Source: Sialis fuliginosa
Lineage: Eukaryota; Arthropoda; Insecta; Megaloptera; Sialidae
Length of the DNA: 64,000 nt
Assembly (NCBI GenBank): GCA_961205875.1
Contig: OY540817.1
Location: 14,357,001 to 14,421,000 of the forward strand
Reading direction: 5' to 3'
Part shown: piece by piece, positions 1-64,000 of the stretch
Numbering within the stretch: position 1 is the first letter of the stretch
How the letters are laid out: each line of letters starts with the position of its first letter
Notes under the pieces: generated by a model
What the model was told of the DNA's origin: nothing
The model's input: only the letters and a program-made list of their open reading frames with translations
Databases searched by the model: none
Program-made: the position numbers and the translations under genes

Positions 1-3000
1 TTCCTTTACTTTTTATTCACGTCGTATATTTTCCTTATATAGTCATCCTAACGGATTTATCAAACGATGATAGATATAAAGTTTATGTTTAAATTAGTTT
101 AAGCTTCTACTGAAGTTGTGTACTACATAAAATGGGTACTTGGTTATTAAAACTTGTAAATTTATTATGTAATAAACATCCGAGAATAAAGATTAAAGAT
201 AAAGAGTGTCTTCTTAAATTTAAATTTAAATATACGTGTTAATTTTTAAAAATTTTTATTACATATAATAGTAAGCTGTTTGTCATATAACGTATGAAAA
301 TTGCAACAGATGAGTTTAAAAATATTAAATAAAATAAATATTTAATCAGGGGCGGCGTACAATGAGGCATAAGAGACTTTTAATTTTTTAAATTTTTATT
401 ATGTTAAATATTATGTTTGTAGGTATTATTAAATTGGAAATAAATTTTCTTAAAGTATGTAATTTTGTAAATAACATAAGATATAGTTTACAAGTACTTA
501 TATAGTATCGTCAATAAATAGTTTAATATTATGTTACTAACTTTTTTTTATTAAATAACTTATTTTAGAATCACTTTGTATTAAATAAGTATCAACTATT
601 TTATAAAAATGTTGAAAATGTTATGTTATATACATGTTGATTTTAACATTATTAAGTACGCATAACTAATTATATTGAAAATTATAAGCCACATTAATAT
701 TTAAACAATAATTAAAAAAACGTTCATATATTCTGCTGTAGATTTAATACTTTGCATCGACGCTTTTAAATAAACACGGGATGTTTATTTAATTTTTATA
801 TCCTTTTAATATCACAGCATTAACGTTGTTTTCGGTAAAATCGAAATTTAATTCTTAATTCTTTCAAATAATTTAATTTTGTTATGATAGAAAAAAAATG
901 TTCCTAAAAATTTTCCGCAATATAAATAAGATAGTCAATATGTGAATTAATGTATTTGAAATAGAACTGATTTCTCTAAGTTCCGAATTATACAACTAAA
1001 AATTACATTTCAATCTTGTCACGTGAAAAGTGAAGTAATTTCGTGTCGATCTCATTTCGTCCGAATATAAGCCAATCTCATTTCGACGTACAGCCTTAAT
1101 GTAAAAATATAGGATACGAATACAAATTATTATTATTTTAGTTGATTTATTAGAATTAAACGAACATTTATTAGACAATGAATATTTAATAACGACTCTC
1201 ATTAAGATCTTCACAATGGTCTTTGAATTATTCATTAAAACCTGAAGAAATTTTGAAGGAATGAACAAACAGAAATTTCCAAGTTTATTTTCATATTTAT
1301 AATTACTTGAACTCTAATCAAAAATAAATATTTCTGTGAATTGTATCTTTGAGGTTGTATATTGTTAATAAAATATTATATATTAATATTAATAAAATAC
1401 ATTGATTATCTCCATGTTAAATTTTAAATTGTTTCAAAAGACAAATATTCCAATTAAAGTAAGCTAACAATGTCGAATTTCAAAGAAACATGAAAGAAAA
1501 ACTTTCAATTGTGATTTTCGCTTTGTAAGTACTTATAGTATGTACTAGAGATTTAATAAAATATTCTTTCAAATGTACAGTATGGATATAATATTTCTTA
1601 CTGTTAAAAATTGAATAAGCTATTTAAAAAATAAAAATAAAATATTAATACAAGTTACTCACTTCTGAATGGGTAAAATTTTTAGTTTTTTCTACCAAAA
1701 TAATAGTTTAAGAACTCACCCCAATGATTTTATTCTTATTTGGTCAGTTTGTAGATATTTAATCCATTTTTTTCTAAATAGGTTTGTTCAGTACATAATC
1801 GTTAAAATGCCGGTGTAGTATAAATGTCTTTTATGATTAATTAAATAAACAAGTATTAATTGTGGATACATAAAAAAATTACATACTTCTATTCGCCGGT
1901 AAAATACATTAATTAAACATTTTGAAATTTTATTTATAATTGCAGAAAATTAAATGGAAACAGATTGTTCTGCAAAATTCAGAATTTTAAAAATAAACTT
2001 TATGATTTTTAAATTAAAATTTTAGGTTGCTTTCTCCAACATTAACTAAAAACCGATCAAAAGTGATGTCTAAAAAGGTCCCATTTATGTATTTTGCAAG
2101 TAAAAATATTGATCCAGTAATTTTAAATAATCGCGGATAGTAAAAAGGATAAAGCTTATATTTATGTAAAATTCTGATAGATTTAAAAAAAAATGCATAA
2201 ACTATTAAATGTTCTAGTACCCAACATGAGTAATAGTTTGGAATTTTCTATTTATTTTTATTCATTTTAAACGACTGAATTTTTTGAGTGAAATACTGCA
2301 AGAAAAACAATTCAACGTTTTTTGTAACCAAGGAAGCTGATAAAAGAGTTATATTTTTTATATGATATAAACATTATTAAATTGTTTCAATCATTACTTT
2401 TCTTTATTTTTTGACGTGAATAATGTCAATTGTTTTACTTGATGTAACGCGCTGATATCAGTTTTGCGCGCTAGCGTAAATTTAAAATCAGTATATCTCG
2501 ACACTCAGAGCAGCTACAACACGGGTTCTGGTCTCAAATTATAGATCTACGAGGTACAAGTAAAAATAAAAACATTACCAGTTTTAATGAGTGATGAATT
2601 AAATATTATAAAAAAAACAACAATAAAAAATAAATTTTGTATTTCCACATAAGGTGTAGTGATTTTATAATCAACTCATGCAAGTTGACTTTAGTACTGT
2701 GCAAACTTTAATATGCGAAGGCGTATTTGTATTAATGTATTTGACTAGACACTCGTCAATGCGCTGGAAACTTCGAATCGTATTTTATTAAAATTTAAAT
2801 TAAATATTAGATATTAGATACGCTATTTTGTTTTCAAAATGTGATGTGCATTTTCCGTGGGAGAAGATGTAATTGATATTAGGTGTCTTATTGTGAAAAT
2901 ATATTGTATTTTAAATTTAAGATCGTAATGAAATTTTGGTTGTATTTAAAACGAATTTTGATTATTGTTAAAAAATTGAATACTTGAAGGGGGCAAGATG

Positions 3001-3196
3001 GGATATTTTATTTTGAATATCGTTCATTTATATTGCCGTATTTTATGTAATTACATTGATTTTTGTTTTATTCACGTGCTAATGATGTTTTTTTTTGTTT
3101 CTACAAATAAAGTTTATTATTTCTTTACAATTATATTTTTAAGTTATAATATTTTTTTAATAATAATATTTCCCACAATTCTACCGTACCTATATA
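1..3196. other. AT-rich non-coding stretch
   Basis: No reading frame, RNA gene or well-bounded repeat is supported here. The base composition is very AT-rich with many A and T runs. One isolated hAT-like terminus (CAGGGGCGGCGTAC, near 350) has no partner end nearby. A slightly richer patch at 2490-2560 shows no recognisable feature. Confidence 0.6.
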
Positions 3197-3409
3197 AGGT
3201 ACTGGCACCAGTTATGGCCGCTATAAGAGTAAAGTTTACTGTTTTTGTGATTGACGGGCTCATCAAATCACGCTGTATGACAGTTAAATGTATATAGATT
3301 AATGTTCAGAAATGGTAGTAATCAAATATCAACAAATATTTCTAATTTAGTACATTTAATTAAAAAATAGCCATTACTGGGGTAATATCCAAGGCTAATG
3401 CCAGTACCT
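3197..3409 (+). mobile_element. MITE family B, copy 1 (internally deleted)
   Basis: This is a short non-autonomous DNA element. The left end reads AGGTACTGGCACCAG and the right end is the inverted TGCCAGTACCT, each flanked by TA, as expected for a Tc1/mariner-type TA target duplication. At 213 bp it is the shortest two-ended copy. Two full copies of about 550 bp lie at 13650 and 41983, so it has lost the middle. It keeps the left block with 'gtttactgtttttgtgattga' and the right block with 'aatggtagtaatcaaat'. There is no coding capacity. Confidence 0.8.
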
Positions 3410-5009
3410 TATTTACCAAATAAAAAAAATGGTAAAAATAATTCGAACCAAATAGTAACTGTTTCTTGAAATAGAAATAATATAATATAACAGTTAGTAT
3501 GAAAATTGAACTGAAATCTTACAAATATTAAATTTAATGAAATATTAAACCGAAATAAAAAATGTATTTAATAAAATAATACTTGTTTGGTTTCAATTAA
3601 TTATTCAACTGTAAAAGTAATTTTAAATTACAAAAAATCATTCAAAATAAGTAGCACGGTATATTGTTATAGGGGTTCATTCGGTTCATATAATAATATG
3701 TAGGTAGATACATATATTAAAATTAAAAATGATATTGAATGAATTGAGAATAAGTGTTTAAAAAAAGTTAATTATGTATTTATGAATAAAAATTTTATGC
3801 TAGTTTCACACTGTTGGAAAAATGCGATTTTTAGCAAGGATATTATTTTTCGTCTTTGAATAGTTGGGTAGGTACTTATATTCAAGAAAACCTGGAGTAA
3901 TTATCCAGTATCTATAACCTGACCAACGAATTGATAAAAATGATTTTATATAATAATATGTTTCATAACTATTCTTGTAAGGTATGATTATAAATTATTG
4001 ATTTTCGATGAGTAGATGATTCTTAATTAATTTAAAGAAAATTGTATTTTAAAAAACGAACTGCAGTGACTTGTGACTAACATTTTTTTAAATATAAAAG
4101 AATATAAGTATTAAAAATAATAAAACATTTTGTGCTAATTATACTCTGTATAACTTTTAAATAAAACAGTATTTCTTATACAAACAGTAAAAAAAATTAA
4201 TTGAAAAAGTGTCTTATATTTACTTCTTGTAAATATATACATACCTACATAAAATCATGGCCCTCAGAAAGGGGGTTGACAGGCCTGACGTGCCGACTCA
4301 AAAAACATTTTTTGGTCGTTATCAAAAAAATGTCTTAGATTTCTAAGCGGAAAGGAGCTCGCCGAAAATTTTAATTTTAATTTTAAGCAGTTAGTGATTA
4401 TTGCTTCTAAACTTTCATAACTGATTATTTTTTTATAAATAATCTCTTCTAATTAACTTTAACCTGTTATTAGTTTTCAGTATTGATTTTTAACAACGTA
4501 CCAGCATAATGCCGGTACTAGTTTTTATAAATGCCAGAATCCTTTGTAAGATAATATAGGAATAAATCACACAAGAATTTATTAACGAATCACAAACTAT
4601 AGAACGACAAAACTGTCACCCACACAAAGGTGAGACCGTCGTCGTGTCCATCGTCTTTTGTTTTTGTCTGCTATGACATATGTATCTGATACACACACAC
4701 GCAAATTCATACACACATGCGCATATAAACTACTGTTGAACGAACCTCGGGCAATATTCTAATCAAGAATGGTTTACACTTTACACCAAATAAGATATAG
4801 TTGAGTTGAGTTTGTTAATTTTATTAAGGGGACAGACCCAGTTGGGACTTCCAAAAAAGGTCTTTTTAGGATTTTTTTTGGCCACGCATTAAAATAATTA
4901 ATAACAAATGTTTTCCCACATGAAAGATATGTATTTACAGAAAATATTGCAATTTTTTTATGGCAAAATATTAAAAAATAAGTGGGATACAGAAAATTTG
5001 GGAGGGGTC
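3410..5009. other. AT-rich non-coding stretch
   Basis: No gene is supported. A patch at 4255-4320 (ggccctcagaaaggggg...) is richer in G+C but is not recognised. A fragment near 4500-4530 (accagcataatgccggtac) faintly resembles the family B terminus but is too poor to call. Confidence 0.5.
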
Positions 5010-5235
5010 CAAAAACTGCAGTTTTAAAAGTCAATTTGTGTAGTTGAAAATTACAAATATAGAGCAAAAAAAGGTCATTGTAATTGAAATATTTGTACAA
5101 CAAAGAATATAGGTAAATACAGTTTAAAAATGCAAAAAAAGGTTATTACATTTGAAACACATAAATATACTTCAAAAAAAGGTACATCCAGTTGAAAAAT
5201 TTCAAAAAGGAAAATGTGCAGTTGTAAAATTTAAA
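5010..5235. repeat. Degenerate A-rich tandem repeat
   Basis: A loose unit recurs about every 35-65 bp: a run of seven A's followed by GGT, then 'atta/acat' and 'ttgaaa'. The A-run plus GGT cores start near 5067, 5133 and 5174, with a weaker one near 5205. The units are strongly diverged, so this reads as an old tandem array with no visible function. Confidence 0.5.
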
Positions 5236-5389
5236 ATAATCCCTGCTGTAAGTAACTCAATTCAGATTTGGATATAAAACTATTTTTCTCGGTATTATCT
5301 TTAAAATTTCATAATTATATCGATTCTATAAAGTCAATCTCAATTCTAGATAATGTCTCCTAATGTGGAAAAGTAGTAAATGCTAACTC

Positions 5390-5715
5390 GACTTGATTTG
5401 ATTAATGTGCATTAACCCTCATATAAAGAGCAAAAAGTAGCAATATATCAGATATCGTCTTTATTCACCTCGACTCGACTTAAATGGTATGTTACCTCGA
5501 TTTGAGTGATGTGCATTAATTCTTATAAAGTAACCTAACCTGATCAGATATCGTTTTAACTGTATTCTACTTGACTCGAATAGTGTAATGTGTATGCAGC
5601 TAGATGTAGAGACAATCTGGAATTAACTCGTATCGAGTGATGCGTATTAACGCTAAGAGCAGAAACCCCCGATTTGACTTGAATGATGAGATGCGGATGC
5701 AGCTTAATTTGAAAG
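5390..5715. repeat. Degenerate ~104-bp tandem repeat
   Basis: A diverged tandem array is visible. The block 'gatttgatt aatgtgcattaa' recurs as 'tttgagtgatgtgcattaa' about 104 bp later and as 'tcgagtgatgcgtattaa' about 131 bp after that. A second block, 'ttgactcgaatag...atgtgtatgcagc' near 5570, recurs near 5673 as 'ttgacttgaatga...atgcggatgcagc', again about 104 bp apart. 'cagatatcg' appears twice in the same register. It is more GC-rich than its surroundings. A minus-strand open frame across it has no family resemblance and looks like chance. Confidence 0.55.
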
Positions 5716-8281
5716 AGTGACGGAGGTCGCAGAGCCTGCTTTGATATCAGACGATGTAAGAAATGTTGTGCGGAGCAGAAGTTCTGCTTTCTTATAAAAA
5801 TATCTATGAAAGTAAGAAGAATGTTCAAAATGTTTTGCGAGGAATGTTGTCTTTTGTAAGCATACGTCATGCCTGATCTTTCAAAAAGCAATTTTAGGTA
5901 AATAGAAATCATATTTTTTTATTATGTTGACTCTCGGCCTTCGAATAAAATGTTTGAATTTTTTTCATATATGTATAACTAAAAATTTCCTTGCGAATGG
6001 TAAATTGACTGAATTGAATTAGAATTTTTTTATAATATAATAGATACGTACTGTGTAGGTTGTTAAAAAATACATTTTTGGGCAGTTAAATTGATCGAAA
6101 TTTTTATCAATCAATATGAAACTAATGTAACTAACAAATTAATAATCTACTTTTTCAGAAAACGTAGCAACTTTTTTGTTTCGAATCAGTGTACAGGTTG
6201 TAATTTTTGAGTAAACTTAAGTTTTTTTAATTTTTAAAATTAAATTTTTTGTCGATCTGCTAAGTCCGATTTTGTAAAAAAAATATATACAATGTTAATA
6301 ATAAAAAAATTCTAAGAAAAATCGATTATTTGACAGTTGGCAACTAAAAAATCTTTATTCAGCAACCCAGAAAACCTTTAGTAAGATATTTTAGGGCAAG
6401 GGTTAAAGGTTGATGTTTATTTTTCAAACTATCTATTTTTCTTAAATATTTTTTTCAAATCCTTCTAAAAATTATTAAATTCTATAAAATGTATTAGGAA
6501 AGGCGCAAATATGTACGATTTTTCACGTTTGCACTTTATTTGCGATCCTATCGCGAAATCCATCAAAACTGTAGGTACTTTTTTGTTCTCTATAAAATTA
6601 CAAAATAAATAAAAGTGAACTTGCTATGTTTATTTGTTTATGAGATTTCGTCAATCAATCATTTTAGTTTTGATCTGTTACTTACATATATTATATTTTT
6701 TCATCAGAATTGTTAAAAAAATGTGCGAGATTATATACAAAAAATGATATTTTCGGTGATTTTTTTTGGAGGGCGGCGAAATAAATTTCACCCAGGGCAC
6801 CAGACTTTTATTATTCAAAAGAACATGATTTGTGGACATTTTTTTAAATATTCAATCATTAAAAGACCGTTGAGTATGCATAATACTTTAAAAGTACATG
6901 TTTAACGTTAAGTACTTTATTTATTATGTTTATAAATATATGTATAAATTCTTTTAACGTCCATGCTATTTGTAATCTGTCTTTTTGAAAGACATTCAGC
7001 AAATTATATGTTAATGAATTGTTCTTTTTGCTCATAATCTGATCTGTATATCACGCATGAATGTAAGTATCTAATCGAGATCACAACAATTTAATATAAA
7101 AAATATGCCTTTTCATTTTCATTTTGTTCGCAACAATATTTCACGTAATTCATCATCATCATAATTGACTTGAAAAGTATCTGGTACAAGCTACAGTTGA
7201 ATTATTTGTGTAAAAGTGTTGATGTAATGAAACGTACCCACCTGTGACTTGGTTCTTACGGAAAGAAGTACCTAACATAAGTGATTGTAAAGAACAGCGT
7301 AACAAGAATCTTCAAGGTTTTATTCAAAATTTGGCACTACAATATTTACTTTTATTAATGTGATTAATAATTATTGAATTATTTTTTTTCATAGATGTGT
7401 TATCATTTTTGTAGAAAATGTAACAAAAATATAATAATTTCTATGATGACAATAAAAATTTTCTGAGATAAATTTTATTTCTGAAATATTTTTATAAATA
7501 TGATAGTTTTATGTGTGCTGATTAAAAGTTGTAATGAGTGCTACCTACGAAAACCCATAGTTAGATGAAAATATAATACTGCGTAAATGAAGAATAGACT
7601 ATGACAATATGAGTGGAATAATTTATATATCCATCTATTTAATAATAAACCGAAGACGTTTGAAAAGATTACAACTTTACAAAATATTACCTATTGTACC
7701 TTTATTTATTTAATATATTATAAACATCTTACAAAATGTAAGCTTACATAAAATATACCCCATTTCCCATTCTAATTTATTATGAACTAATTTTTACTCT
7801 TCTCTAATTAAGATAATTTAATAAACAAATAGACATAATTACTGTTTATATTAATAAAACGTATATGATAAATGATACCAATAAACAAAACACAATTTAA
7901 TAAAGAAAACACAAAAGATATTCGAACCAACAGCAGCGCGGAGATGTTCGGTATAAGATAAATGCAGGACGAGGCGAGGGTCTCTACAATTAATACAAAT
8001 GCGTACAAATAAATAAATACTGACAACTAAAACACGAATAGTAAACTCTCCTCGGAACATTTTTCAAGAGGACGCCGAGTAAATGAGGTTTAAAGTTACA
8101 CAAAGATATCATCATTGTTATCAGTGACAATTATTAATAGTGTTTAAGAAAATAACGACGCGTTTACATTTCTACTGCTTTTGTTAAATGTGTACTGGGT
8201 GGGTAAATAAAAATGTTCCCTGTTTGGTGACATAGTACTCTGGAATTATAAACTCCACAAATTAATTTTATGTATTAAAAT
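5716..8281. other. AT-rich non-coding stretch
   Basis: No gene, RNA or bounded repeat could be supported. Short chance frames near 6723 and 7808-8060 have AT-driven composition (F, I, Y, K, N) and no recognisable domain. Confidence 0.55.
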
Positions 8282-8576
8282 CAGCGATTCTAAACCTGTG
8301 GGGCGTGATAAGACTAAATGGGGAGTGCGAGCAAATCGAGAAAAAATATATTATTAAAAAAATTATTTAATGATGAATTGTGATTGAAAATTGGATCGCA
8401 AATACTAAAAGGTTGAGAAAAGCTGTATTAAAATTGTAAATCATTTTGACAGTTACATATTTCATTAAAAAGTTAAATTAATATATAGATCTTTGTTTTT
8501 CTAATCGGAGAGAGGGTTCCCTGAAAAATAATTGATCAAAAGGGGTCTCTAGACGATATAAGTTTAAGAACCGCTG
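8282..8576. mobile_element. hAT-type MITE, decayed duplication
   Basis: The ends are CAGCGATTCTAAACCTG and, inverted, CAGCGGTTCTTAAACT, the CAG...CTG termini common in insect hAT elements. The interior carries the typical 'gtggggcgtga' and 'aaaaggggtctct' blocks. The length is 295 bp with no coding capacity. The flanking octamers (attaaaat / caatagtg) do not match, so the insertion is old or one end is rearranged. It resembles the 53356 copy at its ends. Confidence 0.7.
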
Positions 8577-8989
8577 CAATAGTGGATTAAAATAAAAAGA
8601 ACATATATTATAATATAATTTTAAAATGAAATTATTTACCTATTCAATGTACGGTTGTTTTTGATGAACTTTTCTTAAAGGACTGTAACAATTTGATATT
8701 TTGATATGTTAATAAACATACATTTATATGTTGATTTTGGTACCAGTGAATATTTTTTTTAGAAAATTTGTTTTGAAAGTAAAATTTATATTTCACATTT
8801 TAAATTTTTTATGAAATTCAGTTTGTAAGGTATACAAAATTGTAAAATATTGATATAATAGACTTTGGCTTTTGAGAAAAAAGAAAAAAACTCGCAAACT
8901 CCAAATAAATATAAATAAAATCAGGCTATTTCAAGAATACCACGTTTGAGATATACTGTATACAATTATTGTTGGTTTTATTCAAGTTT

Positions 8990-9170
8990 GTTGCCTCAGT
9001 AGCTTTTGACCAATTAGTTTATGCACTCCAAATGACGTATTTTACCCTTCTCGCGCCGAGTTACAAGGCTATATTTGTTATGATTGGGTACATAATTCCA
9101 CATCTCCAAATTTGAGCACCTCAAATGAGGTATTTCCCTCTCTCACACCGAGTTACTGAGGCTACCTTGT
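8990..9170. repeat. Paired diverged direct repeat
   Basis: A block beginning 'ctccaaatgacgtatttta' and running through 'cgcgccgagttac' near 9025-9075 recurs about 96 bp later as 'ctcaaatgaggtatttccc' through 'cacaccgagttactgagg'. The outer edges (ttgcctcagtagc / gttactgaggctac) are also inverted relative to each other. It is probably part of an unclassified repeat. Confidence 0.45.
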
Positions 9171-9202
9171 ACTTTACATACCTTGAATTTTATTTACCTA
9201 AA

Positions 9203-9515
9203 TAAAACTTACAAGCGACGCCACTGTGTGACGTCAGGTACACACACACATGGATCATTTTACTTTGTAACGTCACACACGTCCGCCATTTTCATCACGT
9301 GTAATTGGCAACGCCAGTGGTGTGTATTAGATTACCTCTGTGCACCCTCTTTACCCCCACCTGCTTTACTGGCACACGACACAAGAGGGTAAAAGCGCCA
9401 GACAGAATTACGCCACGACAAAACCGTCTGCATCGTTGTCTGTTATTATGTGTAGCCACTGTTTTTGCTAGATGTGCATTTTCACCGGAGATGGGTATGG
9501 AGAAAACTGATTAAG
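9203..9515. other. GC-richer island, unidentified
   Basis: This patch is clearly less AT-rich than its surroundings. It contains a CRE-like palindrome (TGACGTCA) and an inverted pair, GTGTGACGT near 9225 and ACGTCACAC near 9270. A hairpin of ACCCTCTT (9344-9351) with AAGAGGGT (9383-9390) is also present. Two overlapping 69-codon frames occur, but neither has a recognisable domain or a supported splice context. It could be an old exon, a regulatory patch or a repeat remnant. Confidence 0.35.
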
Positions 9516-9661
9516 ATCCATTGGCGTGTATTGAGAAAAAAAATCTTTGATAGGTATGGGATAAAATTTTAAGCCTGTATTATACTTGTCAATTATTTCA
9601 TAAAAATAAAATAGAAATTTCGTGTTTTTTTTTGATGAAATAGTAACAAACTCTATTGCCT

Positions 9662-9890
9662 GGTATTATTAACCAATTTAATGCTCCTTTAGCGCTAAAT
9701 GCTTCTTTAATCTAAATTTTGTATATTACAAACGTGATTTAAAGGCTCTCAATGAAAAATGTTCATAATATGCGTGGTAAAAACATAGTGTAGAAAATTA
9801 AAAATCCATTTAATTAAATGTATTATGCTTTATTCTGTTAATAATATGACAGTTAGTTAAAGGAGCATTTAGTTAAACTAGATAATACTA
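9662..9890. mobile_element. Foldback MITE, unclassified
   Basis: The two ends form an imperfect inverted repeat. The left reads 'ggtattattaacc...aatgctccttta' and the right, inverted, reads 'agtattatctag...aaatgctccttta'. It is about 229 bp long with no open frame. The target duplication could not be fixed, so the superfamily is left open. Confidence 0.55.
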
Positions 9891-10041
9891 GACGTATATT
9901 TTATTAAATACGAAGTGTTTTTAAAACTGTTATTGATATTAATTAAGTAAACAAAAAATAATGTTAAATAGGCTCATTAACCTGGGTAATATAAAAAAAT
10001 ATAAACAATATTTGTACTTAAAACTTTAAAGTGCTTTTAGA

Positions 10042-10222
10042 GTCGATTCAGACTATCGAACCGGTCTCGGCCCGGTCTCGCTCCAGTCAAATATTTCAGT
10101 ATATATACTGTATCGGAGCGTGATTGGACCGAGACCTGAGCGATACCTATGTGTGATTATTATTTATTTATTTATATTTGATTGGAACGAGACCGGACCG
10201 AGATCGGCTCGATAGTCTGTGT
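10042..10222. mobile_element. MITE family C, copy 1 (foldback)
   Basis: A GC-rich foldback element. The left arm is GACTATCGAACCGGTCTCGG and the right arm is its imperfect inverse ending in CTCGATAGTCTG. A second, internal hairpin around 'cagtatatatactgtat' lies within the left half. It is homologous to the 26021 copy in both arms and core. Its outermost bases are degraded and no target duplication is visible. Confidence 0.7.
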
Positions 10223-10655
10223 CTCACGCACTAATGCTTTCTTTATGCAAGTAGTAAATAAGTATTTGTAACACTAATTATTTCATTCTTGTTACATATA
10301 TTAGAAAAATATTTTTTCTATTGACTTGTTATTTAATTAACTGATAATAAGTAAAAGGAATAAAATATAAAAATGTCGTCAAATAATAAAACATGAGCCA
10401 GAAATTAATTAATTTACGAAAAAGATAAAGAAGATGTAAGTTCATTTTCTCTATCTATCTCTCGAAGAGAGCATTATTAAAGAAGCATCTGTACTCATAT
10501 GTGAATGTCATGTTGTTTATGAGTATCTGTACACATGAGTTGACATGAGTATAAAATAAAAAAGTGTTATTTACATTTCTGAAGAAACGATGCGTTTGTA
10601 GACATTGTAGATATTTTTTTATATTAAAGAATTAAATGTAATTTGTATATAGAAA

Positions 10656-10998
10656 CTAGCCGTGCCCGCGGTTTCGCTTGCTTAAATATAAAAGTTAGAT
10701 ACATGGTATCGTGGTTTAGGCAGCGTATTGCAAAAGAGCGGCAAACTTTTTTCCGACTTGTTTTACTATTATCGTCACTGCTTATTCCTTAAAATATATA
10801 CCTATACTAAAACCTGGACAAAGAACATATCAATGAATTAACAAAAAAACACGTATTTCGAATAAGTGATATACTTAATAATAAATAAATAATAATATAT
10901 GTACTTATATAATATAATATTAATAATAAATAATTCATAAGCGCGCTAACGGACAAACAGACAGAGAGACGTTGCGTTTTATAATATTAAAAATTAGA
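10656..10998 (-). repeat. Repeat family A, copy 1 (Helitron-like end)
   Basis: Read on the minus strand this runs from 'aacgtctctctgtctg' through 'gtgacgataatag', 'gcaatacgctgcc' and 'atgtatctaac' to a GC-rich end, GCGGGCACGGCTAG followed by T. The same order occurs at 18572 and, in part, at 34390. The terminal CTAG, preceded by a small CCG/CGG stem and followed by T with no obvious target duplication, suits a Helitron 3' end. The 5' end does not show a clear TC start. It could instead be the tail of another lepidopteran repeat. It is non-coding. Confidence 0.55.
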
Positions 10999-10999
10999 T

Positions 11000-13223
11000 A
11001 GTAAAATAAAAGAATAGGTCCTATTTAATGTGAAATTTATCATTTACTTGTATAAAAAATCGCTATTTTTCATTTGTCATCAATGATGATTTCATGATTT
11101 GGTATTATAATATGTAAATAAATCGATTTTCGTAACTCATTTTGACAAGTGAACATTTTGATGTTTTCTCATACAAAAGTAGAAAAAAATTATTCAAGTA
11201 TATATAATAAAAATAATTTATATAGTAATAATTGTTATCATGTAAAAAAGTTTATTGTGTGTTTTATTGTATAAATGATTAACACAGTCTCCCATTGTGT
11301 TGATGAAAAACAATCATAAAGATAAAATAAATAAACTGTGACTACATTTAGTGTCTCCATTGCAAAAAATACCGATTCCTCATCCAGTTATATTTATTGT
11401 TTCTCGTACGTAATGCCGAGTGAAGATTATAAATCGAATGAAATTTTTTCAGCTATATTTGGGTTCGATTCACAGGGGAAATAAACGTCATAAATATTAT
11501 ACATTTTATCAGCGAGAAAATGTTTTAAATGGTGCATTTATAGATAATAAATAAATTCATTTTTAAATGGATTTCTCTCGATACCAAAGAAACGTTTTGA
11601 TGTTTCAAATAAAAATTTCAACGGCCTGAATTTTTCGGTAAAGGTTTTTACTATTAATATTTTTTTTAATCCTAAACAAAATAATGATCATAAATATCTC
11701 AAAACGACGCAGTTTATGGGAAAATAGATAAATATTTATCAAAATTGGCAAAAGTACAAAATGTTTGTTTTATGGATTAAATAATCTATAGGACTGTACA
11801 CTAGGGTGTTTTTTTTTTTTTTAGTTTTAGCTTTGGATCAAAAATTAACTGTCCCAAATATCACGTTGAAAAAATTTTTTTTTGAAAAATTTTCAGAGTA
11901 ATATTTTGCAGAGAATTAAGTGCTCAATTCATAAATCCAATAAATTTTAAGAAATGTTTGTTTAAAAATTATTATAAAAATTGAATTTTACTTTTTATGA
12001 TAATGTTTAAACGGATGTTTACTGACGTCGATTTTTAAATTAAAGAAAAATTGTAGGTAGTATTTTTATCTATCATTTATGTTCTATTTATTTTTTCGAA
12101 AAAACGAATATTTCAAGAAACAAAATTTAATTAGAATTCAAATGGTTCATAACAAAGAAGAAATCTATAGTTTATGTCCTATTCATTTAATATGTTTTAA
12201 TAAAATAAGAATCACGTACACTGTCAGGATTACGTATAAGAAAGTCCCGTGGCTGCCATGACAGATATTTTTAGTAGCAATTAAAAAAATTATTGATTTA
12301 ATTAAAATAAAGTTACGAGAAGGATTGGATAAATCTATTTACAAAGTGGAAATTATATTTGCCAACTTTGTTTATTTGTAGGAGGAAGTGGTGTAATTCG
12401 ATATGTTTGATTCATCCAAAAATTAAAACGAAAAGTAATGGTGAAAATATTTGAAATTAATTTATCGATCGTTTTCAAATCAGGATTAATTTTAATCCTT
12501 TTAATCAAATGTTTGTAAGAGGACGATTTATTAACCGTGATTCTTTATTAATTTATGCAATTCATTATAATCATTTTTAACGTGTAGAATTAACTTTCAT
12601 TATGGTTTAAAAATGGATATTTAACAAATTGTGATTATTTTTCGGATTTTTTAAATTCACTACAGATTTACAAAAAAAACACAATTGGGGTAATTAAAGT
12701 ATTTAAAAAATCTAATATCTGAAAATTTGAAAAACGACAAAAAGTGTAATCAGTTATTTTGTCTTCTGAAATGCTAATTTATTAGCTTTCTTCCCATATT
12801 ATGAAGAAATTAGTGAAACGAATCTAAATTTAAGTTTAACGTATATAATATGAAAAAATATAAATGATACCTATCAACTTAATATTTCTACATATTTCTG
12901 CACGTATAGAATTGCATATGTTGGTAATAGCTATTCCATGTCATACATCACATAAATATGTGTATAATACTTCAGAGCTGCAAGCGCTGAGTGCAGTGTG
13001 GAAATGTACTACACTATTATTATAAAATATATATATTTGTTTCTTTTAGAATAGATATGGTATATTTTTTATAACAATAAGGGTAATTTTTCAGTCTGGT
13101 ACGATTTTGTTATATGCATTATACTCGTATACAATAGTTATTAAATTAATATATTTTTTAATGAAAATATGTTTGTGGTAAGATAAATCTGACTTTTTCT
13201 CAATTTTCAAATTTTGGTACCTT
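11000..13223. other. AT-rich non-coding stretch
   Basis: No gene is supported. An isolated mariner-like terminus (acactagggtgttttttt, near 11800) is present without a convincing partner end. The remainder is low-complexity A/T sequence. Confidence 0.5.
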
Positions 13224-14384
13224 ACAGTAGTGGTTTCTAAACTTTATGTTACTACGCGTCCCTTTAAAAAAATCTCATCTCCCCCACTCCTTTATTTTAT
13301 AAAATAATAAAGACACGTTTTAAAAAGGTATACAATGTATTAATACAGAAATGTTTATTAGTACAAACTTCATTAAATCTAGGTATTATTGAGGAGTATT
13401 AAACGATCTCGATATTTGAATTTCATTGCAACTTATGCAAAAAATTCCGCTTCAATAAATATGATGTTACGAATGGCAGGTTGTTTGAAGTGTTATATTC
13501 TTCACTTCGATTCAACTAGGTTTTCACTCTGAAACTGTTTGAAGTATCGCATGATAATTCTATCAGTTTTTCCTTTTCAATAGTTGTCAGTCTAAAACTA
13601 CACATAGTTACGTGACTTTCAGGAACAGGTATTATTTTATTTATATGTAAGGTAGTGGCACCAGTTTTGGCAAGGACTCCAGTAATGGTAAATTTTTTAT
13701 TAAATTTACTGAATTAGAAATACGTGTTGATATTTGATTACTACCATTTCTGAATTTTAATTTATATACATTTAACTGTCTTACAGCGTGATTTGATGAT
13801 AGGTGTAAAAATGGTGGACGTTTAAACTAATTATTAGTATAATTTATTTATTAATTATTATATTATCATACCAACTGCTTTACATTTTTCAAATTTGACG
13901 ATTCTTTCTTTTATATATTTTGTGTTGTAGTACTTATCATTTTGTAATCATTAACAAGTGTCCATCACTGCGTGCTCATTACTGGTTTTACCTTTGTCAT
14001 TACTGGAGAAAAAGCATGAACAAAATATAAGGCTATAATTTGAAAAACAAACTATATTTGCGGTCTTTGGTTATTAAATTGATTAAATAAAGATTTACTT
14101 GTTTTATTAGTAACATAAGTTCATGAGAATTACAAAAAACAAGCACTTTAATAAAAAAAACAACCGAAAACTTGCTCTTATAGCGACCATAACTGGTGCA
14201 TTTATCTTATACATTTTTTTTTATAATTGTACCTAAATATTATGTTTTGAAAATTACACTTCTGTTAAACTTTTCGCGCATCCCTTTGCACTAGTCCGCG
14301 TCTCCCAAAGGAGACAATATTTAATTTTATTCACATGAAAGGAGTATTGTTTGCAAACTATTTCACAACCCTGCAGTCATACAT
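13224..14384. mobile_element. Possible decayed hAT-like element hosting family B copy
   Basis: The left edge reads CAGTAGTGGTTTCTAAAC followed by 'ctacgcgtccc', and the right part has 'cgcgcatccctttgcac' and 'cgcgtctcccaaagg' before an end resembling 'cacaaccctgcag'. These blocks resemble the subterminal parts of hAT-type elements. A family B MITE at 13650-14207 sits inside. No matching octamer duplication was found, so the limits and class are tentative. Confidence 0.35.
13650..14207 (-). mobile_element. MITE family B, copy 2 (full length)
   Basis: A 558-bp element in the orientation opposite to copy 1. The left end is AGGTAGTGGCACCAG and the right end is inverted 'tagcgaccataactggtgc', with TA on each side. 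The interior includes 'gaaatacgtgttgatatttg', 'cttacagcgtgatttgatga' and 'tcactgcgtgctcattactg', all shared with the 27882 and 41983 copies. The terminal bases on the right have drifted. Confidence 0.8.
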
Positions 14385-14825
14385 TTCTATATACATATAC
14401 ATGTACACATACGTGTATATTTATGTATATGAAATATAATAACTCTATAGTTGCGACTCTTTGAAACAAACAAACAGTACCTCAGCCATATTTGGCAAAT
14501 AGACTTTGTGCAAACACTATTACAAACACATAATGTATGTGTGCAGGGGTGGCTGTAATAATTTACAGTTCAATAATATACGTATTAAAAAATTTACGGG
14601 TAAGCCTAATGGTCAGATATTACTTTTACATTCAGAACAGTATATTTAAAAAAATATAACTTACAATATTAGCCGCAGTTGTGTTGACTTTTTAGCTCTC
14701 CTGACTTATTGACAATAATTGAAAATTAAATCTCGTTCATAATTGGTGGTTAAGCCGCGGAGATTAGAAAGTGAATGTGTAGATGTAGTACAGATGATAC
14801 ATTAATGTATTATGAACATATTGTA

Positions 14826-15704
14826 CTACCGTGCTCAGGTAAAAAACAGTAAATTTCTTTTACTGTCTTTTAGTAATTTTAAAGCTATTAGGTTTATCAG
14901 ATGATTTTCTACATAGCAGTCATAAAATTAATCATGTTATTTAAATAGAATATTAATTTTTTAAGTTTTTCGAATATATCAAATTAGTTACTTTTCTTGA
15001 ATATAAAAACAGTATAATCATTTTTCAACATAAAAAGCAGTGACTTTTATAACCTATACTGCTTTTATCCACTGTAAAATATACGTACAATATTTACAAT
15101 CATACTAAGTTCTTATAATTTCGAAAAGACAGTCTTCAAAAATTATTTACTTCAAATAGATGATACAGTTAATTGTTTTTTATTTATTTTTATTGTAATT
15201 ATTCTTCAATCACTTCATCATTTTTAAGTGTCATAAAAATTAATCAATAAATGTTAGTTACTATTTAAGATTTTGTAATTCGATACTCATTAGAGAATTA
15301 TTGTATTACTAACTTTTATTTTGATCTCAATAAAATACATTGAAATAAAACTGAATTTTTATTCTCCATTACTGCGTTTTACCTCAGACAAAAAAAAACT
15401 ATTTAAATAATTGAAACAGTGGAAAAAAGCAGTACTTCTGTTTTACAGAGTACAAAGGTAGTAATTTACATCTTACTGCTTTTAAATTTCCATAAATAAA
15501 AGACAGTAAGTCACTCAATTTAGGAATTTTAAACTAAAATTACACTCAAATGACTTATAATGAAGTCATATAACTTATCATTGGTCGCTAAATAAATTTT
15601 ATGAAAAAAAATTATTAATTCAGTTTAAAAAAGTCAAAAACGAGTTTTGTTTTCTTCGTTTTTATTCTTTACGCCTTACTGCCCTTTACCTAAGCTCGGC
15701 AGTG
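14826..15704. mobile_element. TA-flanked 879-bp non-autonomous DNA element
   Basis: The left end reads CTACCGTGCTCAGGTAAA and the right end, inverted, CACTGCCGAGCTTAGGTAAA. TA dinucleotides flank both, as in Tc1/mariner-type insertions. The interior is full of short 'acagta / tactg' blocks, and a further copy of the inner terminus (ttactgcgttttacctcag) lies near 15366. This suggests subterminal repeats or a partial internal duplication. No transposase frame is visible. Confidence 0.65.
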
Positions 15705-15797
15705 TACGTATTTATTTATATAAATGCTCGTTGATGGGGCAAATATTTTCACACATATTGTGTATATTAAATGCTTGGAGTAAATGACCATTTCTTG

Positions 15798-16041
15798 AAT
15801 TATATTGTTAATAAATAAATGGGAGACTCTGGTCTTCATCAGATTTTCATATACACATTTATTTATAAGTATTTTTATAAGATTTTACACATATATAATA
15901 ATTATATGTACCTATCTATACTAAGGTTCTAAAAAAATTGTAGACTTTAAAAATCTGATGATCTTATGATCGAAACATAAAATAATATATAAGAAAATAA
16001 ACTTATAGACCAGAGTATCCCATATTTATTAACAATATAAT
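15798..16041. repeat. Foldback element, ~244 bp
   Basis: The left arm 'aattatattgttaataaat' followed by 'gggagactctggtct' is mirrored on the right by 'agaccagagtatccca' and 'tttattaacaatataatt'. A further inner pair, 'catcagatttt' and 'aaaaatctgatg', extends the stem. The shape is that of a MITE. The target duplication was not determined. Confidence 0.6.
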
Positions 16042-17290
16042 TAAATGCTATATTCATATACATATTTAGTACTTGGTGCAGTCTCTGAAGAGTTAAATCG
16101 GCCCTGCAAGAGTAAAGCCGACTGTAGTCTTACCTTATATCAACAAAACACAACAACAAAAGCTTTGAATTCTCGACCTGAGCCATTGTTGCCCTTCACA
16201 AAACTCGTTGCCTTATTGTCAGGGCAACAATGGGTCATAGAAGTTTTGTTTTGGGTACTTTTGTACTTAGATTAAGTTCCGTTGGAAATATAGATTTAAT
16301 TTGTCTGCAAACTTTGTTTTCCTTATGCGAAAATACTTTTAAAGATATATATTTTTTGTTATACTTTATACTTTGGCCTAGATTTACTGTAATTGTATGT
16401 ATTTGAATAGAAGAAAAAGTTTGGAAGATGATAATAAAAATGAAGAATTAAAAGAAACTTTTATGCAGTGTTGGATTAAGGAAATAACCAATTAGGTAAC
16501 GGCTTTAACAAACTGATTGGGATTTAATGAGAATTATATTACATTACAAATTTAAATAATTGCATTTGTCTTGTCTGAATTACAGCCGACGATTTCTGAA
16601 TTATAATTTACAAATTTGAAGTGCAATTGCAAATGTGTCGTATAGAATATAGTGAACGACCGAAATCGATTTTTGAGCCGAAACCGAAACCGAAACCAAA
16701 GAACTTTTATGTTAATTTCATGTTGAGCGTTTCTGCCTGGTCACTAGTTTCTATCTTTTTCTGGTGACTTCTTTCTCACTTCCTTAATCGCTTCAAAAAT
16801 TACATTCTTTCAATTTCTGGTACATTCCACCAGAAATTCCATGAATCAACCAATCAAAGCTCGTTGTTCCGTTTTTTGGTCAGACGCGAACACTCCCAAT
16901 GTTCCTTTATTTTTTGTATACCATATTCATCCAATAAAAATGTATGAAAATAAATCTTATATAAAATGTATTAAAAGAAGATTATGCTACAAATAATTAT
17001 AGCAAACAATTTTCCATTATACCACGAACAATACCCATTTTCTGTATTATTAATAAAACATAATACAATATACTTCCATACAAATTACACATTACATAGC
17101 AATATTAACTTGAAGAGAAGGAGTTACTTCAAGACACAGGGACCGGGATCGTATTGGGACACGTCTTTGTCATCTCAAGATTTGAATAGGCCCTTAAATA
17201 ATGTACTTAAAGTGCACCGAATCAATATACACATTATCTTGAAACTAGCAGGCTAATCCTTGATCCTGCTTATTCAATTTTAATCATATG
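16042..17290. other. Non-coding stretch
   Basis: No gene is supported. A local stem formed by 'cattgttgccct' and 'agggcaacaatg' lies at about 16183-16231. A short (CCGAAA) tract sits near 16676. The open frames here (up to 90 codons) have no recognisable motif. Confidence 0.5.
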
Positions 17291-17293
17291 TGC

Positions 17294-17331
17294 TCTCACA
17301 GTCTAAACGCGAGGTAAGGTTAGACTGTGAG
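17294..17331. repeat. Perfect 12-bp stem hairpin
   Basis: CTCACAGTCTAA at 17294-17305 is followed after a 14-base loop by its exact inverse, TTAGACTGTGAG (17320-17331). The stem is perfect and richer in G+C than its surroundings. It could be a transcribed hairpin or the remnant ends of a tiny foldback. No function is claimed. Confidence 0.6.
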
Positions 17332-17753
17332 TTGTATAATTCCTTTGTTAAACACTCGATTTCCCTTGGGCTTCAATTGTAAGCGGCGGATCTATTGTTG
17401 CGCTGAAATAAGATTTGTTCTCTACTGCTGTATGTCCTTCTAAGCTGTCGACATTGTCATAATAGTGCAATATGGATTTGATTCTATACTGTACATTCGA
17501 TTTGTTACCATAGACGAGCTTGGAGCTTGTAGATATATGGAAGTAAAAAATACAAAAAGTACAAAGATATTTGTCAAATGATTATTTTTTATTCGGGGCG
17601 AGGGAGCGTGTAATGCGAAATATAATGTTAATCGAAAATAATACGTACATATTCGTAAAGAAGAATTTTTGGAAGGGATAATTTATTTGAAATATTAATG
17701 AGATTTTAAAACTACAATTAATATTTGTTAATTTAGTAAATCAGTAATATTAA

Positions 17754-17900
17754 CTGTCTATTTTCAAACCATGATCTATATTATTCCTAAACTTAATACA
17801 GTTAGTAAATGTTCGATTTACTATGTTTTGCTTCATGTAATTCATTATACATAAGTATTATAACCGTGGTTACGTTAATCATGGTTTGAAATGTGATGTA
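17754..17900. mobile_element. MITE family F, copy 1 (decayed)
   Basis: The left arm 'ctattttcaaaccatgat' and right arm 'atcatggtttgaaatg' are inverted relative to each other. The internal segment (cctaaacttaatacagttagtaaatg...) lines up with the better-preserved copy at 61026. It has no coding capacity. Confidence 0.6.
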
Positions 17901-18571
17901 ACACTCACAGTATTACGTATAAGAAAGTCTCAGCAGCTGAAAAAGTTTTCTAATAAAATTGTATAAAAATGAAATGAAAATGAAAACCAATGAAAGTTGT
18001 GATATTGATGTAAATAAACCATATTTAAAAAATAAAATCATAAAATGTACAGTTAAAGGGTTTTTGTTCAGTACTAGTTTATAGTATTGGCTAAAAAATA
18101 ACATGTTACCTGCATATAATGAAAACCAGCAATTCATAAAAAAGCAAAGTTAATCGATTTGTTTACTGAACGATTTACAAACAAGATTGTTAAAGATAAA
18201 ATATAACACATTTACTGATACGCGTTTTATTACGAAAATAAATCCGTTCATTTCCGTCCAGTGTGTCGACGATGTTGTATCAATATTTCTGGAGCCATGT
18301 TTTATGGATGTTTCGATGTACATAGGTTTTGGACTGTGGCTGATGTGATATTTTCTACTTAACCGACCAGCCAAATAGAGCATCAAATCTCATCAGAACA
18401 ACCGCGCTCATCATCGCTGAGGGTTGGGAAACAACGTTTTATCACGTGATGTTTTTGTGATCAATTTAAAATTGTATTAGAACGTTTGCAAAATATTTAT
18501 ACATAAATAAGAAATGAACTTGATGGTAGTACTTTAATAAATTTTAGGATATAGATTGATACATCCTTAAT

Positions 18572-18898
18572 ATATATAAAGCTCAACGTCTCTCTGTCTG
18601 TCTATCTGTCTGTCGCGTTAGTGCGCTTATTCAATTTACGTTTTTTTTTTTAATTCATAGGTACGTTCTCTGGCCAGGTTATAGGCTATATTTTGTTACG
18701 TTAGGTAACATAACAACTAAGCAGTGACGATAATAGTAAGTCAAGCCAGAAAAAAATTTGCCGTCGGCGCGTTATTTTGCAATACGCTGCCTAAACCGTT
18801 CAATATTGAACAAAATAATGTAGTAAATAATTGTGTAGAATCAAAAGATCTACAATAAAGTCCGCGACACCATATATCTAACTATTATATTTAAGCCA
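18572..18898 (+). repeat. Repeat family A, copy 2
   Basis: This is the most complete left part of family A: 'caacgtctctctgtctg', 'gcgttagtgcgcttattc', 'tattttgttacgttagg', 'cagtgacgataatagtaag', 'gcaatacgctgcctaaacc', 'agatctacaataaagtccg' and 'accatatatctaac'. It stops in 'ttaagccac', having lost the GC-rich CTAG end present in the 10656 and 34390 copies. Confidence 0.6.
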
Positions 18899-19065
18899 CA
18901 AAAATTGCTTTTATGTTACAAAGAAAATTAAAAACATTTGGGTTCTGTTTACGTGGACTTATGACCTGCAAAACATTAATCCTTAACAAAATAAATGATT
19001 TCATCGTCATAAGTACTTAATGTAGATATAATTTGCCCTTTACAGAATCCAATTCGGTTTGCTAT

Positions 19066-19298
19066 GTTAATATAATAATTAATGAATAAATTATGTATAC
19101 TAATAATTAGTTTAAATGTCCACCATTTTGACACCTATTGACCGAATGTTATCAAATCACGTTGTAAGACAGTTTAATGTATGTATATATAGATTCTGAA
19201 ATGGTAGTAATAAAATATTAACAAATATAACTAATTCAATATATTTTATTAAAAAATTGCCATTACTGGAGTCATTTCCAAGACTAGTGCCAGTACCT
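19066..19298 (+). mobile_element. MITE family B, copy 3 (left-truncated)
   Basis: Only the right part is present. It runs from the 'ttaatataataattaatgaa' block through 'gtccaccattttgacacc' and 'gtaagacagtt' to the inverted end GTGCCAGTACCT followed by TA. The left terminus is missing, so it is either truncated on insertion or later deleted. Confidence 0.7.
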
Positions 19299-20599
19299 TA
19301 ATTAACAGTTAAATATTTATTACAATGTTAATCATTTTTAAAAATGGCGTTTATTTTTTTCGTTTTCAAAAAAATAAGCTCATTTTAAAACGATTAACTG
19401 TAGTAAATCATGGACTGTTATATACGTATAACTTTAAAGCTACTGGGATGTTCTTTAATTTAAATTATTGCTCTTTTAAATGTCTTTCCCCGATTGCAAG
19501 ATATAACTCCCTAAAATGTACGTTTATTTCTTAAAAAAATGCACCTGAAGGTAATATCCAATTACATATTCCTATATGAACTGACAAATATTTCGTATAC
19601 TGCCTTTCAAAGATTAAAACAAAATTTTTTCGTTCCATCATATTATATGCTCCATTAAATTTCTGTATAATCTATACCTACAAAGTATAAAACAGTCTCA
19701 TGCCGCATCTGTCTGGGTCAGTAACTACTGAATGGATTTTATTTAGGTTTGGTTGTATAATTTGTGGATATTTTGATATAAATAAATATAAAAATATGAT
19801 AACTAGCAATAAGTGAAATCAATATTAATAGGTTTATTATAGATTAAATTTATATCTCTCGATAACAGCAGGTCCAATGCCCTAGTTTACTATATTTAAA
19901 AATTGCAAATTAAATAAAGATAGAGATAGATAATTTTATTGAATGTTTTTCTTGTGATCATTTAAAAATTGTAATAATTTTTTTTTACTCAAGTTAATTT
20001 GATGTAAATATTCTTTATTGTTTGATTTAGTTGGTAGATTATCTTCTTTTGTAATACAATACTGAAATATGTGAAGTAAATGATTTTATAAAGAATATCT
20101 TTTAAATTACTCGTTCTTTATATTACTGCGCATTAGATGGATTAAATGAAAAATGTATTTCATGTTAGTATTTATTATATTGCAACCCAGCCCTAACAGA
20201 AACAGAAGGTCAATTCTATCAAGAAACGGTAAATTATTTTTTAATGCGTTCCCTTTCTTTTCCGTTCCATTTTTTTTTTGATTCCTTCTTTCCGTTTTGC
20301 CGAAGTTCTTTTATGTTCGGTATTGATTTTCTTTTGTTTACGTATTAAAATATGTTGAAATTGAATTCTGAATGAAAGATGATTCTATTATCATTGAAAG
20401 AATTATTTATTTATTCTTGTCGAGTGAACAGTGAAAATTACAGTGCTCCCTAAACATTCACACATTTAAATACTGCATGAAGAAATCATTAAGGTACAGT
20501 ATCTTTTATACTTCATTTTATTTTTATATCTAGGCATGTGGAGTATCACAATGTAGATCTCAATTAGTAGAATATGTTATTATTTATACCTATATTTTT
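19299..20599. other. AT-rich non-coding stretch
   Basis: No gene is supported. A short segment near 19685-19745 (cagtctcatgccgcatctgtctgggtcag...) resembles the tail of a common insect interspersed repeat. It is too short to classify. Confidence 0.45.
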
Positions 20600-21165
20600 T
20601 TCTAACTCAAAAATGCACTTTTAAGTGGGTCCAAACACTCCAGGGTTCCGAAGTACGTACGTGGCATACACCCGTATGTCTTGACCAAATTATTTTAATA
20701 AATGACTACTTCCCATTGCCATATAATATTACCTAGCACCTCCACCATATTCCACGTCTCATTACACCTTACTTTGTTTTCTTACACAACTAGAATTACT
20801 AGTAAAAGTAACATGACAGATAAAATTACGATACATCGTCTATAAATATTTCTCTTTTTGACTCCGAAAATGTATATTTAAAACCTCTGGTTGACAGATA
20901 ATACTGTGTCATATATATTAACCTTAATTTACGCCCTATATTCTTCAGTTCCATCTGATTTCGCCTCTTAAAATATTGTCAATCTTTGGTTGAAGTCAGT
21001 TGATAGAGACTACGACACTTCCCAGCACCTCCACCATTTAAGATACTTTATATTTAAAAAAATGTATCTGTAAGTGGCTCCAAAATAGCCCACGTGTACG
21101 AACTTTGGAACCCGAATGGCATACAACTGTGTATATCTTGGTTGATTTTTTTTTACATATTGTCG
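20600..21165. repeat. Diverged direct duplication (~450 bp apart)
   Basis: Two segments share an ordered set of blocks: 'aaatgcacttttaagtgggtcc', 'gtacgtggcatacacccgtat' and 'cctagcacctccaccat' in the first, and 'aaaatgtatctgtaagtggctcc', 'gaatggcatacaactgtgt' and 'cccagcacctccaccat' in the second. The similarity is obvious but well below identity. It probably represents two old copies of one unclassified interspersed repeat. Confidence 0.5.
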
Positions 21166-21569
21166 GTGTAATCTTTACAAACTGAGACTCTCGATGAGAT
21201 TTTCAAAGAGATATAAATTATAAATACTACGATTTTCTATGAAAAACTAATTAGTTTTAAGAAAATTTTCGTCATACTTTTTTCATCAATTAATAAAGTT
21301 TTTAATGATTTTTTATTACGACAGGGAACATATGCAAAAATATTATATATTATTTATTTATGCAGAATACTTCACTCATATACACATACTTACATGCATG
21401 TATAAATAGATCAAGGGGTAAAATTTTTGCACAATAATTAGTTACATAGATACGTAACATGCAATAACACGCCACTGCTGAGTCAAGTACCCTTGTAGAT
21501 TGTTGTACAAGTCTGTACATGGCGACCGCGACGCTTTGAAGTCTCCGCCGTGACAGGGGCGGTTTTTAC

Positions 21570-21646
21570 CTTATTCTCCATAGGGAGTTGACTGCGGTCA
21601 TCAAGAGGGAGAGTTTGTATAAATGCTGTATGTAGTAGGTGCTTAC
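21570..21646 (-). other. Putative recursive splice site / small exon (minus strand)
   Basis: On the minus strand a run of nine T's leads into CAG|GTAAGC, so an acceptor abuts a strong donor. This is the arrangement of a recursive (ratchet) splice site. The 77 nt that follow are GC-richer than the region and end in AATAAG|GTAAAA, a second donor, giving the recursive-exon layout. In one frame the segment is open (KHLLHTAFIQTLPLDD...). This could be a ratchet site, an ordinary small exon or chance. No transcript evidence is available. Confidence 0.35.
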
Positions 21647-21648
21647 CT

Positions 21649-24570
21649 GAAAAAAAAAGTTTTATGTTAATTTTTGAACATATTGAAAGTTCGGACAAAA
21701 TTAGGAATTTGAAAAGTGAAAAGAGTCCAAAGGTGCTAAGTTCTTGAAAAAAAGTCGAAGTAAATATTAAATTATTAATGTCTATAACTATTTTACGTTA
21801 TTATTTTTCCGATTAATAAGTTCTTAAAATTGTTTTTAATTTACTAATTACTTAAGTACGCCAGATGTTGTAAATCTTGTTTCAAAGTAAGTAAATCAGC
21901 ATACAAATAAATTTAATTGATTTTCAAACTTTGTTCGAGACGCTACTGTATGAAAAATAGAAATACATAGTTTTGTGAGTATGCTCTAATATAACGGATA
22001 CTGTTATTGCGTTTCTGCACTCAGATTTTAAAAGAAAAATGCATTAGGTATAGTTACCTACTACCTACATACATTTATAGCAGCTGTTCTAAAAGCATGA
22101 AAAAATTAAATGTGTTATGTATGTAAGTATGTTACCAATATCAATTGATTATTGTGCATTGATATTATTTAGAAGTATTGTGGTATGTTGAGTAGGAAAT
22201 ATTTCACACACCTTTTTAAAAATTGTTTTTTGCATTTTTTTTGAATATTTTCAATAAATTTAATGTTAGATACGTAAAAATGTATTTGTCAAAAAAATTC
22301 TTAAAGGTCAATATTTATATTTTAATATTATTAATTTATATGATTACTTCTCATAAATACTAAGATATTGAGGTTATTCTGATTAGAATAGTGTTATACT
22401 ATTTAGTCTGAAAACTTAATTTCTCCGATGGTTCACAATATTAAATATTAAAATTTGACACTTCAGACTTAAAACAAATATATTTTTAACAATATTTGAC
22501 ATGTTATTTATTATTTTCTATAATTCACTAGGTACGCCGCTGATTATATATACAAGTAAATAAATATTTCTCAAAACACAGGATAAAACCCAATGACTAG
22601 GTCCATATATACACTTATATATTCATCGAACACAACGGATAAGGAAATCGAAAGATATTCTGATATAGATAGCATCTTTTTCACTTTAAATTCACTCAAT
22701 TTTCTTATGTCAAATAAAACACCACGATCTTCCAAAAGTGAAAATTAGAAAAATAAGGATAAAAGGAGTTTATTTAAATCTGTCTGGAAACCTTTTTAGG
22801 TGCCTTTGTTCGCCATTGAAACTTTTGGAAGTTGTCGCAGAAGATGTATCAGATTGTGAGACAATTATTTATTAACACATACATCACCGTAGTAAGTGAC
22901 GTTAACACGTAAAGCGCGGAGTTTGTAATGAATTGTGTACAGCGCTTACTTCTCAGCTACTTGACATAATGACTGGCAGTTCAAAAGTTACTGCTGTTGA
23001 TATGGATTTCTCCTCTACACGCATTTACAAACTAACATACAAACTAACACACACACAAACATACAAACAAATATGTCCATTGGGTTAAAATCATTGCACT
23101 TATTTTAGTTTAAATGTATTTTGAAAACTCGATATAAATATTTCATGCAACTATTAAACATTTTTTTAGTATCTTTCGAAATATTTGTTTTAACTTTTTT
23201 ATAATAAGATTTGTTTTTTAACGATTGTATTCTATTGAATTATTATTAATAAACTTTAATTATTTTTTTATATCAATAACCAAATTATTTCTTAATGTGA
23301 AATGAGATTTGATGAAAAAAGACCTTTTTTGATTAATAATATACCTACATGAAGATATGAATACAAATCAAAATCAATTTAATTTAATTTTAAGCTTCCA
23401 ACTTTATACGCTATACAAATGAAAATAACAGAGTATATACATCCATATGATGCATGTATACATACATATGTAGAAGTTTTTATTAAATCTTAAAGTTCAA
23501 CAAAAATAAGATTAGGTTCCAGAAATACATCGAGTTACTTTTCTTGAGATGATAAAAATCAACAAAACATTTCAATATTTGTTTACTTATATTCAAAAAC
23601 TTCATTGTTGAAATACCTTAGTTTATTATCAATAATAAAATGAACTGATGTAACCACCATAAGACTTTTTTATACCTTCTTTTGTACAAAATATAATTAT
23701 ACTGAAAAATTGTTAAGATATAAATTGTATATAATAATATTCTCTACAACTTGTTCTAAAAGTATGATTTTCTAACTCGCACCGTATCAAAATAATCAAA
23801 ATCTTAATTACGCACTGCAAATTTTTGATAAATGAGCTTACAAAAAAATAATATATTTCATTTTTATCTACTTCTCAGGTTATTACATCAAAATATATCT
23901 GACTATATCACTTTCTTGTCAAAACTTCAATCGAATATTTTCTTTAAACTATTCAACATATCTTTACAATTTTGACAGGAAGCCATTTTGTATAAAAAGT
24001 TTGTGGTGTCCATTTAAATATTATATATCATGAAATTTTCCACTGAATTAAGCCAATCAATCAATTAAATTGTAAATAATAATACACCAAAATCAAATAA
24101 ATCTTCGTCAAAATCAATAAACTTAAAAACAGATATTTCTTCTTTCCTATTCTAACCATAAACCCAAAGATCTAAAGGTATACAATACATATCTACATCT
24201 TTATATACTCGTATAAACGGATACATATTTATATATGTATAAATCATGTTATATACACACATGTGAACGTATGTATGTATGTGTGTGCATGGTTTTTAAG
24301 ATATATCTATCCCAAGAGATTTGCCTCACAGACAAATCTGTATTCGTATTTCCCAGTAAATATCGAGCAGCTTGAAATATCCATTTCTTTCACATGATGT
24401 TCGGCTTGTTTTGTGGGTATGTCTTGCAATAAATTGACGGTAATAGAAAAAGTAAATCTGTTTTCGAAATGTATCAATTTGTGTTGTGGTGTCTTTAAAA
24501 ACGAGATGAAATTTTTAGGGTTTTCGTACAATAACTATAATAATTGAATGAAATGAAATTGTTCAAATTA
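21649..24570. other. AT-rich non-coding stretch
   Basis: No gene is supported. An isolated hAT-like terminus (tacgccgctg, near 22540) has no partner. A short run of ACACAC-type repeats is at 23030-23070 and mixed TATG/GTAT microsatellite sequence at 24180-24295. Confidence 0.5.
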
Positions 24571-25004
24571 GAGAAAAGCCATAAATTACGTCACACAAAT
24601 TTCATGGTTTTTTGACCCCCCCCCCCTTGGCCTTGCCACAGGTTATCACATTTGTGTGACCCCCCCACCTGTTGTGACGTCATACAAATTTAGGAACAAT
24701 AATTAGGTACTCAAAATCAATGAAATTTTTTTTTTATTGCTGTTTATATTATTTTTATTTATATGAAATTTTTCCATTCAGGTTTGAAATTTTCTCAATA
24801 ACTTTTCACAGGTCTTGAGTTACTAACAGTATATTAATTTTTCTTCAAATTTTTGCTCTTAGAATTCATATTAAATTCATTGTTTTGTTTTTTAGATGTG
24901 ACGTCACGAAGCTTGTAACTCCTCTTCCCCATTGTCACACCACGTCACACTTTGTAGACTTCCCTATCCCCCTTAATGTGTGACGTAATTTATAGATTAC
25001 TCCT
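24571..25004. mobile_element. TA-flanked MITE with ACGTCACAC subtermini
   Basis: The left end reads GAGAAAAGCCATAAATTACG followed by TCACAC. The right end, inverted, reads AGGAGTAATCTATAAATTACG-like sequence followed by TCACAC. TA flanks both ends. Inside each end lie C-rich blocks (a run of about a dozen C's near 24617, and 'cccccccacctg' near 24660) and further ACGTCA copies, so the element contains nested short inverted repeats. It is 434 bp and non-coding. Tc1/mariner-type insertion is the simplest reading. Confidence 0.7.
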
Positions 25005-26016
25005 TATATTGAAAAATGATTAACATATAAATTATAGACAATATAATTTATTTAAAATATTTCTTTGCTACGCATCGTTTCATAAAAAATAATAGAGTAA
25101 ATCTAACCGTTTCCAGGCTAGTGATGCCCTTCAAAAATAGGAGGTGCACATTTAAGGTATACCAGAACTTTAAGTTTTGGCTGTCGAGCGTTCACAGATC
25201 GAAAAAACAGTCAGAATACTCGATTAAGGGACCCTCAAAACGCGTAATTAAACTATATGATAGTTCCCTTGAAATATCATGAAGTGTTTCACAAGTTTCT
25301 CGCACGCGCGGTAAATAAACACCAAAATTTTATTTAGTCGAATAATCGTCAAAGTTTGTAAAAAGTAAAAATTTCAAAATATGTTAAAAGAGATCAAATA
25401 ATTTATTATATCTTTTTTATATAAAATCAAATTACCTCGAACTATTTTTAAATGTACCTGCTTGGAGTAAAGTATATTTCAAGTAATGTAACTTGTTAAA
25501 ATCAAGTTTAATTTTATAGAAGTTAGAGCATAAAATAATCTAATACCAGAATAGCAAATTATCGTTAATAAATAATTCAATATGCATATATTACGTTTAT
25601 TTATAAAACATACTGTATGCAAAGGTATATTTTGTATATACATATGTATGGATGTAGAAGTGTATAGACAAGTATTTCCTCCATTAATTTACAAGATGAA
25701 AAGCACAATTTAGTAACAAAGTACGACATTGAAATTGAGTCAAGTCTCGTAGTTTTACTCCTATATTGAGTTCAGTGAAAGTGACAGGGATGTCAAGTAT
25801 GCCAACGTAATATTTTCTATGTTCAATTTTCACTGCTATAAAAATATAAATCTTTTTTTGTTACAAACTCATTGTAACTACTGTAAAAATAAATACATGT
25901 CGATTGTCTTGTGTTTGCAAAAATGAGATTTTTCAGGAGAGAGGTTTTTAAATTAAATAACCATTTATTTTAACGCATTTCTCGAATGAATACAAAAGTA
26001 CGAAACTAAATCGGAA
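25005..26016. other. AT-rich non-coding stretch
   Basis: No gene or bounded repeat is supported. Confidence 0.5.
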
Positions 26017-26020
26017 TTAG

Positions 26021-26186
26021 GGACGATCCACACTAACGTGCCGGTTCCGGTCCGGTTTCACTGTAATATTCAGTATAGTAAATACTGTATTGAAGTGTGA
26101 CTAGAGCTGTTTATTGTTTTATTGTTTATTTATATTTGATTGGAGCGAGACCGGACCGGGACCGACACGGTAGTGTGGATCGAACC
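26021..26186. mobile_element. MITE family C, copy 2 (foldback)
   Basis: A 166-bp foldback. The left arm begins GGACGATCCACACTA and continues with 'cggttccggtccggt'. The right arm, inverted, begins GGTTCGATCCACACTA and continues with 'cggtcccggtccggt'. TTAG occurs immediately outside each end (26017-26020 and 26187-26190), which could be a 4-bp target duplication. It is homologous to the 10042 copy, including the internal 'cagtatagtaaatactg' hairpin. The superfamily is not settled. Confidence 0.75.
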
Positions 26187-26190
26187 TTAG

Positions 26191-27881
26191 TGATCTTTTT
26201 TTTAAGAAAATAGTGGAAATGTCAGTTATCATGTTGTGATCTAATCACCGATAAGATTATTTGTTGTGTTCATTGTACAATATTTTGAAAATTTACAATA
26301 CATTAATTACGTAAGGATTTTGTTATTTCCCCCCCTCCCTTGTAAGGATTCGTAAGTATAACATACTCCTTATTGTAACTTTATCAAAATTTTGGGCAAA
26401 CTGTGTTACATGTTCTAATATTAAAGCAACAAATTAATTCGATTTTCTCTTAATTCAATTATTTTTGAATTGGATTGCAGTTTCTTAATGTATATTCTTG
26501 TACTCAAGGAAATCAATCTGAATCTATATTTAACACAAATAGAATTATCTGACAATCGATATTTATTTAATATAATATTAGTAAGTAAATAAGTTAATAA
26601 TAAAGATGAAATTATACGTTATTATATATAATTATACGTTATGTAATGTATGTAATTATTAGAAAATAAATATTATTAACGATTTTTTTATTACAAATCT
26701 TATGAAAAACATGTAGAAGTTAAAGAACATTCTCTACTACCAATCATTTTTAATTTTTTGAATAAAGTTTTTTAAATTAATTAAAAAAAATAAAAAGTAA
26801 ATTTCGTATTTCCACGATTTCGCTTGTAAATATTAAATAATAAATTGTTTTTATGTTCGTACAAATCATAAGAAATAACTTTACTATACAATACTATCAT
26901 ATTGATATTTATATATTTCTTTATTAATAACGGCAACATTTTATGTCCATTTTACAAATATTCAGACGTTTCTGTGTAACAAAAAAAAAAGATATATTAA
27001 TCCATGAGTCTGACTTTTATTTAACCCAACTTCACGTATTCACGTCAATCCGTCGACTGTGCATTCCGACACAGTCACACACATTGTTTTCTCTCAAAAA
27101 TGTCGAATATTATTATCGAATTACTGAATACTTATTTTAATGATCTGATAGGAAAAAATGACTGTTTCTAGTGGGTTTTTCATTTACACAGTATCTATTA
27201 AATTTTGTAATCCATCATACACATTATTCCAAAGATAGGTGGGGAAGTATGTTAGATAAAACTAATACATCAGTAATGTTGGCGAGTGGCACAGAAGAAA
27301 GAGGTTTGATATAGAATATAACTCGAGTACTAAACTAATATTTAATAGATCTAACATACATAATAAAAATAGCTAGCTGATTTAGAGATAGTATAAGTTG
27401 GGCATCGATGTAATTTCCCAGTCGGCAATAATAAAATTAATAGTAAGTAATGTAAAGTAGTTTTATACGACAGGGCGGCCAACCTGCAGCGACTAACGGA
27501 AAGCTGTGTAAGACGATTAAAGCTTATCAACAGCGCTGCACGCTGTCGGCTATATTTCCAACTAGTGCTGTTAATGGCAACTTAGTAACTAAACAACTAT
27601 CGTATATAAACGCTTCTACTCAATACAGTAGCGTGTATGGGAACTGGACAATAATACACTAACACACATGCATATAGAGACAATTATATCATCATATATC
27701 TGCAGAGTGTTTGGAAATAATTGGTGATTTAAAGTTTTTTAACAGTTTATTAGTCGTGAAAATGGAAAATGAAAATAATTCAAAAACTATTTTTTTCTAA
27801 TCTATAGTACTGTGAGATGACCTAAATAGCTTTAGATAATTTACTTTTTTGCAATTTGCAATCGGCGATCGAAAAGTTATA
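26191..27881. other. Non-coding stretch with a GC-richer patch
   Basis: No gene is supported. At 27470-27650 the sequence is less AT-rich and includes 'cgtatataaacgc' (a TATA-like box near 27602) about 25-30 bp before 'ctcaatacagtagc'. This could be a core promoter but has nothing downstream to support it. Confidence 0.4.
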
Positions 27882-28382
27882 AGGTACGTACTGGAACCGG
27901 TCTTGGATCATACCCCAGTGTTGGCTTCTTGTTTAATTAAATGTACTAAATTAGAAATGTTTGTTGATATTTGATTACTGCCATTACTGAATCATAATTT
28001 ATAGACGCTTAACAGCTAAATTTTGTAAACAGATTTAATTTGATGACAATCGGCCAATGGGTGTCAAAATCTGCTTTACATTGTTTCGATTACGATTCTT
28101 TATTTTATAACTTTTGTGTTGTAGTTCTTATCATTTTGTAATAAATTAGCAAGTGTTAATCACTGGGTGCCCATTACTTTTTTTTAAATCCATTATTGGA
28201 GAAAAAAAACATACAAAATACTATAATTTAAAAAACAAACTATATTTGTGGACTTTGGTACTTACATAAATTGTTTTAATAAAGAGATACTTGTTTTATT
28301 AGTAACATGAGATTATGAGAGTTACAAAAAGAAGCCCACCAATCTCAAAAAACTTAAAGTGTCAAGACTGGTTCCAGTACCT
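27882..28382 (-). mobile_element. MITE family B, copy 4
   Basis: The left end is AGGTACGTACTGGAACCGG followed by 'tcttgga', and the right end is inverted 'tcaagactggttccagtacct', with TA on both sides. It is 501 bp in the same orientation as the 13650 copy. The interior holds 'tgttgatatttgattactg', 'ggccaatgggtgtcaaaa' and 'actatatttgtggactttgg'. The left end carries a small GTAC duplication. Confidence 0.8.
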
Positions 28383-29063
28383 TAGTCTCTGCGTGTTATT
28401 TATGTAAACAGAAAAATCAAAGTTTACATTATATTTATAGATAATTATTTTAAGATTTATAGTACAACTGTTTCTTGAGTTAAATTTTTTCACATTATAA
28501 ATGGTTGAATTTCAAATCGCAAGAACTGCTGAAATAGAACAAAAACCGAATCGTTCGAGCCGAAGTTTTTAATGTTTTGTATCTTTATTATTTACATAAT
28601 AATTTCTGCTTGTTTTGCGCACACAGCATTTTATTAATTATGTCGTAAAATATATCTAGTTGCCAATTGGTTTTAAATACACGTTTTAATTTCAGATATT
28701 TATTTAGGTATTTACCTAAAAACACAATTGTATGTTAACCCTAATTAACAAATACTTATTATAAAGTGGGTTCTTTTTGTTAAATTATAATACCCCAAAC
28801 AATATCTGAAGAAGAAAAAGTGAGAGTTGCACAATTTGTTCTAAAGCCAATATGATTAAGACCTCTTAACAAGAGTCGAGAAAATCACTGCTTTATAAAG
28901 GAGCAATAAGCTCATTTGTAGAGCAGATGTCTCCACTGACGCGACTACAATTTCAGCAATAAAATTTTTCACTTTGTTCTCTTATTTTTTCTTTGAAGTT
29001 TACCGCTTCAAATGGAAACAAGCACAACGTGCAATTTTTTGTCACTATCAATATGGAGAAATA

Positions 29064-29450
29064 CAGGGTGTGTATTATAAAACATTACGAATTTTTTTTT
29101 ATTTCGAAAATTAAGCTACTCACAGAAAAACTTTTCAAACAAAAGTTACTCAATTTGGAGATAAAAATATTTTTTTTTATTTGTGTGTGTACACTGTACC
29201 AACATACTTAGTGCATTTGTGATTTAAAACAACATTATTTTTGTCTCAAAATTTTTGTATTTTTTACGTGGAGAAATAGGTTTTGATTAAAAAATCAAAG
29301 TAGTGTTAAAAAAACATAAAAACCGCCCTAAAATATAAAATATTATTTTGCCCCATCGTCTTCATCAGAACTGAGTAACTTTTTTTTGAAAAGTTTATCT
29401 GTGAGTAATTTTTAAAAATAAAACTAATTCTTTTTTTTTTATTCATTACC
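29064..29450. mobile_element. Foldback element with mariner-like ends
   Basis: Two arms of about 70 bp, roughly 29084-29160 and 29367-29440, are inverted copies sharing 'ttactcacagataaacttttc' (left 'ctactcacagaaaaactttt') and 'aaaagttactca'. The outer left end is CAGGGTGTGTATTA after TA. The outer right end, inverted, is GGTAATGAATA before TA. It is comparable in shape to the 52068 element. It has no transposase frame. Confidence 0.55.
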
Positions 29451-29550
29451 TATACAAAATCGTAAATATCTGGGATTTTACTTAAACATTATAAACACTA
29501 TTTTGCCCGAATTTACCTTTAAACCCTAGCAGATATGAAGATAAAAATAT

Positions 29551-29983
29551 CAAAAACCCACCCCCTGTCTACCCTACCATTAGGGGTTGAATTTTCGAAA
29601 ATGCTATTTGTCTTGTACATTTTTTTCACCAAGTTGCATTCGAGTGAATACAAACAAATAAAAATTTATCATACAAACTTTTCTACCTCCTTGTAACCTC
29701 TTAGGGGCAAAATTTTGGGAAATACTGAAATACATTTTTCATTATTTTTATTGTAGAGTATACATTTTAAGTTTCAAATAAATCCGACCAAAAAATATGT
29801 TTTCCTATACAAACTTTTATGACCCCTTTTACCCCCGTAGGGGTTGAATTTCGAAAAATCCTTTCTTAATGGGTGCATCATAAAAGAAAAACACCCCTGA
29901 AATTTCACGTTTCTAGGATTAGGGGTTTGGGCTGTACGTTGATGAGTGAGTAATTAAGGACAAACTCTTTTATATGTATAGAT
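29551..29983 (+). mobile_element. Truncated LINE-type 3' tail (probable)
   Basis: Three loose repeats of 'acccc..taggggttgaattttcg' occur at about 29570, 29690 and 29825. The segment then reads 'ctgaaatttcacgtttctag', 'gggctgtacgttgatgagtg' and ends in 'cttttatatgtatagat'. This order is familiar from 3' tails of a very common lepidopteran interspersed repeat, probably a non-LTR (RTE-like) element. Only the tail is here, so it is a dead fragment. The class assignment rests on memory of the family. Confidence 0.5.
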
Positions 29984-31370
29984 TTTTGATAAAGAATCAC
30001 TACGAAGAAAAATGTCTAAAATACTTCTTCATTGACAAAATTTTATAAATACATATAACAAAAAAAGATAAAGCTGTAATTCAGAATAGATTGTATACCA
30101 TTCATCCTTTCTATATCTTAAATAATTTACCCATACGATTTAAATCTTTATGTTCTTATGCTGAATACAAAATCATGTCTTTTTTGTTGACATTCTTTCC
30201 CTGGTACGAATGAAAATTGAATTTTCCTCCTCTTTGGGAAATGATAAATTGAGGAAAATATTATGAATGTAATCAATCTTCCGGATAGTTTTTCTTGTTT
30301 TCGTTTCGCTATGTGAAAATACATACTACTTATTACGCATATTATTCATTTTTTACTTCTCTAGAAATATTTCTGTTGTCATTTCTACGTTCTTTTTATA
30401 TGTATTTAATATTCTCTCTGTGGATTATTATGATAAACATTTTAATGTTAGTTTTGAAATAAATACAATCATAATTAGTTTAAAATTATTGTACTTTGTT
30501 TTAAAAATTACCGACATTTATTTTTATGATATTAAGAAGGCAATTTATCATTCATATTATAACGATTTTTTATTTTTTGGCATATTTGTTCTAGTCGTTA
30601 ATTCAGCAGAAGCCATTTTTATTTATTCTTTATTCGATTTATTAATTAAACAGACATTTACTTTACTCAATTGCATTCAGATCAATCACATATGAGAAAT
30701 ATAATTAGTAGATAAATATAAAAGAAAGTATTTCGACTAGAATTTTTCATGAGAGGAATCTAAAGTCGCATGGGTTTCTCGATAAAAGTATACCTAAATT
30801 TGGTATGCCCTAATTACTCCTCCTGAATCTTATGTTGAAAATAAAGGGTACGCCTGACTAACAGTGAGTTGCCTTATGAAAACCAGATATTATTTATATC
30901 TTAAAAAAATAATTAATTTCTCTATTAAACAAAAATAACAGCTTGGGTACTGACAGGTACTACACAATTATTTATAGGTTTTATACTACTGTAATTTGAA
31001 AATAATTATGTTAAGTAACATCCATAAAATATAAATGGTTTTAATATGTTTGCTAGAAAACAACTGTTAAAAATAATAATAATAATATAATTTTAAGATA
31101 AACAATAATAGTTTTTGTTAATAGGGTCATTTTTGTTGTGTAGGTCTACAGTATGTATTTTCATATACTTACCAAAATTTATATTTACAGTTTAATGGTT
31201 CATTAAATGGGTCGTAATTTTTAATGACTACATGAGTGCTTTGTTCACAATGTTTGTCCATGTATATTAGGCTGAGTTACTTGATTAGGTATTATATTTC
31301 GGTTTAGAAAACACTGACATGGTACGAAAATAGTTTAGTGTATAAAGGATACACTTTCAAAGGAGTAATA
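29984..31370. other. AT-rich non-coding stretch
   Basis: No gene is supported. A 91-codon frame near 30420 is rich in I, F, Y and N, as expected by chance at this composition. Confidence 0.5.
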
Positions 31371-31373
31371 TTA

Positions 31374-31688
31374 TGCCGTGTTTAGACCAAAGCAGTGGCG
31401 TAGTAATGGGGCGGGGGGTCGGGGACGGAACCCCCCCTGAAATATTATGTGTTTTAAAAAAACGTATGTTCTGAGAAAAAATCAGTTCCAAATACCTTCA
31501 AAAAAATTAACTCATATGTATTCACCCCCCCCCCCTGAAATTTTTTCTTACTACGCTACTGGATCAAAGAAAACAAAACAGCAACACGGTGTTTGAAAAC
31601 ACTTCGTATTTAAAATGTATAGAGTTTATTGCACTTTTGTCAAAAATACACGATGTTACTGTTTTGTTTTTTCGGTCTAAACACGGCA
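31374..31688. mobile_element. Foldback MITE interrupted by a second MITE
   Basis: The ends are perfect 15-bp inverted repeats (TGCCGTGTTTAGACC), and TTA lies outside both ends, fitting a 3-bp target duplication of the PIF/Harbinger type. A hAT-type MITE at 31393-31561 sits inside the left arm. Leaving that insert and one copy of its duplication aside, the left arm reads on as 'aaaacaaaacagcaacacgg' and pairs with the right arm 'cgatgttactgttttgtttt'. The original element was therefore a roughly 138-bp palindrome. Confidence 0.8.
31393..31561. mobile_element. hAT-type MITE nested in another MITE
   Basis: The ends are CAGTGGCGTAGTAATGG and, inverted, CAGTAGCGTAGTAAG. The flanking octamers GACCAAAG (31385-31392) and GATCAAAG (31562-31569) match at 7 of 8 positions, the duplication length of hAT insertions. 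The interior has G-rich and C-rich blocks (gcggggggtcgggg, ccccccctgaaa) that also pair. It is 169 bp and non-coding. It is younger than the element it interrupts. Confidence 0.85.
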
Positions 31689-31691
31689 TTA

Positions 31692-34220
31692 GACAATACA
31701 GCATGAAGTTTTGTGTATATAAAAAATGTTAATTAATTATTTTTATTTAATTATTTTTTATATCTGCTTTCAAATGATTTATTTTTAAAAATCAAAAATT
31801 AATTTCAGTTCTGCAGTTACAGGATTTTAGAGCAAATAAAAATCGCATTTTTTGTAAACTTTATCCACAATTAAAAAAGTCTTTATAAGATTCGATTTAC
31901 TATTTTTTTAACGAACTAAGCAAAATTTTCCATTTTCATTTAGCATTAAAAACTCGGTAACTATGGTAGAAATATGCAAAGAAGAAAAACATTTGAAAGA
32001 TTGAAAAATCTTCCATTCCATTCCTTTTACCCAAATTGAAAATTCATTCAGTTGCTTTACATTTATAAAGTTATGAGGAAAAAATGCATAATTTCTTACT
32101 GACATTTGAAAATGTAGTGATTCAGATTCAAAATGCATTTTAAAATTTTATTTAATCTTGAAGAAAAACTTTGTTTTTGCTCAATTACACTAATTCTGTA
32201 GAAATACGAGTAAGTCACACAAAAAATAGCATTTTGAAGCTGAAACAACGCTATTGTGCATTATTTAAAATTTAAAAATACGAAAAATAAAACTTATTTT
32301 TTAATTTCATTCAGTCTATTTTTGAATAAACACTTATTATCAATATTTCTGGAAATTCCATCGTCATAGTCTACCCCCCCCCCCCCCTCCCTCCGAAACT
32401 TTTTTTTACGTAAGAAACGTATGATAATACGTATACAACATTTTAATGTTCTATATCTTTAACAGTTTTGTATATTTTCAGAGCCCAACAAAGTAGAAAT
32501 TCCCCTTAAATGAGATAAAAATATTCAATATTTATTTTTACAGTTATTTGTCGTCCCTAATACAATATAAATTTGAGGTTTAACAAGTACTTTATTTAAG
32601 GAGAATATTTGATATAGAAGTAGATTACAATATGTACATAAAACGTAATAATAAATAATAAAGAGAAAACAGACATATACATACATGCTGAAAATAGAAG
32701 ATCGTGGTGAGAAATTAAATAACAAAACCCCATAATCTGGATTATAATTCTACAGATTAAAATCTTGAAATCGCGTATAAGAGAGCAAACTAAACATCGG
32801 CTATAAAGGTTTCTATATCCTGCCGTTTGGGCTATACAATAAACAACATTATTTTTAATGTATTTATGTATTCACGCTCATGTTCGCCCCACAGCGATAT
32901 GGAGGATGAGGGAGGAATGAGAAATTATTATGTACAGCCGGCACGTCCTCAGTTAAATGAGAACAAATGCTTTTTGAATTCCCTGAGGCAATGCGAATGC
33001 TTGCTTTTGCAAAAGTGTTAAAATAAAAATTTCTTTGTTGATTGTCTCGTACATTTATTTATTTTTTGTTGGGTTGACTATAGACCTGAAACTCAATCCA
33101 AAACCCCCACTCAGACACCTATTTAATTTTATTTAAACAAGCGATCTCGTCAAATTTAAATAAGTATCTTGGTGTACAGCCCTAAACAGATTTTATATTA
33201 AAACTATTATTTTATGATACAAATAATCAATTATTTTTGACAAAAATTATATAAAACTGTAAGGAAAAGCCGTGGGTTCGACCCTTGAGGTCCACACAAC
33301 GAAGTGTATGACTATTATAATGTTGATTATTTATTGTTTTCATAAGTTTATTGAATTTTATTAAATTATATGGCAGCAGAGTAATTTTAGTAGAAATTTT
33401 TGTAGTAAAAAATAATAAACAATTTTTTCGTGTACATAATAAGAATTTTTCTCCGATTAATATACTGGTTTTTTCAACACAGATAGTTTGAACTAAACGT
33501 GAAAAATTCAGGTTCAGATCTCTGGTTTTGAATAAATATTAAGTTCCACAATTTAAGTAGAAAATGTTGATTAAAATATCCACTGTAAAAAATCAAGCTT
33601 TGAATTAAAAAATAAAATCAAACAAATTGACTCGATCACAGCTTGTTAAAAATACGCAATCGATATCTTGTGTTATATCGGAATTGCATGGAGCTGTCAA
33701 TTTTTGAGAGCTCTGATCAATAAAGTCCTTTTACATTTAATTGGATTTAAAAAAATTTAATTATCTTCATTACCATGTACGTCGGAAGTAAGTATACACA
33801 TAATTTAATTTTTAAAATCCGTTTTTTTTATTCACTGTGAAATTGAAATTCATAGTTGTCAGCAATTTGTTCTTTGTGATAAAAATATGCTTGAATTTGT
33901 AAACGCTTAATTAATTCTAAATTTTAGAATTTACCTACTTTAGTTTATTTTTCTGTCTAGGGTTTGATTTCAATGATCGTAATTTATTTCAGGTTTTTTT
34001 ATTTATATGCATTTGTATTATAATTTTATTAATATTTATTTTAATTTAAAAGGTGATGCCTTTGGAACCGAATGGTTCCTTTTGATAGCCATTGTATGTA
34101 TAATTTTTAGGTCTTTAAAGGAAAAAACTGGTAAAAAAATAATCAATTTTTTCTTTAAATATATGTACAGGAAGCTTTATTGAAGACAATGATTATTACA
34201 TGAAAAAAAAACTTAAAAAA
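31692..34220. other. Non-coding stretch
   Basis: No gene is supported. A run of C's at 32375-32390 followed by 'tccctcc' is the most striking low-complexity feature. A T-loop-like 'gtgggttcgaccc' near 33273 was examined as a tRNA arm and rejected. Confidence 0.5.
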
Positions 34221-34227
34221 ATCACGC

Positions 34228-34241
34228 CCGTAATATTACGG
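34228..34241. repeat. 14-bp perfect palindrome CCGTAATATTACGG (copy 1)
   Basis: An exact 14-bp palindrome in AT-rich DNA. The same 14 bases recur at 57451-57464. The surrounding bases differ (atcacgc / atgtgg here). It may be a transcription-factor site or part of an unrecognised repeat. Confidence 0.6.
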
Positions 34242-34389
34242 ATGTGGTATTTTCACTATCGTTGGTCAACGTATATAATATTACATAACTGGACGTTAAG
34301 TGGTTAATCGGCGAATGTGGCATCAAAATCGGGTCAATAGTTTTCAAGCAAAAAAAATACTTAAGTACAAATACAAGTATATTGTCAAA

Positions 34390-34601
34390 AAATAACTTAT
34401 CCGATTTACGTGTTTTTTTTTTAATTCATAAAATCTTTGCTCAGGTTTTTGTATATATTTTGTTACGTTAGGTAACATAAGGAATACGAAGTCACGATAA
34501 TAGAAAATCAATACGCTGCCTATTCGTTAAATATTAAATATTGATATATTTTTATATATTTTTTTTATATATAAGCGAGTGAAGCCGCGGACACAGCTAG
34601 T
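34390..34601 (+). repeat. Repeat family A, copy 3 (internally deleted)
   Basis: This copy keeps 'tccgatttacgtgttttttt', 'tattttgttacgttaggtaac', 'gtcacgataatag' and 'caatacgctgcctattcg', then runs to 'aagcgagtgaagccgcggac' and 'acagctag' followed by T. It supports CTAG as the family's 3' boundary. It lacks the leading 'ctctctgtctg' block of the other two copies. Confidence 0.6.
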
Positions 34602-37600
34602 GAGTAATACGACCAGAAATTACGAAAAATATTTATTTTGATTTCAAACGGGAAGATTTTGAAATCGGAGATCCAAAATTTTAATGTCTTCAGAAATAAC
34701 CACGTAGCTTTTTTCTATTTCTATTTTGTATATGGCGAAGAATAAATCAATATAGAATATAAGATATATCTACTTATTTTATTATGTAATTTTTATACTT
34801 CACAATCACAACATATAAAAACTATTTACGTCTTCTTCGTGACTGTATGACAATAAAATAAAAACTTTGATGTGTAAAGTGCGCGCGCTTTATTATCGAT
34901 CACTAAAATTCAAGTTTTGTTTGAAAGAACATTAAGATTATCCGCGGAATCTTTCAAACTTTGACATTAGATCCTTCTCGGGTGTTTACTGACTAGATAG
35001 TTCAATAAGACTTTGTGCCGCTTCGCTATAGAAGAGTGGTGGTATTACAGTGGCTCTAATACTATTATGCCAGTGGTGTACGAGGGTATTGAATTAATAA
35101 TAATAAAAACAATACTTATTATTTTATTTTTCATATCTTATTGTTTGACAAGGAAAGATATAGGACTCATAATACGCTACCTAAGCATCGTTACCATTGT
35201 TTTAATCAAAAATTGCTTCAGGGTCATTCCATAAATAAAAAATCACTTTTCAGGTTAACCTCGAAGATTTTCATGAATTTACAATATGTTATAAAGGCCT
35301 TTGTAAGGATATGTTCCAGCATAATTTTAATTATTTATAATAATTTATAAAAAAGTTATAACGTATTGAATTTTTTAGCTAATATTGTATTTTACGTAAA
35401 ATTATCAAAAGAGCTTTAATACAAGATTATATAAAAAAAACTTTTTGAGACAAAATATTAATTTGTCTATATTTTCTATAAAAAATGAAATTTTTAACAA
35501 ATATTCATGCTTCGATTTAAATTAAAAATATATGTTACACCTTATTTTATTCTGAAGATAATGTCGTGTGGCTAGTTAGTTTACTCTTAATACTTTTTAA
35601 CATATAAATTGTTAAGTGCAGTGCTGAGCGACGTGCCCGTATAGGAATATCAGGCTAGCGCTTGGATATAATTTCTGATTTTTTAATTTTTTTCAGATTA
35701 AACCGACAAAAGTCCCTGGTTCAAAAGACGTATGGAGGGGTTAATGGGTTGGGGGTAGTGCTTGGTGTGAGAGGGGGAGGAGTCAGATAAAAAAAAATAA
35801 TACTAACTGAAAATATAAACTAGGGAAACCATGAGTGAAATTGTGACTTAATTTTTAGAAAAGTGGATTTACAAGATTTTAAAAAGAAGGGAGAAGTTTA
35901 TTGACACCTGCGAACTAAAAAAATTTATTAAAATGGGAATGCATGCTTTTATTCAAAAACAACGATTTTTCATCTCATAAATTTGACGGTCATTTTTGAA
36001 ATAAAATATGTTATTCAATGATTCTAGTTCACAAAATAGTCACTAGTGTCGTCAGTGTCTCCTAAATAATTCAGAACTGTCCGAGGATAAAAAACACTGT
36101 TTTGTGAAAACCATCATTGTGAAATTCTTTTCTCATCAGTTATTTACAAATTCCGTAAGCTTTTTTGGCTGACCTTTCTTTATTTTTGGGAATTCATTTC
36201 TTTATACGTTGTTGTGGATTTAAAAAAAATATATTTATAAGATATGAGAACTATTTTTTTTTACTTTTACAAATAAAACCGTCGACGAGTCGAGCTAGTC
36301 TATAATATTTTCTTATACTCCCAGGTATTTCTATGGGTATATATTTTTAATATAGGTTTTTTTAATATATTACTCATATTGAAAATTCGAAGAATTTGAC
36401 ATACCGATTTATTTTTTAGAAATAGATATCAACAATTCAAAAGATTTTTCCACTTTTCATGAAAATGCAAAAACACGTTTATTAAAATTGAACGACATAT
36501 TTCACAGCAAACCATATATATCTGCAATTCATCGAGTGAGACAAACATATCACATAACCACTTTCCATCTTGTTCGCACATATACCTCGTTGATACACTA
36601 CTTGCTGCATTCTTCACAGGTATTCAGAGGCGGCCATTTTAATTACAGATGCTTGTACAAAACGGTAATGATCTGTACGGTATTTATTGTAATTCGTGAG
36701 CTACAAACAGCGGTTTAGATACGGAAAATGTTCTTCATACGTGGATTTTTACTTTTTCTTAATGTAGGTACTACCAAGATCTTTTGAAAATTGTTATTAT
36801 CAATGATGTCCGGTATCATAAAGGAGCGAGCAAAATTTTGCAAGCACTCTCAAATGGGGTATCAAACTTATATGACAGTTTTATTTGAGTTTTTGACAGA
36901 TAGTTTCATGCATAGGAAGTAAAAATAAAGGTATATAAAGTATATTTAACCTTAAGTATGAACGGTAAAAACCAACAGGTAGAAAAGTAAAAGCTTTGAA
37001 GAGAAACAATAATTTCATGGATTAAGAGTATATATGCATATAATATTTTTATATTAAGAAAATAATGTTTTCGTTATACATATACGAGTATCAAACAAGG
37101 ATTTATTGACCAAAGTCAACTTTTCTACCCGTGTATGACAAATAAACAAATAATGGCAATTATGGTAAACAGAAAACCAAAAATCTTATGTGAATGTAAC
37201 ACTAACGACTAATACAAAAAAATTAGCTTTCGATTTAAAAGAAATAAAACACCGCAGTAAATTCTTATGGCATATATGTATTCATCTCGTACAATATCTC
37301 AATCTCAAGACTCGACATCAATCCTGACCCAGTTTTTACAGAGCTACGGGAATACTCCTGTGTGCACATTTCATAATCAATGGTTACATTAACCCATATA
37401 TACACTCTGGAATTTCAAATAAACTCAAAAAGAAATACATACGTTTGTATTACACACGTACTGCCATATATGAGGTTTTCATGGAAAATTTAAAATAAAT
37501 ATTTATATAGAATTATTGAGTTGAGTATTTCGTTCGAAGAATCCTCATCACCGATTTACACAAAATTTATATTTTGATTGATTCATATGTATTTAAAGAT

Positions 37601-37670
37601 ATTTTTTATTTGTTCATTAGAAAAAATATAAGACATTACACAAGTGAATTCAGAATTGTATTCAGAAATA
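34602..37670. other. Non-coding stretch
   Basis: No gene is supported. Several open frames of 60-76 codons (near 35013, 35141, 36429 and 36488) show no motif and overlap on opposite strands, as expected by chance. A run of G-rich sequence lies at 35735-35790. Confidence 0.5.
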
Positions 37671-37671
37671 A

Positions 37672-39510
37672 AACGGCCAAGTACGTGTCGGACACGCACA
37701 TGATAGGGTTCCGAAGTCATTCTCACTGTGATTTTTTATATAAAAAAGGGTTATTATTTAAAAAAACTACATTCTGAAATTTTCGAAAATTTTTGAAAAG
37801 CAAATATATCGTGACTGAAGGGATAAAATCAAAAGGTCATTTGACATTTTTTGTTGCATTTTAGGAGAAATATCTAAAGATATCTCAATCAATGGGGTAA
37901 GTGGAAAAAATGTCAGTACACTTTTCAGTCTATGGGAGAGGGTCCAAAATATTTATGACAGTGTTCGTTATAATTTTCAGTGGAAGTACTAATTAAAAGC
38001 TACATTCTGGATTTTTCCCAGATTTTTTGAATCGATAGTTTAGAAATTAGCGCTCTGATAAATATTTCGTGACTGAAGGGTTAAAATTAAAAAATAACTT
38101 GACATTTTTTGTTGCATTTTAGGAAACCTATCTAAAGTAAATTATAGTAATTTCTTATACGAAGTGGGGTAATTTAAATATTGAGCTGTGCAAAAAAGAA
38201 GATACAGCCCTGTGTATTCATGTGGGGGTGGACACTCTATATAAACATTCAGGGCTGTACATAAGCATTATCGCCAAAGGGGATATGATATTACGTATAC
38301 GTCTTTTGGGAAATTTAGTAACTTCGATCCAAGTTATGATCGTTTTCTTTAAATATTCATTCCTCTGCAATATTTTTTCGGTGACAAATTTTTCTTTCAC
38401 GATATTTTTGTTATTTATTTATCAAGTCTAATTTAGTTGAAAGTTTTCATAGTGAAGTATATGACAGTGTGACTTGTTACTGTAAAGTTTTTATAACACT
38501 CTTGCTATCACGTTTTTCTTCTTGAATATTGCGAAATTACTATAGTTTTTGTTGGTTTCTGTTTATATTGCTTAAAATTTTATTGAAGTATCAAGCTAAA
38601 ATTCAGGTTCAATTGCTAAACTCATCTACAATTAGTTCACTTTTTGTTGATTTAATTTCAGATTAAGATTAAAACGTTTTAGCTTCTAAAATAAACGCTA
38701 AGGAAATTATTTAAAAACAAACGTAAGAAATAAATTAAATATTAAATAATTTTTTTAACAAGTATTCTACATATAATCTAGTAAAGAACTGTAATATAAA
38801 AAGTTAAAATTAGAAAATCGTTTTGACTTGGTATATGAATGATTCATTAGTAAAAATACATATAAATACGAAAACTCGATAATATTTATCTATCTGAACA
38901 GCGAGGGTGTCCAAATAAAACCATTAAAGTCAGTTAGAACTTATAGGTAGTTTAAACTTTTTCAGCGTCTGTTATAAGAGGAATGTCTGGAAAAAACTAT
39001 CACCACTTTATCTTATTTCAGTTGAAAAAATATCGTAAAACACTTTCTTTTTTTTTAGTTATGAAAACAAGTTAAATGGAATTTAAGTATTTGGAATATT
39101 TGAATTTGAATAAAATACATAAGAATCTATAGTTTTATGGTTATATAGATTTTGTATTATTTCTATAAAAATTCAACAGTTAAACAAATATATACGTTCT
39201 TAATTTTAGATGAATTGAAATACTTTAATCATATTGATGACAGGAACAATGGTATCAAGATAATTACGGTATAAACACCAAAAAAACATTGAAACTTACA
39301 ATTTTTACAATTTTTGTGTTTGATTTAAAAAAAAATAAAAAAAAGTCAAATTCCACTGGTTTGGTAATACATTTTAAAATGTATGTATACATTAGTAAAA
39401 ATTTCAAGTTTCTATGTAGCTTATATAGTTTACTAGATATTTTGCTTTGACTGAAAAGGACAGACGGAACGACAAAGTGAGATTAATACGGTTTCTTAGA
39501 AACCCTAAAA
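37672..39510 (+). repeat. Lepidopteran interspersed repeat, probably one ~1.8-kb copy
   Basis: The left edge (acggccaagtacgtgtcgg, then 'gatagggttccgaag') and the right edge (gacagacggaacgacaaagt, then 'gtttcttagaaaccctaaaa') are the two ends of a repeat that is very common in moths and butterflies. Inside, a segment with 'cgtgactgaaggg' and 'gacattttttgttgcatttt' is tandemly duplicated about 258 bp apart (37.81 and 38.07 kb). The stretch 38.2-39.3 kb could include unrelated DNA. No coding frame survives. Confidence 0.5.
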
Positions 39511-40008
39511 ATATCGCTTTATTACATATATGTAATATTTTTTCTAGGCTGAATATTTTTCATATTATTTAACAAAAACGATTGAAGGTGGTTTTCACCT
39601 CATTTCTTTTGAAACATGGAAGTGAAAATTGACTTAATGACATTGGGAACTGATATATTCACATGCCATAAAGAAATAAATTTATTGAAATTATTGTAAC
39701 ACTCAAGAAAAATTAATTTACATATCGCGACATTTATTTTCACAAATAATAGACACTATTGTATAATACCTGCTTCTGTACTTCTTAATGAAAATATCGC
39801 ATGCACTTGCGCTATAACAGACCGTCGCGTCGTTGTCGTTACATTCACGTATTTTAATTGCACATTTGTTTATTTTTCTACAATTTTCCGTAAGCAGTAA
39901 ACTGGATTATTAATTTCAATATAATTACTGTATTTTTTTTATTTGTATGTTGCATAATTATAATCTATTATAATTTTATATTGCCTGGTATTATATAGAA
40001 CATAAAAC

Positions 40009-41073
40009 CAGTGGCGAGGCGTGAAATTTTTAATAAGGGAAGCATATTTTGTCAATCTTCTCCCTCCTATTAATAAAAAACTATGAAACACCTTAAGTTA
40101 AATCTATTTATATAGTAACTAAATGATTCTACGTCTTATTTTTTGTATTTTAGTCGATATTTGTATGACGAATTGAAGTTCACTGCAGGAAATTTCACAA
40201 ATTTTTTTTTGATTTCGTTAATTTATTGTTTATTGTATAAAAAATGACGCAAAAAGTTGAAATATTCAAACCGCAGGTCTGTATCTCAAACCGTTATCGA
40301 GATATAGCCCCTCAATGTTTTAGTTTTTTCAAATTTTTGAAGAAAAAAGGCCATAACTTTTGAACGGGTGATCGGAATTGATTTTAGTTGACGGATTTGA
40401 AATCAGCGTGTTAAAATCTATATAATGACAAATATAATACTTTAAAATCCGATAAAAAAATTTTTGTCAAAAAACGACATTTTTTTAAGGTATACCCCTT
40501 TGAATTTTTTCGATTTTTCGCGAAATTTTTTTTCTCGAGTTTTAAGGTGTTGTACATGTCATTATATAGATTTTGACATGCTGATTCCAAATCCGTCAAC
40601 TAAAATCAATTCCGACCATCCGTTCAAAAGTTACAGCCATTTTTCTTTAAAATTAAAAAAAAACTAAAACTTTGAGAGGCTATATCTGAAGAACGGTTTG
40701 AGATGCAAACCTGCAGTTTGAAAATTTTAACTTTTCACGTCATTTTCTATACAATAAACATACTTTTAATGAAATAAAAAATTAAAAATTTTTTAGTGAA
40801 ATTTCCTGCAGTGAACTTCAATCAGTCATACAAATATCGACTAAAATACAAAAAAATAAGACGTAGAGGTATTATAGTTTTATAATTGAGCGTGTAAATT
40901 AATATTAAATGCTATTTTTGACTTTTGGTTAAAATATTTGAGTTGCGCATGATGAATATTCTAATAATATTTTTAAATTAATATTTATTAACTGAAAACA
41001 CAGATTTGTATTAATTTACCCATAAAGCAGGAGAAGCACTGCTTCCCTTGCTTCTAATGACGCTTCGCCACTG
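40009..41073. mobile_element. Long hAT-type foldback element, perfect 8-bp duplication
   Basis: The ends are CAGTGGCGAGGCGTG and, inverted, CAGTGGCGAAGCGTC. Identical octamers CATAAAAC flank it (40001-40008 and 41074-41081), the hallmark of a hAT insertion. Two arms of about 360 bp each (roughly 40128-40485 and 40515-40870) are inverted, imperfect copies with a short centre near 40500. Shared arm blocks include 'tacgtctta', 'cactgcaggaaatttcac', 'cataacttttgaacgg' and 'ttgacggatttg'. The arms also produce overlapping chance frames on both strands. There is no transposase. A transcript through it would fold into a long hairpin. Confidence 0.9.
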
Positions 41074-41982
41074 CATAAAACAAAAATCTTTTCAATGAAA
41101 TCATTTATTCCGCAGGTTTCCATTAAAAAAAAAACAAGTTGTATAGATTTAATTTATTTGTTTTATAATATTTATAGTTTTGCCCAATGACCTGACTCTA
41201 AGCCCGGACCAAATCGTTTCACGGTCAGCGAACTTCAATAAATTATTTATAATATTTTGATAAATTTTTTTTATAAAAGTTTATTTAAATCGAGTGTAGC
41301 TATCAGCTAGTGAAGGAATAATCAAATAATGAATTATATTTTAAAGATGTGAATGGATATATTAAAATAGAGTATAATGTATAATTAGTGCCAGCAACGG
41401 TTGATGCAAAAATGTATTTTGCACAATTAATATAAAATTAGTGATTTTTATGATATGATAAACAAGTCCAGTTAAAAATAATAATTATCATGTCATTCGG
41501 TATTAATAAAATGAATTTAAATTCAAATGATTACTGAATCTAAATCATAAACAGTACCCGATTATGTTCTAATGTTATATAAGTTATGTCAACAAGTCTG
41601 GTGATTACAGGTAGATTAAATGATAAAATCCTTATAAAGGAGTAAATTGTAAATTTGATGCCGGAATAGTACCTTAAATGTTATGTATAATTTTACAGTA
41701 TGTACTTACGAAATATAATATGTGTACACATTGTACAAGGGAAGGTTTAGTGGCAAAGAGGAACCGTTATACATAATACACAAATACACAAAAACTATCA
41801 ACTTTGTCAACGTAGTGATATAAAATTAAGAACAAATATTTAATATAACTTCTATAAATCTAATACAGCGGTTACCAAACTGTCGATCGCAAGGAATCTG
41901 GAAATCTAGTAGTTTTTAATGATTAAACTGCTTTGTAAGTAAGGATACTCATATATACATATATGTAGTACATGTAGCTATA

Positions 41983-42532
41983 AGGTACTGGCACCAGTTA
42001 TGACCGCTATAAAAGAAAGGTTTACTGTTTTTGTGATTGACTGGCTTCTTTTTTGTAATTCTCATGAACTCATGTAAATTATAAAATAAGTAACTCTTTA
42101 TTTAATCAATTTAATTACTATATCAAGATCACCACGGAAGCCTCAAGACTCATAAACTCATGTTACTAATAAAACAAATACCTCTTTATTAAATCAATTT
42201 ATTTAATTACCAATGTCCACAAATGTAGTTTGTTATTTAAATTATAGACTTTTATTTTGTTTATGTTTTTCTCCAATAATGGATAAAGTAAAACCAGTAA
42301 TGAGCACGCAGTGATGGACACTTGCTAATGATTAAAAGATACAAAAGAAAGAATCGTCAAATTTGAAACAATGTAAAGCAGTTGCTATGATAATATATGT
42401 AACAATTAATAAATAAATTAATATTTGACACCTATTGACCGATTATCATCAAATCACGCTGTAAGACAGTTAAATGTACATAGATTAATATTCAGAAATG
42501 GCAGTCATGTCCAAGACTGGTGCCAGAAACCT
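41983..42532 (+). mobile_element. MITE family B, copy 5 (full length)
   Basis: The left end is AGGTACTGGCACCAG and the right end is inverted 'ccaagactggtgccagaaacct', with TA on each side. It is 550 bp in the same orientation as copy 1. The interior includes an extra partial duplication in which 'aactcatgt...aaataagtaactctttattt' is followed by 'aactcatgttactaataaaac...acctctttatta'. Non-coding. Confidence 0.85.
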
Positions 42533-45500
42533 TAACTAGTAGCTCCCACACTTCTTTCGTTAGGAGACCAATGAAGCAATGATTCAATTTAAAATTAATA
42601 TTTTTGTTGTTTAAATTGGTAAAGCTGGTAATATCAAGAATAATAATATAAGTGTGGTATATGTTAATAGTTAGTGACGTCACCAATACATTGTCTAGTT
42701 AAAAATAAAAATATCCTCGACGCCATTCTGTCGAGTAAATCGCTACTACTAAATTATTTCCTATAGGAAGCACCAAAGAAACAACAATAAATTCAACAAC
42801 AAAAAAACAAAACGAGCAGTGTGTTTTTACACCTTATCTCAATTCGGGGGTATTAACAAAAAACCTATTTGGAGGTTTTAACAGACAAACACCTTATAGG
42901 TTGTCTCCATCAATCTCGAACACGGGTCAGTTGATTAGGATTTGTCTTGAGTGCAAGACATCGAGTGTATGCTAGAGAGAAAGAAGGGTAGAAAGCAGAG
43001 GCGTAGTTTAAATTAATCCCTTGAAGACGAATCTAAAGAATTAAACTCATGTACAAAAAGCGACATTTCTAATGATTTTAATAAATCTATATGAGTTTGA
43101 GCTTTACAAATTGTATTAAAAGCTGTTAAGTAGTGGAATCATGTGGATTTCCAAGATGTACGACTGTCTGAAATATGAAATAAATATTATCAAGAATTTT
43201 AAATGGCCATGAAACTGTATTTTAGAACCCCTTTTATAAAATATATTTTTTTTAAATTTGTTTTTCGAAAAAATGAATACAACATAAATTACAGATAATA
43301 ATATAAACTACAATTTTGAACCTGACCATTTTTCTCTAATTTGCACTGTTTCAAAGTAATTCGAAAAATTCAAAAATCGTATCCGGTTGAAAGATCGTTT
43401 TTAAAACGTTTTATTCCCAGACAAAAATTAATCTTAAATAAAAAATTTCATCCTTCTACGATTTGCCGTATTTGAGTTACAGCGCTTACAGACAGACGGG
43501 CACACAGACATCATGGCGAAAATAGTCAGAATGGATTCAGGGACGGTCAAAATGGATAATATTCCATATACATGGGCATAGGAAAGTAAAAATTTTAAAA
43601 ACACATATTTCTGAAAAAAATGGAACGATGGAAATGTCTATTTTTGTTCGACTACTCCTCATTTACTTAAAAAGCTGTGTTCACTTACGTGCATTTATAG
43701 TAAAATCCATATTTCGTTATACATAATATTTATTAATTATTTGACACCTAATAGAAGATGAATAGAAAATATTAGTATTAAATGTTCGATAAACAGTTTT
43801 TTTTTTTTAATTTTCGGTTTAATATTTCCTATCCTAATTCGTCTGGAAACAATTTGTTGTGCACGCCCTTGACGAAAGAGGATAGTGCGAAGAAGGAGAA
43901 CGAAAGTAAGAAATAGAATTAACTTTTGAGTGGCAGTTGCATGTTCTAAGGAACGTGCTAATTCGGTCAGGACTATTAACAGTGGTTTTGCTTCAGACCG
44001 TTCTTAGTTCAACAGTGTGAGAATAGAGTGATTGAAAAGTTACTGTATAAACATTAACCAATTAAATAGCTATTAATATAGACATGATGATATAGAAAAT
44101 AATATAAATGTATATACCATACACTATTTCAACACGATTATCGAATTACGAGCTTTGTATTTAACGTTTGAAAAATACTGCAGCCTTTTATTTTTCTCTT
44201 GTACAAAATTTGAGCATGAATTAAAGACAATAGACAAGAAAGTATGAGAAATGTTTATTTTGTATATTTTTTACAACCTTTTATTTAACTTCACCTGTGT
44301 TAGTAAGATAATCTTTTTAAAAATTTGTGTTACCCTGATTCGTCTGGCTAAGGTCGATTAAATCTGTTGGGGTGATGTCCAAAACTATAACAGTATTGTG
44401 ATGGAATCGTCCATATAAAATTGTTATGTCAATTTGTACTTCGAAAGTGTAAAAATATCATTGCACTTTCGATTAAAAATATATTTATTCTAATAACAGT
44501 AGATAATTTTGTTAAAATAAGAGTAGGACACTAATATACAACATACAAACAATTGCTAATTTAAAATTTAGCCGTTTTCCAATCGAAACAAATATAATTG
44601 TTGTACATTATACATATTTAATCCAACAATCGTTTTAATGTAGAATTGTATCCAAGTACAGAACCCCTGATCATGTAATTTATCACCGACAGGTGTCTCC
44701 ACTGCGGCTACCGGTCATGTCACTGCCTGTCTAATGACCTTGGGTAGTCTCAAACCGCTACTTGGTGTCTACTAAAATGCGAAAGTAGTGAATAAATGTT
44801 TTTACTGGAGAAGGGTCGACTAAAATGTCGGGAGATTTGTATCTGTTCCCTGATTTCACTCTAAAATGTCGGAAGGAATTTTTCTCACGTAATGCTTTTA
44901 AAATAAAAATGAAATTGTTGCACTTTACGGATTACTCTCTGTCTACTTTCTATTCATTATTTAAATTACTTTTTTTATTTATTATATCGTCCAACATTTT
45001 ATTGCAATTAATAAGAAGATATTAATTAAGAATACTTCGAGGCAAATTAAAACGTAGTGTCTTACGGAAGCACTTGGTATTATTTTATTACTTTTCTTAC
45101 AGAGATAATATAATATTTAATAAATGTCTCTCGTAGGAAGTTATTAAAGATTTTTATTCTATTCATAACGAATATAGTTGTAGAAAAATTAATTGAGAAA
45201 TAAAAAGTATAATAATATTGAAAGTTTTGAAACTCTGTTAAATAGAACTATATGAAACTCAACAACTGTTTTCTTTTTTTTAATTTTATTTTCATTGTAA
45301 AGAATTGAATCCAAGTATGTATTTGGTTTCACAAGTAAACTTTTAAAACTAATAAAATGTTAATAAGCTGTAAAAACTTTTATAATTGCGTTCTGTATTG
45401 ATTTAGTAATTATTAAGTTTTAAATGATTTTGTTTTACACTACAATGCTCTCTTATATGTATATTATATTATCAAATCTGAAATATATTAGAAATATGAT

Positions 45501-45960
45501 TGTTTTTTTTAAATGATAGATTATTTCAATATTTTCTAAACGTGCCTTATGTGGGTTGTTCAAGATTTATTTCTTTATACTATATAATACTATAGACAAC
45601 AAATACATTTTATTGTATAAAAGTTCAACATTTTAACTTACACCAGACAAGTTTTCCAAAAACCAAATTAATATTTAATTTTTAAAAAACACCTTGAACA
45701 ATAAAAATTTAAAGAATTGTGTATATCAACGCAACACAAAAAAAGATCCGTTTGTATTCCTCTTCCTTTGATGTAATACAACATACGTAAAAAGTATTTT
45801 GAGATATTATTACAGTTATTGTATTCGTCATGTTTCACTTCTAAACTCGTAACGGAAAATAACAACAAAGTGCTTTTATATCAATTCAAACCCAAGTCAC
45901 AACAAACATCTTTTTCAGAACGTAATAAGACAGATATTTACCAATAGACGGGTACAAAGA
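42533..45960. other. Non-coding stretch with repeat fragment and GC-richer patches
   Basis: No gene is supported. Around 43390-43610 a segment with 'gagttacagcgcttacag', 'acagacgggcacacag' and 'ccatatacatgggcat' looks like a fragment of an interspersed repeat. Less AT-rich patches at 43850-44030 and 44640-44830 have no recognisable motif. A 66-codon frame near 44825 has no family resemblance. Confidence 0.45.
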
Positions 45961-45985
45961 GGATATTATTGGTACGGTAACAAAT

Positions 45986-46001
45986 GGTCAAAGGTTGACC
46001 T
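45986..46001 (+). promoter_or_regulatory. Possible nuclear-receptor site
   Basis: TGGTCAAAGGTTGACCT contains a near-consensus DR1 (two AGGTCA-like half-sites one base apart) overlapping an AGGT/TGACCT palindrome. It is followed by a short 'cccctgcag / aaggggctgcag' stem. The match is by eye only. Isolated sites like this arise often by chance. Confidence 0.2.
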
Positions 46002-48549
46002 CCCCTGCAGAGAAGGGGCTGCAGTAATGGTCCCGTAAATTGCCAACCAAAGAGAGCGTTTAGACCAGTAGTTAAACAAACGACTGTGGTTTTTTTGTGT
46101 TCTTCGTTCTTTGAACACGTACGGATGCTTTGAAAAACATTATAAAATACCGCATGTCGCGGTTTCGGCGGGCCTGTCTCTATTTTTCATTCGGTTACCA
46201 TTTAACGTGGTCTTATTTTTATTTGATACTCTTTGCGGTCGTTACCTTACTTTATGTTATTTAACTTTGCACATTGTTTCACTGAAGAAGCGACATTGCA
46301 GTTGTGTGGGTCAAGTTTTAAGTAAAAGTACTTGAAATATGTAGCCTATATAATTATGTAATAATTAGAATTTAATTTGTATTTGTTTAGTATCGTATTT
46401 TTATTTATGTATTTGTCAGAAACGTAGAATAAATTTTAAAAATCGCTAAACGAAAGTTACCTATTTAGTTCCATACTTTTTTAAGTGATAATGCTTTAAG
46501 ATGGTATTATAATCTAGGATTTATTGTTTTCTAATTTTAGGGTATTAAAAAACATAAAAATTTGTTTGACAAAATATAAAGAATTTTTTCAAACAAATAA
46601 ATTACAATTGAATATTAGTTAGTTATTTACTAAATTTCTCGCAAATTTTTCAAATGAGGATTCGATAACAAGATTTATAAAAGAAATTAATACTAATAAA
46701 TGTTATGTATAAAATTCTTGTTTTCAAATTTGTAACTCTATAGTAATTTTGAGAAAAAATAAATAATGATAAAATTTACCGAGAATTTGATCTTAGTGTT
46801 CATATCTACTGTTATATAAATTAATTAATGTGTTTTTAATAGAAAAAACATATTTATACTAAATAAATATAATTGTCTTTGCACTCTTCAATAATTCTGT
46901 TCCTCTTTATTTGAAATGATAAGTAATTTAAAGAATTTGACAATTAAAGATGTTTATACTCGTATTTCTACAATACAATCTGAATTCTTAACGAATTCCA
47001 TGAATTTTGTAAATACTGTTAATAAAATAAATTAATTGAATTATTATTATTATAATATAATTGTATTATTATAATATTAGGAATTTTTGTTGCTCATGTT
47101 GCTATAAATATTTTACGTTTACCACTATTCACTGAATTTTTGCCTTTCATTGAAATTTTCTATATAAGCCCGTCAAATTGACGAGTTCAGTAAATCTAGT
47201 GTTAATCACGTTAATGATAAGAAAAATCTCTGTTTTGATTTAAATGACTTTAATTTTGATTCCTATACGAATATACAACAAAAATGAGTATGTTTTAGTT
47301 GTAAGACCATAAGATTTTCAAAACAGGTTTTCAGAAAAATGTCTGTCTTGTCTGCCGTTATTTTCGACAAACTAGTCGAAAGATTTTTAAAATTTAGTTT
47401 TTGTTTCTTACGTTGGGCTTCATGAATAATTTTGTCCAAATTTTTTTACCAAAAACAGATACAAATTAATTAATTTAAAACCCATATCTCTTGTGCGGGA
47501 AGTCTAGATAATATATTTAAAATAAAATTATTAAAATATATGGGTAAATGTATTTGCCTCTTGCATTATAAAAATAAAGTAAATATAACTTCTTGCATTG
47601 TTCTGTTATTTTATAGCTGAAAAAAATTATAAAGTAATGTTATAATATATTTTTGTATAATAAGAATTTAGAGTTATAAGATAACGATGTGTACTGCATA
47701 ATATTTATTACGAAAAGAACGTGTCTTATATCCAAAACGCCTGATATATAAAATTCTAGATAGATTATATTAACTAAATTACTTTCGCGAGAAGATAAAT
47801 ACGTTGTTAAAATATTTCTCAGACAGATAAAACGTTTTTGATTTTAAAAACATCGGTGTCTATCAGGCGCGCGTGACACCCCAGCGTTTGGCAAGAAGTC
47901 TTCAATCTTTTACACGTCTTTCTCACTTTATCTTGTTAAGTTTTATGTGGTAACATAAATTTCATAGCTGGGAGATAGAAATTACCTACGTACACTTGCA
48001 GTTTCCTTTTAAATGATCTTGCGCTCTTTTATACACACTTTTTCAGACGGTAACAGAATAATGTCGAAGATTTTGCACGTGATATTGAAATTATAAATTA
48101 TGAGTTGTAATAAATGATTCTTGGCTCATAGGTACAAGTTATGTCGTTCTGTTCATTTATTTGGATAATAGAAAAACGTGTTCTATTAGAAATTAGTAAA
48201 TAGTCTATGATTTTGACTTCTTCCTCAAAAAATATTATTTATTCATACTGACTGTTGCTAATCAAATTTCATACACATTTTTTAGTTCTTTACTTCTACA
48301 GTATTGTTATTTTTGGGATTACATGAAAGTAGAATATTTCTTATCTAACTTTATAAAAATAAATTTTATTTTTGACGTTTAATAATTTCATCACATAGTA
48401 ACCTATGCAATAAAAAACAGGCGAGAATCCGAACAGATGTCAAATGTCAAAAACGTGCTGATGTAAATTACGTAACGATGTGATGAATAAAAACATAAAC
48501 ATTAAGAAGATAGACGCCACAAAACTTATGTATATAAAAAATATTATTT
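46002..48549. other. Upstream region of the EFR3-like gene, no clear features
   Basis: AT-rich and mostly featureless. No canonical core promoter could be assigned upstream of the gene at 48550. The 110 bp before the start include 'gcgagaatccgaac' and 'gtcaaaaacgtgctgatg' but no clear TATA plus initiator pair. Confidence 0.4.
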
Positions 48550-50223
48550 ATGAATAACGAAATAGATCGGAAAATTTTAGAATTATGTAGATTATGTTTA
48601 CCGTCTACATCTGCCGAGGTTGTATTTGCAAGACGAAGTGATACTATGGTTAAGGCTGTTAAAAAAACCGAGCATTTGATATCGAGAATGGGCAAAACGA
48701 CGTTCACGCCAAACCACATAACAAGTTTAACTTGGTGTACATTGGTTGGCGTTCAGTATTTCTGGGATCCAACATTTTTCGTACATGTGAAAAAACCCGA
48801 GAGATCTATGAAGAAAAAATCCAAATCAAACTTTTTAGAATTGGTTAAAATAGCAACAAATTTGGACTTCCATACGTTCTGTATATCTATCATGACATAC
48901 GTTATTGACTCGGAAATGATAGACGAAATATATTTAAGTGCAGAAGTGTTTCAAGCTACAATGAGGTACCCTTATGTGAATAACAATATTATTCTTTATA
49001 TCCTTGAATATTTAGATCAGAATATTCTTGATAACACCCAATACGCTCGACAGTATTCAAAAATACTATGCATTTTGCTTACTACTCATCAACTCAAGGA
49101 TGTAGATGCTATAATCTTAAACCGCATATTTAACTTATACAAAGCAGGGTCTATGCTATGTACAGACTACCACAGTGCTTATTCTTACCTTAAAAAAGGA
49201 CTGGACACTTGTATGAGGAGTCTTATACAATCCGCTTCGAACAGCGACTTGTCATACATTATTCGAGAACTATCAATATGGTTATTCGACGATGACATAA
49301 CTGATTACAATTTGTACGAATTCGGAGGCTTAATAGTATTTGCAGCTAAAATATTTGAAATAAAATTCTACAACAACGAGCTTACTTCAGATTTTTTTCC
49401 ACTCATCGCTAGTATGATTACATCAGTGAACCCATTCCAAAGTCTATTAGGAAACCATGTTTTTCAGCTTTTATTCGACAGAAACGAAAATCTCCAAAAC
49501 CTATTGGTACCTCAATATTTCAATGAAAATTCATTATACGGAATAAATCGAGCACCACTGTTTGTGGAAGACAGAACGTTCTTAAAGACATACAGAGAAC
49601 TTATATATCAAAACTTCAATATGTGTATTAGACTACACAGTTCAGATAGAATGCATCTGCAAACAATATATACATCTCTTGCATTATTAATTATAGAAGT
49701 ACCGTGTGCATATTCAGCATGCATGGTAACACATTTACTAATGGATGTTCAGGAATCGTTATTAAAAGATGATAACATAACTCTAATGAATTCATACCAG
49801 ATACATTCTACGATTATAAGTCTGATGTCATTGATTTGTTGGATACACGGAGCGGAAGATCTTTACAAGCATGTCGAGATGGTGAAAAACTTGAGGTGTA
49901 GGAAAGCACCGTATTTAAATCCGCCTTTATGCATACATCATAGGTTTGGAGCGCATCATATTTTATGGAAGAAGGCGGATTTGTTTTTAGATGATATGGA
50001 AGTGAGGTTTGGTTTGTGGAAGTGCTTTAAGGGTATGTCAACGAGGAAGAAGTTTGGTAGCATGGGAAGAAGCAGTGTTGGAAGGAATAGCGTTGGGAGG
50101 AGCAGTGTTTTGAAGACTGCTGTCGGAAGAAACAGTGTTGGGAGGAGCAGTGTTGGCAGGAGCAGTGTTGGCAGGAGCAGTGTTGGAAGGACCAGTAGTG
50201 GAAGGGTATCGGTTACCAAATGA
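48550..50223 (+). CDS. Intronless EFR3-like protein (PI4KIIIalpha membrane-anchor family)
   Basis: One uninterrupted 557-codon frame. An in-frame TAA 15 bp upstream (48535-48537) makes this Met the first possible start. The start context is weak (T at -3). Known EFR3 proteins are palmitoylated helical-repeat proteins that hold the PI4KIIIalpha complex (with TTC7 and FAM126) at the plasma membrane to make PI4P. The Drosophila member is rolling blackout/Stambha A. Matches to the remembered family sequence run collinearly: WDPTFF-adjacent helices, ILEYLDQ (151-157), GNHVFQLLFDRNEN (301-314; family LMDRHDN), YTSLALLIIE (374-383; family YTSLALITIE), and YKHVEMVKNLRCRKAPYL (439-456; family ...RTMEAPYF). 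It is short for the family (about 800 residues). It lacks much of the N-terminal part with the palmitoylated Cys cluster (only C13 and C16 remain) and most of the C-terminal region. It ends in a GRSSV-type repeat tail. It is probably a retrocopy or divergent paralog kept under selection. Its function cannot be assumed equal to EFR3. Confidence 0.75.
   Translation: MNNEIDRKILELCRLCLPSTSAEVVFARRSDTMVKAVKKTEHLISRMGKTTFTPNHITSLTWCTLVGVQYFWDPTFFVHVKKPERSMKKKSKSNFLELVKIATNLDFHTFCISIMTYVIDSEMIDEIYLSAEVFQATMRYPYVNNNIILYILEYLDQNILDNTQYARQYSKILCILLTTHQLKDVDAIILNRIFNLYKAGSMLCTDYHSAYSYLKKGLDTCMRSLIQSASNSDLSYIIRELSIWLFDDDITDYNLYEFGGLIVFAAKIFEIKFYNNELTSDFFPLIASMITSVNPFQSLLGNHVFQLLFDRNENLQNLLVPQYFNENSLYGINRAPLFVEDRTFLKTYRELIYQNFNMCIRLHSSDRMHLQTIYTSLALLIIEVPCAYSACMVTHLLMDVQESLLKDDNITLMNSYQIHSTIISLMSLICWIHGAEDLYKHVEMVKNLRCRKAPYLNPPLCIHHRFGAHHILWKKADLFLDDMEVRFGLWKCFKGMSTRKKFGSMGRSSVGRNSVGRSSVLKTAVGRNSVGRSSVGRSSVGRSSVGRTSSGRVSVTK
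50065..50214 (+). repeat. Coding 15-bp minisatellite (GRSSV x10)
   Basis: Ten in-frame 15-bp units encode residues 506-555 of the EFR3-like protein: GRSSV, GRNSV, GRSSV, LKTAV, GRNSV, GRSSV x3, GRTSS and GRVSV. The three consecutive GRSSV units from 50140 differ from each other at only a few bases, so this part expanded most recently. The product is a basic, serine-rich tail with repeated R-x-S sites that basophilic kinases could use. The minus strand is also open here (repeated LLLPT), but only as a shadow of the repeat. Confidence 0.9.
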
Positions 50224-52067
50224 CGTGATGATGTTGTGTTTAATACGGAAGTAAAGATTAATATTAATTATTATGTTGAAGTTTTATTTTATCTTTGTAT
50301 AATATATGAACTAAATATATTATTTTTATAGCTAAAAAGTTCTTAAATAATATATAGGTTGAGTCTAAAATTGGGCCAACATTCTAAATAAGATAAAAAC
50401 AAAAAATTCAATCGGAATAATTTTTCAAACTACTATGTTCTCGTTTATATAAAAAAGTCTTGTGCTGGCCAAAGCAAATTTTGTTCAAACATACCATAAA
50501 AATTGACTGAAGATTTTAAATAATGTTGGTACATAAGATAATATACTTATATAAATCCCTTAAAATCTATTTCAATTAGACAGTTTTACGAACGAAAAAT
50601 TCGATTAAATACATTTCAGTCTTTGTTTATTTTTTAATCAATGATACTGAACATTTATTTTTTACAGCGCTGGCTGAGTTTAAGAAACGCTATTTTCAAT
50701 GTAAAGTGGGCGTGGATCGGAGAACGGGCTGATTTATATGCAGTTTTTTGTTCTGGCATTCACCTACTACAATTCACGTGAGTGTGGGGTTATATATAAC
50801 AAAACTTATTAAGTTTTTTCTCGTTAGCGTTCTTTCTGAATTCGGTAAGACACAAAATAATAAATTTTTTTATATCGCTGAAGTACTGAATTGTAAAATT
50901 AATTTCGGATATTTTTTGTTGACTGCATAGACAACTTTTAATTTATATTTCATAATAGATCGAGGTAGATATTAAAAATTAAGGTATTTATAAACCATGA
51001 CTGAAATTATAATTACATAAATAAAATTAATTTTTTGTGTATGTATACTAAATAAAAGGAAATTAAGACGTTAAAATTAACGATGAAAGAAAATGTAATA
51101 AATTTTGATTAACTTCAATTAAAAACAATGTTTGAAAATCATTAAGGTAAAGAATGTAGGTATATAATAATTTATCATTTATTTTTTTACATAAAAATTA
51201 AGAAGACTTTATTATTTAAAATAAAAGTCCAGTAGCTATAAACTATCAAATTGTTACCGATTTTGTATAAAAAAACTGTACAAATTGTTTTAAATCGTTC
51301 TGAAATACATATATGCAAATTTAATTCAGTGAGTAAATGGTAGGTACCCATTCTAATAACACACATTTTTTTTTTGATTTTGTGTGGCGCAGAGCGTGGT
51401 TTGATTAATTCTACCTGCACTTACACACGCTATGTCACTAATTTCCATCTAAATTCCGTAATTTCAACGCGTTGGCTGTTTAATATTTCAGACAATATTC
51501 CATTTAACGATCGTATCATGCATGGTTTTAGATTATGATGAAATACCAACACATTTCACAAGTTATACACATATGTTCGTACCTGCGAGTTGGATAAAAG
51601 GTAGGTAAAGGTTCGGTGCGAGGGTTTTCAATGTATCACTTATACTGGATAGCACAAACGGTGATTAACAGTACATAAAGTGTAATTAAATATGTGTTTT
51701 TCTGTTCCATAAAACATGTTTCCCTTAAAATGCTCGATTAACTTAACAGGCCACGAATGGCTAATTGAGTCAATTGAGATCTTAGAAAAGTTGTTAAATA
51801 TGGCGGGTGTTCGTCCGATGGTTTATTTTGACATACACTAAAAGGTTTTGTTTACTAGGTACTCATTTTAATCTAACCATACTCTAACTGATTCTAACTG
51901 ATAGGTAACTATTTATCAAAAATCAGTGGACAAAATTCTCTTAAAAAAATGAAGATATGTAGTTGTTTGAAGTTTCTCATGTTATAGTGTATATATTGCA
52001 CTCACTTCGCCAATACATTTTATTTACGATATTACTAAATTGCTCTTATTGTTAGGTTTCATTTATA
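50224..52067. other. 3' flank of the EFR3-like gene and AT-rich spacer
   Basis: No AATAAA lies in the first 600 bp after the stop. ATTAAA and AATATA variants occur (for example near 50602 and 50300) but none can be assigned. No poly(A) tract or target-site duplication marks a recent retrocopy. No other gene is supported. Confidence 0.45.
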
Positions 52068-52344
52068 CCGGGTGTTTTTTTTAAACTTTCCAGCGGATTG
52101 TTTCCAAAATATCGAATTTTCACAGAAAATGTTTCAGAAAACAAAAAATAAGCATCTTTTACTTGAAACATTTAAAAAAAAGAAGATATTTCTGGATATT
52201 AAATAATTTTTTACTCGAAAACTATAAATTTTTAATTTAATATTTAGCCCTCTCGAAACCATGAAACTTTTGTCTGAAAAATTTTCTCTGAAAATTTGTT
52301 ATTTTGGAAATAATCCACTGGAAAGTATTTTTAAAAACATTCTG
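52068..52344. mobile_element. Foldback MITE, mariner-like, TA-flanked
   Basis: The left end CCGGGTGTTTTTTTT and the right end, inverted, CAGAATGTTTTT, each follow TA. The inverted arms extend about 80 bp and share 'aactttccag', 'ggattgtttccaaaata' (right copy 'ggattatttccaaaataa'), 'aattttca' and 'agaaaat'. The length is 277 bp with no frame. The TIR start and TA duplication suit a mariner-type MITE. Confidence 0.75.
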
Positions 52345-53355
52345 TATAACGCGTTAATTGAACAATTAACTAATGCTCGGATATTATTTTTTAGCATGAA
52401 AAGTATCAGTTTGATGCTCTGATAAAACAGTTTCAAATAAAACCTTGTCGCCATTGTAGTGGGTGGGGGTGTGAATATTATTTATTTGGAACACATTTAT
52501 TATATTTTTTAATTCTTCTCTTATAATTATAATTAAATTGAAAACGCAAAAGTTAAATAATCTATTACTGGTTGATAATTTTCTAACTAAAATTGAAAAA
52601 ATTAATAAAAGGTGATGATATAAAAATGAAATACACAATATGTATCATTTTTCAAAAGTATCTATTTCACAAATTAACATTTCTAATTAGCAAGCATTCG
52701 TAAATAAAATTAAAAACAATTCAATAATTTAATCTAGCAACTACATTTTACTGTACATTTTTCCAAGCATTATAAAAATATTCTTTTATTTATGCTTCAC
52801 ATCGTATTATATATATTATATTAATAACGCAAAGAAATAAATTATATCCTGGATAAAAATTATCTCGCTTTACAGCAAAAGGGTAATGCCTGTAATTTAG
52901 TGAATTTTTAAATATATTTATTTTTCATTAAATTTATAATTATAATGCTATCTTGGTACATAAATGATATAATCTTTTACATTAGTTACTTAGTTAAGAT
53001 TTAATAATATAATTTATAACGCATTGTATAACGTTGTTTTATTCTCGTAACAATTATGAGCAGTATTTAATATTTTATAGCTGACATTTATATCATTAAT
53101 TATTTAATTTTTTTTAAATAAATGTGCATTTTTTACTTTATATATATATGTTATAATAGTATAGGTACATGATTAATGTGAGATTTGAATAAAATTTTAT
53201 TTTTCCTACAAAATTTCAAATTTCAAAAATAAACATTCATCAAATTTTCTTGATTGATGAGAAAATTATTTTTCTTTTCCACTCTAAGATTAAACATTTT
53301 AAAATAAATTTAATTAAATATAACCAAATTTAATTTGTATTTGTGTACTCTATGG
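52345..53355. other. AT-rich non-coding stretch
   Basis: No gene or bounded repeat is supported. Confidence 0.5.
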
Positions 53356-53558
53356 CAGCGGTTCTTAAATTTATATGGTCTAGGGACCCCTTTTGAACAA
53401 TTATTTTTCAGAGATCCCTTCCCCGGATAGAAAAACAAAGAAGGTCGTTAGATACTAATTAATCACTGGTGAATAGAAATGTAAAAGTACTTTAATTTAT
53501 GCCAAACATGTTTCACGGATCCCCGGCAAAAGTTCAGACCCTAGTTTAAGAACCACTG
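53356..53558. mobile_element. hAT-type MITE with 8-bp duplication
   Basis: The ends are CAGCGGTTCTTAAATTT and, inverted, CAGTGGTTCTTAAACTAG. The flanking octamers CTCTATGG (53348-53355) and CTCTATTG (53559-53566) match at 7 of 8. Inner blocks 'tctagggaccccttttgaac' and 'cacggatccccggcaaaag' are typical subterminal sequence. It is 203 bp and non-coding. It is related at its ends to the 8282 element. Confidence 0.85.
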
Positions 53559-54946
53559 CTCTATTGAATCTATTGTACTGTTTCTATTGGCTCATCAGCG
53601 TCCAGTCCAAACGCCTGAATCTATAAACATGATATTTGGGTGTCTTAAAGGGGTGTAAAGTAAATAAGTTTGACAGACACTGCTCTAAATTATTGAAAAA
53701 TATTTATGAAGACTATAATACATTTGGTAGTGGTAAAATATTACATATATAGATACGTTTCATTTATTGCGAAACAAAACGATACTAAATCACAACATTT
53801 TACGCACCACTGGTAGAGAGGATCTACGGCTATACGTCAGCCAAAATTAGCGCAATGGACAAACCAATTATACGTCAGGATTCGCACTATTCTAAATATA
53901 AATTACTAACGTAAATTGTAATGCTGTTGGACTGTGACGTCGCAAATGCGCCAATAATAAATTTAACGACCCTGTTTAACAGTTCATGAAAAACAAAGAG
54001 CGCATAAGTACATATTACTTGCACGTTAAAATTAAATACAAAAAGATATTGTGGTATTGAAAAAGTATTTGAAGATTTATGGCACCGTTTCTAAACTTTT
54101 GGTGGTCCGCGAGAAGACAAATAATATACATTAGAAATTTTCCGCGACTTCACTAGCGTTTATTTCTAAATCATTTTATATTTATTTTTATACTCACCCT
54201 CTCAGTTAATTAATTTACTATGTACTGTTTTTATTTCATATTTAATTGTATCAATATCAAAAATGACTTCGATTTTTATGATCCTTTTTATATTTAAAAA
54301 AAAAATCAGTTTTGTATTTTTTCTTAATATGGGTATGATAGGCTATGCTCGAATTTAGTCTTAACTAATTCTAGGATCGTAGGTTTCCAACAGTGCAACT
54401 TCATCAAAATCGGTTTTAGTAGAAGAAACAGATAGATATATAGGCATTAGACATATGTATATTCAATAATATCTGCTAAGTAATTGCACAGTGATTCATA
54501 TTTTGATCATTGGTTGATTTTAATGTAATTTAATATGAAAATATTAATCATAATTTTTTAATACAAGACTGATTATTTTCTGCTATTTACACGTCAAAAT
54601 TTACACAGTTAAATATCAAACAAAAACTATAACGCGTTGTTTTTGAGAATATGTATAATAAAAAAATATTATGTATAAGTTCCGTGACTTTCAAAAGGTT
54701 AATTTTGCCCAAGATAGACAATTTAACAAACAAATAAAATAAAATTCAAAATTACATTGGTTTATAGAACCCTTGTTTCTGGTAGGATTAAAATCTTTGT
54801 TACAATCATCGACCAAACCTAAACATTCGTATGCAATATTTTTTTCTAAATAAAAATACGCACGCTTAATCGAACGCGGATAAATATTTCTAACGCGCTT
54901 TATTGTTGACAGTCGAGAACAAACGGGACACACATACACACATCCA
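53559..54946. other. Non-coding stretch with a hAT-like terminus fragment
   Basis: No gene is supported. Near 54084-54115 'ccgtttctaaacttttggtgg' followed by 'tccgcgagaag' resembles a hAT-type terminus without a partner. Confidence 0.4.
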
Positions 54947-54967
54947 CCACACACACACACACACACA
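54947..54967. repeat. (CA)n microsatellite
   Basis: An uninterrupted CA tract of about ten units, preceded by shorter 'cacacatacacacat' sequence. Confidence 0.9.
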
Positions 54968-57450
54968 ATAATGACATATGGTTTTGTGTAACATGTTCAT
55001 TTGTTTTCGGTCGCGTGCAAAAGTTTGACCACTTTTAATTTATCCCGAATTGAAAAGGGTTTCCAGTTGCATTGCGGTTTCCGCATTTTATATTAAACAT
55101 ACAGTAAATTCCTGGGAATAATAATCAACAGATACCTTAATTGGAAACGTCATATAGACTAAATGGTTAATAAATTATTAAAATATTGTTTATTGGTTCC
55201 TCGCAATATCGAAGATACGAGAAGCTTTGTGATCGTTTAATATTGAGACAAAAAATATTCTCCGATTTCAAAATTTTAAATTGATCTTTCCGTTTCACGT
55301 TTCGTTCCGTGTCTGTCTGTCTCTCCGTCCGTGTGTCCGTCTGTCCCCTGAATCCTTGTCACACGTATAACTCATGAACCACTGAACCGATATTATTGAA
55401 ACTTGGTCGGATGGTTGGGTTTAGCTTGAGGACGGTCCCAAAATATTTATTTTTTCAAGATCTCAAGAACGACACATGTTACGTGAAAATTTTATAGAAT
55501 ATTTTTTGTAGAGCATTAAATTTCCTATAATATGGGTCTACAACGTTTGTTGTAAAACATTCCCTTACAAAGATTTATCTCAATTTATACGTAAGAAACA
55601 ACAATTACTAATTGTAAGCCATTAAGTCTCAACAGTTCTCATCTTTGAAATACGGCATAGTTAACAAAATACAAAGTAAAAAATGCATATAAACAAAACT
55701 GGCTAGTGACAAGTTCATTTCAATAGCTAGAGGTAGTTAATATTGAATACAGTGTTGCCATTTGATTGATATTATTAGTTGCGTCCATTTTAAAACATTC
55801 TGTATAAAAACTGGAAAGTTCTATATCAATTTCAAAGATTAAGGTTTTCGTGCTGATCTAATTTCTGGATTACTACGTTGTCTAGTAAATTATTCAGAAG
55901 AGTTATATTTTTTTTCTGATATTAGTGAAAGAATTTATTTAAATTTGACCTACATTGAATTAATTATTTTGTTTTCTAGAAACTATGTCGTGTACCCAGC
56001 ACTCCTGTTAAATAGCTAATTGTCTTTTGGCAGGTTTCCCAACTATGTAGTACATGTATGTAATATAATGAGGTTTGTAATCTCCGCGAGCAAATCGCTA
56101 ATTTTGCAAAATATATTGATTAAACTTCATGTACATACGTAGATTCAGAAAGTGTACATTTACCAAGAGCGGATACAGAAAAGGGAATGGGAGTAATTGT
56201 CCCACAGGAGTATTTATTCAGAATAAATTACAGAAAAAATATTCTTACTTACTACTTAACGTATCTCTATTTCCATTAGTTAATTGAGTAAAACTAAACC
56301 GATTTACGAATACACGGAAAACAAGGCGGCAAATATATTTTTTCAAAATAGTATGCCTTGAAACGCCAACAATCTTATAATTATAAAATAAAATTTATTA
56401 TATCTTTGCTAAAAAACCTATTTCTACAAAGATATATATTTATAAATTTTGTAAAAAGATATAAATTAATTCTCAACTACTTAACTGTCTTTGTATAACT
56501 TTGACTGAAGAAATATCAGTTTTTAGTATTTTTCTATCCATAGTTAGAATAGATTTTTCATATATTTATTAAAAAAATAACCTCCATCTTCAAAAAACTC
56601 TTGGTCCGCCTATGACACTTAGTTAACGTTAGTTATGGGGGTAAATGAGAAGCAATGGTATATGTATGCTAGAATATAATATTAAACTACTTGCTAGAAT
56701 AATTTATGAATCATTAAAAGACTTAACTTTAATTAGCTATGCGTATATGTCACCTTACATGATAATAAATTATTGTAATTATGTTTCCTATATCACGGAT
56801 ATTTCTGAGCAGTGTTTCTTAACATTTTTCTAAGAAAACTGACACATATTTTAAGTTATTTAATTTTAAAAGTTTTTTTTTTCAAAAATATGCCTCACAT
56901 TAGAAATGACATTAAGAAAGATTCTAGAATTAATTTAGGGTTCAGTGGCATCAAACAAATATATCAATTCGGGTCATCTTTGTGCTCCTAAAAATGGTCT
57001 TACTAAAATTATTTTATCGAGCAAAAAAGGGAAATTTTCAGCGAGCTAAAAAGGTATTTTTTTTTATTTGAAAATTACTTAAATTTGGCATTTATATTTT
57101 CTATAATGTATTTAAATAACATTAATTTTTAGTACGTATTATAGGTATTTCGTGCCGCGTGTTTGATACCTCTGGTTTAGGCTAGTTTATACGACAACTG
57201 AATAAAATTTTCTAATAAAGTTGTAAAATATTAAAAGTATAATCTATGGTATTTGTGACTAAACCATTTAAGTGTTAGTAGGATTGCCAGTTGCGTGGAT
57301 ATTTTTATACGCAGAATTTGATACATACGCGGACGAAATCACGAAATTTTTTCGTATTTGATAAAATATGTACAATGAAAACATCTGGTAAAATTTTATG
57401 TAAATCTGATAAAAAATGTTGATTTTATATTTCAGTTTTGTCCCAAATTT
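54968..57450. other. Non-coding stretch with a repeat fragment
   Basis: At about 55290-55460, 'gttccgtgtctgtctgtctc', 'ccgtccgtgtgtccgtctg' and 'ataactcatgaaccactgaacc' form the tail of an interspersed repeat of the kind seen near 39.47 and 43.5 kb. Nothing else is supported. A frame near 56645 is AT-driven. Confidence 0.45.
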
Positions 57451-57464
57451 CCGTAATATTACGG
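57451..57464. repeat. 14-bp perfect palindrome CCGTAATATTACGG (copy 2)
   Basis: Identical to 34228-34241, with different flanks (caaattt / cgtataa). Confidence 0.6.
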
Positions 57465-58651
57465 CGTATAATTTATTATGGAATCCACTAATATTTCCTT
57501 GCATATTATACATACACACATATGTAAATATAAATTCTATTTTACATGAAACATATTCTGATATTATAAATTATGTTTCTAGAAAGGACAACTTTGGGAG
57601 CCACACTGAGATAATAAAGAGAAATTCATGTAGAGCCTTTGAAAATCCCATTTTGCAATGCAGATCAGTTATTTCAAGTTACATGGTTGTATATTATAAT
57701 CCTTTAGAACTGAAAATATTTTTAGTTAAACGTATTTTTAATTTTTAATGTTATACTTTGGTCAATAAATATGTTTTCATTATTATTCTTGATTTATAAA
57801 AATATGCTACATATATGTTTATCAGATAGAGGCACCCTAAAACTATTATTATGTATTTTTTATATCCATTTGTATTTAAAATGTATAAAGGGTTTCAAAT
57901 ATAGTTTGTTTGACAAAGACACAAGATAAAAAAGAAGTTCCCAATGGGCCGATCATGGGAGGTTGTTACAAACAAGGGGCCGGGAACAACGGAATTGTTG
58001 TGGTAGAATATACATTTATTTAATTATTTATTTTGGTTTATTTATCTACTTTTTTTATTATACATATAAGTAGTACTATTTAGTAAAATTCATAATCTCG
58101 TTATAGGAATTTTTGTTCGTGAGTATGGTTTTTAGGTTTTCGGTATCTATATTTTTCTTTTTCAATTTTATCATCATTCAAAAATTAAAAAATAATTAAA
58201 ATAAATTGAAAAAAATACTTCAAACTATTGTTTCTCTGATTCTAATTTAGCGTTTATAGTGTATGGATAAAAAAATAGAACTCGTCCACACAAGTTGAGG
58301 CCCCAGGCAGTTGCATAATTTGCCTACAATATAACGCGTCACTGTGTAACACTTGTGATGCACCTGCGGCACCCCATTTGGGAACATTATTCAATTCAGG
58401 GAGAACAAAAATGGAATATCCCCCCTCCTTCTGGCAAAGTAAAATTCCCCTTTGTCGAAGTAGAAAAAAATTTATATCATAATATAAATGTAGCAGATAG
58501 GGCTAACTTTAAGAATAACACTAGACATATACATAAATATTTAAACAAAGTATGTTTATAAAATTGTTATTATAAAAAATAATGTTTTTTTTTCACAAGT
58601 TTTATAAAATTAAAATCAATAAATTTATGTGTAAATATGTATAAAACTTAC
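57465..58651. other. Non-coding stretch
   Basis: No gene is supported. A GC-richer patch at 57930-57995 (cccaatgggccgatcatggg...) and another at 58285-58445 have no recognisable motif. Frames of 68-110 codons overlap here without family resemblance. Confidence 0.4.
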
Positions 58652-58690
58652 ATTTCAGGAATGAAACTGTTGTAATAAATATCAGCTTAC
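58652..58690 (-). other. Putative recursive splice site / 39-nt microexon (minus strand)
   Basis: On the minus strand a T-rich tract (tttatttttattt) leads into CAG|GTAAGC, an acceptor joined to a donor. After 39 nt (GTAAGCTGAT...CCTGAAAT) comes a second, near-consensus donor, GTAAGT. This is the layout of a recursive-splicing exon, or simply of a 13-codon microexon. It matches the motif at 21646 to the base over CAGGTAAGC. There is no transcript support. Confidence 0.4.
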
Positions 58691-58693
58691 CTG

Positions 58694-61025
58694 AAATAAA
58701 AATAAATAAATTAATACAGTACAAAGATTGTTATCTACTATATATTTTTCAACCGTAATATTTCTGATCAATATATAACTTCTACCCTATTATTTTAACA
58801 TTACATAGTTTTTAGTAAAGCTGAAATTTTGAATAAACACATAAAAATGAATTATTAAAAAAAAAACACTTTATATCGAACATAAAAAAATATGTTTTAT
58901 ATTCCTAAGGCTTTAATCTATGTCTTCGTATGATACAAAAACTTTACTAAGAAAATGGGAAATATTTCAAAGAAAATAAAAGAATTTAAAATCACTGAAT
59001 GCAAAACTATAAAAACAAAAATTCAATTTTCTTTATGTACCCATAACTGTTGGTTTTTTCTTTTTTTTGGATTGAAATTTGATTTTAAGAAATTGTTGCC
59101 TTGTTTCTCTTATATACTAACATACAATACTCGACGTTAATATTTATTATAATCAGATTATAGAACGAAATCGAAGTTTTAGATAATTGAGAGGGTGCCT
59201 TAAATTCATTTAACGTCACGAGAAATTCCTAAATGCCGATACCTTAAATCGGTTTATATTATAATTATATTATATCATTTTTCAATTTATTTTATTGTTA
59301 TTTAAAATTATATGCAAACAAACTTTTCAAGTGGTAACGTACCACAGTAAAAGACAGCAAAGGATAAATACTTCCTACCAAAGATTTTTCATGTCAATTG
59401 AATGTATATTGTCAATTTTAACTAATTAGATATTTTAAATTTTTACCTTAACCGTTATTTTATAATTAATATACATCGAATTGATACTGACATTAATATA
59501 CATAAAATATTTAATTTAAAATGAATTAATTATTTCTTGTATCATTTTTCCAATCCGTGTAAATATATACATCTGCACGGATAAATTTGTAATTCAAAAA
59601 TGTCAGTACGTTGGGGTAATAAATATTTATATTGTTTAAATGATTTAACGGCCAGCATAGTATATGCATATAAATGCTTTTATTTGAGATACCTACCAAT
59701 AAATTAAAACTAATTAATATTAGAAATCCATCATTAATTCCATTGTGACAGATTTAATAAATTGGCATAATACAGAATGGAATTTTTGGTCTAAATGAAA
59801 ATTGTATGACAGATTATTATTTCAAATGGCGTAAGTAGATATATCTATTTATTTAATTACAATAAAATATTCATCGAATAATACCAAACTTCAAAAAGTA
59901 AGGGATATTTTGAAAAATAATTGTTTGAGCTTTCTAACAATTATTTTCTAAAAAAATGCCTGGTCCTTTAGAAAAGTATAAATCATCATAATAGCTCCAA
60001 ATTTCTAATTTCAATTTGTGCAACCTATATACGTAGGAGTACAAAATAACAGAAAATATCCCGATGATAATTTTAATTTATTAATAGCTCCACACAAGGT
60101 TTCCGTGGGTGCCACAATAGCGATAGTGTGGGAACGAATTGATTATACAGTAGGGACCATATGCTATCTCCACACCACGTGACCCAGTAACCTCCCTTCT
60201 CCCAAACCTAACCCCTTATTGCCCCTCTCTAAATCACATAGAGCCTGTTCGTAACTGCTTCCCGCCTGAAATCATAACATGTTCGGTGAGTTAGTGAGTA
60301 GCAGTATGTGATTATACCAGTTGTTCTAAATATCTGTACCGAGGCATGATTAGTGCTTCTAAATTATCGAGAATTTTTTATTATCGGGAGTCGAGGAAAG
60401 AAATACATTTTCTTTCAGTATTTATATATTAACTTGCTATGTTTAATGAAATTTTAAGTAACACACGATTTTTTTCCCAAGATTTTCTTCAAAATACCTC
60501 ACCCTCCTTATATTTACTAATCCTAAATATATATAAACCTCAAATTAATCAATTTTCCTCATAAAGAAGTAAAAATAATAAAGTTATTTGCAGTAAAATG
60601 CAATAAAATCGGAAATTAAAAATCGACGAAAATTCTGGGAATACCCGGTAGGATACACCGGCGGCATGATTATGTTGGTTGTTCAAATGCTAAAGCGATG
60701 AATAGATATGATGAATTTTAATTTATGAAGCTAAATCAATTACAAAAGTAAGTAAATATAAATATCTACTAAAAAATACATCAATTATATGATAAATAAA
60801 AAATAGATAAAATTAATAAAAAAAAAATTATATTAAATTTTAATTGTTGTACTTTAAATGCAATAGAGCCCCAAAAAATATTTATATTAATTCATATGGG
60901 ATAATGCACACGAAAAAATTTATAAAAAATTATATCTGGTAAGTAAGTTACTTTAATAAGTAAAACCGGAAAATAATAAAACTACAGTAAATTCTCTTTA
61001 AGATTGACCTTGGGTTGCATAAAGC
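58694..61025. other. Non-coding stretch with a GC-richer patch
   Basis: No gene is supported. At 60090-60300 the sequence is unusually GC-rich for the window (ggtttccgtgggtgccac, ccaaacctaaccccttatt, ctgcttcccgcctgaaat). It could be an old exon, a regulatory patch or a repeat fragment. No reading frame of useful length crosses it. Confidence 0.4.
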
Positions 61026-61234
61026 AAAATTAATCACAATAAGTTAATCAGCTATTTTCAAACCATGATTAATGTTAATTCTAAACTTTATCTCAATTTG
61101 TAAATGAACAATTCACTAAATATGATTATTTTTTACCTTATAAAATATATCATAACGCAGTGATTGTTTTTTTTTTTAAATTGACGTGTAATAATGGTTT
61201 TAAAACAACTGATTAACTAATTGTGATTAATTTT
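61026..61234. mobile_element. MITE family F, copy 2 (foldback)
   Basis: The left end 'aaaattaatcacaat' followed by 'aagttaatcag' is mirrored on the right by 'ctgattaactaattgtgatt' and 'aatttt'. Inside, 'ttttcaaaccatgattaat' pairs with 'aataatggttttaaaa'. It is homologous to the 17754 copy. About 209 bp, non-coding. Its right border overlaps the TTAA used by the next element. Confidence 0.7.
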
Positions 61235-61236
61235 AA

Positions 61237-61473
61237 CCCTCCGTTAGGTGTGCGGATTACTTGCGTAAGTCGCACTCTTTAAATACTGTATTTGAGTCGC
61301 TGTAACTCACGATATCGCACTAAAACACTTCAACTAACTAACTTAGAATATACAAGGAAGTGTTTTTAACAGCTACACAAAAGAGCACGTGTGTAAGTAA
61401 ATATAATAAAATATACGTATTAGTTGTAACAGTTTTTAAAGAATAGTTTACATACAACCTGCCTAACGGAGGG
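61237..61473. mobile_element. piggyBac-type MITE (TTAA, CCCT ends)
   Basis: TTAA lies on both sides (61233-61236 and 61474-61477). The left end is CCCTCCGTTAGG and the right end is its exact inverse, CCTAACGGAGGG, a 12-bp perfect terminal repeat starting CCCT. TTAA duplication with CCC-starting ends is the signature of piggyBac elements. It is 237 bp with no transposase. It sits at the edge of a family F MITE, so it inserted after that element. Confidence 0.9.
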
Positions 61474-61477
61474 TTAA

Positions 61478-62148
61478 GGACTGTCTAAGAACAACGACGT
61501 TTTAAAACAGTATAAAAATTATAAATAGAATTTTGTAAATATTTTTGGTTATTTTGATAAAGCTGGTACCTATTAATAAAACATAATTTTTTAAACGTTT
61601 AATACGCGTATTCCATTAAACTTTTACCCTAATTATGGAGTTATCTTTCTTGATATTTATTATATTTTTTATAATTATAATTATATTCTTTGAAATTACA
61701 CCGCAAACATAACACTTTTGAGAATCACTGCATGACACATTACGTAGGTACTAATATGGTGGCGCTATCTTTGGGTATGTGAACCGAACTATGTATATGT
61801 GTGTACGCATCCAGGGACTTTGTTAGGTTATTATTTAGGGCATTTGTGACTAAAAATGAAAGTGGAGTATAATAATAAATTTTTACCACGTCGTCGGTGT
61901 TCATGGGCGCGTACGAAGCTAGTAATCTGTGTATAAACAGCTGATGTTAGGCTAAAAATACACGCTCTCACTTGTGGGTTGGTTATTGTTAGTGAATGTG
62001 GCGGAAGTAGATGCCCTTCCATGCGGATGTTCATGTTTATATTTATATTTACATGTTTATTGATTTAGGATCATTGACATGGCTGGACTGATGATAAGTC
62101 AGACATGATGGTTGAAATTGAATATTTCCTAACAACCGAAACTGACTA
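61478..62148. other. Non-coding stretch, moderately GC-rich at its end
   Basis: From about 61740 the sequence becomes less AT-rich (atatggtggcgctatc, ccacgtcgtcggtgttc, tgaatgtggcggaag), leading into two NRF-1-like motifs. A 67-codon minus-strand frame at 61831-62034 has no recognised motif. It may be a promoter-proximal region of a gene outside the window. Confidence 0.35.
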
Positions 62149-62160
62149 TGCGCATGCGTC
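62149..62160. promoter_or_regulatory. NRF-1/EWG-like motif (11 of 12)
   Basis: TGCGCATGCGTC differs at one position from the palindromic NRF-1 consensus YGCGCAYGCGCR, whose insect orthologue is Erect wing. A perfect match lies 250 bp downstream. Confidence 0.4.
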
Positions 62161-62397
62161 AACGGATGTTCGAAATTCAAATTTATAAATAAATACATAC
62201 AAGTTAAATTGTATATCAACTACAATACACTTATTTAACACGCGAATACCTGTAATTTATTTTAATTATTATCAAATCATAACTAAATAAACAAACATAG
62301 ATGCATACTAACTGTCAAATCTGATTAACAATTGAATAAAGAAACTATAGAAGCACTTCACATACCTCTATATTATATCAAGTTCAGTGTTGCGTCT

Positions 62398-62409
62398 CGC
62401 GCATGCGCA
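62398..62409. promoter_or_regulatory. NRF-1/EWG motif (perfect)
   Basis: CGCGCATGCGCA fits the NRF-1 consensus YGCGCAYGCGCR at every position. In this AT-rich window such a GC-rich 12-mer is rare, and it is paired with the near-match at 62149. In animals these sites sit mostly in promoters. No transcription start was identified. Confidence 0.45.
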
Positions 62410-63794
62410 AATGGAAACGATACTGTTAGAAAAAGTATGAAATTTAGCCATCCGGTTTAATAGTAATTCCATAGGTATCCACTATCCAGTTAAATAATAC
62501 CAGATCAGTGTTTAGGATGCATTAGAGTGGGGATGGGTAGAATAAATACGACTCACGAGAAATCTACATAGTGGAAATTATTATAAATTATGATTCTTAA
62601 ACTGACACATATTTGAAAAACTGTTTTGTGAATTTGCTAAATGAGGCGTCATCAAAAGTGACGGTCGTTTTCTTGGCATGCTATTTTCAAAGAATTACGT
62701 TGCAAAGAAGATATTGACACCCGGGGCGAAATGTTATGTTATGCACTTTCTCCTCCCAATTCAACAGTGGACCTGGAATAATTTAAAATGATGTGCAAAA
62801 AAGGTCTAATATTTGATGTTAAAACATGTCGTTGTTTGTTACTATATGTCCTATTAGTTAAAATGTTTGCCAATCCCCGGATTAGAGTTATATAACGATT
62901 ACAGTTTATGTAAAATTTAGAAGAAAATTGTGGACATGCAGTTAACTATGAGACACTTTACATTTTAATTTATTAGGAGTTATATGAAATACTTGAACTA
63001 ATGTTAGGATATTAATAACAAACAATACTAACATATACTATATGTATTTCATACCTGGGTATAAGAATGGGTAAAAGTTTATAACAAACAACAGACAAAA
63101 ACTATGGTTATAATTCTAACTACAAATCCCCAAACCATAAAAATGTTTCAATAGAAATTTAGGACTCGAATTACTATTGATACACGTATAAGTCTAAATT
63201 GTTACAATTTTTATGGTTAGAGGACTTGTATTTGATAACAAAAAGTTGATAAAGTCATCTTAGCAACAGAATGACTTATGTATTTGTCAAAATATATATC
63301 AAAATGTTTTTTCTTCTTAATTAAAAAAAATACTGTTATACTCGTACATAATGATGCACGATGTCAAATGGATTGTCAAATTTAAATTGTGCCGCTTCAA
63401 AACCTAATAACTTTTTTAACGATTTATTTGAAGTTTGGTAGCCAAACATGCAGAAATATAACTTCAAAGACAAAATGTCATTTGCACACGAATATAAAAT
63501 ATGTCGTATGTATTTTGTGAGAATTTCATAAAAGCGCCTATAATATAGTCGTTTCAATAATATTATAGTTGTAAATATATTGATATTCTATCTTCAAACG
63601 AAATTTTATTAATATTATTACTTATCAAAATAAAATAAATCATCAATGCACCCAACCAGGAATGATTTATTATTTTACCTTTGCAAAAGTGATTAGGTTT
63701 TTAATGATTTGAATATAACTAATTATTACGCATAGAGGACCTTCAAACGTTCTTAAATATGATGAACCAAACAAAAAAAATAATCCCTTTGTAA
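62410..63794. other. AT-rich non-coding stretch
   Basis: No gene is supported. A 73-codon minus-strand frame at 63336-63557 has no recognisable motif. Confidence 0.5.
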
Positions 63795-64000
63795 CAGTGG
63801 CATTACCAGAATTTTTTTTGTGGTGGGGGAGACAAAAATATGTAAACAATTTTTTAATTTCCCTTTACATTTAAAAAAAATATTAACAATTGTTTTCAAA
63901 TGACCTTGTTTCGGTCTTTCAATTAAAAAAAAATCCTAGGTGTAATTGAAAGGATTTTTTTGTTCTTCGCTTCTTAAAATTATTTAAATTTCATTATTTT
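63795..64000. mobile_element. Possible hAT-type element running off the window
   Basis: CAGTGGCATTACCAG followed by a G-rich block (gtggtgggggag) has the form of a hAT MITE left terminus. The partner end would lie beyond the window, so neither duplication nor length can be checked. Confidence 0.3.

Follow-up and report, generated by a model that had tools for sequence, protein, structure and literature searches.

In this work, we have analysed a window of 64,000 nt in which one long open reading frame, on the + strand, codes for a protein that carries a block of EFR3. The frame runs from ATG to TGA through 557 continuous codons, with no introns in the coding frame, exactly as a preliminary description of this DNA had given it, and the motifs cited there are present (FDRNEN at residues 309–314, YTSLALLIIE at 374–383 and KAPYL at 452–456 of the product). 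The features discussed are the following.

48550..50223, + strand: EFR3-like protein ORF, 557 codons, single exon, ATG to TGA (ORF calling, Markov control)
48531..48539, + strand: TATA-box-like TATATAAAA, beginning 19 bp 5΄ of the first ATG (weak evidence)
48646..48648, + strand: alternative start codon M33, context ACTATGG, against TTTATGA at the first ATG
48550..49395, + strand: N half, residues 1–282, mostly helical in a low-confidence model, with no detectable homology; replaced or unconstrained
49399..49992, + strand: EFR3-homologous segment, residues 284–481, collinear with about residues 438–630 of fly EFR3/RBO (BLASTP, profile, hhalign)
50011..50220, + strand: C-terminal 70 residues, with 16 K/R, no D/E and 21 S/T, standing where EFR3 has its C-terminus
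50033..50038, + strand: GTATGT, donor-like hexamer, the lone match in the ORF to three donor-like hexamers tested
50065..50214, + strand: ten in-frame 15-bp units, GRSSV and variants, one LKTAV (repeat analysis)

The frame and its surroundings

This is the sole ORF of at least 120 aa with an ATG, GTG or TTG start in the window. Measured from stop to stop it comprises 561 codons, against 140, 122 and 120 for the runners-up, and when the window was copied 60 times with an order-2 Markov model the stop-free maximum was 155 aa, with a median of 126; its length is far beyond chance. As far as it was examined, the remaining DNA is free of genes, as had been stated: a further 337 stop-free stretches of at least 45 aa are present, 30 of which were compared with Pfam and gave four weak matches, with E between 0.015 and 0.072 and all short of the curated cut-off, and no tRNA (ARAGORN) and no Rfam family at gathering score was found in the window. 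Opposite the repeat array lies a stop-free frame of 103 codons (49959–50267, − strand), at a place where all three minus frames are open; these open frames probably result from the repeat unit itself, so the openness of the array itself proves little. At the 5΄ side, the start context of M33 is better than that of the first ATG by the usual start-codon context rule, and TATATAAA is found 17 times on the + strand of the window, which weakens the TATA-box-like reading.

The composition of the frame differs from that of its surroundings. The GC content at the three codon positions of the first 497 codons is 37, 31 and 35%, compared with 27 and 25% in the two 3-kb flanks; at third positions it amounts to 174/497 (35%) against 26% in the flanks, and is alike in the two halves of the ORF (35.1 and 34.9%). 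When the first 497 codons were evolved neutrally by substitutions only, 0/300 runs were still open at 90% protein identity. A copy so diverged is thus unlikely to be a neutral relic, and its frame has probably been kept under selection. Frame survival is the best evidence of selection obtainable from one sequence, and it argues against decay; an ordinary decaying copy would hold little interest.

Homology to EFR3 along the frame

Our comparisons, made with working reference sequences, support homology between residues 284–481 of the ORF and EFR3. In a one-target search, BLASTP of the ORF against the fly EFR3 reference gave 46.2 bits (E 3e-9) over ORF residues 284–500, which align with fly residues 438–647 at 22% identity in 220 columns. 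A two-sequence EFR3 profile scored 57.0 bits on the ORF, against 5.8 for the best of the 601 shuffles that received a score and −3.7 for the reversed sequence (HMMER gave scores for 601, 757 and 722 of 1000 shuffles of the core, N half and C half, respectively), and hhalign of the ORF with EFR3 reached a score of 72.0 (probability 96.3%, E 1.6e-9), the maximum of 100 shuffles being 24.9. With the human EFR3A reference the ORF shares 21.7% identity in 157 columns, including Y-T-S-L-A-L and A-P-Y, and 20 columns are invariant across the ORF, fly and human proteins, among them D-R-x-x-N and, from the KAPYLNPP region, the A and one of the P residues. Over the retained part, a three-way MAFFT alignment has 203 columns; 51 of these are identical between fly and human, 47 between the ORF and fly and 38 between the ORF and human, so in this part the divergence of the ORF does not clearly exceed that between the fly and human proteins. 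Of residues 1–505, for which a profile search against EFR3 had been suggested, 284–481 thus match by all three methods; residues 1–282 score within their shuffles.

The fly and human reference sequences are working versions not drawn from a database, and their middle part is without an independent check. The fly EFR3 reference is recognised by the Pfam family EFR3_ARM (PF21052; E 7.7e-39), matches yeast Efr3 (4n5a; E 1.2e-8) and, through its C-terminal part, weakly matches the human EFR3A chain 9bax_C (E 0.044). The fly and human references are 37% identical, close to the published figure of roughly 34% (review, PMC12024565).

Pfam returned no family for the ORF, either whole or as residues 1–500, at E up to 10. 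This silence is expected because PF21052 spans residues 45–142 only of fly EFR3, a part that the ORF is without. Matches to UrtE in NCBIfam (E 0.083) and, with a 220-residue piece of the ORF, to ZapC_C in Pfam (E 0.14) are far below cut-off and were discarded. A PDB sequence search with the ORF produced three matches, the best of which (E 0.024) is to the low-complexity tail, and a profile built from three sequences of the retained block hit just two methyl-coenzyme M reductase chains (E 1.7 and 1.9); neither query matched yeast Efr3 or any other solved EFR3 chain in the PDB. No relatives of the ORF were found in viral contigs, species genomes and phages, nor of the fly EFR3 reference in the viral contigs and species genomes, collections that hold few or no insects. 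A single-sequence structure model of residues 1–498 consists of helices at a mean pLDDT of 43.4; the fold search made with this low-confidence model gave 527 matches with E no higher than 10, of which none reached 0.001, and yeast Efr3 is absent among the best 50 of the 527. We therefore draw no conclusion on the fold from it.

For residues 1–282, neither profile search, end-free alignment nor hhalign gave a score against EFR3 above those of shuffles. In the end-free alignments the observed score was reached by 24, 10, 46 and 10 of 150 shuffles (residues 1–320, 91–320, 91–300 and 1–283, respectively), and hhalign scored 13.35, the shuffle mean being 15.8. In the reference sequences the corresponding part is the better conserved one, fly and human being identical at 138/297 positions (46%) over residues 135–436 and at 44/177 (25%) over residues 437–613. 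The C half of the ORF keeps 20 of the 51 columns in which fly and human agree and 27 of the 152 others. N halves simulated at this retention were detected (at least 7 bits) in 100/100 cases under each of two replacement models; detection fell to 44/100 and 11/100 at 20% retention, and to 10/100 and 2/100 at 15%. The simulations are without insertions or deletions, which favours detection, and their C region reached a median of 32 or 9 bits under the two models, against 59 for the real C half, which works against it. Since the N half would be seen at the retention of the C half, it has been either replaced or freed from EFR3 constraint. In a forced three-way MAFFT alignment it matches 31/124 of the columns shared by fly and human, an alignment that forces residues into place and that we give no weight as evidence, and a distant homology, with about 20% or less of those columns retained, may lie beneath. 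The length of the core (497 residues, compared with 510 in fly 135–644) and a permissive hhalign realignment that joins ORF residues 2–497 to fly 135–644 from end to end would favour relaxed divergence over replacement. The apparent inversion of conservation is unexpected, and its basis is one sequence and working references.

Both functional ends of EFR3 are missing from the ORF. Its N-terminus is MNNEIDRKILELCRLC, in which C13 and C16 are the only cysteines, and no EFR3-style cysteine cluster stands at the very start; the claim that this cluster had been lost therefore holds for the clustered cysteines and has to be qualified for the two that exist nearby. The pattern M..C..CC..L.P is unmatched in the six frames of the window, and Pfam found no match in the ORF to PF21052, the N-terminal EFR3 armadillo repeat. 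At the other end, the helices that bind TTC7 and FAM126 are absent from the ORF, and the GRSSV tail stands in their place; the pattern [FYLI][DEN][ASG][MLIV]K[KRQ][AS] is likewise unmatched in six frames of the window, for which the power of tblastn with C-terminal chunks was 0/18. We thus agree with the previous account that the ORF is single-exon and truncated at both ends.

We can also confirm that the tail is a new repeat sequence, the ten units being in frame (TRF reports 9.4 copies, at 50065–50205), and the 70 terminal residues carry a charge of +16. Within the array, pN/pS in the coding frame is 0.35 for nine units without LKTAV (0.45 with it), compared with 0.75–1.64 in the other five frames. 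When distinct changes alone are counted, 10/15 are nonsynonymous, which is not significant (P = 0.19); this count is fairer than a permutation result of 0/10000, which counts copies sharing ancestry.

The Drosophila EFR3 homolog RBO/StmA (cmp44E), a helical rod which we take to be 806 aa long, is collinear with the ORF over fly 438–647 and ORF 284–500. The fly protein has the MPCGCC start, the PF21052 ARM repeat and an EFR3A-like C-terminal part, whereas the ORF is without all three and has instead a GRSSV tail that RBO/StmA does not possess. Human EFR3A has in its C-terminal part a V of helices that the ORF lacks. As reported in PMC11941745, isoform 2 of EFR3A/B is, like the ORF, without the palmitoylated cysteine cluster; at 787 aa against 817, isoform 2 of EFR3B keeps by its length most of EFR3, and the ORF does not.

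Origin of the frame

The human EFR3A gene has up to 40 exons (PMC11941745). An intronless frame in a multi-exon family suggests an old retrocopy, and we consider such an origin plausible. No run of eight or more A was found within 1.5 kb downstream of the ORF, and 47751–48560 and 50224–51400 share no word longer than 11 bp that could be a target-site duplication. There is thus no scar of retroposition, which an old copy would be expected to have lost. Across eight lepidopteran species, 1904 intact retrocopies have been reported (185 to 316 per species), 541 of them single-exon retrogenes and 1133 chimeric, that is, multi-exon, and those of silkworm show a bias towards testis (PMC11675541); an opsin retrogene is reported for a moth (PMC5070202). 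Lepidopteran single-exon retrogenes are likewise intronless and intact in frame; the ORF differs from them in being without poly(A) and target-site duplication, and a lepidopteran host, in which such copies would be common, is an assumption of the preliminary description. Among the matches listed for EFR3 together with retrogenes or moths, no EFR3 retrocopy is described, and in one paper on Lepidoptera EFR3 is a single table entry.

We propose that the ORF is an old EFR3 paralog, intact and intronless, which has evolved fast and is most likely a retrogene; its product would act as a helical scaffold no longer coupled to the PI4KA complex. We hold this to be somewhat better than an even bet. 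A possible alternative, to which we give appreciable weight while thinking it doubtful, is that the protein is a chimera in which a 5΄-truncated EFR3 retrocopy was joined to an unrelated N half of 282 residues and a newly grown repeat tail. The failure to detect the N half, even though the part of EFR3 that it would match is the more conserved one, points in this direction, as does the abundance of chimeras among lepidopteran retrocopies. Against it stand the fit of the core to the fly rod in length and, under permissive hhalign, from end to end, the likeness of both halves in third-position GC and in helical pattern (at low confidence), and the absence of a Pfam match of the N half to any other family. 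The two explanations overlap, since the paralog reading leaves open whether the first half of the rod was lost or replaced.

The preliminary description had also considered that the frame might be an exon of the ordinary EFR3 gene. We find it unlikely that the frame belongs, as a single exon, to a larger and diverged EFR3 gene with several exons, in which splicing at the GTATGT (50033) would make the repeat tail intronic. Acceptor-like tracts do start at 50658, 50814 and 53415, downstream of the donor-like site, and the open minus frames make the openness of the array weak proof that it is coding. On the 5΄ side, the interval from the in-frame stop upstream to the ATG contains no splice-acceptor AG. 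With the fly EFR3 reference, tblastn at E up to 20 gave one match in the window, the ORF itself, and no EFR3 N-terminal exon was found in the window, including the 48.5 kb upstream. A 35-residue match to the human EFR3A reference at 42901–43005 (E 11) was taken as chance. As controls, planted chunks of human EFR3A were recovered in 15/15 cases for the N-terminal part, 38/60 for the middle and 0/18 for the C-terminal part under an overlap rule; under a stricter rule (at most 10 bases past the plant), chunks of 30, 50 and 80 aa were recovered in 2/7, 4/7 and 3/7 cases for the N-terminal part and in 8/25, 5/24 and 11/23 for the rest. Thus the exclusion of an ordinary EFR3 exon stands at the 5΄ side, and diverged middle or C-terminal exons could have escaped, as did 22/60 and 18/18 of the planted chunks. 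The exon reading has further against it that the BLASTP alignment reaches, weakly, beyond the donor to residue 500, and that the C-terminal helix motif is unmatched throughout the window.

Possible roles of the retained rod block and the tail

Most of what is known about EFR3 concerns its two ends, one of which anchors it to the membrane while the other tethers the kinase complex. In mammals, EFR3 needs a palmitoylated N-terminal cysteine-rich motif in order to arrive at the membrane; this mechanism is described as shared among metazoans but not with yeast (PMC12024565). The C-terminus binds TTC7 and FAM126 (PMC11661448, PMC13142943); in human EFR3A, the three helices of residues 724–787 sit as a V on TTC7B/FAM126A, and EFR3B from which residues 716–817 were removed is reported to cause no significant increase in PI4KA recruitment (PMC11661448).

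These observations bear on the function first suggested for the ORF, that of a second anchor of the PI4K complex. For this to work, the basic tail or acylated C13/C16 would replace the palmitoylated N-terminus, and the rod would still bind the kinase complex. The plant EFR3 (EFOP) is held at the membrane by lipid anchoring and electrostatic interactions (PMC8774046), and yeast Efr3 has a basic patch through which it interacts with phosphatidylinositols (PMC11941745), so that a tail of +16 with two cysteines near the N-terminus gives the idea some substance. With both ends gone, and in particular with none of the C-terminal helices through which EFR3 contacts TTC7 and FAM126 (PMC11661448), a second anchor is disfavoured and we regard it as improbable. 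The other suggestion, that the protein competes with EFR3 for the PI4KA complex in a dominant-negative way, fits the homology in the rod and the lack of an EFR3-like N-terminal cysteine cluster; such a competitor would be expected to retain the region that binds the kinase and to drop the one that binds the membrane, and because the binding helices would be needed here too and the known kinase-binding part is lost as well, we find it quite improbable. That the resemblance to EFR3 is due to chance or low complexity, the ORF being unrelated, would agree with the silence of Pfam, the use of working references and the lack of an EFR3 match in the PDB for ORF and retained block, and is very improbable given that the Pfam family covers a missing part and that the profile and hhalign scores exceed those of shuffled and reversed sequences so widely.

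We return to the uncoupled paralog. Judged with the working references, it keeps a single block of the helical rod of EFR3, at about fly 438–630. The N-terminal cysteines, the ARM repeat, the first and conserved half of the rod, and the TTC7/FAM126 helices of the C-terminus are lost or replaced, and their functions would be lost with them. The retained block may bind a partner, and the serine-rich GRSSV tail of +16 could provide an electrostatic attachment, possibly tuned by phosphorylation, to an acidic surface such as a membrane, tubulin or nucleic acid; in yeast and plant EFR3, basic patches do act at membranes (PMC11941745, PMC8774046). The EFR3-like protein might be restricted to the male germ line. 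A more specific proposal, which we advance tentatively and consider less likely to be right than wrong, takes the inverted conservation at face value: a paralog that keeps the poorly conserved part of the rod, with the conserved half and both functional ends gone, would point to an unrecognised partner-binding site at about 438–630 (fly numbering), independent of the PI4KA complex, in a lineage-specific and possibly germ-line scaffold with a polybasic phospho-tail. The EFR3 gene is essential in fly (PMC12024565), and the uncoupled paralog, if real, would show how such a gene gives rise to a specialised copy, and would be a natural experiment on the role of the retained rod block.

Other repeats were noted in the window. 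About 740 bp at 40128–40867 match their own reverse complement with 83% identity, as a large palindrome or foldback element. A family of a few hundred bases occurs in at least five places and in both orientations (3193–3428, 13632–14211, 19059–19304, 27902–28351 and 41979–42505), with pairwise pieces 80–93% identical, and is probably a non-autonomous transposable element. Two inverted copies, 88% identical over 93 columns, lie far apart at 8490–8582 and 53350–53441. Finally, inverted arms of about 80 bp (52063–52141 and 52269–52349), 83% identical and about 130 bp apart, sit about 1.8 kb downstream of the EFR3-like ORF.
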